This document shows, in pieces, positions 1-38,755 of a stretch of DNA of 38,755 bases. Origin of the DNA: Oscillospiraceae bacterium. Lineage in GTDB: Bacteria; Bacillota; Clostridia; Oscillospirales; Oscillospiraceae. Position numbers and translations under genes: made by a program. The notes beneath the pieces were generated by a model. It had not been told where the DNA came from. It saw only the letters and a program-made list of their open reading frames with translations, and made no database searches. How positions within the stretch are numbered: position 1 is the stretch's first letter; each line of letters starts with the position of its first letter. The stretch is from assembly GCA_902761635.1 (NCBI GenBank), contig CACWLG010000052.1:1-38755 (forward strand), in the 5' to 3' direction.

Positions 1-603
1 GACATCGGCTTCGGCGGCGTTGACCATGTGCTCGCAAGCGGCGAGGATGTCAACATCTTCGTGTTCAACACCGAGGTTTATTCCAACACCGGCGGCCAGG
101 CCTCCAAGGCCTCCAACATCGGCCAGGTGGCGCAGTTTGCCGCAGCCGGCAAGGAGATCAAGGCCAAGAGCCTGGCAGAGATCGCCATGACCTACGGCTA
201 CGTGTACGTGGCACAGATCGCCATGGGCGCGAACAAGGTGCAGACCCTCAAGGCCATTGCTGAGGCAGAGGCGCACAAGGGCCCGTCCCTCATTATCGCC
301 TACGCACCCTGCGAGATGCACAGCATCAAGGGCGGCATGACCAACTGCCAGACCGAGATGGACAAGGCCGTCAAGTGCGGCTACTGGAACCTCTTCCGCT
401 TCAATCCGGACGCAGAAAAGCCCTTCACGCTCGACAGCAAGGAGCCTGCGGGCGGTTACCGCGAGTTCCTGATGAACGAGGCGCGTTACTCGAGACTGAC
501 CCGCGAGTTCCCGGACAGAGCCGAGAGACTCTTCACCGAGAACGAAGAGGAAGCGAAGAAGCGCTACGCGCATCTGATGAAGCTCAAAGCCCTCTACGAA
601 TGA
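1..603 (+). CDS. nifJ: Pyruvate:ferredoxin (flavodoxin) oxidoreductase, C-terminal part
   Basis: This is the last 200 residues of a PFOR, open through the left edge of the window. The enzyme oxidises pyruvate with CoA to acetyl-CoA and CO2 and passes electrons to ferredoxin in the cytoplasm; it is central to anaerobic fermentation. The visible part is the end of the thiamine-diphosphate domain: DIGFGGVDHVLASGEDVN is followed by NTEVYSNTGGQ, the Mg-TPP loop of the family. The Cys in APCEMHSIKGGM matches the conserved late cysteine that ligates an Fe-S cluster in single-chain PFORs. The tail (residues 160-200 of the fragment) is charged and helical, ending in KALYE, as in typical homodimeric PFORs. 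It converges on the minus-strand gene at 720-1319. I see no T-rich terminator in the 116-bp gap, only an imperfect TCTCCC/GGGAGA hairpin. Confidence 0.96.
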   Translation, partial: DIGFGGVDHVLASGEDVNIFVFNTEVYSNTGGQASKASNIGQVAQFAAAGKEIKAKSLAEIAMTYGYVYVAQIAMGANKVQTLKAIAEAEAHKGPSLIIAYAPCEMHSIKGGMTNCQTEMDKAVKCGYWNLFRFNPDAEKPFTLDSKEPAGGYREFLMNEARYSRLTREFPDRAERLFTENEEEAKKRYAHLMKLKALYE

Positions 604-719
604 TCCGCAATGGCGCCGCGTCTCCCTCAGCCGCACAGCGGTGTCCGGGAGAGGAGCCTGACGCGCGGGAAGCGCACGACATACCAGGCTTTGCTGACCG
701 CCTCAACAGCGGAAGAGGT

Positions 720-1319
720 TCAGCTTCTTGTGAAGCGTATGGTTGCAAGCAGATCCTTGAGCGGCGCGTAGTTCGGAAGCGTCGTGAGCTCATCGTCATA
801 GTCCGGCGTCTTCTGTACGGTGACGAGAAGATAGCTGTGAGCATCCCCCGGGATGGGGAAGCGGATGACGATGCTGTCGCCGTCAAGCACCCAGAAGCCC
901 TTGTGCTCACCGCATTCGATCTCGCCCAGAGTGTGGTATTTCTCCTCCAGAGCTGCCCGGTGGGCGGCGAAATCCTCATCGCCTGTATAGGAGGCATATT
1001 CAAGCTGGACGTTGAATTTCTCCCCGTACAGGATCGCCGCGTGAGAAACACTGGAGTAGTTGAGAAACTCATCCTCAACGACCACAAAGCTGTATTTTGC
1101 GGGGTCATAGTCGATGCTCAGCTCCACGGTCGCGGCATCCCGGAAGCCGGAGATAAAGCTGTAAAAACCGGTGTTGAGAGAAGGGGCCTCCGCGCTCTGT
1201 ACCTTGTCCGGCGCAAGGGTTTCCGGGGGCAGCTTCTGCTTGAGGATCGCAATACCCGTTGCCACGGCGCCCGCAGCCGTCAAAGCCAGCGGCGCAATGA
1301 TTTTCCATTTTAATAACAT
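720..1319 (-). CDS. Membrane-anchored hypothetical protein
   Basis: I do not recognise a named family. The product is 199 residues. An N-terminal hydrophobic helix (about residues 5-25, Leu/Ala-rich) is followed by a soluble, probably extracytoplasmic domain rich in beta-prone and acidic stretches, such as ELSIDYDPAKYSFVVVEDE and a later GFWVLDGDSIVIRFPIPG. Two starts are possible. A GTG lies at 1326-1328, but the ATG at 1317-1319 is preferred because AGGAG lies 8 bases upstream of it. It is the last gene of the unit read from 3852 downward and begins 47 bp after the BCCT-type transporter gene ends, so it may be an accessory or sensor protein for that transporter. That role is inference from position only. 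Confidence 0.75.
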   Translation of the reverse strand: MLLKWKIIAPLALTAAGAVATGIAILKQKLPPETLAPDKVQSAEAPSLNTGFYSFISGFRDAATVELSIDYDPAKYSFVVVEDEFLNYSSVSHAAILYGEKFNVQLEYASYTGDEDFAAHRAALEEKYHTLGEIECGEHKGFWVLDGDSIVIRFPIPGDAHSYLLVTVQKTPDYDDELTTLPNYAPLKDLLATIRFTRS

Positions 1320-1366
1320 AGCAGGCACTCCTATTGCACAAAGAATGATGGATTAACACTGAAAGC

Positions 1367-2530
1367 TCAGCGCGCTTTGATGATCTTCACGCATTCGATG
1401 ACGCTCAGCACCATCAGGGGCAGGAAGATCATGGAGGAATACTCGTTAAAGGCAAAGGGCTGGCGGATGATGCCGGAGATGAAGAGGCTGAACACAAAGA
1501 GCACGAAGAGCCCATAGTAGGGGATCGAGGCCTTGTGATGCACCCTGCCGCCCGTTAGGTATTCCAGATCCTCCGTAAACACCTTGCAGTCGGAGTCCAG
1601 GGTGCCGGTCATGAAGAGAATGCCGGAGAGGATGAAGATGATACAGGGAATGAAAGAGGAGATATTTTTCGCAAGATTAAAGCTCATGATCACGTCCTGG
1701 TACATCCAGGAAACCGCCATCCACACAAAGGCCAGCACGGTCGGCAGGATCATGGTGCCGGCAATGTACTCCTTCATGGTGCGGCCCTTGGAAATATGGG
1801 CAAGCCAGCGGGAAACCGTGGGCGTCCAGGAGAGGAACCAGAAGATCCAGCTTGCCGCCGTGGCGCCGCAGAAATACTCCCGCCAGAAATTGCGGGTGAT
1901 GCTGCCCGTGATGGGCATGAAGTGAAAATCGGTCAGCGGCGTGGAAAGAACGGCGAGAAAGGCGATGAAGAACACCAGGAACGCAAGGCGCGACATGCCC
2001 TTGAGGAGATTATACTTTGCCGAGGTCATGGCGACCATCACCGTGATGGCGGCGAGCAGGAATTTAAGTCCGGGGAAGCTCAGGCCGATAAAGCGGGTGA
2101 CGGTGTTCATGCCGGTCCAGAGGGAGATGGACATGCCGAGCACGGTGGAGAGCATGGCGGCGAGCTTGCCGAGCTTGGAGTCCATGTGCTTCATGTACCA
2201 CAGGCCGACGACGGAATACATGGCCCAGACCGGCGCACCGTTGAGCAGGGCCACCATCGTGACAGACTCCAGCGGATTGAGACCCTCCTGCACATAGCCC
2301 ACCAGGTCGCCCGGCGCGTACATCAGCGCAACGCCGGTGCCCGCGACAAAGACGCCCGCGATCCAGAGCCCGAGGGGCCAGGGCTTTTCAGGTGTCTGGC
2401 TGTCAAGCTCGATGCGCCGGCCCTTCGCGTCCCTGCTCTTGCAGACGAAGAAGAGAACCAGGCACAGAAGGATGCAGACCAAGGTCGTGACGGAGCCGAG
2501 TAAGTAGACAAAACGATTCAAGAGATCCAA
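1367..2530 (-). CDS. Short, divergent BCCT-family transporter
   Basis: An integral membrane protein of 387 residues with about ten hydrophobic segments. The middle resembles the betaine/choline/carnitine transporter (BCCT) family: SWIFWFLSWTPTVSRWLA followed by HISKGRTMKEYIAG matches the conserved aromatic helix and the ISRGRT(I)REF loop. PVWAMYSVVGLWYMK resembles the WaiYalvGL segment of BCCT helix 3. Family members move quaternary amines or related zwitterions using Na+ or H+, or by exchange. This one is about 100 residues shorter than usual (around 500) and its aromatic box is altered, so the substrate is uncertain. The start is TTG at 2528-2530, fixed by an AGGAGG 7 bases upstream. It lies 41 bp downstream of the ATP-grasp gene, so co-expression is likely; the pairing suggests transport of a substrate or product of that ligase (inference). 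Confidence 0.72.
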   Translation of the reverse strand: MDLLNRFVYLLGSVTTLVCILLCLVLFFVCKSRDAKGRRIELDSQTPEKPWPLGLWIAGVFVAGTGVALMYAPGDLVGYVQEGLNPLESVTMVALLNGAPVWAMYSVVGLWYMKHMDSKLGKLAAMLSTVLGMSISLWTGMNTVTRFIGLSFPGLKFLLAAITVMVAMTSAKYNLLKGMSRLAFLVFFIAFLAVLSTPLTDFHFMPITGSITRNFWREYFCGATAASWIFWFLSWTPTVSRWLAHISKGRTMKEYIAGTMILPTVLAFVWMAVSWMYQDVIMSFNLAKNISSFIPCIIFILSGILFMTGTLDSDCKVFTEDLEYLTGGRVHHKASIPYYGLFVLFVFSLFISGIIRQPFAFNEYSSMIFLPLMVLSVIECVKIIKAR

Positions 2531-2571
2531 AAAATTTCCTCCTTGCTGAAAACACGTTTACACCGGGAGCC

Positions 2572-3852
2572 TTATTTCCCCTCCAGCCCCTCCTGATAGA
2601 CACGGCGGAGGTAATCGAAATCATCGTAATAGATCAGCACATTTTCCCCGTCCGTGTTGGTGATGCGCACCGTCTCGTTGACTCTCCGGATGAGGCTGAA
2701 CATCTCCTCCGCGTCTTCCGTCGTGAAGAGGATGCAGCCGAGAGGGCCGTAGGGACGGATGGGATCGCCCACGCAGGCGAGGGAGTCCACGGTGACCCCG
2801 GGCCAGGAGCGCACCTCGTCCAGCCCTTCAATGTCGCCGATGGTGCCGCCCTTTTCATTGGTCCAGAGCATGTAGCTCGTGGCGCAGCGCCTGAAGGCCT
2901 TCCCCTGGGAGGGCGGCAGCGCCTCTGGATCGTTCCTTCTGCCGAGGGCATAGTCCACGATCCAGGCGATCACGTCGAAGCCCAGCAGCTCCTTGAAGGG
3001 GACAAACATCATATCGCCGTCCAGGCGGTAGCCCATCTCGATGATGTAGAAGTGCCCGTCCTCGTCCAGCATGGCCTGGGTCCAGGCATAGCCCTCGCGG
3101 CAGCCGACGCCCTGCAGAACCCTTTCGATGTGGGGGTTGATGTCCCGGCAGAAATCCTCCACATGGTTGGAGAGGGTGGAGGTGATGGAATAGCAGAACT
3201 TGGGATAGCCGGGCTCGGCATACATGGCGCACAGGCCCAGCAGGCTCACCTTGCCCTCTGCCAGAGCATAGGTGCCGTACCATTCCTCGCCGTGGAGCAT
3301 GCGCTCCACCACAAGCTTGCGGCTTTTGGACATGGAACGGGCGTAGTCACAGGCGGCCAGCATTTCCGCCTCGTCATGGGCGTAGCTGATGCCGCGGTTG
3401 CAGCTTAAGTCGATGGGCTTGACCACAACGGGATACTTGACCTGATCCAGCTCCTCGCGCGTGGGAGGGTCGGACAGAAAGTAATCGGTGGCAAGCGGCG
3501 CGCCGAGGGAGGTGGCGAGGGCCTTGTAATCCACCTTGTCCCGGGAGTAGTGCCAGGCCTCCGGTGTGCAGTAACAGGGCAGCCCCAGGCGCTTGCAAAG
3601 GGCCATGCACATCTCGAGATTAAACTCGCTGATGCCGCAGACCACGGCGTTCACGCCCTCGGCGCGGCATTTGGCCTCGAGCGCGTCCAGATCGCCGGTG
3701 TTGATCATCCAGTATTCGTCGGCAGCCAGCTTTCCGGGGGAATGTTCAGGCTCCAGGTAGTCGGTGACAATGGTATAGACCCCCTGCTTTTTGGCGTACT
3801 CCAGCATGAGGATGCTGCCGTAGCTGGTACCGAGCATTAAGAGTTTCTGCAT
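2572..3852 (-). CDS. ATP-grasp carboxylate-amine ligase-like protein
   Basis: A 426-residue soluble protein with the ATP-grasp layout. An N-terminal pre-ATP Rossmann-like part opens with MQKLLMLGTSYGS (1-100). The ATP-binding part contains YPVVVKPIDLSCNRGIS (the Lys contacts ATP) and LVVERMLHGEEWYG, and the metal site is FYIIEMGYRLDGD. Such enzymes activate a carboxylate as acyl-phosphate and join it to an amine or similar nucleophile. It belongs to the broad carbamoyl-phosphate synthase/PurK-like clade seen in amino-acid and cell-surface pathways. The usual E-x-N of the Mg site reads E-M-G here, a departure worth noting. The ATG at 3850-3852 is chosen over one at 3880-3882 because GGAG lies 9 bases upstream of it. 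It is the first gene of the unit continuing to the BCCT-like transporter, and a palindromic repeat begins 28 bp upstream of its start. Confidence 0.82.
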   Translation of the reverse strand: MQKLLMLGTSYGSILMLEYAKKQGVYTIVTDYLEPEHSPGKLAADEYWMINTGDLDALEAKCRAEGVNAVVCGISEFNLEMCMALCKRLGLPCYCTPEAWHYSRDKVDYKALATSLGAPLATDYFLSDPPTREELDQVKYPVVVKPIDLSCNRGISYAHDEAEMLAACDYARSMSKSRKLVVERMLHGEEWYGTYALAEGKVSLLGLCAMYAEPGYPKFCYSITSTLSNHVEDFCRDINPHIERVLQGVGCREGYAWTQAMLDEDGHFYIIEMGYRLDGDMMFVPFKELLGFDVIAWIVDYALGRRNDPEALPPSQGKAFRRCATSYMLWTNEKGGTIGDIEGLDEVRSWPGVTVDSLACVGDPIRPYGPLGCILFTTEDAEEMFSLIRRVNETVRITNTDGENVLIYYDDFDYLRRVYQEGLEGK

Positions 3853-3880
3853 GTGGCTTTTCTCCAATCTGTTTGTATTC

Positions 3881-4106
3881 ATTCATTCGGCTGTTCAATA
3901 AGCGCAGATCTCTTAGGCAACACCGCACAATCCGCCTTCGGCATCTCCTGGAAAATTTGTGCCCTGATTTCGTCACTTTTTCTTGAGGTACACAAAGTAC
4001 ATCTGCGAAAAAGTGCCTTTATCAGAACCCAAATTTTCTAAGGATCTGCTCTTGCCGAATTATGCGGTATTGCCCTTGCAGAAACGCAAGAAACAGCCGA
4101 ATGAAT
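3881..4106. repeat. Palindromic MITE-like element, copy A
   Basis: A large imperfect palindrome with no room for a transposase. The outer ends are a perfect 15-bp inverted repeat, ATTCATTCGGCTGTT at 3881-3895 and its complement at 4092-4106. Inside, an arm at 3916-3990 (GGCAACACCGCACAAT...) pairs at roughly 70% with an arm ending at 4075 (...TATGCGGTATTGCCC), around a GTACACAAAGTAC centre near 3988-4000. The stretch 3982-4075 recurs in opposite orientation at 27819-27912 with one mismatch in 94. This combination is typical of short non-autonomous palindromic elements. The 15-bp outer repeat is absent from the second copy, so it may belong to the insertion context or to a longer version of the element. 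Confidence 0.8.
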
Positions 4107-4294
4107 AATGTCAAGTTTTTCGGTTGCCCCGCCAGGGACGGAGAAAATGGCATATTATAATCTTATTACTCCGGCTGTACAGCCCTGCGCCATGGGGATG
4201 CTTCATTGCCGGAGTTATATGTGGGCAGTGACCCGACTGCGGGTCATCGTTCATATACGATGGAATATTCCCCGCACCCCGGGAAATCGCGGGA
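4107..4294. other. Non-coding stretch with small hairpins
   Basis: With the palindromic element, this completes a 442-bp gap without a convincing gene between the ATP-grasp start and the flippase stop. Two short perfect hairpins sit side by side: TGACCCG/CGGGTCA at 4229-4246 and ATCGT/ACGAT at about 4246-4262. Neither has a T-run on either side, so they are not clear intrinsic terminators. A TATAAT-like string occurs on both strands near 4152-4157, without a convincing -35 element. A 4108-4368 open frame has no ribosome site and overlaps the flippase end. Confidence 0.5.
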
Positions 4295-5746
4295 TCAGGC
4301 GTCCACCCGCCGCCGGTGAACGAGGCTCAGCAGGACATCCCGGATGTAGCGGAAGCTCTCCACCTTGAAAAGCACGGAGCCGGCCGCATAGACGGCGGCG
4401 CCTGCCGGAACCATGATGAGAAGCTTCACAAGGTCGGGCAGGCCCGTCCTTGTCACGGGAAAAATCACCGCCCCCATGACCAGGGACAGAAGCATGGCGG
4501 GCAGCGCATCCCGAAGCTGCTGCAGGATGCTGTAATGCAAGAGCTTCCGGTTCGGCCAGGCGTTGATGAGCACGGAGGCAAAGCCGGAGAAGAGCAGGCC
4601 CCAGGTGATCGCCATGACGCTGTAGCGCATGGTGACCAGCAGCACCGCCGTCTCCAGCAGCTTCTTGAGGATCTCCTGATACAGGAAGATCCCGCTGTGG
4701 CCGGTGGCCTTGATGGCGTTGAGGTTCGCTGTGTGCAGGGGCCAGAAGGCGTAGTAGAGGCAGAAGATCTGCATATACGGCACACAGGGCAGCCACTTGT
4801 CCGTCAGCAGAAAACGGATCAGGGGCTCGGCGCACACGGCAAGACCCGCCATCAGCGGCATCAGCACATAGGTGCTCACCCGGATGGCGCGGCTGGTCAT
4901 CTCCCGCACGCGCGCCGGATCGTCCTGCTCCGAGGACAGGACCGGCAGCAGCACACTGTCCAGAGAGGCGTTGGTGTTCTCCATGATGAGGTTGGGGAAC
5001 TGATCGCCCTTGTTGTAGTAGGCGAGATCGGCCGTGGAATAGCGCAGGCCGATGATGAACTGATAGAGCTTGAGATAAGCCGTGTCCAAAAGCTGGGAGA
5101 CCAGAAGCTTCCAGCCGTAGGAGATGAGCCTGCCGAGGCGCTGCCAGGAAAAAATGGGCTTCGGCCGCCAGCCCACGGTGAGCCAGAGGATCGCGGTGTT
5201 GACCGTCACATTCAGAAGCTGCTGGAACACCAGGGCCCACACGCCTTTACCCAGGAAGGCCAGCGTAATGCCCACGATGGCGGAAAAGACCGTCCCGCCC
5301 AGGGTGGCAAAGAAGAAGCGGCGAAACTGCATCGTCTTGGCCACATAAGCCTGCTGCACGTTCTTCACGCCGGAGACTACAATGGTAAGCCCCAGCACAC
5401 GCACCACGGGCACAAGGGACATATCGTGATACAGCCGCCCGATCATGGGCGCAGCGGCAAAGAGCCCCGCATACAGCACCAGACAGAAGACGAGGTTAAA
5501 GTAGAAAACGGAGGAGTAGTCCAGATCGTCCGTATCCTTCTTCTGGATCAGGGAGTTTGCCATGCCGCTGTCCACAAAGACCTGCAGGATGGCGGTGATG
5601 GCGGTGACGAGGGCGATGCTGCCGTAGAGCGAGGGCTCCAGCAGACGCGCCAGGATGATGGAGACGACGAAGTTCATCACATAAGTGCCGCCGCGCTCCA
5701 TGAGCCGCCAGATAAAATTGGTGATGACGGATTGCTTTTTATCCAT
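4295..5746 (-). CDS. Polysaccharide flippase (Wzx/MOP superfamily)
   Basis: A 483-residue polytopic membrane protein with about 12-14 hydrophobic helices. It opens with FIWRLMERGGTYVMNFVVS then IILARLLEPSLYGSIALV, the conserved first-helix pattern of polysaccharide transporters of the WzxC/TuaB type in the MATE/MOP superfamily. Length matches the family. These proteins flip undecaprenyl-linked oligosaccharide repeat units across the cytoplasmic membrane for capsule, teichuronic acid or exopolysaccharide assembly. The ATG start has GGGAG 10 bases upstream. The gene begins 22 bp after the stop of the tandem glycosyltransferase, so the two are almost certainly co-transcribed and act on the same glycan. 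No polymerase or initiating transferase is present in the window, so the cluster is either minimal or split. Confidence 0.92.
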   Translation of the reverse strand: MDKKQSVITNFIWRLMERGGTYVMNFVVSIILARLLEPSLYGSIALVTAITAILQVFVDSGMANSLIQKKDTDDLDYSSVFYFNLVFCLVLYAGLFAAAPMIGRLYHDMSLVPVVRVLGLTIVVSGVKNVQQAYVAKTMQFRRFFFATLGGTVFSAIVGITLAFLGKGVWALVFQQLLNVTVNTAILWLTVGWRPKPIFSWQRLGRLISYGWKLLVSQLLDTAYLKLYQFIIGLRYSTADLAYYNKGDQFPNLIMENTNASLDSVLLPVLSSEQDDPARVREMTSRAIRVSTYVLMPLMAGLAVCAEPLIRFLLTDKWLPCVPYMQIFCLYYAFWPLHTANLNAIKATGHSGIFLYQEILKKLLETAVLLVTMRYSVMAITWGLLFSGFASVLINAWPNRKLLHYSILQQLRDALPAMLLSLVMGAVIFPVTRTGLPDLVKLLIMVPAGAAVYAAGSVLFKVESFRYIRDVLLSLVHRRRVDA

Positions 5747-5768
5747 AAGAGAGAAGCTCCCGGGTGGT

Positions 5769-7799
5769 TCAGTCCCGATATCCCCGCGCCCTGCGGTACA
5801 GGCGCTGTATGCCGGGGAGGCTGGACTTGATAAAATTCTTGACCTGATAGCTCAGGGGCTGCGCACGCAGCAGCTTGTCGTAGGGGGGCTTTCGCTGCTC
5901 GGCGTCCCGGCCCTCGATATACATGAGCTCAAACTCGCGCTCGCGGATTGTGCGGTCCACCAGGGGCAGCACCTCCTCCGGCGCGTAGGGACGGAAGGCG
6001 CGCAGCATTTCGGTCTTGCCGATGATAAACTGCCGCAGCTTTCCGTACTGGCCTGCCACACCGGCGCTCCATGAGCTCTCGTTGGAGTTGATGCGGTAGA
6101 CGGACATGCAGCGGTCGAGATAGCGGATCTTCCCGTGCAGCCGCAGCCACAGGGCGTCCGGGTAATCGCCGAAGCCGTATTCGGAGGCAACGGCGTAGAA
6201 ATCGGGGGGATTGGCCAGAATGTCCCGCCGCGCAACGAGCGAGCTGGTGTGGTAGGCATTGGCCATGCTGGAGATGATCTCCTCAAAGCCCACGTCCCCT
6301 TCAAAGCGGTGCAGAAGCTTCTCCCTGTGCCCGTCGGTGCAGAAGTGGAGCACCGTGTTGTGCACACAGGCGCTGTAATCGGGGTGGGCCTCCAGAAAGT
6401 CCACCTGCCGCTGCAGCTTTGTCGGATCGGTCCAGTAGTCGTCCCCCTCGCAGTAGGCCACGTATTTGCCCCGGGCGTTGGGAAAGAAGACGGTCTGATA
6501 CACGTCGATGCCCCGGGAATAGAGGTTCTCCTCCTGATAGAAGGGGCGGATGATGTCCGGGTATTTCCCGGCGTACTCCCGGATGATGTCGCGGGTGGAG
6601 TCAGTGGAGACATCGTCGTTAATAAGCACCTCAAAGGGAAAGCGGGTGTGCTGGTTCACAAAGCCGTCCAGCGCGTCGCGCAGGAAGGCCTCATGGTTAT
6701 AGGCGGTGCAGAGGATCGAGACTGTGCAGCGGTTCGAGCTGTAAGCGCCCTCCGGCGCCTCAGGTCTCAGCGTGGAGACCTGCGCGGGCGAGAGCGGCGT
6801 GACGGGCAGTTCCTCTGTCTTCTCGGACACATACCCGCGCTTTTTCCGATAGCGCTCCTGGATGCCGGGGAAGAGACACTTGATGTGGTTCTTGAGGCGG
6901 TAGGAGAGGGGCTTTTTCGCCAGGATCTCATCATAGGGGGGCTTGCGCTGATCGGCGTCCCGGCCCTCGATATACATGAGCTCAAATTCCTTTTCCAGGA
7001 TCGCCCGGTCCACCACGTCCAGCCTGTCCTTCGGCGCCCAGGGGCGGAAGGCGCGCAGCAGCTCGCACTTGCCGATGATGAACTCGCGCAGCTTGTCGTA
7101 GTCCTCATCCACGGCGGCGCTCCAGGAGGCGCTGCCGGAGTGGATGCGGTAGACCGACATGCACTCCTTCAGACAGCGAATGGGGCCGTTGCAATAGAGC
7201 CAGAGGGCGTCCGGATGATCGCCGAAGCCGTGGCTCAGGCCGACGTAGAAGAAGTCCTGGGGATTGGCGATGATGGATTTTTTCGCCACGATGGAGCTGG
7301 TGTGGAAGGAATAGGACATGCCGTTGCAGATATCCTCAAAGCGCACATCGCAGTCGGCGCTGTGGTTCAGAAGCGGCCGGTCCTTCTGCTCGCCGCCGCA
7401 GTAGTGCAGCATGGTGTCGTGCACACAGGCGGAGTATTCGGGATGCGCCTGCAGAAAATCCACCTGCCGCTGCAGCTTCGTGGGCTCGGTCCAGTAGTCG
7501 TCCCCTTCACACAGAGCGATATACTTGCCCCGGGCCGCGGGATACAGCACCTCCAGGCACAGGTCCTTGCCCTGGGAGTAGAGGTTCACCGGCTGATAAA
7601 AGGCGCGGATCAGATCGGGGTATCTTGCGGCATACTCGCGCACAATGTCCGCCGTCTTGTCGGTGGAGGCGTCGTCGTTGATGAGAATCTCGATGGGGAA
7701 GTCCACCTTCTGCATGAGAAAGCCCTCGAGCGTGTCGCGCAGGTATTGCTCATGATTGTAGGTCAGACAGCAGATCGAGACCAGAACTTCGTTTTCCAT
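5769..7799 (-). CDS. Tandem two-module family 2 glycosyltransferase
   Basis: A 676-residue protein made of two complete, homologous GT-A modules. Module 1 (residues about 5-325) has SICCLTYNHE, NDDASTD at 41-47 and the DxD-type EGDDYW at 98-103. Module 2 (about 359-676) repeats SILCTAYNHE, NDDVSTD at 394-400 and EGDDYW at 451-456. Both continue with TKLQRQVDFL, YSACVH, a HTSS segment, SVYRI, ELMYIEGRDA and QRKPPYD, so the duplication includes the C-terminal extension. A roughly 30-residue Pro/Glu-rich linker joins them. Both active sites look intact. GT2 enzymes transfer sugars from nucleotide donors to lipid-linked or protein acceptors at the cytoplasmic face. The ATG has GGGAG 6 bases upstream. 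It lies directly upstream of the flippase gene. DNA identity between the halves is high in places (compare 5901-5935 with 6954-6988), suggesting recent duplication or gene conversion. Confidence 0.92.
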   Translation of the reverse strand: MENEVLVSICCLTYNHEQYLRDTLEGFLMQKVDFPIEILINDDASTDKTADIVREYAARYPDLIRAFYQPVNLYSQGKDLCLEVLYPAARGKYIALCEGDDYWTEPTKLQRQVDFLQAHPEYSACVHDTMLHYCGGEQKDRPLLNHSADCDVRFEDICNGMSYSFHTSSIVAKKSIIANPQDFFYVGLSHGFGDHPDALWLYCNGPIRCLKECMSVYRIHSGSASWSAAVDEDYDKLREFIIGKCELLRAFRPWAPKDRLDVVDRAILEKEFELMYIEGRDADQRKPPYDEILAKKPLSYRLKNHIKCLFPGIQERYRKKRGYVSEKTEELPVTPLSPAQVSTLRPEAPEGAYSSNRCTVSILCTAYNHEAFLRDALDGFVNQHTRFPFEVLINDDVSTDSTRDIIREYAGKYPDIIRPFYQEENLYSRGIDVYQTVFFPNARGKYVAYCEGDDYWTDPTKLQRQVDFLEAHPDYSACVHNTVLHFCTDGHREKLLHRFEGDVGFEEIISSMANAYHTSSLVARRDILANPPDFYAVASEYGFGDYPDALWLRLHGKIRYLDRCMSVYRINSNESSWSAGVAGQYGKLRQFIIGKTEMLRAFRPYAPEEVLPLVDRTIREREFELMYIEGRDAEQRKPPYDKLLRAQPLSYQVKNFIKSSLPGIQRLYRRARGYRD

Positions 7800-7820
7800 A
7801 AACAGCTCCCAAAAAGGAAA

Positions 7821-8732
7821 TTACTTGCTGAGCTCCCTCGCGGTCTGCGCGGCAACCATGGCGTTATTCAGCACGAGCTTGATGTTGGATTCCAGGCTGT
7901 CGCCGCCGGTGAGCTCCACCACCCGCGCCAGCAGGAAGGGGGTGGTCTCCTTGCCGTGGATGCCCTGGGCCCTGGCGTCGGCAAGGGCCCGGTCGATGGC
8001 GGCGTCGATGGTCTTCTTGTCCATGGCGTACTCGGCGGGGATGGGGTTCGTGACCAGCATGCCGCCCTTGTAGCCAAGCTCCCGCTGGGCGCGGAACATG
8101 GCGGCGAGCTCCTCCGGAGAGTCCACGCGGTAGTCCACGCCGAAGCCGGATTCGCGGGTGTAGAAGGCGGGCAGTTCCTCCGTGCCGTAGCCCACTACGG
8201 GCACGCCCTTGGTTTCCAGGTATTCCAGCGTGAGGCCGAGGTCGAGGATGGACTTGGCGCCGGCGCAGACGACCATCACCGGGGTCTGGGCCAGCTCCTC
8301 GAGGTCTGCGGAGATGTCCATGGTGACCTCCGCGCCCCGGTGTACGCCGCCGATGCCGCCGGTGGCGAAGATGTTGATGCCCGCCATGTGGGCGATAATC
8401 ATGGTGGTGGCGACGGTGGTGGCGCCGTCGGCCTTTCTCGCGACCAGCGCGGGCAGATCGCGGCGGCTGGCCTTGGCAACGCCGCGGCCGGTCTTGCCGA
8501 GATACTCGATTTCCTCATGGCTCAGGCCCGCCTTGAGTCTGCCGCCGATGACGGCGATGGTGGCGGGGATGGCACCGTTATCACGGATGGTCTTCTCCAC
8601 CAGGAGCGCGGTCTCCACATTCCTGGGGTAGGGCATGCCGTGAGAGATGATGGTGCTCTCCAGCGCCACGACGGGCCTGCCCGCGTCCAGTGCGGCTTTC
8701 ACCTCGGGGGAGATATCAAGATAAGCGTTCAT
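7821..8732 (-). CDS. psuG: Pseudouridine-5'-phosphate glycosidase
   Basis: A 303-residue cytoplasmic enzyme that reversibly cleaves the C-C glycosidic bond of pseudouridine 5'-phosphate to uracil and ribose 5-phosphate. Length and sequence fit the PsuG/IndA family throughout: VALESTIISHGMPYPRN near the N-terminus, IGGRLKAGLS, the KASRRDLP segment with its catalytic-site lysine region, FATGGIGGVHRGAE, CAGAKSILD, and KGGMLVTNPIPAEYAMD. The ATG has AGGAG 6 bases upstream. It is the last gene after the nucleoside ABC transporter genes, 85 bp beyond the second permease gene. That gap contains a long perfect palindrome and could split the transcript. The usual partner, the PfkB-type kinase PsuK, is not in the window; it must lie elsewhere or be replaced if this locus degrades free pseudouridine. 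Confidence 0.96.
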   Translation of the reverse strand: MNAYLDISPEVKAALDAGRPVVALESTIISHGMPYPRNVETALLVEKTIRDNGAIPATIAVIGGRLKAGLSHEEIEYLGKTGRGVAKASRRDLPALVARKADGATTVATTMIIAHMAGINIFATGGIGGVHRGAEVTMDISADLEELAQTPVMVVCAGAKSILDLGLTLEYLETKGVPVVGYGTEELPAFYTRESGFGVDYRVDSPEELAAMFRAQRELGYKGGMLVTNPIPAEYAMDKKTIDAAIDRALADARAQGIHGKETTPFLLARVVELTGGDSLESNIKLVLNNAMVAAQTARELSK

Positions 8733-8763
8733 AGTATACTCCTGTAAATTCGTTTTTTGACAC

Positions 8764-8800
8764 GAAACAAAGGATATGGAAATTCCATATCCTTTGTTTC
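8764..8800. repeat. Perfect 18-bp inverted repeat between permease and psuG
   Basis: GAAACAAAGGATATGGAA and its exact complement meet around a single central base in the 85-bp gap between the second permease gene and psuG. It is much more AT-rich than its surroundings. Neither flank has a T-run (the minus-strand tail reads GTGTCAAAAAACG), so it is not a standard intrinsic terminator. In RNA it would form a very stable hairpin just ahead of psuG. As DNA it could be an operator for a dimeric regulator. Confidence 0.75.
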
Positions 8801-8817
8801 AGGATCATGACAGAACT

Positions 8818-9762
8818 TTATTTTGCTTTGATGTAGGGCTTGCCGTTGGCAGAGGGAACGCGGGATTTGCCCACGAACAGCACCAGCACGATGACCGTGA
8901 CCACATAGGGGATCATGGAGATGAGCTGCATGTTGATGCCTGAGGAGCCGCCGAGCACGACCTTGAGGCCGGAGCAGAAGCCGAACAGCAGGCAGCCGAG
9001 CAGCGCGCCCTGCGGGCGGAACTTGCCGAAGATAACGGCCGCGATGGCGATAAAGCCCTGGCCCACGATGGAGATAGGCCTGAACTGCGTGGAGATGGCC
9101 ATGGTCACGCACGCGCCGCCGAGACCGGCGAGGAAGCCGGAGATGCACACACAGAGAAAACGCATCCGGATGACGTTGATGCCCAGCGTCTCGCAGGCCT
9201 GGGGATGCTCGCCGCAGGCGCGAAGGCGCAGACCGAAGCGCGTCTTGTAGAAGACAAACCATACGATGGCGACCGCAATAAACACCAGATAGGTGGAGGC
9301 GTAGTTGGCAAAGACGTTGTCCATGAAACGGCCGAACACCGTGGAGGTGTCGAACACGCCGCGGAAGAGGCGGGGGATCTTCATGCTCGCTTCAAGCGGG
9401 ATGGTGTCGGTGGAGTTGAAGAGGACCTTCGCGATCATGATGACGATGCCGGGGCCGAGCATGTTGATGGCGGTGCCGGCGATGGTCTGATCCGCGCCGA
9501 GGTTGACGGTGGCGATGGCGTGCAGCATGCCGAAGAAGGCGCCCGCAAGACCGCCGCAGAGAAAGCCGATCCAGGGGTTTCCGGTAAAGTAGGCCACGAC
9601 GGTGCCTGTGAAAGCGCCGGCGGTCATCATGCCCTCAATGCCGATGTTGACCACGCCCGAAACCTCCGAAAAGCAGGAGCCCAGGGCGGCATACAGCAGC
9701 GGCGTCGTATAGATCAGCGTGGCGTAGAGAATAACGCCGAAGTTGTTCATAAAATTCGTCAT
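8818..9762 (-). CDS. Nucleoside ABC transporter permease (second permease)
   Basis: A 314-residue polytopic membrane protein of the branched-chain/simple-sugar ABC permease family, in the subgroup of BmpA-linked nucleoside transporters (NupQ/YufQ-like). It has about eight to ten helices. Typical segments are GSCFSEVSGVVNIGIEGMM, AGAFFGMLHA, TIAGTAINML, GLRLRACGEHPQACETLGI (the EAA-like cytoplasmic loop contacting the ATPase) and GRGFIAIAA-type FIAIAAVIFGKFRPQGALLG. It pairs with the adjacent permease to form the membrane channel. Its start overlaps the upstream permease stop by 4 bp (9759-9762), showing translational coupling. Confidence 0.93.
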   Translation of the reverse strand: MTNFMNNFGVILYATLIYTTPLLYAALGSCFSEVSGVVNIGIEGMMTAGAFTGTVVAYFTGNPWIGFLCGGLAGAFFGMLHAIATVNLGADQTIAGTAINMLGPGIVIMIAKVLFNSTDTIPLEASMKIPRLFRGVFDTSTVFGRFMDNVFANYASTYLVFIAVAIVWFVFYKTRFGLRLRACGEHPQACETLGINVIRMRFLCVCISGFLAGLGGACVTMAISTQFRPISIVGQGFIAIAAVIFGKFRPQGALLGCLLFGFCSGLKVVLGGSSGINMQLISMIPYVVTVIVLVLFVGKSRVPSANGKPYIKAK

Positions 9763-10895
9763 GACTTGCTGCCCTCCTTCTGCTCTGCGGTCTTTTTATT
9801 GGCCGCGGCTTCCGTGTTGCGGTTTGCACGGGGTTTCAGATTCTTGAGGTTTTCAAAGATCACGGAGATGGCAATGAAGAACACAACCGTGCCGACGATG
9901 ACGTTGATGAGCTGGGTCGGCGCGCCCACGAGGTTGAGCTTGCTGCCGCCGAACATCAGGGCACCGTAAAAGATACCCGCGATCAAAACGCCGAAGGGGT
10001 TGGAGCAGCCGATCAGCGCGACCACGATGCCGGCAAAGCCAAAGCCCTCCTGACTGGAGAAGACGGAGATGCGGTTGCCCATGCCCATGAGCTGCAGCGC
10101 GCCCGCGAGACCCGCCAGTGCGCCGGAGATGGCCAGGGCCGTGAGGATGGAGCGGTTGACGTTGATGCCGCCGTATTCCGCGGCAAACTTGTTGGAGCCG
10201 ACCGCCTTGAGCTCGTAGCCCAGCGTCGTCTTCTCAATCACGAACCAGACCAGAACCGTCATGGCGATGGCGACCAGAATGCCCCAGTTGGCCGTCGGGC
10301 AGAGGCCGGCGCTCTTGATGAAGTCCTTGGAGAAGAGCATGCTCGCGTTTGGGGAAATGTTCTTCGTCGCTTCGGCCGTGCCGTCGGAGTGGATGGCGGG
10401 GATGCCGGCGATGAAGTTGGAGAGATAGAAGGCGATCCAGTTGAACATGATCATGCTCAGCACTTCGTTGATGCCCCAGCGGGTTTTCAGAAAGCCGACA
10501 ATGATGCCCCAGATCGCGCCCGCAGCCATGGCGGCGATAAAGCACAGCGGGATCAGAATGGGCTTGGGGAGATTGCCCGCAAGGATGCCGACACAGGCAG
10601 CCGCCATGGAGCCGACGACAAACTGACCCTCAGCGCCGATGTTGAAGACGCCGGTTTTGAAGGAGAAGGCCACCGAGAGGCCCGCTACGATATACGGTAC
10701 GGAATAGACGATCACATAGGAAAAGCCCTTGCGTGTGGTAACGCTGGTGATCAGCCGCCCGTAGGCCGCGCCCACGGACAGGCCCATGACCGAAAGGAAG
10801 ACCGCGCCCACCAGAAAGCCCAGCAGGATGGAGAGCAGAATGTGGATGAAGCGGTTTTCCGAGACAATGTCGAGAAAGCTCTTTTTCTTTGTCAT
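9759..10895 (-). CDS. Nucleoside ABC transporter permease (first permease)
   Basis: A 378-residue polytopic membrane protein, homologous in layout to the neighbouring permease and resembling NupP/YufP. Recognisable parts are the N-terminal helix after SENRFIHILLSILLGFLVG, then FSFKTGVFNIGAEGQFVVG (the counterpart of VVNIGIEG in the partner), GINEVLSMIMFNWIAFYL, TTLGYELKAVGSNKFAAEY (the coupling loop to the ATPase) and QEGFGFAGIVVALIG. The C-terminal 30 residues are charged and Ala/Lys-rich. It overlaps the ATPase gene upstream and the second permease downstream by 4 bp each, so the three are made as a coupled set. Confidence 0.93.
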   Translation of the reverse strand: MTKKKSFLDIVSENRFIHILLSILLGFLVGAVFLSVMGLSVGAAYGRLITSVTTRKGFSYVIVYSVPYIVAGLSVAFSFKTGVFNIGAEGQFVVGSMAAACVGILAGNLPKPILIPLCFIAAMAAGAIWGIIVGFLKTRWGINEVLSMIMFNWIAFYLSNFIAGIPAIHSDGTAEATKNISPNASMLFSKDFIKSAGLCPTANWGILVAIAMTVLVWFVIEKTTLGYELKAVGSNKFAAEYGGINVNRSILTALAISGALAGLAGALQLMGMGNRISVFSSQEGFGFAGIVVALIGCSNPFGVLIAGIFYGALMFGGSKLNLVGAPTQLINVIVGTVVFFIAISVIFENLKNLKPRANRNTEAAANKKTAEQKEGSKS

Positions 10896-12433
10896 GCCTT
10901 TTTCCCTCCTCCCGCCATCATCAGGCCGAGATCGTTCTCATTGGCCTCCTTGCCGGGGATGGAGGCGACGATCTTACCGTCAAAGATAACGTCGATGATA
11001 TCCGAAAGACTCATGATCTCGTCCAGCTCAAAGCTCACGAGCAGGACGGCCTTGCCCTTGTTGCGCTGGTCTACGATATACTTGTGCACATACTCGATCG
11101 CGCCGACGTCCAGGCCGCGGGTGGGGTTGACGGCGATGAGCAGATCCTTGTCGTTCTGCACCTCGCGGGCGATGATGACCTTCTGCTGGTTGCCGCCGGA
11201 GAGGGTGCCGGCCGGGCGCTTTTCACTGCCGGAGGGACGGATGTCGTATTTTTCGATGGAGTCCCTCGCGTGGGAGGAAATGGGCTCACGCTGCAGAACA
11301 TTGCTCTTGGAGTAGGGCTGCTTCTCATAGTTTTGAAGGATGAGGTTATCCTCGATGGAGAAGTCCAGCACCAGGCCGTGCTTCTGCCGGTCGGCGGGGA
11401 TGGAGGACACGCCGTGCTGGAAGCCGAAGGCGGGGGACTTGTTGAACACGTCCGTGCCGTTTACGAGCACCTGGCCCTTTGTCCCCTTGCGCAGACCCGT
11501 GATGACCTCCACCAGCTCGGTCTGGCCGTTGCCGTCGATGCCGGCGATGCCGACGATCTCACCCCGGCGCACCTGGAGATTGAGGCCCTTGACGATCTCA
11601 ATGCCGCGGTAGTCCAGGCAGTGCAGATCCTTCACGTCCAGCACGACATCACCTGGCGTCTGCTCGGGCTTGTCGACCTTGAAGGTGACCTTGCGGCCCA
11701 CCATCATGGCGGCCAGGTCGTTCTCGTCCACCTTCTCCACATCCACGGTGTCGATGTACTTGCCCATGCGGATGATGGTGCAGAAGTCTGCGGATTCCTT
11801 GATTTCCTTGAGCTTGTGGGTGATGATGATAATGCTCTTGCCGTCCTTGACAAGGTTGTGCATGATGGCGATGAGCTCGGTGATCTCCTGCGGCGTGAGG
11901 GAGGAGGTCGGCTCGTCCAGGATCAGGATATCCGCGCCGCGGTAGAGCGCCTTCAGGATTTCCACGCGCTGCTGCATGCCGACCGAGATGTCCTCGATCT
12001 TGGCATCCGGGTCGATGGACAGTCCGTAGCGCTCGGAAATCTCGACCACATTCTTGCGCGCGGTGGCCATGTCGAGCTGTACACCCCTGGTCGGCTCGGT
12101 GCCGAGGACGATGTTCTCCGTGACGGTGAAGGGCTGGATCAGCATGAAGTGCTGGTGCACCATGCCGATGCCGGCATCAATGGCGTCACGGGGGGTGTTC
12201 ATTACGATTTTCTTGCCGTTGACCAGAATATCGCCGGAGGTGGGCTTGAGCAGGCCGTAGAGCTGGTTCATCAGCGTTGATTTGCCCGCGCCGTTCTCGC
12301 CCAGAATTGCGTGGATTTCGCCTTTGTGGACGGTGAGATTGATGCCGTCGTTTGCGACAAAGTCGCCGAAGCGCTTGACAATGTTGCGCATCTCAATGAC
12401 GGGCGTGTTCATGTCCACATACTGTTTTGCCAA
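10892..12433 (-). CDS. Nucleoside ABC transporter ATP-binding protein, two ATPase domains
   Basis: A 513-residue cytoplasmic ATPase with two ABC domains, as in NupO/YufO and sugar importers of the RbsA type. Domain 1 has Walker A GENGAGKST at 45-53, signature-like ISVGMQQRVEIL and Walker B LILDEPTSSL. Domain 2 has a degenerate Walker A (GIAGIDGNGQTEL), signature LSGGNQQKVIIAREV and NPTRGLDVGA in place of a full Walker B, which is normal for the family. The start is TTG at 12431-12433 with AAGGGGG about 10 bases upstream; the next ATG (12410-12412) lacks a ribosome site. It sits 207 bp downstream of the binding-protein gene, behind a strong terminator, and has its own candidate promoter at 12546-12574. 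Confidence 0.95.
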   Translation of the reverse strand: MAKQYVDMNTPVIEMRNIVKRFGDFVANDGINLTVHKGEIHAILGENGAGKSTLMNQLYGLLKPTSGDILVNGKKIVMNTPRDAIDAGIGMVHQHFMLIQPFTVTENIVLGTEPTRGVQLDMATARKNVVEISERYGLSIDPDAKIEDISVGMQQRVEILKALYRGADILILDEPTSSLTPQEITELIAIMHNLVKDGKSIIIITHKLKEIKESADFCTIIRMGKYIDTVDVEKVDENDLAAMMVGRKVTFKVDKPEQTPGDVVLDVKDLHCLDYRGIEIVKGLNLQVRRGEIVGIAGIDGNGQTELVEVITGLRKGTKGQVLVNGTDVFNKSPAFGFQHGVSSIPADRQKHGLVLDFSIEDNLILQNYEKQPYSKSNVLQREPISSHARDSIEKYDIRPSGSEKRPAGTLSGGNQQKVIIAREVQNDKDLLIAVNPTRGLDVGAIEYVHKYIVDQRNKGKAVLLVSFELDEIMSLSDIIDVIFDGKIVASIPGKEANENDLGLMMAGGGKKA

Positions 12434-12545
12434 AGTGACCGCCCCCTTGAAATAGTGTGGAATCCGGAGTTCGGAGTCTGGAGTTGCCCTGCGGGATCAT
12501 CATCCGTACAGCGTACAGGCGCTCTCCCATATTCACAGATACTTT

Positions 12546-12574
12546 ATTATAACATGTCTCCCGCCACTTTTCTA
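12546..12574 (-). promoter_or_regulatory. Candidate sigma-A promoter for the nucleoside ATPase-permease operon
   Basis: On the minus strand TATAAT (12546-12551) lies 17 bp from TAGAAA (12569-12574), a 4/6 match to the -35 consensus. It sits between the terminator after the binding-protein gene and the ATPase start, so the importer genes could be transcribed without the binding-protein gene. Confidence 0.6.
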
Positions 12575-12596
12575 CTGTTTCTTGCGCTTTGTGAGC

Positions 12597-12625
12597 AAAA
12601 AAAGAGCACGGCCGAAGCCGTGCTC
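12597..12625 (-). terminator. Intrinsic terminator after the BMP binding-protein gene
   Basis: A perfect 9-bp stem, GAGCACGGC at 12604-12612 with its complement at 12617-12625, and a 4-base loop are followed on the minus strand by seven Ts (12597-12603). It lies 16 bp past the binding-protein stop. In this arrangement partial read-through would give more binding protein than channel, a common stoichiometry in ABC importers. Confidence 0.9.
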
Positions 12626-12640
12626 AGAAAGTGCGGAAAA

Positions 12641-13607
12641 TCAGGCGCCAAGGGTGAAGGCGGGGCATTCAGCAGCGGTGGTGGGAACGGTCTTCTCACC
12701 GGCGATGATGGCCTTCTTGGCAGCCTCGACAGTCTCAAGGACGTCAGCGGGGATGTGGTCGCGGGTGGGGGCGAGGTCAACGCCGCCGTTGGACAGGTCG
12801 TACATATGCACGCCGGCACTGAACTTGCCGTCCTTGACAGCCTTGGAGATGTCCTGGGAAGCGATGTCAACGCGCTTCATGGCGGAGGTGATGACGTGGT
12901 CGGGAGCAAGGATGGACTGGTCGGTGTCAACGCCGATGGCCCAGATGCCTTCCTCGTTGCAGGCCTCGATAACGCCCATGCCGGTGCCGCCGGCAGCGTG
13001 GTAGATGACGTCGGCCGCCGGCGGAGTCACCGAAGGAGTTGGCGTTGTACTGCTGGATCGTGGCATCGGGGCAAGCCTCGAGAACACCGGTGATGAAGCC
13101 GATACCGAAGAGATTCATGGAGTCGGAAACCATGCCCTGAACGTAGCCGACATTCTTGCTCTGGGTGACGGAACCGGCAACCAGGCCGACGAGGTAGGAG
13201 GCCTGCTCCTGCGCGAACATCAGGCAGGCGACGTTGGGCAGATCAATGCTGGAGTCGTCGATGATGGCGAACTTCTGATCGGGGTTGTCCTCGGCAGCCT
13301 CGCGGGTGGCGTCGGCCAGCATGTAACCCACGCAGATGATGAGGTCGTAGCCCTCGTCAATGAAGGTGTTGATGTTGGTCTGGTAGTCAGCGTCGGTCTT
13401 GGACTCGAGGTAGTTGACCTCAAAGCTGGGATCCTCGGCAGCCAGAGCCTGCAGGCCTTCCCAGGAGGTCTGGTTGAAGGACTTGTCATTGACGCCGCCG
13501 ACGTCGGTGACCATGCCGATCTTGATCTTGGCATCAGCCGCGGAGGCGGTGGCGCACATCGCGAACATCATGCACAGAACGAGAGCCATTGCGAGAATCT
13601 TTTTCAT
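12641..13607 (-). pseudogene. BMP-family nucleoside-binding protein, frameshifted by an internal deletion
   Basis: The extracytoplasmic substrate-binding component of the importer, of the basic membrane protein (BmpA/NupN/YufN) family. The start at 13605-13607 has GGAGG 7 bases upstream and encodes a signal peptide, MKKILAMALVLCMMFAMC, then ATASA|AD. The cleavage site looks like signal peptidase I rather than a clean lipobox, unusual for a Gram-positive binding protein. Reading is normal (KIGMVTDVGGVNDKSFNQ, DLIICVGYMLADAT, KFAIIDDSS) up to YNANSFGDSA near 13020. It resumes in another frame at ADVIYHAAGGTGMGVIEAC and runs to FTLGA. About 13 residues normally separate these blocks; only about four bases remain, so roughly 35-38 bp are missing and the frame breaks. 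This could be a true inactivating deletion or an assembly error. Without it the product would be about 335 residues. Confidence 0.88.
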
Positions 13608-13665
13608 GTTCTTTCCTCCATAAAAAGTATTTTGAATGGATTCCTGCTTGGATTCCTCCGCCAAA

Positions 13666-13694
13666 ATTATAGCATGCCGCGCCATGAAAAACAA
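13666..13694 (-). promoter_or_regulatory. Sigma-A promoter for the BMP binding-protein gene
   Basis: On the minus strand TATAAT (13666-13671) lies 17 bp from TTGTTT (13689-13694). The position, about 60 bp upstream of the ATG at 13607, fits the start of the nucleoside transporter unit. I saw no purine or other known riboswitch fold in the short leader. Confidence 0.7.
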
Positions 13695-13713
13695 GGGCGT
13701 TTTTTACAATCCG

Positions 13714-13753
13714 TGTCAGTATGACACGAAAGGCGGCGGGAGAGCCCGCCGCC
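13714..13753 (-). terminator. Weak terminator-like hairpins after the dehydratase operon
   Basis: GGCGGCGGG (13732-13740) pairs with CCCGCCGCC (13745-13753), followed on the minus strand by TTTCGTGT. A second small hairpin, GTGTCA/TGACAC (13714-13728), comes next, with a later run of Ts. The first stem lies just past the stop at 13759. The uridine tract is poor, so termination may be incomplete. Confidence 0.55.
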
Positions 13754-13758
13754 CGGAT

Positions 13759-13944
13759 TTACACGATTCTCCTGTCTCTTACCTGGGCGTCGTAATGCCG
13801 GTTGAGGAAGGGGCGCACCACGTAGTAAATGAGCTTGTTTTCAGCGTTTGTGATATACAGGGTAAAGGTCGCGACAAAGAGGATGAGCGCCGCAAGCGCC
13901 AGTTTCCCGAGCATTTTCAACAGAAATACAACGATTTTTCCCAT
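13759..13944 (-). CDS. Small single-pass membrane protein
   Basis: A 61-residue protein starting MGKIVVFLLKMLGKLALAAL with one strong hydrophobic helix (about residues 4-32), then a short polar tail with NAENKLIYYVVRPFLNRHYD and a basic end. I recognise no family. The ATG at 13942-13944 has AAGGAG 9 bases upstream; a TTG seven codons earlier overlaps the upstream stop and is less likely. It follows the larger dehydratase-family subunit gene by 17 bp, so it is co-transcribed with that pair. It could anchor or locate the enzyme at the membrane, but this is only inference from position. Confidence 0.7.
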   Translation of the reverse strand: MGKIVVFLLKMLGKLALAALILFVATFTLYITNAENKLIYYVVRPFLNRHYDAQVRDRRIV

Positions 13945-13961
13945 CTCTGCGCTCTCCTTTC

Positions 13962-15569
13962 TCAATATGCCTCGGAGTCGTCAAACTCAACGATGGTGGG
14001 GTCGAGGGGCTTTTCGTTGAGGACGACGGACATGTAATTGTTCACGCAGTTGCGCATGTCCTGGCGGGAGACCGTGCGGCTGTCCTGCAGGTCATGCTCG
14101 ATGAAGATAAAGTGGAAGCCCAGCTCCCGCGCCTGCTCCTCCATCATGGCATGCACGCCCAGCATGCCGTTGCAGGCGATGTTGTCGTTCATGAGCACCA
14201 TGTCGCAGTTGAAGCTCCTGGCCCAGTCCCAGACGGCGTTGATGTTCTCCCAGCCGCCCACGGCGTGGTGGCGCATGCAGGCGCGCTGCGTAAAGGCGGT
14301 CAGATCGTCCATGGCCTTGTCGGGGTCTGTGGTGTCGATCATGTTGTAGCCCATGGTCGAGTCCATGTTCAGCACGATCGTGATGCCCCAGCAGTTCTGC
14401 GTCCAGGTGGGGAAGTCCGTGTAGTATACGGCGGACGGGCCCCACAGGAAGGCGCGGTGGCGGGTCCTGCCGCCGAAGGGCCGGTATTTCTCCTCATAGC
14501 AGCGGCGCATGATCTCGATGACCCTGCGGTCGACCCGGTTGAAGTATTCGTCCTGTCCGTTGACGGACTGCCAGGAATAGAGGCGGTAGAGCGATTCGGC
14601 AATGCCGGAGAGGGGAGAGTAGGGCGTCTTGAACAGGTCCCACTTTTCAAGCTCAATGGTGTTCTGCTCGTTCATGAGCCTTGCGTATTTGAAAAGCTCG
14701 TCCCAGTCGTACTTCACACCGTAGTGCTCCTCCACGAAGGCCAGGGCGTTTTCCAGCTCTTTGCGGGAATAGGGGATGGCCTCGGGGTTCTGGTGCTGCA
14801 TGGCGAGGGTGATGGGATTGTCCGGCAGGCCGATGCGCCGGCGCTGGAACATGGAGGTGGACTCGGAGGCGTTGCAGGGCATGTTGGTGGAGAGCATGAC
14901 CCTGCCGAGCAGCGGGAAGGCGTCGTCGAGGGCCACCCCCGTCTCCGCCGCGCAGCGCGAGCAGACGTCCGCCGGCAGGCCGAAGGACTCCGCCACGTCG
15001 ATATAATAGGGCTCGATGTGCTGGTCGATGTCGCAGATGATGAACTCCGGCAGGGTCTGCAGGGGGATGGGGTGCAGGCCCTTGAAGCCCTTGAGAAAGA
15101 GCGGGGTGATCGTCTCGTCATGCGGGATGCAGTTGTCGGTCTCGGACCCGCCGCCGAAGCGCCGGTCATTGGCGAGAATGAAGGCGATGCGCTTTGTCAG
15201 GCTCTGCACGATGGCGTGCATGTTCATGTGCGCGATGCGCAGCTCCTCGCCGCGGTAGCCCTCAAAAAGGCGGTCGATGAACAGAAAGGTGCCGAGATAG
15301 GAGCCCATCCAGCGGTATTCCCAGAAGCCCTTGAGAATGGGGACGGGCGCGGAGGCCACCATGCCCGCCATGGAGACAAGGTTGTTGAGCCACTGGGTAT
15401 AGTCGTAAAAGGTGTCCTTCACGCCGCGCCACTCGCGCCATTTGGCGACGCCGGTCTTGTCGCGGTAGCGGCTGCGCTGGCCGCCGACGCCGTGCTCCGC
15501 CTGCCACAGGGGGTCGAAGCGCTCAAGCTTTCTGTCAATGGCGGAGATGATTTTATCGGTGACTCTCAT
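13962..15569 (-). CDS. 2-hydroxyacyl-CoA dehydratase-family large subunit
   Basis: A 535-residue cytoplasmic protein that I place in the HgdAB/BcrBC (2-hydroxyacyl-CoA dehydratase, D component) superfamily, mainly from its pairing with the more typical subunit next to it. Visible features are scattered cysteines that could hold a [4Fe-4S] cluster (ICDIDQHIEPYYIDV, CSRCAAETG, NMPCNASES, NDNIACNGMLG), the late HHAVGGWENINAVWDWA region, and a C-terminal FIEHDLQDSRTVSRQDMRN that mirrors the (E)-x(5)-(R)TR region of the family. It is 100-150 residues longer than classical subunits. Enzymes of this group remove water from 2-hydroxyacyl-CoAs in amino-acid fermentation after one-electron activation. 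The ATG has GGGAGGGG upstream and overlaps the preceding stop by 4 bp, so the two subunits are translationally coupled. Confidence 0.68.
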   Translation of the reverse strand: MRVTDKIISAIDRKLERFDPLWQAEHGVGGQRSRYRDKTGVAKWREWRGVKDTFYDYTQWLNNLVSMAGMVASAPVPILKGFWEYRWMGSYLGTFLFIDRLFEGYRGEELRIAHMNMHAIVQSLTKRIAFILANDRRFGGGSETDNCIPHDETITPLFLKGFKGLHPIPLQTLPEFIICDIDQHIEPYYIDVAESFGLPADVCSRCAAETGVALDDAFPLLGRVMLSTNMPCNASESTSMFQRRRIGLPDNPITLAMQHQNPEAIPYSRKELENALAFVEEHYGVKYDWDELFKYARLMNEQNTIELEKWDLFKTPYSPLSGIAESLYRLYSWQSVNGQDEYFNRVDRRVIEIMRRCYEEKYRPFGGRTRHRAFLWGPSAVYYTDFPTWTQNCWGITIVLNMDSTMGYNMIDTTDPDKAMDDLTAFTQRACMRHHAVGGWENINAVWDWARSFNCDMVLMNDNIACNGMLGVHAMMEEQARELGFHFIFIEHDLQDSRTVSRQDMRNCVNNYMSVVLNEKPLDPTIVEFDDSEAY

Positions 15570-16759
15570 GTGCGTTCCCCTCCCTGAATGTGCTTGATTT
15601 CCAGCGACTCGATAAAGGCCTGGAAGCGGGTGCGAAGCTGCCCCGCCGCGCCGAGGGCGTATTCCTTCTCGATGGTGCAGCAGGGGATGCGCAGCTCGTT
15701 TGTGAAGATGTGGTTCTGCAGCACCTTCTCATAGCTCCAGAACTCGCAGAACTTCATGTTCTCGTAGATGATGCCGTCGGCCTTGAACTCCCTCACCAGG
15801 CGCCGGACCTCTTCGGTGCGCTGCTCGATCTTCATGCCGTCCATGAATCTTGCGCACTGGTTCCAGTGGAGATAGTGGCGGCACACCGCGTCAAAGGCGC
15901 TCTCGCCCGCGCGGATCTCGATCTGCTCGCGACCGGGGAAGCTGCCGAAGCAGTAGCGGTCGGCTACCACCATGGCACCGCAGCTCTCGATGAGCCTGGT
16001 AAAGTCCGGATCGTCGATCTCCGAGCCCACGAGCGCGACGCGGGCGCGGAAGGGGAAGCCCGGCTCCGGCTCGCGCGTCTTGAGCTCCTCCAGCGTCTCC
16101 TGCAGCAGCGGGAGGATCAGCGCGTGGGGACAGACCTGGCTCACGAGCTGGATGACATGAAACTCGTAGCCCGTGAGATTGGGGTTGTCGGCCCTGCGGT
16201 GCGCGCCTATGGCCTCGATGACGCGGCTGACGGCATTGTGGTCGTCGATGGCGCTGCGGATCGCCCCGTCGGAGATATCGACCCCGAAGTGCGCCTGGAG
16301 CGGGAGCAGGATGTTTTTGCGGAGCTGGACCTTGTAGTATTCAAGATTGTTTGCGTCTCCCTTCATGGGCGGGTCCAGGATGGTGGAGAAGAAGCGCTCG
16401 TTCTTTACCGGGTGCAGCAGCTCAAAATGCTCCTCCATGCGCTCCATGGTGGCGCAGGATTCCGCCCCGAAGAGGGCGCTGAGATAGTTGTAGCCGCCTT
16501 CGATCGCGCGCTCGAGGATGGAGCGGGCGTAGGGACAGGTGCGGTTGGTCATGTAGTACCCGGCCACATCCGTGGACGTGCAGCGCGGCGCGCGCAGACG
16601 GGAGGAGAAGCAGCCCGGCAGGTTCAGCAGCGGCTCGGGAATATAATAGCAGTTATATCCCAGGGCAAGCTTCCCCTCCCCGAGGGCTTTTGTGACGAGC
16701 TCGTTCTGCGCGTCCTGCAGCAGATTCTCAAAGGTGATCAGGTGTTTCAGATCCTTCAA
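15566..16759 (-). CDS. 2-hydroxyacyl-CoA dehydratase-family small subunit
   Basis: A 397-residue cytoplasmic protein with family landmarks in order: GYNCYYIPEPLLNLPGCF near the N-terminus, YYMTNRTCPYARS with an Fe-S cysteine, FGAESCATMERMEEHFE, and the C-terminal block ADGIIYENMKFCEFWSYEK leading to IPCCTIEKEY and QLRTRFQAFIESL. This order matches HgdB/BcrB-like subunits that carry a [4Fe-4S] cluster and bind CoA esters. The start is taken as TTG at 16757-16759, with AGGTG 7 bases upstream; an upstream TTG at 16802-16804 has no such site. A promoter lies at 16814-16842. No activator ATPase (HgdC-type, with GGTxS and ASKHA motifs), CoA-transferase or electron-transfer flavoprotein is in the window, so substrate and activation are open questions. 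Confidence 0.85.
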   Translation of the reverse strand: MKDLKHLITFENLLQDAQNELVTKALGEGKLALGYNCYYIPEPLLNLPGCFSSRLRAPRCTSTDVAGYYMTNRTCPYARSILERAIEGGYNYLSALFGAESCATMERMEEHFELLHPVKNERFFSTILDPPMKGDANNLEYYKVQLRKNILLPLQAHFGVDISDGAIRSAIDDHNAVSRVIEAIGAHRRADNPNLTGYEFHVIQLVSQVCPHALILPLLQETLEELKTREPEPGFPFRARVALVGSEIDDPDFTRLIESCGAMVVADRYCFGSFPGREQIEIRAGESAFDAVCRHYLHWNQCARFMDGMKIEQRTEEVRRLVREFKADGIIYENMKFCEFWSYEKVLQNHIFTNELRIPCCTIEKEYALGAAGQLRTRFQAFIESLEIKHIQGGERT

Positions 16760-16813
16760 GCTTGTACACCTCTTTTCAATTCGGATAAACGTGTGGGTTT
16801 CCAACTTGAAAAA

Positions 16814-16842
16814 AGTTTAACATACGCTTTCGGTTCCGTCAA
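16814..16842 (-). promoter_or_regulatory. Sigma-A promoter for the dehydratase-family operon
   Basis: On the minus strand TTGACG (16837-16842) is followed after 17 bp by TAAACT (16814-16819). It lies 55 bp upstream of the proposed TTG start and is the only good match in the divergent gap. Confidence 0.6.
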
Positions 16843-16989
16843 GAACGGGCTGCTTTTCGCAGGCGGCAGAAAATTTACGCCGCTTTAACAACTCCCCTCT
16901 TGCGCCGGAGACAGAAAAATGGTAAGCTGTATACAAGATAATCCCATCCCCATCTTGTTATTTTTATAAAACAAAGGAGTGTCGTCATT

Positions 16990-17403
16990 ATGCTTAAAAT
17001 CATCATGGGCCTTAAGGGGTCCGGAAAGACGAAGGAGCTGGTGGGTCTTGTGTGCAAGGCCGTCAGCGAGGGCGAGGGCGACGTGATCGTCATCGAGAAG
17101 GAGCGCAAGCTCACCTATGATATCCCGTACAAAGCCCGCCTGATCGACGCTGCAAGCTATGACATCGGCACCTTCGAGTTTCTCAAGGGCTTCATCTCCG
17201 GCATCCACGCCGGCAACTATGACATTACCCACTTCTTTATTGATAACTTCTATAAGCTGGTCAATGACCGGGACGAAGCTTCGGTCGTCGCCTTTATCCA
17301 GTGGCTGGCCGCCTATGCCGAGCGGGAAAAGATCGAGTTTGTGATCTCCATGAGCTCTGACCGCGCCAAGTGCCCGGAGGAGCTCAAGCCGTACCTGATC
17401 TGA
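16990..17403 (+). CDS. Small P-loop NTPase, function unknown
   Basis: A 137-residue cytoplasmic protein with a Walker A motif at residues 7-14 (GLKGSGKT) and a Walker B-like hydrophobic strand ending in Asp (ITHFFIDNF, about 80-88). The fold appears to be a minimal RecA- or thymidine-kinase-like nucleotide-binding core without extra domains. I recognise no specific family; similar short ATP-binding proteins of unknown role are common in Clostridia. AAAGGAG lies 10 bases upstream of the ATG. It is divergent from the dehydratase-family operon with a gap of about 230 bp. It is not the expected activator of those enzymes, which belongs to the ASKHA fold rather than the P-loop fold. It ends just before a structured palindromic element. 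Confidence 0.82.
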   Translation: MLKIIMGLKGSGKTKELVGLVCKAVSEGEGDVIVIEKERKLTYDIPYKARLIDAASYDIGTFEFLKGFISGIHAGNYDITHFFIDNFYKLVNDRDEASVVAFIQWLAAYAEREKIEFVISMSSDRAKCPEELKPYLI

Positions 17404-17412
17404 TCAAAGCGT

Positions 17413-17648
17413 AAAAAAGAGGGGCTGTGAAAAACCTGCACGGTTCATACCGTGCAATATCAACACCGCAGGGACGGGCGCCCTCGACCGCCCGGCGGAA
17501 AAAGCAATAAAAAATGCAGACCTTCGGCGAATTCGTATTATTGTACGTTTTCGCCGAAGGCTGTTATCATTTTAGGAGGCTGTTCTTCGCGGGGCGTCCG
17601 GAAGGCCGCTCCCTGCGAAGGCAGCCGACTTTTTTCGCAGCCCTTTTT
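17413..17648. repeat. Structured palindromic element with inverted ends
   Basis: The left end, AAAAAAGAGGGGCTGTGAAAAA (17413-17434), is mirrored at the right end by TTTTTCGCAGCCCTTTTTTT (17629-17648). Between them lie three hairpins: TGCACGGT/ACCGTGCA at 17437-17456 (loop TCAT); CCTTCGGCGA/TCGCCGAAGG at 17521-17530 and 17551-17560; and GGCTG..CTTCGCGGGG with CCCTGCGAAGGCAGCC at about 17578-17626. It fills the gap between the convergent P-loop and dus genes. The ends give each strand a T-run, so it could serve as a two-way terminator. Its size, inverted ends and lack of coding capacity resemble a MITE. No second copy is present in this window. Confidence 0.65.
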
Positions 17649-17663
17649 TTCAGTACCAGGGCT

Positions 17664-18623
17664 TTATCCCGGATTGCGAAAGCCGGCAGCGGGATCGAGC
17701 GGGACCTCACGGAAAAGCGCTGCGACGGCGGCGCGGTAATCGGGCAGGCTCCTCGCTTTCAGGATGGCCTTCAGCTCCCGCTCCCCGCCGGGAAAGAGGC
17801 AGCGCTGGTAAAACCAGAGCTCCTTCATGCGCGACACGGTGTAGGGCGGGGCAAGGCCGTCGGCCAGATACGCCTCGATGAGCCGGTCATGGAAGTCCCG
17901 CAGCTCGGGGGCGGACAGAGCCTCGCCGCCGCAAAGCTGCCGGAAGAGGGCCGGATTCGTCACAGCGCCCCGGCCCAGCATAACGGCCTGCAGCGCGGGG
18001 TAGCGCGCCTGCAGGGAGGCGAGATCCGCCGGTGTAAAAATATCCCCATTATACTCCACAGGGAAGGGACAGTCGAGCGCCGGGGCAAAGGCCTCCCGGT
18101 CCGGGATACTGCGGTACATCCCGCCGCGGTCGCGCACATGGACGATCAGGCGCGAGAGCGGATACTTCCGATAGACCGCGAGCAGGGCCGGAAACTCCCC
18201 GGCGCTGTGCAGGCCGAGGCGGGTCTTGACCGAAACACGGAGCGGGCAGCGGGAGAAGATCTCCGCAAGGCAGGCGTCGAGCTGCGCGGGATCGCCCAGC
18301 ATGCCTGCGCCCTTGTGCTTGGCCACCACCGTCCCGGAGGGGCAGCCGGCGTTGAGATTGACCTCCTCATAGCCGAGGGCACCGAGCTCCTCCGCCACAG
18401 CGAGAAAGGGCGCCGGGGCATTGCACAGAAGCTGGGGGACAAGCGGCAGACCCTCGTTGTTCTCCGGCAGCACATCCCGCAGGCTTCCGGCCTTGAAGCG
18501 GCCGCTGCTGTCCGGCGCGATAAAGGGCGCATAATAGCGCGCCGCCCCCGGAAACAGCCGGGCATGGAGCCGGCGATAGATCGAATAGGTGATCCCCTCC
18601 ATGGGGGCAAAGCTCAGTTCCAT
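17664..18623 (-). CDS. dus: tRNA-dihydrouridine synthase
   Basis: A 319-residue flavoenzyme that reduces uridine to dihydrouridine in tRNA D-loops using NADPH through FMN. The family is clear from LSFAPMEGITYSIYRRL at the N-terminus (FMN-binding strand one), EVNLNAGCPSGTVVAKHKGA with the catalytic Cys followed by the K-x-G pattern, VSVKTRLG, LIVHVRDR, VEYNGDI (the family N-G-D) and VMLGRGAVTNPALFRQL for phosphate binding. Length is normal. The NLNAGCPS form and short C-terminus are common in the Firmicutes DusB/DusC-like branch; which tRNA position it modifies cannot be told. AAGGGAG lies 5 bases upstream of the ATG. It is transcribed divergently from the 619-residue membrane protein gene, with about 160 bp between starts. 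Confidence 0.94.
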   Translation of the reverse strand: MELSFAPMEGITYSIYRRLHARLFPGAARYYAPFIAPDSSGRFKAGSLRDVLPENNEGLPLVPQLLCNAPAPFLAVAEELGALGYEEVNLNAGCPSGTVVAKHKGAGMLGDPAQLDACLAEIFSRCPLRVSVKTRLGLHSAGEFPALLAVYRKYPLSRLIVHVRDRGGMYRSIPDREAFAPALDCPFPVEYNGDIFTPADLASLQARYPALQAVMLGRGAVTNPALFRQLCGGEALSAPELRDFHDRLIEAYLADGLAPPYTVSRMKELWFYQRCLFPGGERELKAILKARSLPDYRAAVAALFREVPLDPAAGFRNPG

Positions 18624-18785
18624 GGCGTCTCCCTTCCCTGTGAGATAGCTCCACTATACCCGAGGCGGAGAAAAAAGAAAAGCAAAATTTTTTCTTTATA
18701 CATACTTTTGAAAAGCAACAGGCGTATAATGAATCCTTACTCAGCGGGACAGGCTCAAGCATTTTGGAGGGGGAGGTGAGCGCCG

Positions 18786-20645
18786 ATGAAGCATCCTGCA
18801 CTGACACGCGTATTTGCAGTCATACTGGCGATCCTCGGCGTGATCTTCCTTGCAACCGGCGTGCGCGGCATCGGTAAGAACAAAAAAGAGCATGCCGAGC
18901 GAGAGGCGTACGAGACCAAATTTGCCGGCCGTATCGAAAACTATGTGCGCCTGCACGAGCAGTTCGTCAATTCCGCGGATTACGAACAGACACGCAAGGC
19001 CCTGAACACGGTGCTCACCGCGCATGAGAAGGCGGCCGCCCAGCACAAGACGGACACCGCCATTTTCAGCGCCACCAAGGGCGGGCTGAAAATGGGGGAG
19101 GACCTGATCGCCGGCGCACAGGCGCAGATGGAGGAAATCAAGCGGCAGCTCCATGACGCCAATGACCGCAAAGTCTTTCTCGAAGGGCTGCTTTCAGAGC
19201 TGATAGCCTCCAACAAGAACAGGATGCCCTGGCTGGATGCGCTGGCCAACAGCGCGGCGGGCTATGCGGTGGACTGCTTTACGGAGAGCGCGAGGATCAC
19301 CCTCATTACCGGGAAGCTCCGCGCCCTGATGGAGGCCGAGCCCTCGCCCTTCGATTATGCCGCCCGGGCCTATGCGCCGCCGGAACCTCCGGTCATGCCC
19401 GTGTTCGGCGGCTTCGACATGGGCGGGGACTGGGCGGAGATGCAGGCGGGCTGGGACGCGGCCATGGCCCAGGCCCAGAGCGCGGCCGCCGCCTATGAAG
19501 AGGCCGGCGACCTCTACGCCCGGCAGATGCAGGATTACTACGACGAGCTTGCCCAGGCAGAATTTGACCGGCTGAACGGCTTTGCCGACGGGGCTGAGGA
19601 GCTTGCCGTGGACATGGCATACAGCGCCGAGTACAGATGGGCGCATGAGGCCTGGGAAAAGGAGTGCGAAAACGTCCGGAAGGAAGCGGATCTGCTCTGC
19701 TCGGTAAACGCCATGCGCAGACTCGGCGCGGCGCTTTCCTCCCTGGTCCGCCGGGCAAACAGCCATGACGCCGTCATGACCGGCGAGACCGGCGGCTACT
19801 ATCCCGGCTTTGAGGAACTCTCTTCCCTGAGCGAGTCCACCGCGGCAAGGCTCGAAGGGCCGGGGCGTTCGGATCTCTCCGGACTCAGCAATGAGGAATT
19901 CCTGCTGCTCTTCGATGAGGCGAAGGAAATCCTGGATCTGCTGAGCCACGCCTTTTGTGTCGTGGCGGACAATCTGAACAACCCCTCCGCCCTGATCGTG
20001 GAGCTTCTGGACAAGCTGCACGTGACGGAGCTGATCGCCAGACTGGCGGATACCCTGCTTGAAAAGGCGCAGCGCGAAATGGACAACGCCCTGGCCGAGC
20101 TCTGGTATCAGCTCGGCGAGCAGGACAAGAAGGAGCTGGAGCTTGCCGCCGAGAAGCTGGGCCTGGACGAAGAGGCGAAGATCCTGTCCAGGCAGACGCT
20201 GGAGGCGGATGCGCTCAAGGAGCTCAATCAGAAGCACACCTCGGCCCGGCTGCTTCTGAGCAATGTGCCGGAGGTGAAAAGCGGCGTGGAGCAGGGGAGC
20301 GAACTGTCCGACAGCGCCCGCGCCTATCTCGAGGCCTATCGGGAGGAGACCGGGCGGCGCGGCACGATCAGGCTCATCCTCTGCGGCCTTGCCATCCTGG
20401 GGGGCGCGGTGACCCTTGCTGGGATCCCGGCGGCCTTTGAGCTGGTCAAAAGCCGTCTTCTGCTGCTTGCGCCGGCAGTCGTCTGCTTTACATGTGCGGC
20501 CGGGGCCTTTGGCCTGAACGAGCTGCTGAGGCTCAGGCGCTACTATGTGGCGCTCTGCATGGCACTTTTCGCCCTGGTGTATCTGGCGATCGCGGCGCCG
20601 AAGAGCAGACAGCTCAGGCATGCGCCGCAGCATCTGAAGACTTGA
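18786..20645 (+). CDS. Large coiled-coil membrane protein, function unknown
   Basis: A 619-residue protein of no family I recognise. An N-terminal hydrophobic helix (about 8-28) is followed by long alpha-helical, Ala/Glu/Lys-rich segments likely to form coiled coils (about 35-150, 225-320 and 430-500). Between them is a Pro/Gly-rich break (YAPPEPPVMPVFGGFDMGG, about 198-216). The C-terminal 100 residues carry three hydrophobic helices (about 521-540, 545-568 and 575-605). With both ends in the membrane and a large helical middle, it looks like a spanning scaffold or stalk. GGGGGAGGTGAG stands just before the ATG. A TATAAT lies at about 18735, without a clear -35. It ends 40 bp before the 6S RNA region on the other strand. 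Confidence 0.85.
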   Translation: MKHPALTRVFAVILAILGVIFLATGVRGIGKNKKEHAEREAYETKFAGRIENYVRLHEQFVNSADYEQTRKALNTVLTAHEKAAAQHKTDTAIFSATKGGLKMGEDLIAGAQAQMEEIKRQLHDANDRKVFLEGLLSELIASNKNRMPWLDALANSAAGYAVDCFTESARITLITGKLRALMEAEPSPFDYAARAYAPPEPPVMPVFGGFDMGGDWAEMQAGWDAAMAQAQSAAAAYEEAGDLYARQMQDYYDELAQAEFDRLNGFADGAEELAVDMAYSAEYRWAHEAWEKECENVRKEADLLCSVNAMRRLGAALSSLVRRANSHDAVMTGETGGYYPGFEELSSLSESTAARLEGPGRSDLSGLSNEEFLLLFDEAKEILDLLSHAFCVVADNLNNPSALIVELLDKLHVTELIARLADTLLEKAQREMDNALAELWYQLGEQDKKELELAAEKLGLDEEAKILSRQTLEADALKELNQKHTSARLLLSNVPEVKSGVEQGSELSDSARAYLEAYREETGRRGTIRLILCGLAILGGAVTLAGIPAAFELVKSRLLLLAPAVVCFTCAAGAFGLNELLRLRRYYVALCMALFALVYLAIAAPKSRQLRHAPQHLKT

Positions 20646-20651
20646 AGCCAT

Positions 20652-20683
20652 AAAAAACTTCCCCCGGGTTGCCCCGGGGGAAG
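20652..20683 (-). terminator. Intrinsic terminator of the probable 6S RNA
   Basis: CTTCCCCCGGG (20658-20668) pairs perfectly with CCCGGGGGAAG (20673-20683), followed on the minus strand by six Ts (20652-20657). It directly abuts the 3' arm of the predicted RNA. On the plus strand the T-run is missing, so it does not clearly end the gene stopping at 20645. Confidence 0.92.
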
Positions 20684-20684
20684 A

Positions 20685-20880
20685 CCCCGCCAATGCCGTG
20701 CCGGCCCAATTATAACCTGCACAAAGAGGCAGGTGGGTCGCCTAAGCTCTGTTTCGCTGCTTCCAACTTCCGGGGAAACCCGGGAGGCCTGCAATCCGCA
20801 GATTCAAATCGGCATCCCTTATTAGAGATGTGGGTTTAATGAGCCGCAAGGTCAGAAGACGCCACGCACACAGCAGGGAT
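20685..20880 (-). ncRNA. ssrS: Probable 6S RNA
   Basis: An RNA of about 196 nt read from the minus strand, with the architecture of 6S RNA, the global inhibitor that binds sigma-A RNA polymerase holoenzyme by mimicking an open promoter. The ends form a long irregular closing stem: the 5' arm CCCUGCUGUGUGCGUGGC (from 20878) pairs with the 3' arm GGCACGGCAUUGGCGGGG (to 20685), including GU pairs and bulges. The middle holds a terminal hairpin CCGGG-UUUC-CCCGG (complement of 20770-20783) almost exactly at the centre of the molecule, flanked by purine-rich internal loops, with a small ACCUGC/GCAGGU hairpin on the 3' side. A strong terminator follows at once. A TAAAAT -10-like element lies at about 20895-20900. 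I identified it by structure and size, not by a covariance model. Confidence 0.72.
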
Positions 20881-20916
20881 ATCATCTCATCGGATTTTAT
20901 GCCGGGAAGGGGGAAC

Positions 20917-21204
20917 TTATTTCTCCTCCTCCTCGTCATCAAACAGGAGCACGGCAAAATGCTCATACACATCCTGCAGCTCGTCATCGTCGTCGATGGA
21001 TTCAAAGATCTCATCTCCGTTTTCGTCGATCACCGAGCGGAGAATGATGATGCCGTAGTCCGGATCGTCCTCATCCATGTTGGCGGGCAGGAAGGCCGTA
21101 TAGGTCTGCCCCTTGTAATCCATGGTGTCCAGCACTTCAAGCTCGAACTCCTCACCGTCATCATCTATGATGGTGATAAAATCGCTTCCGAATTCTTCGC
21201 TCAT
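20917..21204 (-). CDS. DUF1292 family acidic protein
   Basis: A 95-residue very acidic protein. It matches DUF1292 (YrzB-like) in length and pattern: FITIIDDDGEEFELEVLDT, then DYKGQTYTAFLPA, then an EDDPDYGIIILRSV strand and an acidic end (DDDELQDVYEHFAVLLFDDEEEE). Family members are widespread in Firmicutes; their function is unknown. In many relatives the gene sits next to yrrK/ruvX and yrzL, which are not seen here. The ATG has AGGAGG 9 bases upstream. A promoter (TTGATT, 17 bp, TACAAT) lies at 21233-21261. The probable 6S RNA begins about 36 bp after its stop on the same strand. Confidence 0.9.
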   Translation of the reverse strand: MSEEFGSDFITIIDDDGEEFELEVLDTMDYKGQTYTAFLPANMDEDDPDYGIIILRSVIDENGDEIFESIDDDDELQDVYEHFAVLLFDDEEEEK

Positions 21205-21232
21205 ACCGAATACCTCCTGTCTGGTTGCTCTT

Positions 21233-21261
21233 ATTGTATACCATTCTCAGGAAGAAATCAA
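21233..21261 (-). promoter_or_regulatory. Sigma-A promoter for the DUF1292 gene
   Basis: On the minus strand TTGATT (21256-21261), a 17-bp spacer and TACAAT (21233-21238). It sits 29 bp upstream of the start codon, giving a very short leader that still includes AGGAGG. Confidence 0.7.
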
Positions 21262-21317
21262 CATAAACTTGCGGCGGAGAGCGTCGAACTTTTGTCAATA
21301 TTGAAGCATGCAAGGCG

Positions 21318-21653
21318 TCAGGACCCCAGATCCTCCAGCAGGAGCAGCAGCTCGCCGCCGTCGTCGGCGGGAATGCCCTTTTTGAGCAGCAGTCTGTCCG
21401 CCGTGCGCAGCCGCGCCGTCTCGATCCCGGTGATGCGCATCGGCTCTCTGGCGCGCCGGCCGGAGAACACCGCCACATAGCCGCCGCTGTCGCGCAGAAA
21501 ATACGCCGCGTCCTCCTCACGCCCGACAAAGCGGGCGGCCACCTCCTCGGGTATGACGGGCCCGCTGACCCTGTGCAGGCTCCGGTAGGCCCCGCAGATC
21601 GAAAGCGCCGCCAGCGACATGAGGCACAGCAGCAGCGCGGTCTTGATCCTCAT
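21318..21653 (-). CDS. BofC C-terminal-domain-like secreted or membrane-anchored protein
   Basis: A 111-residue protein with an N-terminal signal or anchor helix (MRIKTALLLCLMSLAALSIC) and a small domain containing YFLRDSGGYVAVFSGR, then MRITGIETARLRTADRLLL, then GIPADDGGELLLLLEDLGS. This order (Y-x-L-R-x-x-x-G-x-V-A-V-F, a short IETARLR strand, D-x-x-L-L-x-x-G-I, and LLEDLxS) matches the C-terminal domain of BofC-type proteins. In Bacillus BofC controls a sporulation protease; most clostridial relatives are uncharacterised. The ATG at 21651-21653 has GAGGAGGG upstream. A TATAAT lies on the minus strand at 21714-21719 with a poor -35. It is divergent from the penicillin-binding protein gene. 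Confidence 0.65.
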   Translation of the reverse strand: MRIKTALLLCLMSLAALSICGAYRSLHRVSGPVIPEEVAARFVGREEDAAYFLRDSGGYVAVFSGRRAREPMRITGIETARLRTADRLLLKKGIPADDGGELLLLLEDLGS

Positions 21654-21952
21654 CCTGATCCCTCCTCGACTCGTTCTCTTCCCGACAGGGACAGTTTTTC
21701 CCGCCGGGGCGAAATTATACGCGAAAAGCGGAGAATAAAAATTTACATTTTCTCTATCGCTGGAAGCCAGACTGTGGTATAATATCCTATAATTGCGCTG
21801 TTCGGCAGACGCAGGCGGCGCCTGCGCCCGGGGCGGAAAGCGTGCCGGACGGGAACACACCGTGTTTAGCATTCCCTTACAAAGGACATGATTTGTGGGA
21901 AAGCCGCGCGCGGCTCCACATTTTTGCGGCGGGGGAGGCCCGAAATTTTTTC

Positions 21953-24169
21953 ATGAGCAAAAAACACGATCACGAAATCCAAACAAATGAGGCGGCCGAG
22001 CCCGGGCGCGCTTCCGCAGGGCGGAAGGTACTGCGCTTTTTCGGCAAGACCGTTGATCTGACCATCGACCTGACGGCCAACAGCGTCATCGCCGTTTTCA
22101 AGGTGATCGGCACGGTACTGCTGATCCTGATGGTGACGGGGATGATGTTTGCCTGCGTCTTCGCTTACTATGTCAAGACCTGTCTGACGCCGAACCTGGA
22201 TCTGTCGCTGGAGGACTTCAAGCTCAACGAGTCCAGCACCGTCTGGTATCGGGACGGGGGCGGCGAATGGCGCGAGCTTGTCAATCTCTCCGGCAGGGAG
22301 AAGCGCGTCTGGGTCAATTATGAGGATATCCCCTGGTATATGGAGAAGGCCCTGGTCGCCATTGAGGACAAGCGTTTTTACGATCACAAGGGCGTGGACT
22401 GGTACCGTACCCTCGGCGCCTTTGTGGAGATGTTCGCCCGCATGCAGACCAGCTACGGCGGCTCCACCATCACCCAGCAGCTCATCAAAAACCTGACCGG
22501 GGAAGATGAGGTCACCATCCAGCGCAAGCTGACCGAGATCTTCGGCGCGCTGGAGCTGGAGAAAAAATATGACAAGCAGGAGATCATGGAGTGGTACCTC
22601 AATGCCGTATACTTCGGGGAGGGCTGCTACGGCGTACAGACCGCGGCCCAGACCTACTTCGGCAAGGATGTGTCCGACCTGACCATGGCCGAGTGCGCCT
22701 CCATCGTCGGCATCACGAACCTGCCCACCTACTATGATCCCTTCTATAACGAAGACAACAACAAAAAGCGGCAGGAGACCATCCTGCGCGAGATGTATGA
22801 GCAGGGCTACATCGACTACCTCCAGTATGAGCAGGCCGTGCATGAAGAACTCAATTTCAAGCACAGCCCCGGCGAGGACTACAGCCAGGAGATCATGTCC
22901 TACTACACCGAGATGGTCATCGACGATGTGACCACCGACCTCATGAAGCTCAAGGGCATCGGCCGCGACACGGCCAGGACCCTGCTGTATAACGGCGGCT
23001 ATCAGATCTACTGCTGCCTCGACACGACCGTGCAGGCCGCCATCGACGCGATCTACACCGATCTCAACCAGATCCCCTATGCAGGCGGCTCCCAGCAGTT
23101 CCAGAGCGCCATCGTGGTCATGAGTCCCTATGACGGGCGCATCCTCGGCATCGCGGGCGGCGTGGGGGAGAAGACCATCAACTTTGGCCTCAACCGCGCC
23201 ACCGGCACCTACCGCTCGCCCGGCTCGTCCATCAAGCCCATCGCCTCCTACGGCCCGGCGGTGGACCTGGGGCTGATCACCCCCGACACGCTGATCATGG
23301 ACTCCCAGGGCATCTCGCTCAAGGGCACAAGCTGGTTCCCCATGAACGACGACCGGCAGAGCTACGGCATGGTCTCCATCTTCAGCGCCCTGCAGTATTC
23401 CCTCAATACAGCCGCGGCCCAGATCGTGGATAAGCTGCCCATGGGCCCGCAGACCTCCTACGACTATCTGACCACCCGCCTGGGGGTGACGAGCCTGGTG
23501 CCCGCCGACTGCGACTATGCGCCGATGGCCCTGGGCCAGCTCACCAACGGCATTTCCGTCAAGGAGATGTGCCAGGCCTACTGCGCTTTCGTCAACGACG
23601 GGGTCTTCACCTACGGCCGCAGCTATGCCATGGTGACCGACAAGGAGGGCAACGTCGTCATCGACAACGAGCCCAGCACCATCCAGGCCTTCAAGCCGAA
23701 CACCGCCCACGTCATGACCTATATGCTGCAAAACGCCACCGAGCACGGCACCGGCTCCGAAGCTGCGCTCTGGTCGGTGCCCGTGGCGGGCAAGACCGGT
23801 ACCTCCGGCGACTACAAGGACCGCTGGTATGTCGGCTGCACGCCCTACTATGTGGCGGCGGTCTGGACCGGCTTCGATATCCCCGAGGTGATCCACATGG
23901 GCGGCAACCCCGCCGCGCAGCTCTGGCGCAAGGTCATGGCACCGGTGCACAAGGGGCTGGAATACGTGGCTTTCCCGTATCCGCAGCTCGGTCCCAATAC
24001 CGGGATCTTCGATCTCTATGACTCGCCGCCCGTCAACTACCATGACCCCTATGCAAACAACAATAACAATAATCTCATCGGCTACGGCGACAACGGCGGC
24101 TGGGACAACGGCGGCTATAACGACGGCGGCTTCCTCGATTACGGCGGCAATGACATGTTCCTTGGATAA
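21953..24169 (+). CDS. Class A penicillin-binding protein (PBP1a-like)
   Basis: A 738-residue bifunctional peptidoglycan synthase. Residues 1-50 are cytoplasmic and a membrane helix follows at about 51-75. The GT51 glycosyltransferase domain has its catalytic Glu at about 138 (VAIEDKRFYDHKGVDW), then GGSTITQQLIKN and KLTEIFGALELEKKYDK. The transpeptidase domain has SSIK at about 425-428, SLN at 483-485 and KTG at 614-616 (AGKTGTSGDYKDRWYVG). All key motifs are intact. The tail is a low-complexity Asn/Gly/Tyr-rich stretch (about 698-738, including NNNNNN), common in surface proteins that work in the wall. The ATG at 21953 has GGGGGAGG 14 bases upstream, a long spacing; a GTG at 21842 would add 37 unlikely residues. 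A TATAAT at 21778-21783 may be its -10. Confidence 0.95.
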   Translation: MSKKHDHEIQTNEAAEPGRASAGRKVLRFFGKTVDLTIDLTANSVIAVFKVIGTVLLILMVTGMMFACVFAYYVKTCLTPNLDLSLEDFKLNESSTVWYRDGGGEWRELVNLSGREKRVWVNYEDIPWYMEKALVAIEDKRFYDHKGVDWYRTLGAFVEMFARMQTSYGGSTITQQLIKNLTGEDEVTIQRKLTEIFGALELEKKYDKQEIMEWYLNAVYFGEGCYGVQTAAQTYFGKDVSDLTMAECASIVGITNLPTYYDPFYNEDNNKKRQETILREMYEQGYIDYLQYEQAVHEELNFKHSPGEDYSQEIMSYYTEMVIDDVTTDLMKLKGIGRDTARTLLYNGGYQIYCCLDTTVQAAIDAIYTDLNQIPYAGGSQQFQSAIVVMSPYDGRILGIAGGVGEKTINFGLNRATGTYRSPGSSIKPIASYGPAVDLGLITPDTLIMDSQGISLKGTSWFPMNDDRQSYGMVSIFSALQYSLNTAAAQIVDKLPMGPQTSYDYLTTRLGVTSLVPADCDYAPMALGQLTNGISVKEMCQAYCAFVNDGVFTYGRSYAMVTDKEGNVVIDNEPSTIQAFKPNTAHVMTYMLQNATEHGTGSEAALWSVPVAGKTGTSGDYKDRWYVGCTPYYVAAVWTGFDIPEVIHMGGNPAAQLWRKVMAPVHKGLEYVAFPYPQLGPNTGIFDLYDSPPVNYHDPYANNNNNNLIGYGDNGGWDNGGYNDGGFLDYGGNDMFLG

Positions 24170-24220
24170 GGCAAAACGGCACCAAAGAGCTGCTTTTTTG
24201 CCGGGAGGAAGGAAATGGAA

Positions 24221-24249
24221 TTGACAAAATAGAGAATTTGCGTTACAAT
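24221..24249 (+). promoter_or_regulatory. Strong sigma-A promoter for the 93-residue protein gene
   Basis: A perfect TTGACA (24221-24226), exactly 17 bp, and TACAAT (24244-24249), 29 bp upstream of the TTG start. A weak hairpin at about 24172-24201 (GGCAAAA...TTTTTTGCC) may end transcription from the PBP gene just before it. Confidence 0.85.
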
Positions 24250-24277
24250 CCGATTACACTTTATGGAGGTGTTTCAA

Positions 24278-24559
24278 TTGGCAAAGGTATTGGAGTACAA
24301 GGGTCATCCGCTCCAAAGGAAGGACAATATCATCTATTACGGCAGCTTTGCGGATAAATATATCATCATGCTGCAGATATTGGACACCAAAAAGGTGAAG
24401 GATCTGGACGTGGCCACCAGGGTCTCGATCCAGCTTCAGCTGACGGATTCGGGCATCAAGTCCCGGGACAGGATCGTGAAGAAGGCGGAGAAGGACAGCC
24501 TCTACAGCGCGATCGACGTAGCCGCCGTCTGGCTCGAAAGAGCGCTGGCCTCCAGGTAA
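24278..24559 (+). CDS. Conserved hypothetical protein
   Basis: A 93-residue soluble protein with no domain I can name. It begins with AKVLEYKGHPLQRKDNIIYY after the start residue, contains beta-like ADKYIIMLQILDTKK, and ends in an amphipathic helix (SAIDVAAVWLERALA). Similar short proteins occur across Clostridia, but I know of no function. The start is best placed at TTG 24278-24280, because GGAGG lies 8 bases upstream; the ATG at 24263 contains that site and has none of its own. A near-perfect promoter suggests strong constitutive expression as a single gene. It lies between two cell-wall genes (PBP and NlpC/P60), which hints at, but does not show, an envelope-related role. Confidence 0.82.
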   Translation: MAKVLEYKGHPLQRKDNIIYYGSFADKYIIMLQILDTKKVKDLDVATRVSIQLQLTDSGIKSRDRIVKKAEKDSLYSAIDVAAVWLERALASR

Positions 24560-24639
24560 GGAAAGGGCAGGCCTGACCGGGACTGCCGGTTTTGGCCGCT
24601 GCCTGCAGAAGTGTAATACAAAAAAAGGATCTGTTTTCC

Positions 24640-26256
24640 ATGGGCAAGAAATTTTTCGGGGCGTTCCTGTCTGTGCTGCTGTTCGGCCTGCTGCTGCATG
24701 CCTCCGCCTTCGCGGAGACCGCCGTGGTGACCGGCAGCGACGTCAATATGCGGGAGGGTCCTGGGACGAATTTCCGCATCATCGGCTGCCTGCCGGCGGG
24801 GACCTATGTGACGGTCACGGACCGCTCCAACGGCACCTGGTATGGCGTTGAATACAACGGCGCAACGGGCTTCATGTCCGGCAATTTCCTGGAGGTGGCC
24901 GAAGAGGAGGTCGCGCAGCCTGTGAATACGACTGCGCAGGACGTTCTCGGCCCCGGGATCGCGGGCTATGTGAATGCGATGTACGTGCGCTTCCGCAGTG
25001 CGCCGGGCTCGGATTATTCCGTGCGCGGGGAGTACAACAGGGGCAAGCCCCTGCAGTATTACTTTACCACCGGCGACTGGGCAGCCTGCATCATTGATGG
25101 GGTGCCCGGCTATCTGTACGCGGACTATGTCGCCTTCGGCACCTTTGACGGCTATGACGGCGGCAACACGGGCGCTCAGTCCGAGACGGCGGACGACAGA
25201 CCCCTGAACCTGCGCATCATGGATACGCCGACGCCCGAGCCTGCCTACCGCACGCCCTCGCCCTCCGATCAGCTCTCTCTGCAGCATGCGAGCAATCCGG
25301 ACGTGGAACAGATCCCCGGCTACATCAACGCAAACTACGTCCGCTTCCGCAAGGGGCCCGGGTCGAGCTACCCGATCATTGAGACCTACAACGCCGGTGT
25401 CCCGGTCGGCGTGACGGGCGTCTACATGGACTGGACAGCCTGTCTCATTGACGGGGCCTTCGGCTTCATCTACTCCGACTACATCACCATCCCCGGCGAA
25501 GACGGCGGGGAGGAGGAGAGCTTCTGGACGGAGGAGACCGAGACCCACACTGCCACTGCCGTTACGGTTACGACGTCCCCGGCGAATATCCCGCTGGAGA
25601 TGCCCGCCATCACCTTTGCCGGGGTCGAGGGCTATGTCGCCGGCAACAATGTGCGCATGCGCAGCGCGCCCTCCATGTCCGCCCCCATCGTGGGGGAGGT
25701 CTCCTACGGCAATGCCCTCAATATCGTCGGCCGGACCGGCGACTGGGCCGCGGCCATCTGCGGCGACAAGGCCGGTTACATATACGGGCAGTTTGTCAAG
25801 CTCGGCAGCCTGGGTATCGGCACGCCCAGCCAGGCGGACACCTCGACTACGGTCACAGGCAATGCGCCCTCTCTGGGCGGCGGCAGCCTTGAGCGGGGCA
25901 TGCAGATCGCCCAGTACGCCGTGCAGTTCGTGGGCTGCCCCTACAGTTGGGGCGGCAAGGACCCCAGCGGCTTTGACTGCTCCGGCTTTGTCTACTACGT
26001 CTACCAGCAGTTCGGCATCACGCTCAACCGCGTGGCGCAGGAGCAGGCGGAAAACGGCGTGCATGTGGACCCGTCCGCGCTGCAGCCCGGCGATGTCCTC
26101 TGCTTCTACTCCGGCTCGAGCTATATCGGTCACGCCGGCATCTACATCGGCAACGGCATGTTCGTGCACGCACAGAACTCCGTCACCGGCGTTGTGATCA
26201 CGGAGCTGGCCGGGCACTATTCCGATCGCGGTTTTGAAGCGCGCAGGATCGTGTGA
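24640..26256 (+). CDS. Secreted SH3-domain NlpC/P60 peptidoglycan hydrolase
   Basis: A 538-residue exported cell-wall endopeptidase. A signal peptide ends at about AFA|ET (25). Four bacterial SH3 repeats follow, each with a VxxRxxPGxxY/F-type core: VNMREGPGTNF (about 35), VRFRSAPGSDY (about 117), VRFRKGPGSSY (about 236) and VRMRSAPSMSA (about 338), typically binding wall peptides. Ser/Thr/Pro-rich linkers separate them. The C-terminal NlpC/P60 domain has the catalytic Cys at about 447 (FDCSGFVYYVY) and His at about 498 (IGHAGIYIG), with a third polar residue at FVHAQ. Such enzymes cut the D-Glu to diamino-acid bond of stem peptides. The ATG at 24640 follows AAAAAAGGA at about 10 bases. A strong terminator follows the gene. 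Confidence 0.95.
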   Translation: MGKKFFGAFLSVLLFGLLLHASAFAETAVVTGSDVNMREGPGTNFRIIGCLPAGTYVTVTDRSNGTWYGVEYNGATGFMSGNFLEVAEEEVAQPVNTTAQDVLGPGIAGYVNAMYVRFRSAPGSDYSVRGEYNRGKPLQYYFTTGDWAACIIDGVPGYLYADYVAFGTFDGYDGGNTGAQSETADDRPLNLRIMDTPTPEPAYRTPSPSDQLSLQHASNPDVEQIPGYINANYVRFRKGPGSSYPIIETYNAGVPVGVTGVYMDWTACLIDGAFGFIYSDYITIPGEDGGEEESFWTEETETHTATAVTVTTSPANIPLEMPAITFAGVEGYVAGNNVRMRSAPSMSAPIVGEVSYGNALNIVGRTGDWAAAICGDKAGYIYGQFVKLGSLGIGTPSQADTSTTVTGNAPSLGGGSLERGMQIAQYAVQFVGCPYSWGGKDPSGFDCSGFVYYVYQQFGITLNRVAQEQAENGVHVDPSALQPGDVLCFYSGSSYIGHAGIYIGNGMFVHAQNSVTGVVITELAGHYSDRGFEARRIV

Positions 26257-26286
26257 GCATCAGTCCGCGCAAAACAAAAACAAGAA

Positions 26287-26325
26287 GGCAGGCAAAAAGT
26301 GTGTTCTTTTTGCTTGCCTTTTTTT
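26287..26325 (+). terminator. Intrinsic terminator after the NlpC/P60 gene
   Basis: GGCAGGCAAAAAG (26287-26299) pairs with CTTTTTGCTTGCC (26306-26318), followed by seven Ts (26319-26325). The 3' arm and T-run also contain the -35 and spacer of the next promoter, for the tRNA. Confidence 0.92.
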
Positions 26326-26342
26326 GATGGCTGTGGTATACT
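26314..26342 (+). promoter_or_regulatory. tRNA-Gly promoter overlapping a terminator
   Basis: TTGCCT (26314-26319), a 17-bp spacer and TATACT (26337-26342), 10 bp before the tRNA 5' end. The -35 lies within the 3' stem arm and first T of the upstream terminator. Confidence 0.75.
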
Positions 26343-26352
26343 GCGTTTGTTT

Positions 26353-26426
26353 GCAGGGTTGGTATATCGGTATTACTCCAGCTTCCCAAGCTGGCTAGGC
26401 GGGTTCGACTCCCGTACCCTGCTCCA
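26353..26426 (+). tRNA. tRNA-Gly (anticodon CCC)
   Basis: A 74-nt tRNA with encoded CCA. The acceptor stem GCAGGGT/ACCCTGC is perfect over 7 bp. The anticodon stem CCAGC/GCTGG encloses loop TTCCCAA, giving anticodon CCC for the glycine codon GGG. The T-arm GCGGG-TTCGACT-CCCGT is regular, and the discriminator is T. It stands alone, with its own promoter, and is followed by two strong hairpins. Confidence 0.95.
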
Positions 26427-26430
26427 CGTC

Positions 26431-26500
26431 AAAACAACACCATAAGGTCACCAGCCGCTGCGAGGCGGCGTCCGGTCGACCGATGGTGTTGTTTTCCTTT
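26431..26500 (+). terminator. Long structured terminator after tRNA-Gly
   Basis: AAAACAACACCAT (26431-26443) pairs perfectly with ATGGTGTTGTTTT (26483-26495), followed by CCTTT. The loop is itself folded: GGTC/GACC encloses GCCGC-TGCGAG-GCGGC. This is larger than an ordinary terminator hairpin and could be a small stable RNA. Confidence 0.8.
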
Positions 26501-26541
26501 CCAAACCGGAGGACTCACGGGGTCCTCCGGTTTGGTTTTAC
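26501..26541 (+). terminator. Second terminator in tandem
   Basis: CCAAACCGGAGGA (26501-26513) pairs with TCCTCCGGTTTGG (26523-26535), followed by TTTTAC. It stands immediately after the first hairpin and provides a back-up stop after the tRNA. Confidence 0.85.
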
Positions 26542-26611
26542 AGGGCTTCGATGCAGATGCTCCGTGTACCGTTTATAACAGCGCAGCGCAGCTTTCCGTG
26601 CATCTCGCCTC

Positions 26612-26640
26612 TTGACAGGGAAGCCTTCGAGGCATAAAAT
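26612..26640 (+). promoter_or_regulatory. Sigma-A promoter for the 49-residue peptide and STAS genes
   Basis: A perfect TTGACA (26612-26617), 17 bp, and TAAAAT (26635-26640), 30 bp upstream of the small gene's ATG. Confidence 0.85.
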
Positions 26641-26670
26641 AAGTGCCGTGTACATAAGGAGGCTCGCGCC

Positions 26671-26820
26671 ATGAGAAAAACAATCGTCAAAATTATAGGC
26701 GGTCTTTGCCTGTGCTTTGCAGCCTATATGCTGTTTGTCCACCGCAGACTGATCGCTGCCGCCATCAAGGGGGAGGAGCTTCCCAAAGCGCCGGAGGGCT
26801 GCCCCGCCTATCAGGGATAA
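26671..26820 (+). CDS. Small membrane peptide (49 residues)
   Basis: A short gene with a strong ribosome site (AAGGAGG, 8 bases before the ATG) and a near-consensus promoter just upstream, both of which argue that it is real. The product begins MRKTIVKIIGGLCLCFAAYM with a hydrophobic helix at about 7-24. A basic HRR segment and a polar tail with KGEELPKAPEGCPAYQG follow, so the C-terminus would lie inside if the positive-inside rule applies to the HRR. No family is recognised. The STAS gene starts 24 bp after its stop and has no separate promoter, so the two are probably one operon. Confidence 0.75.
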   Translation: MRKTIVKIIGGLCLCFAAYMLFVHRRLIAAAIKGEELPKAPEGCPAYQG

Positions 26821-26844
26821 AAACAAATTTCGGAGGAAGCTAAG

Positions 26845-27144
26845 ATGCTGAACATTACGAAAAGCACGGAAAACAATGCGCTGACCATCGCACTTGAGGG
26901 ACGGCTCGACACCACGACCGCGCCGGAGCTGGAGACGGTGCTGAAGGAGGCTCTGCCCGGAGTCGTCAGTCTGACCATTGACATGAGCAAGCTGGAGTAT
27001 ATCTCCTCTGCAGGCCTGCGCGTGCTGCTGTCCGCGCAGAAGATCATGAACAAGCAGGGCGAGATGAAGATCGTCGGCGTCAATGATGTGATCATGGAGA
27101 TCTTCGAGGTGACCGGCTTCAGCGATATTCTGAATATCGTATAA
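26845..27144 (+). CDS. STAS-domain anti-sigma factor antagonist-like protein
   Basis: A 99-residue single STAS domain like SpoIIAA and RsbV. Landmarks are LTIALEGRLDTTTAPELE (first strands and the LDT turn), LTIDMSKLEYISSAGLRVLL with the phosphorylatable Ser in the YISSAGLR loop (about residue 56), and a final FEVTGFSDILNIV helix. In the classical partner switch the unphosphorylated protein binds a kinase/anti-sigma factor and frees a sigma factor. No cognate kinase (SpoIIAB/RsbW-like) or PP2C phosphatase gene is in the window, so the partner is unknown. GGAGG lies 10 bases before the ATG. It shares an operon with the 49-residue membrane peptide and ends at a two-way terminator. Confidence 0.93.
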   Translation: MLNITKSTENNALTIALEGRLDTTTAPELETVLKEALPGVVSLTIDMSKLEYISSAGLRVLLSAQKIMNKQGEMKIVGVNDVIMEIFEVTGFSDILNIV

Positions 27145-27152
27145 GCATAAGT

Positions 27153-27208
27153 AAAAAAGAGGCCCGGATCAGGAGGGGGAAAGCCTCCAACCTGATCCGG
27201 GCTTTCTC
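27153..27208. terminator. Bidirectional terminator between convergent genes
   Basis: GCCCGGATCAGG (27162-27173) pairs with CCTGATCCGGGC (27191-27202), with a small inner GAGG/CCTC stem. The plus-strand tail is TTTCTCT. The minus-strand tail is CTCTTTTTTAC from 27153-27161. It serves both the STAS gene and the DUF937 gene. Confidence 0.9.
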
Positions 27209-27229
27209 TGTTGTCGTGCGGTGTAAAGC

Positions 27230-27793
27230 TTACTTGATGGACAGCAGAGCGGAAAGCAGGGAAGCGCCGCTGGATTCGTCGCTTGTCTTTTTGCGTCTGC
27301 TGCTCTTTTTCTTGCTGCCGAAGAGGCCGCCCAGCAGATTGCGGAGCAGGCTGCCGCTCCCGGATTTCCTGCTGCTCTTTTTCTCGCTGCCGAAAACCGC
27401 AGAGGAGAGAGCCGTCAGCAGAGCGGGGGCAATGCTGCTGAGAATGCCGGAGACGGCAGTCTCACTCAGCTTGGAGCGCTTGGAGAGGGCCTTCAGATCA
27501 TCCGCTTCACCGCCGCCGAGGATGTGCCCGATGATCTTGGCGCCGTCCACGATGTCGGCGTCGGCGATCTGCTTGTCCACGGCCTTCGAGTCGGTGTGCT
27601 GGGTGAGGGCTTCGAGCAGAGAGCTTGCGCCTTCCTTGCTGGAGGCGTTCTTCGTCAGCATTTCGACAAGAAGCGGGACTGCCAGGGGCAGAAACTTTTT
27701 CAGGTCTCTGTTCTTCAGACCGGTTTTCTTGGCCAGAGCTTTGATTGCGGACTCAGCCAGAAACGATTTAAGCAATTCACCGAGAAAATCCAT
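27230..27793 (-). CDS. DUF937 family protein
   Basis: A 187-residue protein of the DUF937 (YidB-like) type: MDFLGELLKSFLAESAIKAL, then helical LPLAVPLLVEMLTKN, a central IVDGAKIIGHILGGGEAD (the family's h-I-h-G-x-x-x-G signature), and SGILSSIAPALLTAL. The C-terminal 60 residues are Ser/Lys/Arg-rich with two GS-x-K-K-S-S-R tracts and Gly-rich LLRNLLGGLFGS, likely flexible. The family is widespread and its role unsettled. The ATG at 27791-27793 has AGGAGG 7 bases upstream; an earlier in-frame start would read into the palindromic repeat and is rejected. Repeat copy B lies 26 bp upstream of the start. Confidence 0.85.
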   Translation of the reverse strand: MDFLGELLKSFLAESAIKALAKKTGLKNRDLKKFLPLAVPLLVEMLTKNASSKEGASSLLEALTQHTDSKAVDKQIADADIVDGAKIIGHILGGGEADDLKALSKRSKLSETAVSGILSSIAPALLTALSSAVFGSEKKSSRKSGSGSLLRNLLGGLFGSKKKSSRRKKTSDESSGASLLSALLSIK

Positions 27794-27818
27794 GGGTATA
27801 CCTCCTGTGTGTTTTTTA

Positions 27819-27912
27819 GGGCAATACCGCATAATTCGGCAAGAGCAGATCCTGAGAAAATTTGGGTTCTGATAAAGGCACTTTTTCGCAGATGTACTTT
27901 GTGTACCTCAAG
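27819..27912. repeat. MITE-like element, copy B (half palindrome)
   Basis: Ninety-four bases matching the reverse complement of 3982-4075 with a single mismatch (CCTGAGAAA here against CCTTAGAAA). It starts GGGCAATACCGCATAATTCG and runs through the GTACTTTGTGTAC centre to CTCAAG. Beyond 27912 the expected second arm is not clearly recognisable; only GCACGAATTATTTTCAG vaguely resembles it, so this copy is truncated or strongly diverged. It lies in the divergent gap between the DUF937 gene and the esterase-like gene. Confidence 0.88.
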
Positions 27913-28008
27913 CTTCCGGGGCGTGAATGCACGAATTATTTTCAGCGATCGTTCCGGACCGGGAAACACAGATAACGGCGGCCCGGGATGCCCCGCGCTT
28001 TCACGCGC

Positions 28009-28037
28009 TTGACAAGAACAGGGCCCATGATTATACT
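28009..28037 (+). promoter_or_regulatory. Sigma-A promoter for the esterase-like gene
   Basis: TTGACA (28009-28014), 17 bp, TATACT (28032-28037), 33 bp upstream of the proposed ATG at 28071. Confidence 0.85.
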
Positions 28038-28070
28038 TTTCATCATCAAAAGCCGATGTTGGGGGAAAAG

Positions 28071-30050
28071 ATGAAAAAACTATTTACGATTGATGACTTT
28101 ATGGTTGCCTTCATCTCCGCACTGGGCTACGGCCTCGGCGCTGAGATCCCGATGCTTCTGGGCTGGCCGGGCTGGACGAGTACGCTGGTCAGCATGGCGG
28201 CCGGCATGGCGTTGGAGGAGTTGATCAGCAAAATCGTTTTCAGCAAGCCGATTCAGAGAAACAAGGTGAACCGGATCGTGACGTTTTGCATGATTTTTCT
28301 TGTCTTCCTTCTTTTCCAGCTTTTCGTCTCCAGGTGGTCGAAGGTCTCCCTTTTCGAGTATGTGATGGAAGAGCACCGGAGCGTCATCCTGTATCCGATC
28401 CTGGGCTTCGTCCTGAACATGCTGATCCGCTGGTACAAGGTCCGCAAGGTGCGCGGGCAGTACGGTGACGGAAGCAAGGGCTTCGTCTTTTCGCTCAGCC
28501 AGGAGGATGTTGAGGAGGTAAACCGGGAGAATCAGCCCGTTAAGGGCGAATATGATGCCGGGTGTGCGGTCAGAACAAGAACCGGAACCTTCGTCGGCGT
28601 GAAGACGGACAAGAGCCTTTTCTTTTCCGGCATCCCCTATGCCAGGCCGCCTGTCGGGGAACGCCGCTGGAAAGCGCCCGAGGCACTCCCCGCGTCCGAG
28701 GCCGTGTTCGAGGCGAAATATCCCGGGGCCTCTGCCGTGCAGGTGGACTTTGAGGGCTCCATCCTGAAGCACCACCGGCAGAGTGAGGACTGCCTGACGC
28801 TCAATATCTGCGTCGGCTGCGAAAAGGAAGAGGGGAAAAAGAAGAAAAGACCGGTCCTGGTGTTGTTCCACCACGGCGATTTTTCCTATGGCGGCTCTGC
28901 CGATCCGCTGATGTACGGCGACAGTTTTTCCGAAGCGCACCCGGACATCGTGCTTGTCAGCTTCAACTACCGCCTCGGCATTCTCGGCTTTATCGACTTC
29001 TCCGACGTACCCGGCGGGGAAGCTTATCCCGATGCGCCGAACCTCGGCCTGCTTGACCAGATCGCCGCCCTGCGGTGGATCAGGGAAAACATCGCGGCCT
29101 TCGGGGGCGATCCCGAAAAAATCACCGTGATGGGCTTTGAATCCGGGGCGATCTCCATCAGCCTGCTTGCCGCCTGTGAGGAGGCCAGGGGCCTGTTCCA
29201 GCGGGCCTTCGTGTTCTCCGGCAGTCCCGAAACCGTCTATACCACGCCGGATGCCGCGAGGGATCTGGCGCAGGCGCTCATGAAAGAGACCTCGACTTCA
29301 ACAATGGCGGAGCTTCGGCAGCTCACAGGCGCCCAACTGAAGGAAGCGGCGCAGAAGCTCTGGCTGCACATGGCCGCGCCGACCTGCGACGGAAAGCTGA
29401 TCCCGGTCGATGTATACGACGCCTATCAGAAGGGGGCCGCCTCCGGCATCCGGTTTATCATCGGTATCCCCGGCAACGAAAGGCAGATTTACAGATCGAC
29501 GATCGGCGCGCAGAATTACGAGGCATTTATTCAGAGCTGCTTCGACGTGATCATGCGCTCCCTTGACGAGGAGAACGCGAAAGCCGTCGCGGACTATGTG
29601 CAGGCGCAGACGGCGTCCATGCCGGAGCTTGAAGCCAAGGCGAAGGTCTTTGAGCAGATGAGCGCCCTGTACATGTACCGCAGCGCGCTGAAGCTTTCCG
29701 CGGGTGGGAACAGGGTCCATCTTCTGTACTGGAACGTGAAGCCGCTGATCGAAAATCTGGGCTCGGGCACGGTCGATGTGGCGGCGGCCTTTTTCGGAAA
29801 CGGCGACGCCGCACAGATGTACGGCAATGTGATGGACTCGGATCTGTCGGAGATCCTGCAGAGCTTTCTCGCAAAGTATATCCGCGGGGATGCGCTGCAG
29901 CTTTACAACAATGAAATCAAGGGCGTCGGCGCCATCGAATGGAAGAAATATCCCAAGGCGCTCCTTGTATCCGGCGATGCGCTGCGGTGTGAGCCGATTG
30001 CGGACAGGCTGACAGAGATCAAGGGCCTGCTGGACTTTATCTCGCAATAG
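28071..30050 (+). CDS. Membrane-anchored carboxylesterase-fold protein with broken active site
   Basis: A 659-residue protein. Residues 1-125 contain about three membrane helices (about 11-50, 68-87 and 104-120), and a type B carboxylesterase domain runs from about 160 to the end. The fold is clear: FSGIPYARPPVGERRW (185-200), SEDCLTLNIC (238-247), VSFNYRLGILGF (296-307) and NLGLLDQIAALRWIREN (324-340) before AAFGGDPEKITVMG. The catalytic machinery is not. The nucleophile elbow GESAG reads GFESGA (355-360), with Glu at the serine position. The oxyanion HGGG reads HHGD (267-270). The histidine region near 564-569 reads GSGTVD with no His. A Glu at 470 may match the triad acid. This suggests a pseudoenzyme or binding protein, as neuroligins are among animal cholinesterase-like proteins. 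The ATG is preceded by GGGGGAAAAG. Confidence 0.85.
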   Translation: MKKLFTIDDFMVAFISALGYGLGAEIPMLLGWPGWTSTLVSMAAGMALEELISKIVFSKPIQRNKVNRIVTFCMIFLVFLLFQLFVSRWSKVSLFEYVMEEHRSVILYPILGFVLNMLIRWYKVRKVRGQYGDGSKGFVFSLSQEDVEEVNRENQPVKGEYDAGCAVRTRTGTFVGVKTDKSLFFSGIPYARPPVGERRWKAPEALPASEAVFEAKYPGASAVQVDFEGSILKHHRQSEDCLTLNICVGCEKEEGKKKKRPVLVLFHHGDFSYGGSADPLMYGDSFSEAHPDIVLVSFNYRLGILGFIDFSDVPGGEAYPDAPNLGLLDQIAALRWIRENIAAFGGDPEKITVMGFESGAISISLLAACEEARGLFQRAFVFSGSPETVYTTPDAARDLAQALMKETSTSTMAELRQLTGAQLKEAAQKLWLHMAAPTCDGKLIPVDVYDAYQKGAASGIRFIIGIPGNERQIYRSTIGAQNYEAFIQSCFDVIMRSLDEENAKAVADYVQAQTASMPELEAKAKVFEQMSALYMYRSALKLSAGGNRVHLLYWNVKPLIENLGSGTVDVAAAFFGNGDAAQMYGNVMDSDLSEILQSFLAKYIRGDALQLYNNEIKGVGAIEWKKYPKALLVSGDALRCEPIADRLTEIKGLLDFISQ

Positions 30051-30077
30051 AAAGCTGCGTATATTCAACTGTCGGAC

Positions 30078-30106
30078 TTGACAAGTTCGGCTCCGTTCCA
30101 TATAAT
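30078..30106 (+). promoter_or_regulatory. Perfect-consensus sigma-A promoter for the peptidase gene
   Basis: TTGACA (30078-30083), 17 bp, TATAAT (30101-30106). The leader of about 65 nt contains a stable GC hairpin (CCGCGTCGGC/GCCGGCGCGG, about 30129-30151) without a T-run. It ends shortly before the ribosome site GGGAGGGGG. Confidence 0.9.
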
Positions 30107-30178
30107 TTTTGCAGTGAAAGAATCCTGCCGCGTCGGCTTTGCCGGCGCGGCTTTGCAAAGGGAGGGGGAACACGGCAA

Positions 30179-31150
30179 ATGGAAATGCGGGAAATCCCGA
30201 TTACAGAGATCGGCGTCAAAATCGGTCAGGCGGAGGACCCTGTCGGGGGGACCGGCTGCACGGTCTTCCTGGCCGAGCAGGGGATGTGCGCGGGGCTTGA
30301 CGTCAGCGGCGGCGGCCCGGCATCCAGAGAGAGCGAGCTGCTGCACCCGCTTGCCGCGGCACAGCGCATCCACGCGATCGTGCTCGCCGGCGGCAGCGCC
30401 TTCGGCCTGGGCACGGCAAACGGTGTCATGTCCCTTTTGGAAGAGCGGCAGATCGGGGTAGACGTCGGCGTGACACACGTGCCGCTCGTGGTGCAGTCGG
30501 ATCTTTTCGACCTGACCGTGGGAGATCCCTTTGCCCGCCCGGATGCTGCCATGGGCTTTGAGGCGGCAAGGCGCGCCCTGGAGGCGCCGAACTACCGGGA
30601 CGGCAACTACGGCGCCGGCTGCGGCGCAACGGTCGGCAAATGCGCGGGGATGGATACCTGCATGAAGACCGGGATCGGCAGCTGCGCCGTGCAGCTCGGA
30701 CCGCTCAAGATCGGCGCGGTCGTCGCGCTCAACAGCTTCGGAGATATCTTCGACTGGAAGACGGGCAGGAAGGTCGCCGGTCTCCTGAAAGAGGACAAAA
30801 GCGGCTTCCGCTCCGCAGACGAGGTGATGAAGCAGCACATCTCCCCGGTCGGGAACAAGTTTGCCGGCAACACCACGCTCGGCGTCGTGATGACCAACGC
30901 CGCTTTTGACAAGACGCAGCTCTGCAAGATCGCCGCCATGACGCGCAGCGGTTATGCCCGGTCGATCCGCCCGGTCGGCGCCTCGGTGGACGGGGACAGT
31001 ATCTACGCCGTGTCGGTCGGCCGGGTGCAGGCCGATCAGGATCTCATCGGCGCGCTCGCAGCGGAGCTCATGAGCGAGGCGATCCTGCGCGCCGTATACA
31101 GCGCCGAGAGCGCCTTCGGCTATGTCGCGGCCAGAGACCTGAAGTTCTGA
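30179..31150 (+). CDS. P1-family (DmpA/Oat-like) self-processing aminopeptidase
   Basis: A 323-residue protein of the P1 family (peptidase family S58, DmpA-type), which cuts itself into two chains and uses the new N-terminal Ser or Thr as nucleophile. Landmarks are GGTGCTVFLAEQGMCAGLDV at the N-terminus, HAIVLAGGSAFGLGTANGVM (61-84), NYGAGCGATVGK, the VALNSFGDIFD segment, and the processing site GNTTLGVVMTNA. Cleavage is expected between Asn231 and Thr232. Members act on N-terminal D- or beta-amino acids and small peptide amides or esters. No signal peptide is seen, so it is cytoplasmic. It is driven by a perfect-consensus promoter and followed 47 bp later by the Cache-MscS gene, so the two are probably one operon. 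Confidence 0.92.
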   Translation: MEMREIPITEIGVKIGQAEDPVGGTGCTVFLAEQGMCAGLDVSGGGPASRESELLHPLAAAQRIHAIVLAGGSAFGLGTANGVMSLLEERQIGVDVGVTHVPLVVQSDLFDLTVGDPFARPDAAMGFEAARRALEAPNYRDGNYGAGCGATVGKCAGMDTCMKTGIGSCAVQLGPLKIGAVVALNSFGDIFDWKTGRKVAGLLKEDKSGFRSADEVMKQHISPVGNKFAGNTTLGVVMTNAAFDKTQLCKIAAMTRSGYARSIRPVGASVDGDSIYAVSVGRVQADQDLIGALAAELMSEAILRAVYSAESAFGYVAARDLKF

Positions 31151-31197
31151 CGGGTCGGGCGATCCGTTCCAAAGAATAAAAGAAAAGGCGGGATATT

Positions 31198-33816
31198 GTG
31201 AATTCATTTGACCAGTTTTTAGCCCCCTTGCGGGAAAAGAGCGGGAAAAAGCTGATAGGCTTTACGATCGCTGTCTTTCTCATCATCACGATCATAGTAT
31301 TCGGCGCGGCCTTTGAGCTCTGCAGGAATATCGAGCTGAAGGCGATGGATCAGATCCTCAAGAACATACCGAACGTCGCTGAAAGAACCAGGATGGAACT
31401 CCAGATGCGCGGCCGGGTGTACGAGGATGATGTCCTGACCCGCGCAGAGCTCGGCCTGAAGCTCTATGAGGAGGAGAACGAGCTTGCGCAGGCGCAGAAG
31501 CTGGAGCGGGTGCGCAGCATGATTTCCGCGGACGCCGTTTTTGCGCTGGACGAACAGCGGCAGATTCTGGCCTCCGCGGGCACGGGCGCGGATGAGCCTC
31601 TGCGTGCGTGTATCCGGGAGCTGGAGCCGCACGTGCCCCATCTTGAGCTCTATGCCGCCCGCCCGGATGACGGGATGGGGACAGACAGACAGGACGGCAC
31701 GGCCTTCGTGCTGATTCCCCTGCCGGAAAACATAAAGCACAGCCTGGTCTTCGCGTTCTCCAGCCAGAAGATGCTGGAGCTGTACAACGACTACCAAAAC
31801 TGGCCCAGCGTGTTCGAACACATCCTCCCCGGGCAGGAGACGCTCGCCTTTGCCAAAACCGGCGATATGCTGGCGGGCTACCCGATGGACAAGCTGACGG
31901 CGGAACAGTCCGCGAAGCTTCGTGAAGAGGTCACAAAGCTTTTTGAGAACAGCGACAGCTTCCGGTCAAGGGCCGGCAAATGCCCCTCCAAAGTGGTCAC
32001 CCTGCTCGGAGAGATGCATCTTGCGGCGCTGCTGAACTATCCGGAACAGAATACGGATATCCTGATGGCGGTACCGCTGAATGAGGTGATCCGATCCGGC
32101 GTTTACAGCGCCATTACGATTTCGGCCTTCATCGGCCTGGGGATCGTGCTGCTCCAGATCTACGCGATACGCAATCTGTCCCGCGTGAAGGCTCTGGGAG
32201 AAGGCAAGCAGTTTCGGAAGCTGGTGCGCCGGGCGGCATTGCCGGGACTGCTGGTGCTGCTTGTGGTCACCGTCCTCTTCGCGGCCATGCTTCTGATGCT
32301 GGAGAGCCGGACAAACTCGTCCTATTTAGCAATGTCCAAGCTGGAGGGCATCCAGCGTGAGATTAACTGGCAGGATAAACAGAAGGGCTTTATCCGCAGC
32401 ACCTTTGCCGAGCTCTATCGGACACGCGCACAGGCGCTTGCCGATTTCCTGGAGGATCATCCGGAGGCCATGACGCGCGAAGGCCTGCAGGAGATGAACA
32501 GCATCGCCGGGACCGATTATCTCATGTGCTTTGACCGCAGCGGACAGGAGCGTGTCTCGAGCAACAGCTACACGGGCTTTTCCGTCGGCGCGAACCTCAG
32601 CGAGGAATACCAGGCGGTACTGTTGGGTTATCCCTATGCGGTCGTCGGCCCGGCGGCGGATCCCTATACTGGCCGCGTCCAGCTTGGTACGGCGATCCTG
32701 ATGACGGACAGGCAGGGGAATCCGGACGGCTTCCTTCTGGCCGTCTACAGCGCGGAGGAGCTGAACGCAGAGCTCGAGCGGATGAGCTATGAAAGCACGG
32801 TCAACAGCTTCGCTGTCCAGCCTGGCCATATCGCGGCTGCGATCAGCGACGAGAACGGCTGCTTCATCGCCCACTCCGACCCCGGTATGATCGGCCAGAG
32901 GGCGGAAAACTATGTGGACGATTATGAGCCCGGCAGGAGCTTCGAGGGCTTCACCGATTATAACGGGAAGAGCGTTTATCTGTCCGCCAGATCGGCAGAC
33001 GGAAAGACCCTCCTGTACATGGTACCCGAGGGATGGGACGCCCATGCAAAGAATATCACCGTGCTGATGGCCGCGATCATCGTGCTGATCCTGGCGCTGG
33101 TGTATTATCCGGTGGCGATCGAACTGAGCGCAAAGGCGGTGCTGGAGGCGAAGGACAAGGTCCAGGTGCTCGTGAGACCGGGCAGCGCCATCAAGGTCTT
33201 TTCCGACGGCTACGTCATTTTCCTGACGATCCTTGCGATCTTCGCACTGCTTGCCTCCGTCAGGGGCTGGTGGTCGTCCTTTGCCTATGTTTTCAGCGGG
33301 CAGTGGTCCAAGGGCGTGCATCTGTTTTCCATCTGGGCAGCCCTGTTCATCACGGCTGTCACGCTCTGCCTCGTCTTCGTGATCAGGCTCATCCTGCACT
33401 ATGCGGAAAGCCGACTCAGCCTCCGGGCGAAGACGATCACGCGGCTTGCCGACAGTCTCGTCTCCTACGTCGCGGGCATCTTCCTCGCCTTCTGCGTGCT
33501 GGACATGTTCGGCGTCAACACCACGGCGCTGCTGGCCTCGGCCGGTATCGTCACCATCGCTGTCGGCATGGGCGCACAGAGCATGGCGTCTGACCTGCTT
33601 GCGGGCTTCTTCATGATGCTCGAGGGCTCCATCCATGTGGGCGACCATGTGACTGCCGGGGGCGTCACGGGCTATGTCACGGACATGGGGATACGGACCA
33701 CGGAGATCACCGATGAAAACGGAAACGTCGTGATCCTCAGCAACAGCCGGGTCGGCAACATCCTCAACATGAGCCGCAAGGAGGCCGAAGCGACAGACGA
33801 AATAAGTCTTACCTGA
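31198..33816 (+). CDS. MscS-type channel fused to two extracytoplasmic Cache-like sensor domains
   Basis: An 872-residue membrane protein. Helix one is at about 19-40, a first outside domain at 41-301, then helices at about 302-324 and 348-369. A second outside domain (370-617) has Cache-like strands, such as DYLMCFDRSGQERVSSNS, QLGTAILMTDRQGN and AAAISDENGCFIAHSDPGMIG. Helices at about 618-637, 670-690 and 708-734 precede the MscS core: 755-773, then the pore helix GIVTIAVGMGAQSMASDLLA (783-802), then the beta domain SIHVGDHV...GYVTDMGIRTTEI..GNVVILSNSRVGNILN. It stops about 10 residues later, so the C-terminal alpha/beta cage of MscS is missing. The start is a GTG with a weak AAGGCGGG site. 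The layout suggests a ligand-gated or ligand-tuned channel (inference). Confidence 0.88.
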   Translation: MNSFDQFLAPLREKSGKKLIGFTIAVFLIITIIVFGAAFELCRNIELKAMDQILKNIPNVAERTRMELQMRGRVYEDDVLTRAELGLKLYEEENELAQAQKLERVRSMISADAVFALDEQRQILASAGTGADEPLRACIRELEPHVPHLELYAARPDDGMGTDRQDGTAFVLIPLPENIKHSLVFAFSSQKMLELYNDYQNWPSVFEHILPGQETLAFAKTGDMLAGYPMDKLTAEQSAKLREEVTKLFENSDSFRSRAGKCPSKVVTLLGEMHLAALLNYPEQNTDILMAVPLNEVIRSGVYSAITISAFIGLGIVLLQIYAIRNLSRVKALGEGKQFRKLVRRAALPGLLVLLVVTVLFAAMLLMLESRTNSSYLAMSKLEGIQREINWQDKQKGFIRSTFAELYRTRAQALADFLEDHPEAMTREGLQEMNSIAGTDYLMCFDRSGQERVSSNSYTGFSVGANLSEEYQAVLLGYPYAVVGPAADPYTGRVQLGTAILMTDRQGNPDGFLLAVYSAEELNAELERMSYESTVNSFAVQPGHIAAAISDENGCFIAHSDPGMIGQRAENYVDDYEPGRSFEGFTDYNGKSVYLSARSADGKTLLYMVPEGWDAHAKNITVLMAAIIVLILALVYYPVAIELSAKAVLEAKDKVQVLVRPGSAIKVFSDGYVIFLTILAIFALLASVRGWWSSFAYVFSGQWSKGVHLFSIWAALFITAVTLCLVFVIRLILHYAESRLSLRAKTITRLADSLVSYVAGIFLAFCVLDMFGVNTTALLASAGIVTIAVGMGAQSMASDLLAGFFMMLEGSIHVGDHVTAGGVTGYVTDMGIRTTEITDENGNVVILSNSRVGNILNMSRKEAEATDEISLT

Positions 33817-33822
33817 TCGGAT

Positions 33823-33862
33823 AAAAAAAGACGGGGCAGTGAAGCATTTTCTTCACTGCCCC
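33823..33862. terminator. Terminator between convergent genes
   Basis: GGGGCAGTGAAG (33833-33844) pairs perfectly with CTTCACTGCCCC (33851-33862). The minus-strand side ends in seven Ts (33823-33829). The plus-strand side has only a weak TTTCTT further on, so it mainly ends the phosphatase transcript, and perhaps the channel transcript too. Confidence 0.88.
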
Positions 33863-33875
33863 GGCTGCTGCTTTC

Positions 33876-35330
33876 TTACGCGGCGGCACCGCTGTAAAAT
33901 TCAGCCTGCACGGGAACGGTCTGGATCAGGACCGAGCTCTGGTGGAAGGTCTCTACCAGCTCGTCGGCTGCGGCATGCACGGCCTCCAACGTCGTGTCGT
34001 TGAGATAGATCACAAGCGTGTACTCCTGGTAGAGCGTATCGCCGTCCACCCAGCCGCCGTTTGCCTCCTGTATGGTGTAGCCGCCGAAGTGGCGCACCAG
34101 GATCTCCTTGGCCTTCTCCTGGGCCTCTGCCTGGGTAAACACGGGCTTGTTGGTATCCTTGTGATTGGTGCCGAGATACATGACGTACTGGACGCCCGCC
34201 TCTGTCCCGGCCTCAGCCTCTTCCGCAGCCGGGGCGGCGTCCCGGGTGTCGGCCAGATCGTTCAGCCAGTTGAAGGTGCCCGTCTTGACCACCTTGTCGC
34301 CGTAGATGGTGCGGAAATCGTCGCGCATGGAGATCGCATGGAAGCCTGCGTCGGCCCACTGGGCCTTGAGCTTCTCGCCCTTTTCGGGATTGCCGTAGTC
34401 GCGCGCGTCGTCGTCCGCAACCAGCATGAAGGCCGCGCTGCGGTAGGGGTTGTCGCTGATTGTGTACAGGTGCATGCTCACGTCGCCGCTGGAGTTGCCG
34501 AAGGAGAGCACCGGCTTACGGCCGATCTCCTGGACGATCTGCTCGACCTTGTTCATTTTCAGGTTCTTGACGAGCAGCTTGTCGGTGCGGATAATGTCGT
34601 CCCCGGCATTGAAGACATAGTTCAAACCGTCTTCACCGTGCTGGCCGGTCGCCTCGACCCCGATGTCCATGCCGATGATATTCTCGTAGGGAATGTCCAG
34701 CATGCCCTCAATAAAGGTGCGGCAGATGAAACGGTCGCTGCCGGAGCAGACAAAGACCTTGAAATCGTTGTCCTGCAGGTAATCCACGACCTCGATCATG
34801 GGGGTGTAGAAGGCAGTGGCGTAGGTCATGCCTTCAAAGCCGTCCACCTTGCGGATGAGGCAGCCGGTCACGAAGTCGGCAAACTCCTTGAGCGTCATGC
34901 CGGCGTAAGCCTTCGCCGCGTGCGTGGCGTGAAGCATGTCCATGTTGTCGGGAAAGGACTTGTCGAGCGCGTGATCCCGCAGCATGCGTCCAAACGCCAG
35001 CATCTCCGCGTCCGGGGTGTAGTTGGGGTCCTTCAGAATGCGCCAGGCGAGCAGGTAGTACTCCAGATAGCTCGGGCAGAGCTCGGCGCAGAGGGTGCCG
35101 TCCATATCAAATACGGCGATACGGTCGGCGGGCGGGATATAGTCGGGGGAGGACTGATCCGTCACCGCCTCCACATACTCGATCAGCGCCCCGAGGGCGG
35201 GCGCGCCGTCGTTCCAGTCGGCAAAGATTTCTTCGGTCTCTGTGTCCTCTCCCTCCGCAGAGGCCTTGATGCAGGAGCACAGACCCAGCAGCAGGACAAG
35301 GACCAGACCAAGCGCGATAAGTTTCTTCAT
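33876..35330 (-). CDS. HAD-superfamily phosphatase lipoprotein with extra C-terminal domain
   Basis: A 484-residue exported protein. The signal peptide MKKLIALGLVLVLLLGLCSC carries a lipobox-like LCSC, so it is probably a lipoprotein. The HAD domain (about 70-355) has motif I FDMDGTL at 74-80 (Asp nucleophile and general acid), motif II in VFVCSGSD, a motif III lysine after motif II, and motif IV in FGNSSGDVSMH. It is closest in layout to phosphoserine-phosphatase-like HAD proteins. After a 25-residue Ala/Glu-rich linker comes a separate domain (about 377-484): YVMYLGTNHKDTNKP, AKEILVRHFGGYTIQEANGG, QEYTLVIYLND and a final QSSVLIQ strand. That looks like DUF3574. The fusion is unusual. The ATG has AAAGGAG 8 bases upstream. 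It follows the GH13 gene by 45 bp, in one operon. Confidence 0.85.
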   Translation of the reverse strand: MKKLIALGLVLVLLLGLCSCIKASAEGEDTETEEIFADWNDGAPALGALIEYVEAVTDQSSPDYIPPADRIAVFDMDGTLCAELCPSYLEYYLLAWRILKDPNYTPDAEMLAFGRMLRDHALDKSFPDNMDMLHATHAAKAYAGMTLKEFADFVTGCLIRKVDGFEGMTYATAFYTPMIEVVDYLQDNDFKVFVCSGSDRFICRTFIEGMLDIPYENIIGMDIGVEATGQHGEDGLNYVFNAGDDIIRTDKLLVKNLKMNKVEQIVQEIGRKPVLSFGNSSGDVSMHLYTISDNPYRSAAFMLVADDDARDYGNPEKGEKLKAQWADAGFHAISMRDDFRTIYGDKVVKTGTFNWLNDLADTRDAAPAAEEAEAGTEAGVQYVMYLGTNHKDTNKPVFTQAEAQEKAKEILVRHFGGYTIQEANGGWVDGDTLYQEYTLVIYLNDTTLEAVHAAADELVETFHQSSVLIQTVPVQAEFYSGAAA

Positions 35331-35375
35331 GGGAAATCTCCTTTCAGTTTTCAGCAGTCTGTCTGCGCAGAATAC

Positions 35376-37106
35376 TCAGTGGAAGCTGTTGGCCCAGTTG
35401 ACCAGGGAGTTGTGCCAGATGTTCTCGATCACGTCCTGGCGCATCCGCTCGGTGACGGGGCCGTTCTTTGCCATCTTTTTAAGGATCACGGCCTGAAGCT
35501 GCTCGACTGTCATGAGATCGTAGGGGATGTCGGGGATCTCCACATCCTCGGGGCGGGCGGCTTCCTTCGCCGGAGCCTCGTCAGGCTCCTTCCCGGCGGG
35601 GTCCTTGATCGGCGGCTTGGGAGCCTCGGCCTTGCTCGCGGGCTTCTTCTCCGCCTTCACGGGGGCGGCCTCAACAGGCTTTGCGGGCTTCTTCTCCGCC
35701 TTCACGGGGGCGGCCTCAACAGGCTTTGCGGGCTTCTTCTCCGCCTTCACGGGGGCAGCCTCAACGGGCTTTGCCTGTCCGTCGTCGGGGGCGAAGATGT
35801 CGCCGCTGCAGCCGGCGAGGCAGACGTTCAGCCGTCCGCCGCCGCTCTCGATGCGCCTGCCGCTGAGAAGACCGATATAGGCGGGGGCCTGCGCCTCCAC
35901 GTTGATCCAGCCGTCGCCGTCGCTGTTGTTCACGGCGACAATGAGCCTGCCGCGCTGGTAGGCATACTGCTGGTTGGTCAGGCAGAGCTGGCGGAAGTCG
36001 CCCCAGACCAGATCCTGCTTCCACTCCCGGTGGATGCGGCCGAGGGCGATGATGAGCAGGGTGTAGGGATTGTTCAGGTAATCGTCCAGATGTTCGTCGA
36101 GGTCGATGTACGGGCGCAGCGAATCGTCCGAGCCGCGCTCCTTGCGTCCGTCGATGCCGAACTCGCTGCCGTAATACACCGACGGGATGCCCGGCAGGGT
36201 ATAGAGCAGGATGTGGACGGGGATGTAATGGGCCTTGTTCATGAGCTTGGTGTGGATGCGCTCCACATCATGGTTGTCCACAAAGTTATAGAGCTTGATG
36301 TGGGGAGGCACCATGCCGTTGGTGCGCTGGACGGTGTGGGCGATCTCAAAGTAGTTGTGGTCGTTGTGGCCGCTGTACAGGGCCTTGTGCAGGGCGTAGT
36401 TGGTGACGGAGTGCAGAGTGTTCTCGTTTGCCCAGCGGGAGTAGTCCCCGTGGATCACCTCGCCCATGAGCCAGAAGTCCGGCTTGACCTCGTCGGCAGT
36501 GCGGCGCAGGGCTTTCATGAACTCAAAGTCCAGCACGTCGGCGGCGTCGAGGCGGATGCCGTCCACGTCAAACTCGCTGACCCAGAAGCGGATCACGTCA
36601 CAGATATAATCCCGGACGGCGGGGTTTCTCTGGTTGAGCTTTACCAGCAGATTGTAGCCGCCCCAGTTGTCGTAGGAGAAGCCGTCGTTATACTCGTTGT
36701 TGCCCCAGAAGTTTACGTTGCAGTACCAGTCCCGATAGGCGGAGGCCTCCCGGTGGGCCTGCAGATCCTTGAACGCGAAGAAGTCGCGCCCGGTGTGGTT
36801 GAAGACGCCGTCAAAAACGACCCGGATGTCCTCTGCGTGGCAGGCTGCGACAAAGTTCTTCAAATCCTCGTTCGTGCCGAGGCGGCTGTCCAGAAGCCGG
36901 TAGTCGGTGGTCTCGTAGCCGTGCCCCACGGACTGGAAGAGCGGGCCGATGTAGAGGGCCGTGAACCCTGACTTCTTCAGCTCCCCGATCCAGGGTAGCA
37001 GGGTGTTGAGCCGATGCACCGGCTCGCCGTAATCGTTCTGCCTGGGGGCCCCGGTGAGACCCAGCGGATATACGTGGTAGAATACCGCCTCATCGTACCA
37101 TGCCAT
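35376..37106 (-). CDS. GH13 alpha-amylase-family enzyme with repeat linker
   Basis: A 576-residue glycoside hydrolase family 13 protein without a signal peptide, so it should act inside the cell on maltodextrin-like sugars. The (beta/alpha)8 domain shows DGVFNH at 99-104, GIRLDAAD at 183-190 with nucleophile Asp187, the acid/base Glu216 in GEVIHG, and NFVDNHD at 274-280 with Asp280. All four conserved regions are intact. After a beta-sandwich-like region to about 440, a Pro/Ala/Lys-rich linker contains three tandem copies of PVEAAPVKAEKKPAK (DNA 35641-35775), then an acidic stretch. A helical C-terminal module of about 50 residues (DLMTVEQLQAVILKKMAKN..) follows, which I cannot name. AAGGAG lies 10 bases before the ATG. 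The promoter is at 37165-37193. Confidence 0.93.
   Translation of the reverse strand: MAWYDEAVFYHVYPLGLTGAPRQNDYGEPVHRLNTLLPWIGELKKSGFTALYIGPLFQSVGHGYETTDYRLLDSRLGTNEDLKNFVAACHAEDIRVVFDGVFNHTGRDFFAFKDLQAHREASAYRDWYCNVNFWGNNEYNDGFSYDNWGGYNLLVKLNQRNPAVRDYICDVIRFWVSEFDVDGIRLDAADVLDFEFMKALRRTADEVKPDFWLMGEVIHGDYSRWANENTLHSVTNYALHKALYSGHNDHNYFEIAHTVQRTNGMVPPHIKLYNFVDNHDVERIHTKLMNKAHYIPVHILLYTLPGIPSVYYGSEFGIDGRKERGSDDSLRPYIDLDEHLDDYLNNPYTLLIIALGRIHREWKQDLVWGDFRQLCLTNQQYAYQRGRLIVAVNNSDGDGWINVEAQAPAYIGLLSGRRIESGGGRLNVCLAGCSGDIFAPDDGQAKPVEAAPVKAEKKPAKPVEAAPVKAEKKPAKPVEAAPVKAEKKPASKAEAPKPPIKDPAGKEPDEAPAKEAARPEDVEIPDIPYDLMTVEQLQAVILKKMAKNGPVTERMRQDVIENIWHNSLVNWANSFH
35641..35775. repeat. Three tandem 45-bp in-frame repeats
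   Basis: Units at 35641-35685, 35686-35730 and 35731-35775 each begin GGCTTCTTCTCCGCC on the plus strand and encode the 15-residue linker unit of the GH13 protein on the minus strand. The first two are identical; the third differs at about three bases. Copy number is likely to vary between strains. Confidence 0.95.
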
Positions 37107-37164
37107 TTGAACATCTCTCCTTCAAAATATGTGCAATTATGTAAAAGAATGAGAATACTTTCGC

Positions 37165-37193
37165 ATTATACCAAGACAGGAAAAGCATTTCAA
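37165..37193 (-). promoter_or_regulatory. Sigma-A promoter for the GH13-phosphatase operon
   Basis: On the minus strand TTGAAA (37188-37193), 17 bp, TATAAT (37165-37170), 59 bp upstream of the GH13 start. It is nearly back to back with the SCP2 gene promoter. Confidence 0.88.
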
Positions 37194-37228
37194 GTGCAAA
37201 TTCAGATGGGGCGGGGCAAAAATAGGAC

Positions 37229-37257
37229 TTGCGAAAGGGGAGAACATCTCCTATAAT
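37229..37257 (+). promoter_or_regulatory. Sigma-A promoter for the SCP2-like gene
   Basis: TTGCGA (37229-37234), 17 bp, TATAAT (37252-37257), 35 bp upstream of the chosen ATG. Confidence 0.82.
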
Positions 37258-37292
37258 ACTATCTGAGAATTATAATGCTGGAGGAAAACGGA

Positions 37293-37631
37293 ATGAAATT
37301 TGCAAGCATTCTCAAGCGCGCCAGATCTCTGGCTGCGGAAGCAGACATCTCCCAGGTGGATTTCCTGGCCGTGCAGATCAATATCGAGGGGGAGGAAAAC
37401 GGCGTATTCTACGTCGAGGTCAAGGACGGCCGCATTTCCGTGGAGCCCTATGAGTATTACGACCGGCAGTGCGCCATCACCATCAGCGATGGTGATTTTT
37501 CCAAGCTTACCCGCGGCAAGCTCGACCCGGCGAAGGCCTATGACGAGGGCAAGCTGCGCGTGGAGGGCGATCTCGGCAGGGCGATGCAGTTTGCGGATAT
37601 CCTGCAGAGCGGGATCAAGGCGCAGCAATAA
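37293..37631 (+). CDS. SCP2 sterol-carrier-like domain protein
   Basis: A 112-residue single-domain cytoplasmic protein resembling the SCP2 fold: an N-terminal helix (MKFASILKRARSLAAEADIS), strands in AVQINIEGEENGVFYVEVKDGRISVEPY, then CAITISDGDFSKLTRGKLDPAKAYDEGKLRVEGDL, the family's KLxPxxAFxxGKLKIxGD block, and a closing helix. SCP2 domains bind hydrophobic or acyl ligands; bacterial stand-alone versions are mostly uncharacterised. The ATG at 37293 is preferred because GGAGG lies 8 bases upstream. An in-frame ATG at 37275 has no such site. It is monocistronic, ending at the hairpin at 37642-37670. Confidence 0.9.
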   Translation: MKFASILKRARSLAAEADISQVDFLAVQINIEGEENGVFYVEVKDGRISVEPYEYYDRQCAITISDGDFSKLTRGKLDPAKAYDEGKLRVEGDLGRAMQFADILQSGIKAQQ

Positions 37632-37641
37632 GATACGGCAG

Positions 37642-37673
37642 ACAGGGCAGTGGGCTTCCCACCGCCCTGTTTC
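37642..37673 (+). terminator. Terminator-like hairpin after the SCP2-like gene
   Basis: ACAGGGCAGTGG (37642-37653) pairs with CCACCGCCCTGT (37659-37670) with one mismatch, followed by TTCTG. The uridine tract is short. Confidence 0.65.
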
Positions 37674-37713
37674 TGAAAGAAGCGGAAGTAGGCCGGGATT
37701 TTTCCTACGACTC

Positions 37714-37741
37714 TTGTAAAAAATTCGCGCCGGGTTATAAT
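37714..37741 (+). promoter_or_regulatory. Candidate promoter for the alpha/beta hydrolase gene
   Basis: TTGTAA (37714-37719), 16 bp, TATAAT (37736-37741), 78 bp upstream of the ATG. Confidence 0.65.
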
Positions 37742-37819
37742 GAATAAAAGCGCACGAGTGAGCAAAGCAGCGGAAAAGCCGGATCGCTTTTCGGCGTCGG
37801 CGCGGGAAAGGATGATTGA

Positions 37820-38755
37820 ATGAATCAAAAAGTGAAAAACCTTCTGTTGACCGGCGGCACCCTGGGTGCGGCCGGGGTCGGCTCCGGGATCACGGCGGGG
37901 GTCGCCTCTCTGATCCTCTTCAACAAGACGCTGCCGCGCCCCAAGGGGACCGACCCGGAGATCATTGACGAGTTTGCCGACCGGGCCAAGATGGAGGAGT
38001 ATGCCGTCCGGATGGCCCCGGTGGGGGAGTGGATGGAGCGGCAGCGCTTCGAGCATGTGTTCCTCCTGTCCCGGGACGGGCTGCATCTGCACGCCATGTA
38101 CCTTGCCGCCGGGAAGCCCTCCGGCAGGCTGGTGATCCTCCACCACGGCTTTACGAGCCATGCCGTCGACAACGCCGCGCACGCCAAATTCTTCCACGAG
38201 CTGGGCTTTGGGGTGCTGCTGCTGGACCTGCGCGCCCACGGGGAGAGCGAGGGAAAGTACGTCGGCTTCGGCGTTCTCGACCGCTATGACACGCTGGAGT
38301 GGGTGCGCTGGGCCAGGGCGCGCTTCGGCAAGGATGTGAAGATCGTGCTGCACGGCACCTCCATGGGCGGGGCGACGGTGCTGATGGCGCTGGGCCTGCC
38401 GGAGATCCAGGAGGCGGTGTCCGCCGTGATTGCCGACTGCGCCTACACCTCACCCGCGGACATTTTCGCAAGCGTGATCCGCAAGGACTATCACCTGCCG
38501 CCCGACCCCATCATCAAGCTCACGAGCATCAGGGCGAAGCGTGCGGCGGGCTACCGCTTCGACGAGTATTCCACCCTGGACGCGCTGCGCTATAACCGCG
38601 TGCCGGTCCTGTTCGTCCACGGGAAGGAGGACAAATTCGTCCCCACCTGGATGAGTCAAAAGAACTACGAGGCCTGCCCCGGCAAAAAGCAGATCCTCCT
38701 GGTGGACAACGCGGGTCACGGCTCAAGCGTGTTTGAAAACCAGCCCCTGTATGAA
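37820..38755 (+). CDS. Alpha/beta hydrolase, 3' end cut by the window
   Basis: An open frame of 312 residues running off the right edge. It starts with an N-terminal anchor or signal helix (LLLTGGTLGAAGVGSGITAG, about 8-35), so the catalytic domain probably lies outside the membrane. The hydrolase core has ILHHGFTSH (oxyanion region), LLLDLRAHGESEGKYVGFG, the nucleophile elbow HGTSMGGAT, the acid in FVHGKEDKFVP and the histidine in VDNAGHGSS, so the triad is complete before the edge. It resembles the YqkD/BEM46-like serine hydrolases of Firmicutes; the substrate is unknown. AAAGGATG lies just upstream of the ATG, and a promoter lies at 37714-37741. Only a few residues are probably missing. 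Confidence 0.9.
   Translation, partial: MNQKVKNLLLTGGTLGAAGVGSGITAGVASLILFNKTLPRPKGTDPEIIDEFADRAKMEEYAVRMAPVGEWMERQRFEHVFLLSRDGLHLHAMYLAAGKPSGRLVILHHGFTSHAVDNAAHAKFFHELGFGVLLLDLRAHGESEGKYVGFGVLDRYDTLEWVRWARARFGKDVKIVLHGTSMGGATVLMALGLPEIQEAVSAVIADCAYTSPADIFASVIRKDYHLPPDPIIKLTSIRAKRAAGYRFDEYSTLDALRYNRVPVLFVHGKEDKFVPTWMSQKNYEACPGKKQILLVDNAGHGSSVFENQPLYE

Follow-up and report, generated by a model that had tools for sequence, protein, structure and literature searches.

A reading frame at positions 28071-30050 of the forward strand of the window (the whole stretch of 38,755 nucleotides that was analysed) is real and encodes a membrane-anchored protein with a carboxylesterase (COesterase) fold, in which the nucleophile serine, the catalytic histidine and the last oxyanion residue are replaced. 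The replacements are shared across a family of 11 members, and the family gene is under purifying selection and is not decaying. Judged from the aligned sequences, esterase catalysis has very probably been lost. Chances are about even that the protein is, more specifically, a cytosol-facing, non-hydrolytic COesterase-fold pseudoenzyme whose former active site has become an acidic pocket for binding or regulation. An earlier note on this DNA had described a membrane-anchored bacterial carboxylesterase pseudoenzyme, and the sequence comparisons support that description. The features of the gene are as follows (positions are those of the window).

28009..28037, + strand: promoter-like TTGACA-17-TATACT, 11/12 (consensus match only)
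28071..30050, + strand: family gene, 659 codons and a stop (N-terminal membrane domain of four segments, then a pseudoenzyme domain with the COesterase fold)
28080..28436, + strand: four membrane-like segments, residues 4-22, 39-57, 69-87 and 104-122, weakly GtrA/DPMS-like (hydropathy scan)
28551..30047, + strand: carboxylesterase-fold domain, residues 161-659 (profile and structure-relative matches)
28869..28880, + strand: oxyanion motif, HGGG/S/A changed to HHGD, residues 267-270 (alignments)
29133..29147, + strand: nucleophile elbow, GESAG changed to GFESG, residues 355-359 (alignments)
29478..29480, + strand: Glu470, catalytic-acid position retained (alignments)
29757..29771, + strand: LGSGT, residues 563-567, with Thr567 in the catalytic-His column (multiple alignments)

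Gene, esterase fold and active-site columns

The ATG at 28071 is preceded by GGGGGAAAAG, and the stop codon ends at 30050. An earlier in-frame ATG is present at 27927; the start at 28071 was favoured because of the promoter-like site, a ribosome-binding-like stretch (GGGGGAA) between that site and the ATG, and the annotated start of the Selenomonas ruminantium homologue (position 9001 of locus L059).

Residues 167-501 matched Pfam COesterase (PF00135) with E 4.3e-70 and a score of 237.6 bits, above the curated cut-off of 27, which bears out the earlier claim that the esterase fold is kept. The best solved relatives of the window protein were Est50 (2ogs/2ogt, 1.2e-55) and p-nitrobenzyl esterase (1qe3, 4.7e-48). 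Comparing profiles with five canonical esterases gave a probability of 100 across residues 165-556; this profile-profile alignment ends before the His region, and the placement of Thr567 comes from the multiple alignments only. Structure predictions reached a mean pLDDT of 33.4 (window protein and L006) and 38.7 (esterase domain with L006 and L067), models too weak for side-chain placement, and the acidic pocket is drawn from homology. When the 38.7-pLDDT model was searched against the PDB, carboxylesterases and cholinesterases were among the matches listed, with TM-scores of 0.22-0.29 in the best 50 except for one partial chain (0.46), which adds little beyond the sequence.

In alignments relative to solved structures, GFESG fell gap-free on GESAG, with Glu357 at the nucleophile position and Ser358 one place on, and HHGD fell on HGGA, with Asp270 as the last oxyanion-motif residue. 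The active-site columns were compared between the 11 family members and 30 control frames (29 loci, fetched among matches to relatives and not a random sample). Column 357 held Glu or Asp in 10/11 members and Ser in 29/30 controls, the thirtieth being a misaligned fragment. Asp occupied column 270 in 11/11 members, against Ser, Gly or Ala in 29/29 controls with a letter, and Thr occupied column 567 in all 10 readable members, against His in 28/28 controls with a letter. The catalytic-acid column, 470, held Glu in 11/11 members and Glu or Asp in 29/29 controls with a letter, a count that includes one letter from the misaligned fragment. Control elbows read GESAG (20), GQSAG (5) and GQSGG (4), with one misaligned fragment, and control oxyanion motifs HGGS (13), HGGG (9), HGGA (5) and YGGG (2), with one gap. 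His was present in 28 of the 30 control frames; the remaining two are fragments, L025 at a contig end and L036|686, the 5' piece of a split frame whose elbow is misaligned.

Of the features expected in a serine esterase, the window protein thus lacks the nucleophile Ser, the catalytic His and the oxyanion HGG(G/A/S), and has the catalytic Glu. The three altered features first read from the letters (the GFESG elbow, the HHGD oxyanion motif and a histidine region without His, where Thr567 now stands) held up when aligned against the controls. Because the pattern is conserved in 11 homologues, the replaced residues are neither chance nor sequencing error. Across the family the elbow is GFESG in nine members, GFDAG in L044 and GDSSG in L048. 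The last of these, the most distant member, has kept a serine nucleophile with the His and the oxyanion residue replaced, and its sequence suggests that these two were replaced earlier than the nucleophile.

Family distribution, tree and selection

The family counts 11 members, all of which were aligned (L063 is cut by a contig end): nine in 102 genomes of the same genus and one in another genus, located with a membrane-domain profile, and one plasmid copy in S. ruminantium, a rumen species. The profile matched 1/7 genomes in the genus of G333, and 5/300 and 5/400 genomes in two overlapping family-level draws. Each draw returned one GtrA-like protein and four carriers, which were identical in the two and included the genome of the window; neither 394 genomes of the order nor 398 of the phylum yielded a convincing new carrier. 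Weak profile matches in G395, G546 and G846 were not counted (L045, from G395, has no frame matching the esterase). A weak match in G322 was rejected as a family member, being a small GtrA-like protein (L046). Loci that were the same place were counted once (L006 and L053 = L060, L008 = L047, L009 = L048). No homologue combining an intact active site with the same membrane domain, the kind of close homologue that the earlier note had set against its own reading, was found in the 102 genus, 300/400 family, 394 order and 398 phylum genomes.

A full-length copy with 56.7% identity and the motifs kept is carried by plasmid pSRC1 of S. ruminantium TAM6421. Of 72,556 plasmid records, 249 matched; pSRC1 was the only one matched along 80% or more of the query. 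Searches of viral contigs found no family relative (one canonical esterase, L067, was matched), and the seven matches in phage records were partial, none spanning 80% of the query. At its locus (L059, NC_017078.1 226913-246898) a HAD gene immediately follows the plasmid copy, and a two-partner secretion pair also lies downstream.

A tree was built from 39/41 rows, L025 and L036|1425 being too short, and was rooted at the midpoint, with several long branches among the controls. The 11 members formed one group with 100/100 support, and L048 was the sister of the other members, provided that the root lies outside the family group. This single group and the column contrast with the controls mark the replaced residues as a family trait, and the check proposed at the outset, an alignment of homologues, accordingly found the changes fixed in the family. 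The place of the S. ruminantium copy inside the family tree suggests that it was acquired by horizontal transfer.

Whole-gene dN/dS (Nei-Gojobori, four pairs) was 0.30 for the window gene and L060, 0.11 for L047 and L064, and 0.18 for L061 and L062, all close pairs, and 0.20 for the window gene and L044, the last with synonymous change near saturation. For the window gene and L060 the ratio was higher in the membrane part (0.56) than in the esterase part (0.23). Frames were intact in all 10 complete members.

Membrane domain and gene neighbourhood

Hydropathy scanning found four hydrophobic segments in each of the 11 members. The fused N-terminal membrane domain noted earlier was therefore confirmed, and its three helices were corrected to four. 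Each member has 4-5 Lys/Arg at residues 57-69, after segment 2, and 5-7 at residues 120-136, after segment 4; from the four segments and these Lys/Arg-rich stretches the esterase-like domain is predicted to be cytosolic. For the GtrA protein GtcA, the loop between helices 2 and 3 is predicted to be inside and that between helices 3 and 4 outside (PMC7389260), and the predicted loop arrangement of the family is the same.

Likeness to GtrA (PF04138) was weak and recurrent. Five of nine membrane domains matched PF04138 with E values of 0.5 or lower, the lowest being 1.9e-4. This made it the most frequent and strongest of the 21 families listed; each of the 20 others also matched at least one member within that limit. 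The window protein scored 12.7 bits, below the curated cut-off of 26.1. In hhalign, the match to GtrA covered 40 columns of helices 1-2 (3.8e-5, probability 71). Its score was 34.7; the highest of 60 column shuffles reached 22.0, and a control with the halves swapped still scored 27.2. The seed of the GtrA alignment was itself a protein first found by the family's own profile; given that seed and the halves-swapped score, the signal is in part general membrane character. GtcA needs R95 and N132, and some residues are conserved in >99% of its relatives (PMC7389260); in helices 3 and 4 the joint alignment with the family is too uncertain for a reliable match.

Membrane fusion is ordinary among these relatives, since 14/30 controls carry three membrane segments before the esterase domain, with the active site intact where readable. 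These three-segment esterases, with an intact-looking site where it can be read, are L001, L014, L016, L017, L019, L022, L024, L028-L033 and L036. In the 12 of 14 that were checked, there are 2-8 Lys/Arg before segment 1 and 1-4 after segment 3, a partial agreement of charges.

Downstream of the family gene lies the following gene.

31198..33816, + strand: Cache-MscS mechanosensitive channel gene, 872 aa (Cache-like sensor region, C-terminal MscS channel domain)

A full-length relative of this channel (at least 50% identity) was found in 6/102 genus genomes and the pseudoenzyme in 9/102. Both genes occur in five genus genomes, the window's included, and are neighbours in 5/5, in two arrangements. 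The co-occurrence gave a hypergeometric P of 8.8e-6 without correction for kinship, the real weight of which is smaller, because the five genomes represent about two lineages and the 50% cut-off was chosen after the list had been viewed. The full-length channel was not found in 4/9 genus carriers, some of whose genomes are incomplete, and G714 has a full-length channel without the pseudoenzyme. Some channel match, mostly the MscS part alone, was present in 93/102 genus genomes. An S58-family peptidase gene lies at 30179-31150 (+), with a perfect TTGACA-17-TATAAT ahead of it at 30078-30106; as promoter-like sites precede both the window gene and this next gene, no operon with the channel is indicated.

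Other neighbours recur in part of the family. A HAD phosphatase gene at 33876-35330 (-), lipoprotein-like and with a C-terminal DUF3574 part, is near the family gene in the window and L060 and adjacent to it in S. ruminantium; a specific link was considered and is not claimed, whole or partial relatives being present in 58/102 genus genomes. Two further genes lie near the family gene: one with DUF937 in the window, L061 and L062, the other, with DUF308, in L047, L063 and L064. Pfam assignments were made for the window copy of the first and the L047 copy of the second; other copies were assigned by clustering.

Proposed role, alternatives and known systems

In the proposed explanation, the four-segment, weakly GtrA-like membrane domain would keep the esterase-like domain on the cytosolic side of the membrane. 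As a family trait, the Ser-His pair and the oxyanion glycine are replaced, with Glu470 and the scaffold retained under purifying selection. The old active site would have turned into an acidic pocket lined by two or three carboxylates (Asp270, Glu357 and Glu470, placed by homology). Such a pocket may bind a cation, a metal or a small cationic ligand, or may support a protein contact. Anchored in the membrane, the protein would then serve as a sensor or a scaffold, and some family members may have a link to the neighbouring Cache-MscS channel. A binding and regulatory role is put forward tentatively. A more elaborate version, which we regard as speculative and unlikely, would have the GtrA-like domain joined to a cytosolic receptor whose converted site binds a metal, a cationic metabolite or a metal-bridged polyprenyl-phosphate headgroup and signals to the Cache-MscS channel or to envelope machinery.

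Alternatively, the membrane half of the pseudoenzyme could be the part that works, transporting lipid carriers in the manner of GtrA, and the esterase-like half would do no more than act as a scaffold or an allosteric lid in the cytosol. Proteins of the GtrA family have been proposed to flip undecaprenyl-phosphate-linked sugars (PMC7389260), and the GtrA-like signal was repeated across profile searches and hhalign. The Pfam scores are nevertheless sub-threshold, and the residues conserved in more than 99% of GtcA relatives (by the same source) are not reliably matched in the family, so that we regard a transporter as unlikely.

An acidic residue at the nucleophile position in 10/11 members, together with the kept Glu470, would also fit a hydrolase with new chemistry, in which Glu/Asp357 serves as a carboxylate nucleophile. 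Among enzymes of this fold class, haloalkane dehalogenases and epoxide hydrolases use a carboxylate nucleophile with a His base. That base is missing in the family, L048 has Ser and not an acid, and Asp270 at the oxyanion position would be expected to repel an anionic intermediate; new hydrolytic chemistry is accordingly improbable.

The earlier note had been reminded of neuroligins, and an extracellular adhesion protein of that kind would share with the family a lost triad, a kept scaffold and a membrane anchor; neuroligins are also among the solved relatives. The comparison is not supported on topology, as the charges and the segment number of four predict a cytosolic domain, whereas that of neuroligin is an ectodomain (PMC5943944). 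In sequence, too, neuroligins are no closer than bacterial esterases (2wqz 4.6e-51 vs 2ogs 3.9e-72), and a neuroligin-like role appears very improbable.

The fallback offered in the earlier note, an esterase still active through a nucleophile shifted one residue to Ser358, can draw on Ser358 in 10/11 members and fails across the family. The L044 elbow (GFDAG) has no serine, the catalytic column holds His in 0/10 readable members, and the oxyanion position is Asp in 11/11. The only invariant family His residues, His235 and His267, also occur in controls (15 and 27), and neither looks like a relocated base, leaving this reading scarcely credible. Least credible is a decaying gene without function. 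The patchy presence (9/102 genus genomes) would speak for decay; on the other side, the frame is unbroken in each of the 10 complete members, dN/dS is 0.11-0.30, family-specific residues are conserved, and the plasmid copy from another bacterial class still has the motifs.

A cytosol-facing pseudoenzyme thus remains the preferred reading. In animals, the cholinesterase/carboxylesterase scaffold is known to serve non-catalytic roles in neuroligin, glutactin, gliotactin, neurotactin and thyroglobulin (PMC5943944). A bacterial family of non-catalytic COesterase proteins was not found in a limited literature search (mostly titles and abstract openings), nor was the fusion of a GtrA-like membrane domain to an esterase fold in a limited search. 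The dead cholinesterase-like domain is already known from animals, and a bacterial family with fixed replacements is apparently undescribed within the reach of those searches. If the reading is true, a fixed and selected bacterial family, including a plasmid copy in another class, would mean that the scaffold has been recruited for binding in bacteria too, and L048 suggests a testable order of active-site loss. Annotations as 'carboxylesterase family protein', e.g., WP_014431236.1 (S. ruminantium), can mislead on activity.

Compared with type-B carboxylesterases (2ogs, 2ogt, 1qe3), the window protein has kept SED, NYR, AFGGDP, the elbow surroundings and Glu470. Against Geobacillus Est50/EST55 and 1qe3, the family has other residues in place of the nucleophile Ser, the catalytic His and the final residue of the oxyanion motif, and adds the four-segment N-terminal membrane domain, with a predicted cytosolic placement. 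The three-segment esterases (L001 and others) retain Ser, His and HGG(G/S/A) where readable and lie outside the family's tree group; their odd segment number suggests an outside domain, unlike the cytosolic prediction for the family. With GtrA/GtcA (PF04138) the family shares four segments, a similarity strongest in helices 1-2 and colinear elsewhere when forced, and F57-S58 near the F-x-S after helix 2 of the GtrA rows; it differs in falling below the Pfam cut-off and in its fusion to an esterase-fold domain. With neuroligins and other cholinesterase-like non-catalytic proteins it has in common a COesterase fold without a working triad, as judged here by sequence; neuroligins are animal ectodomains (PMC5943944) with no special sequence closeness, whereas the family has four membrane segments and an esterase-like domain predicted to face the cytosol.
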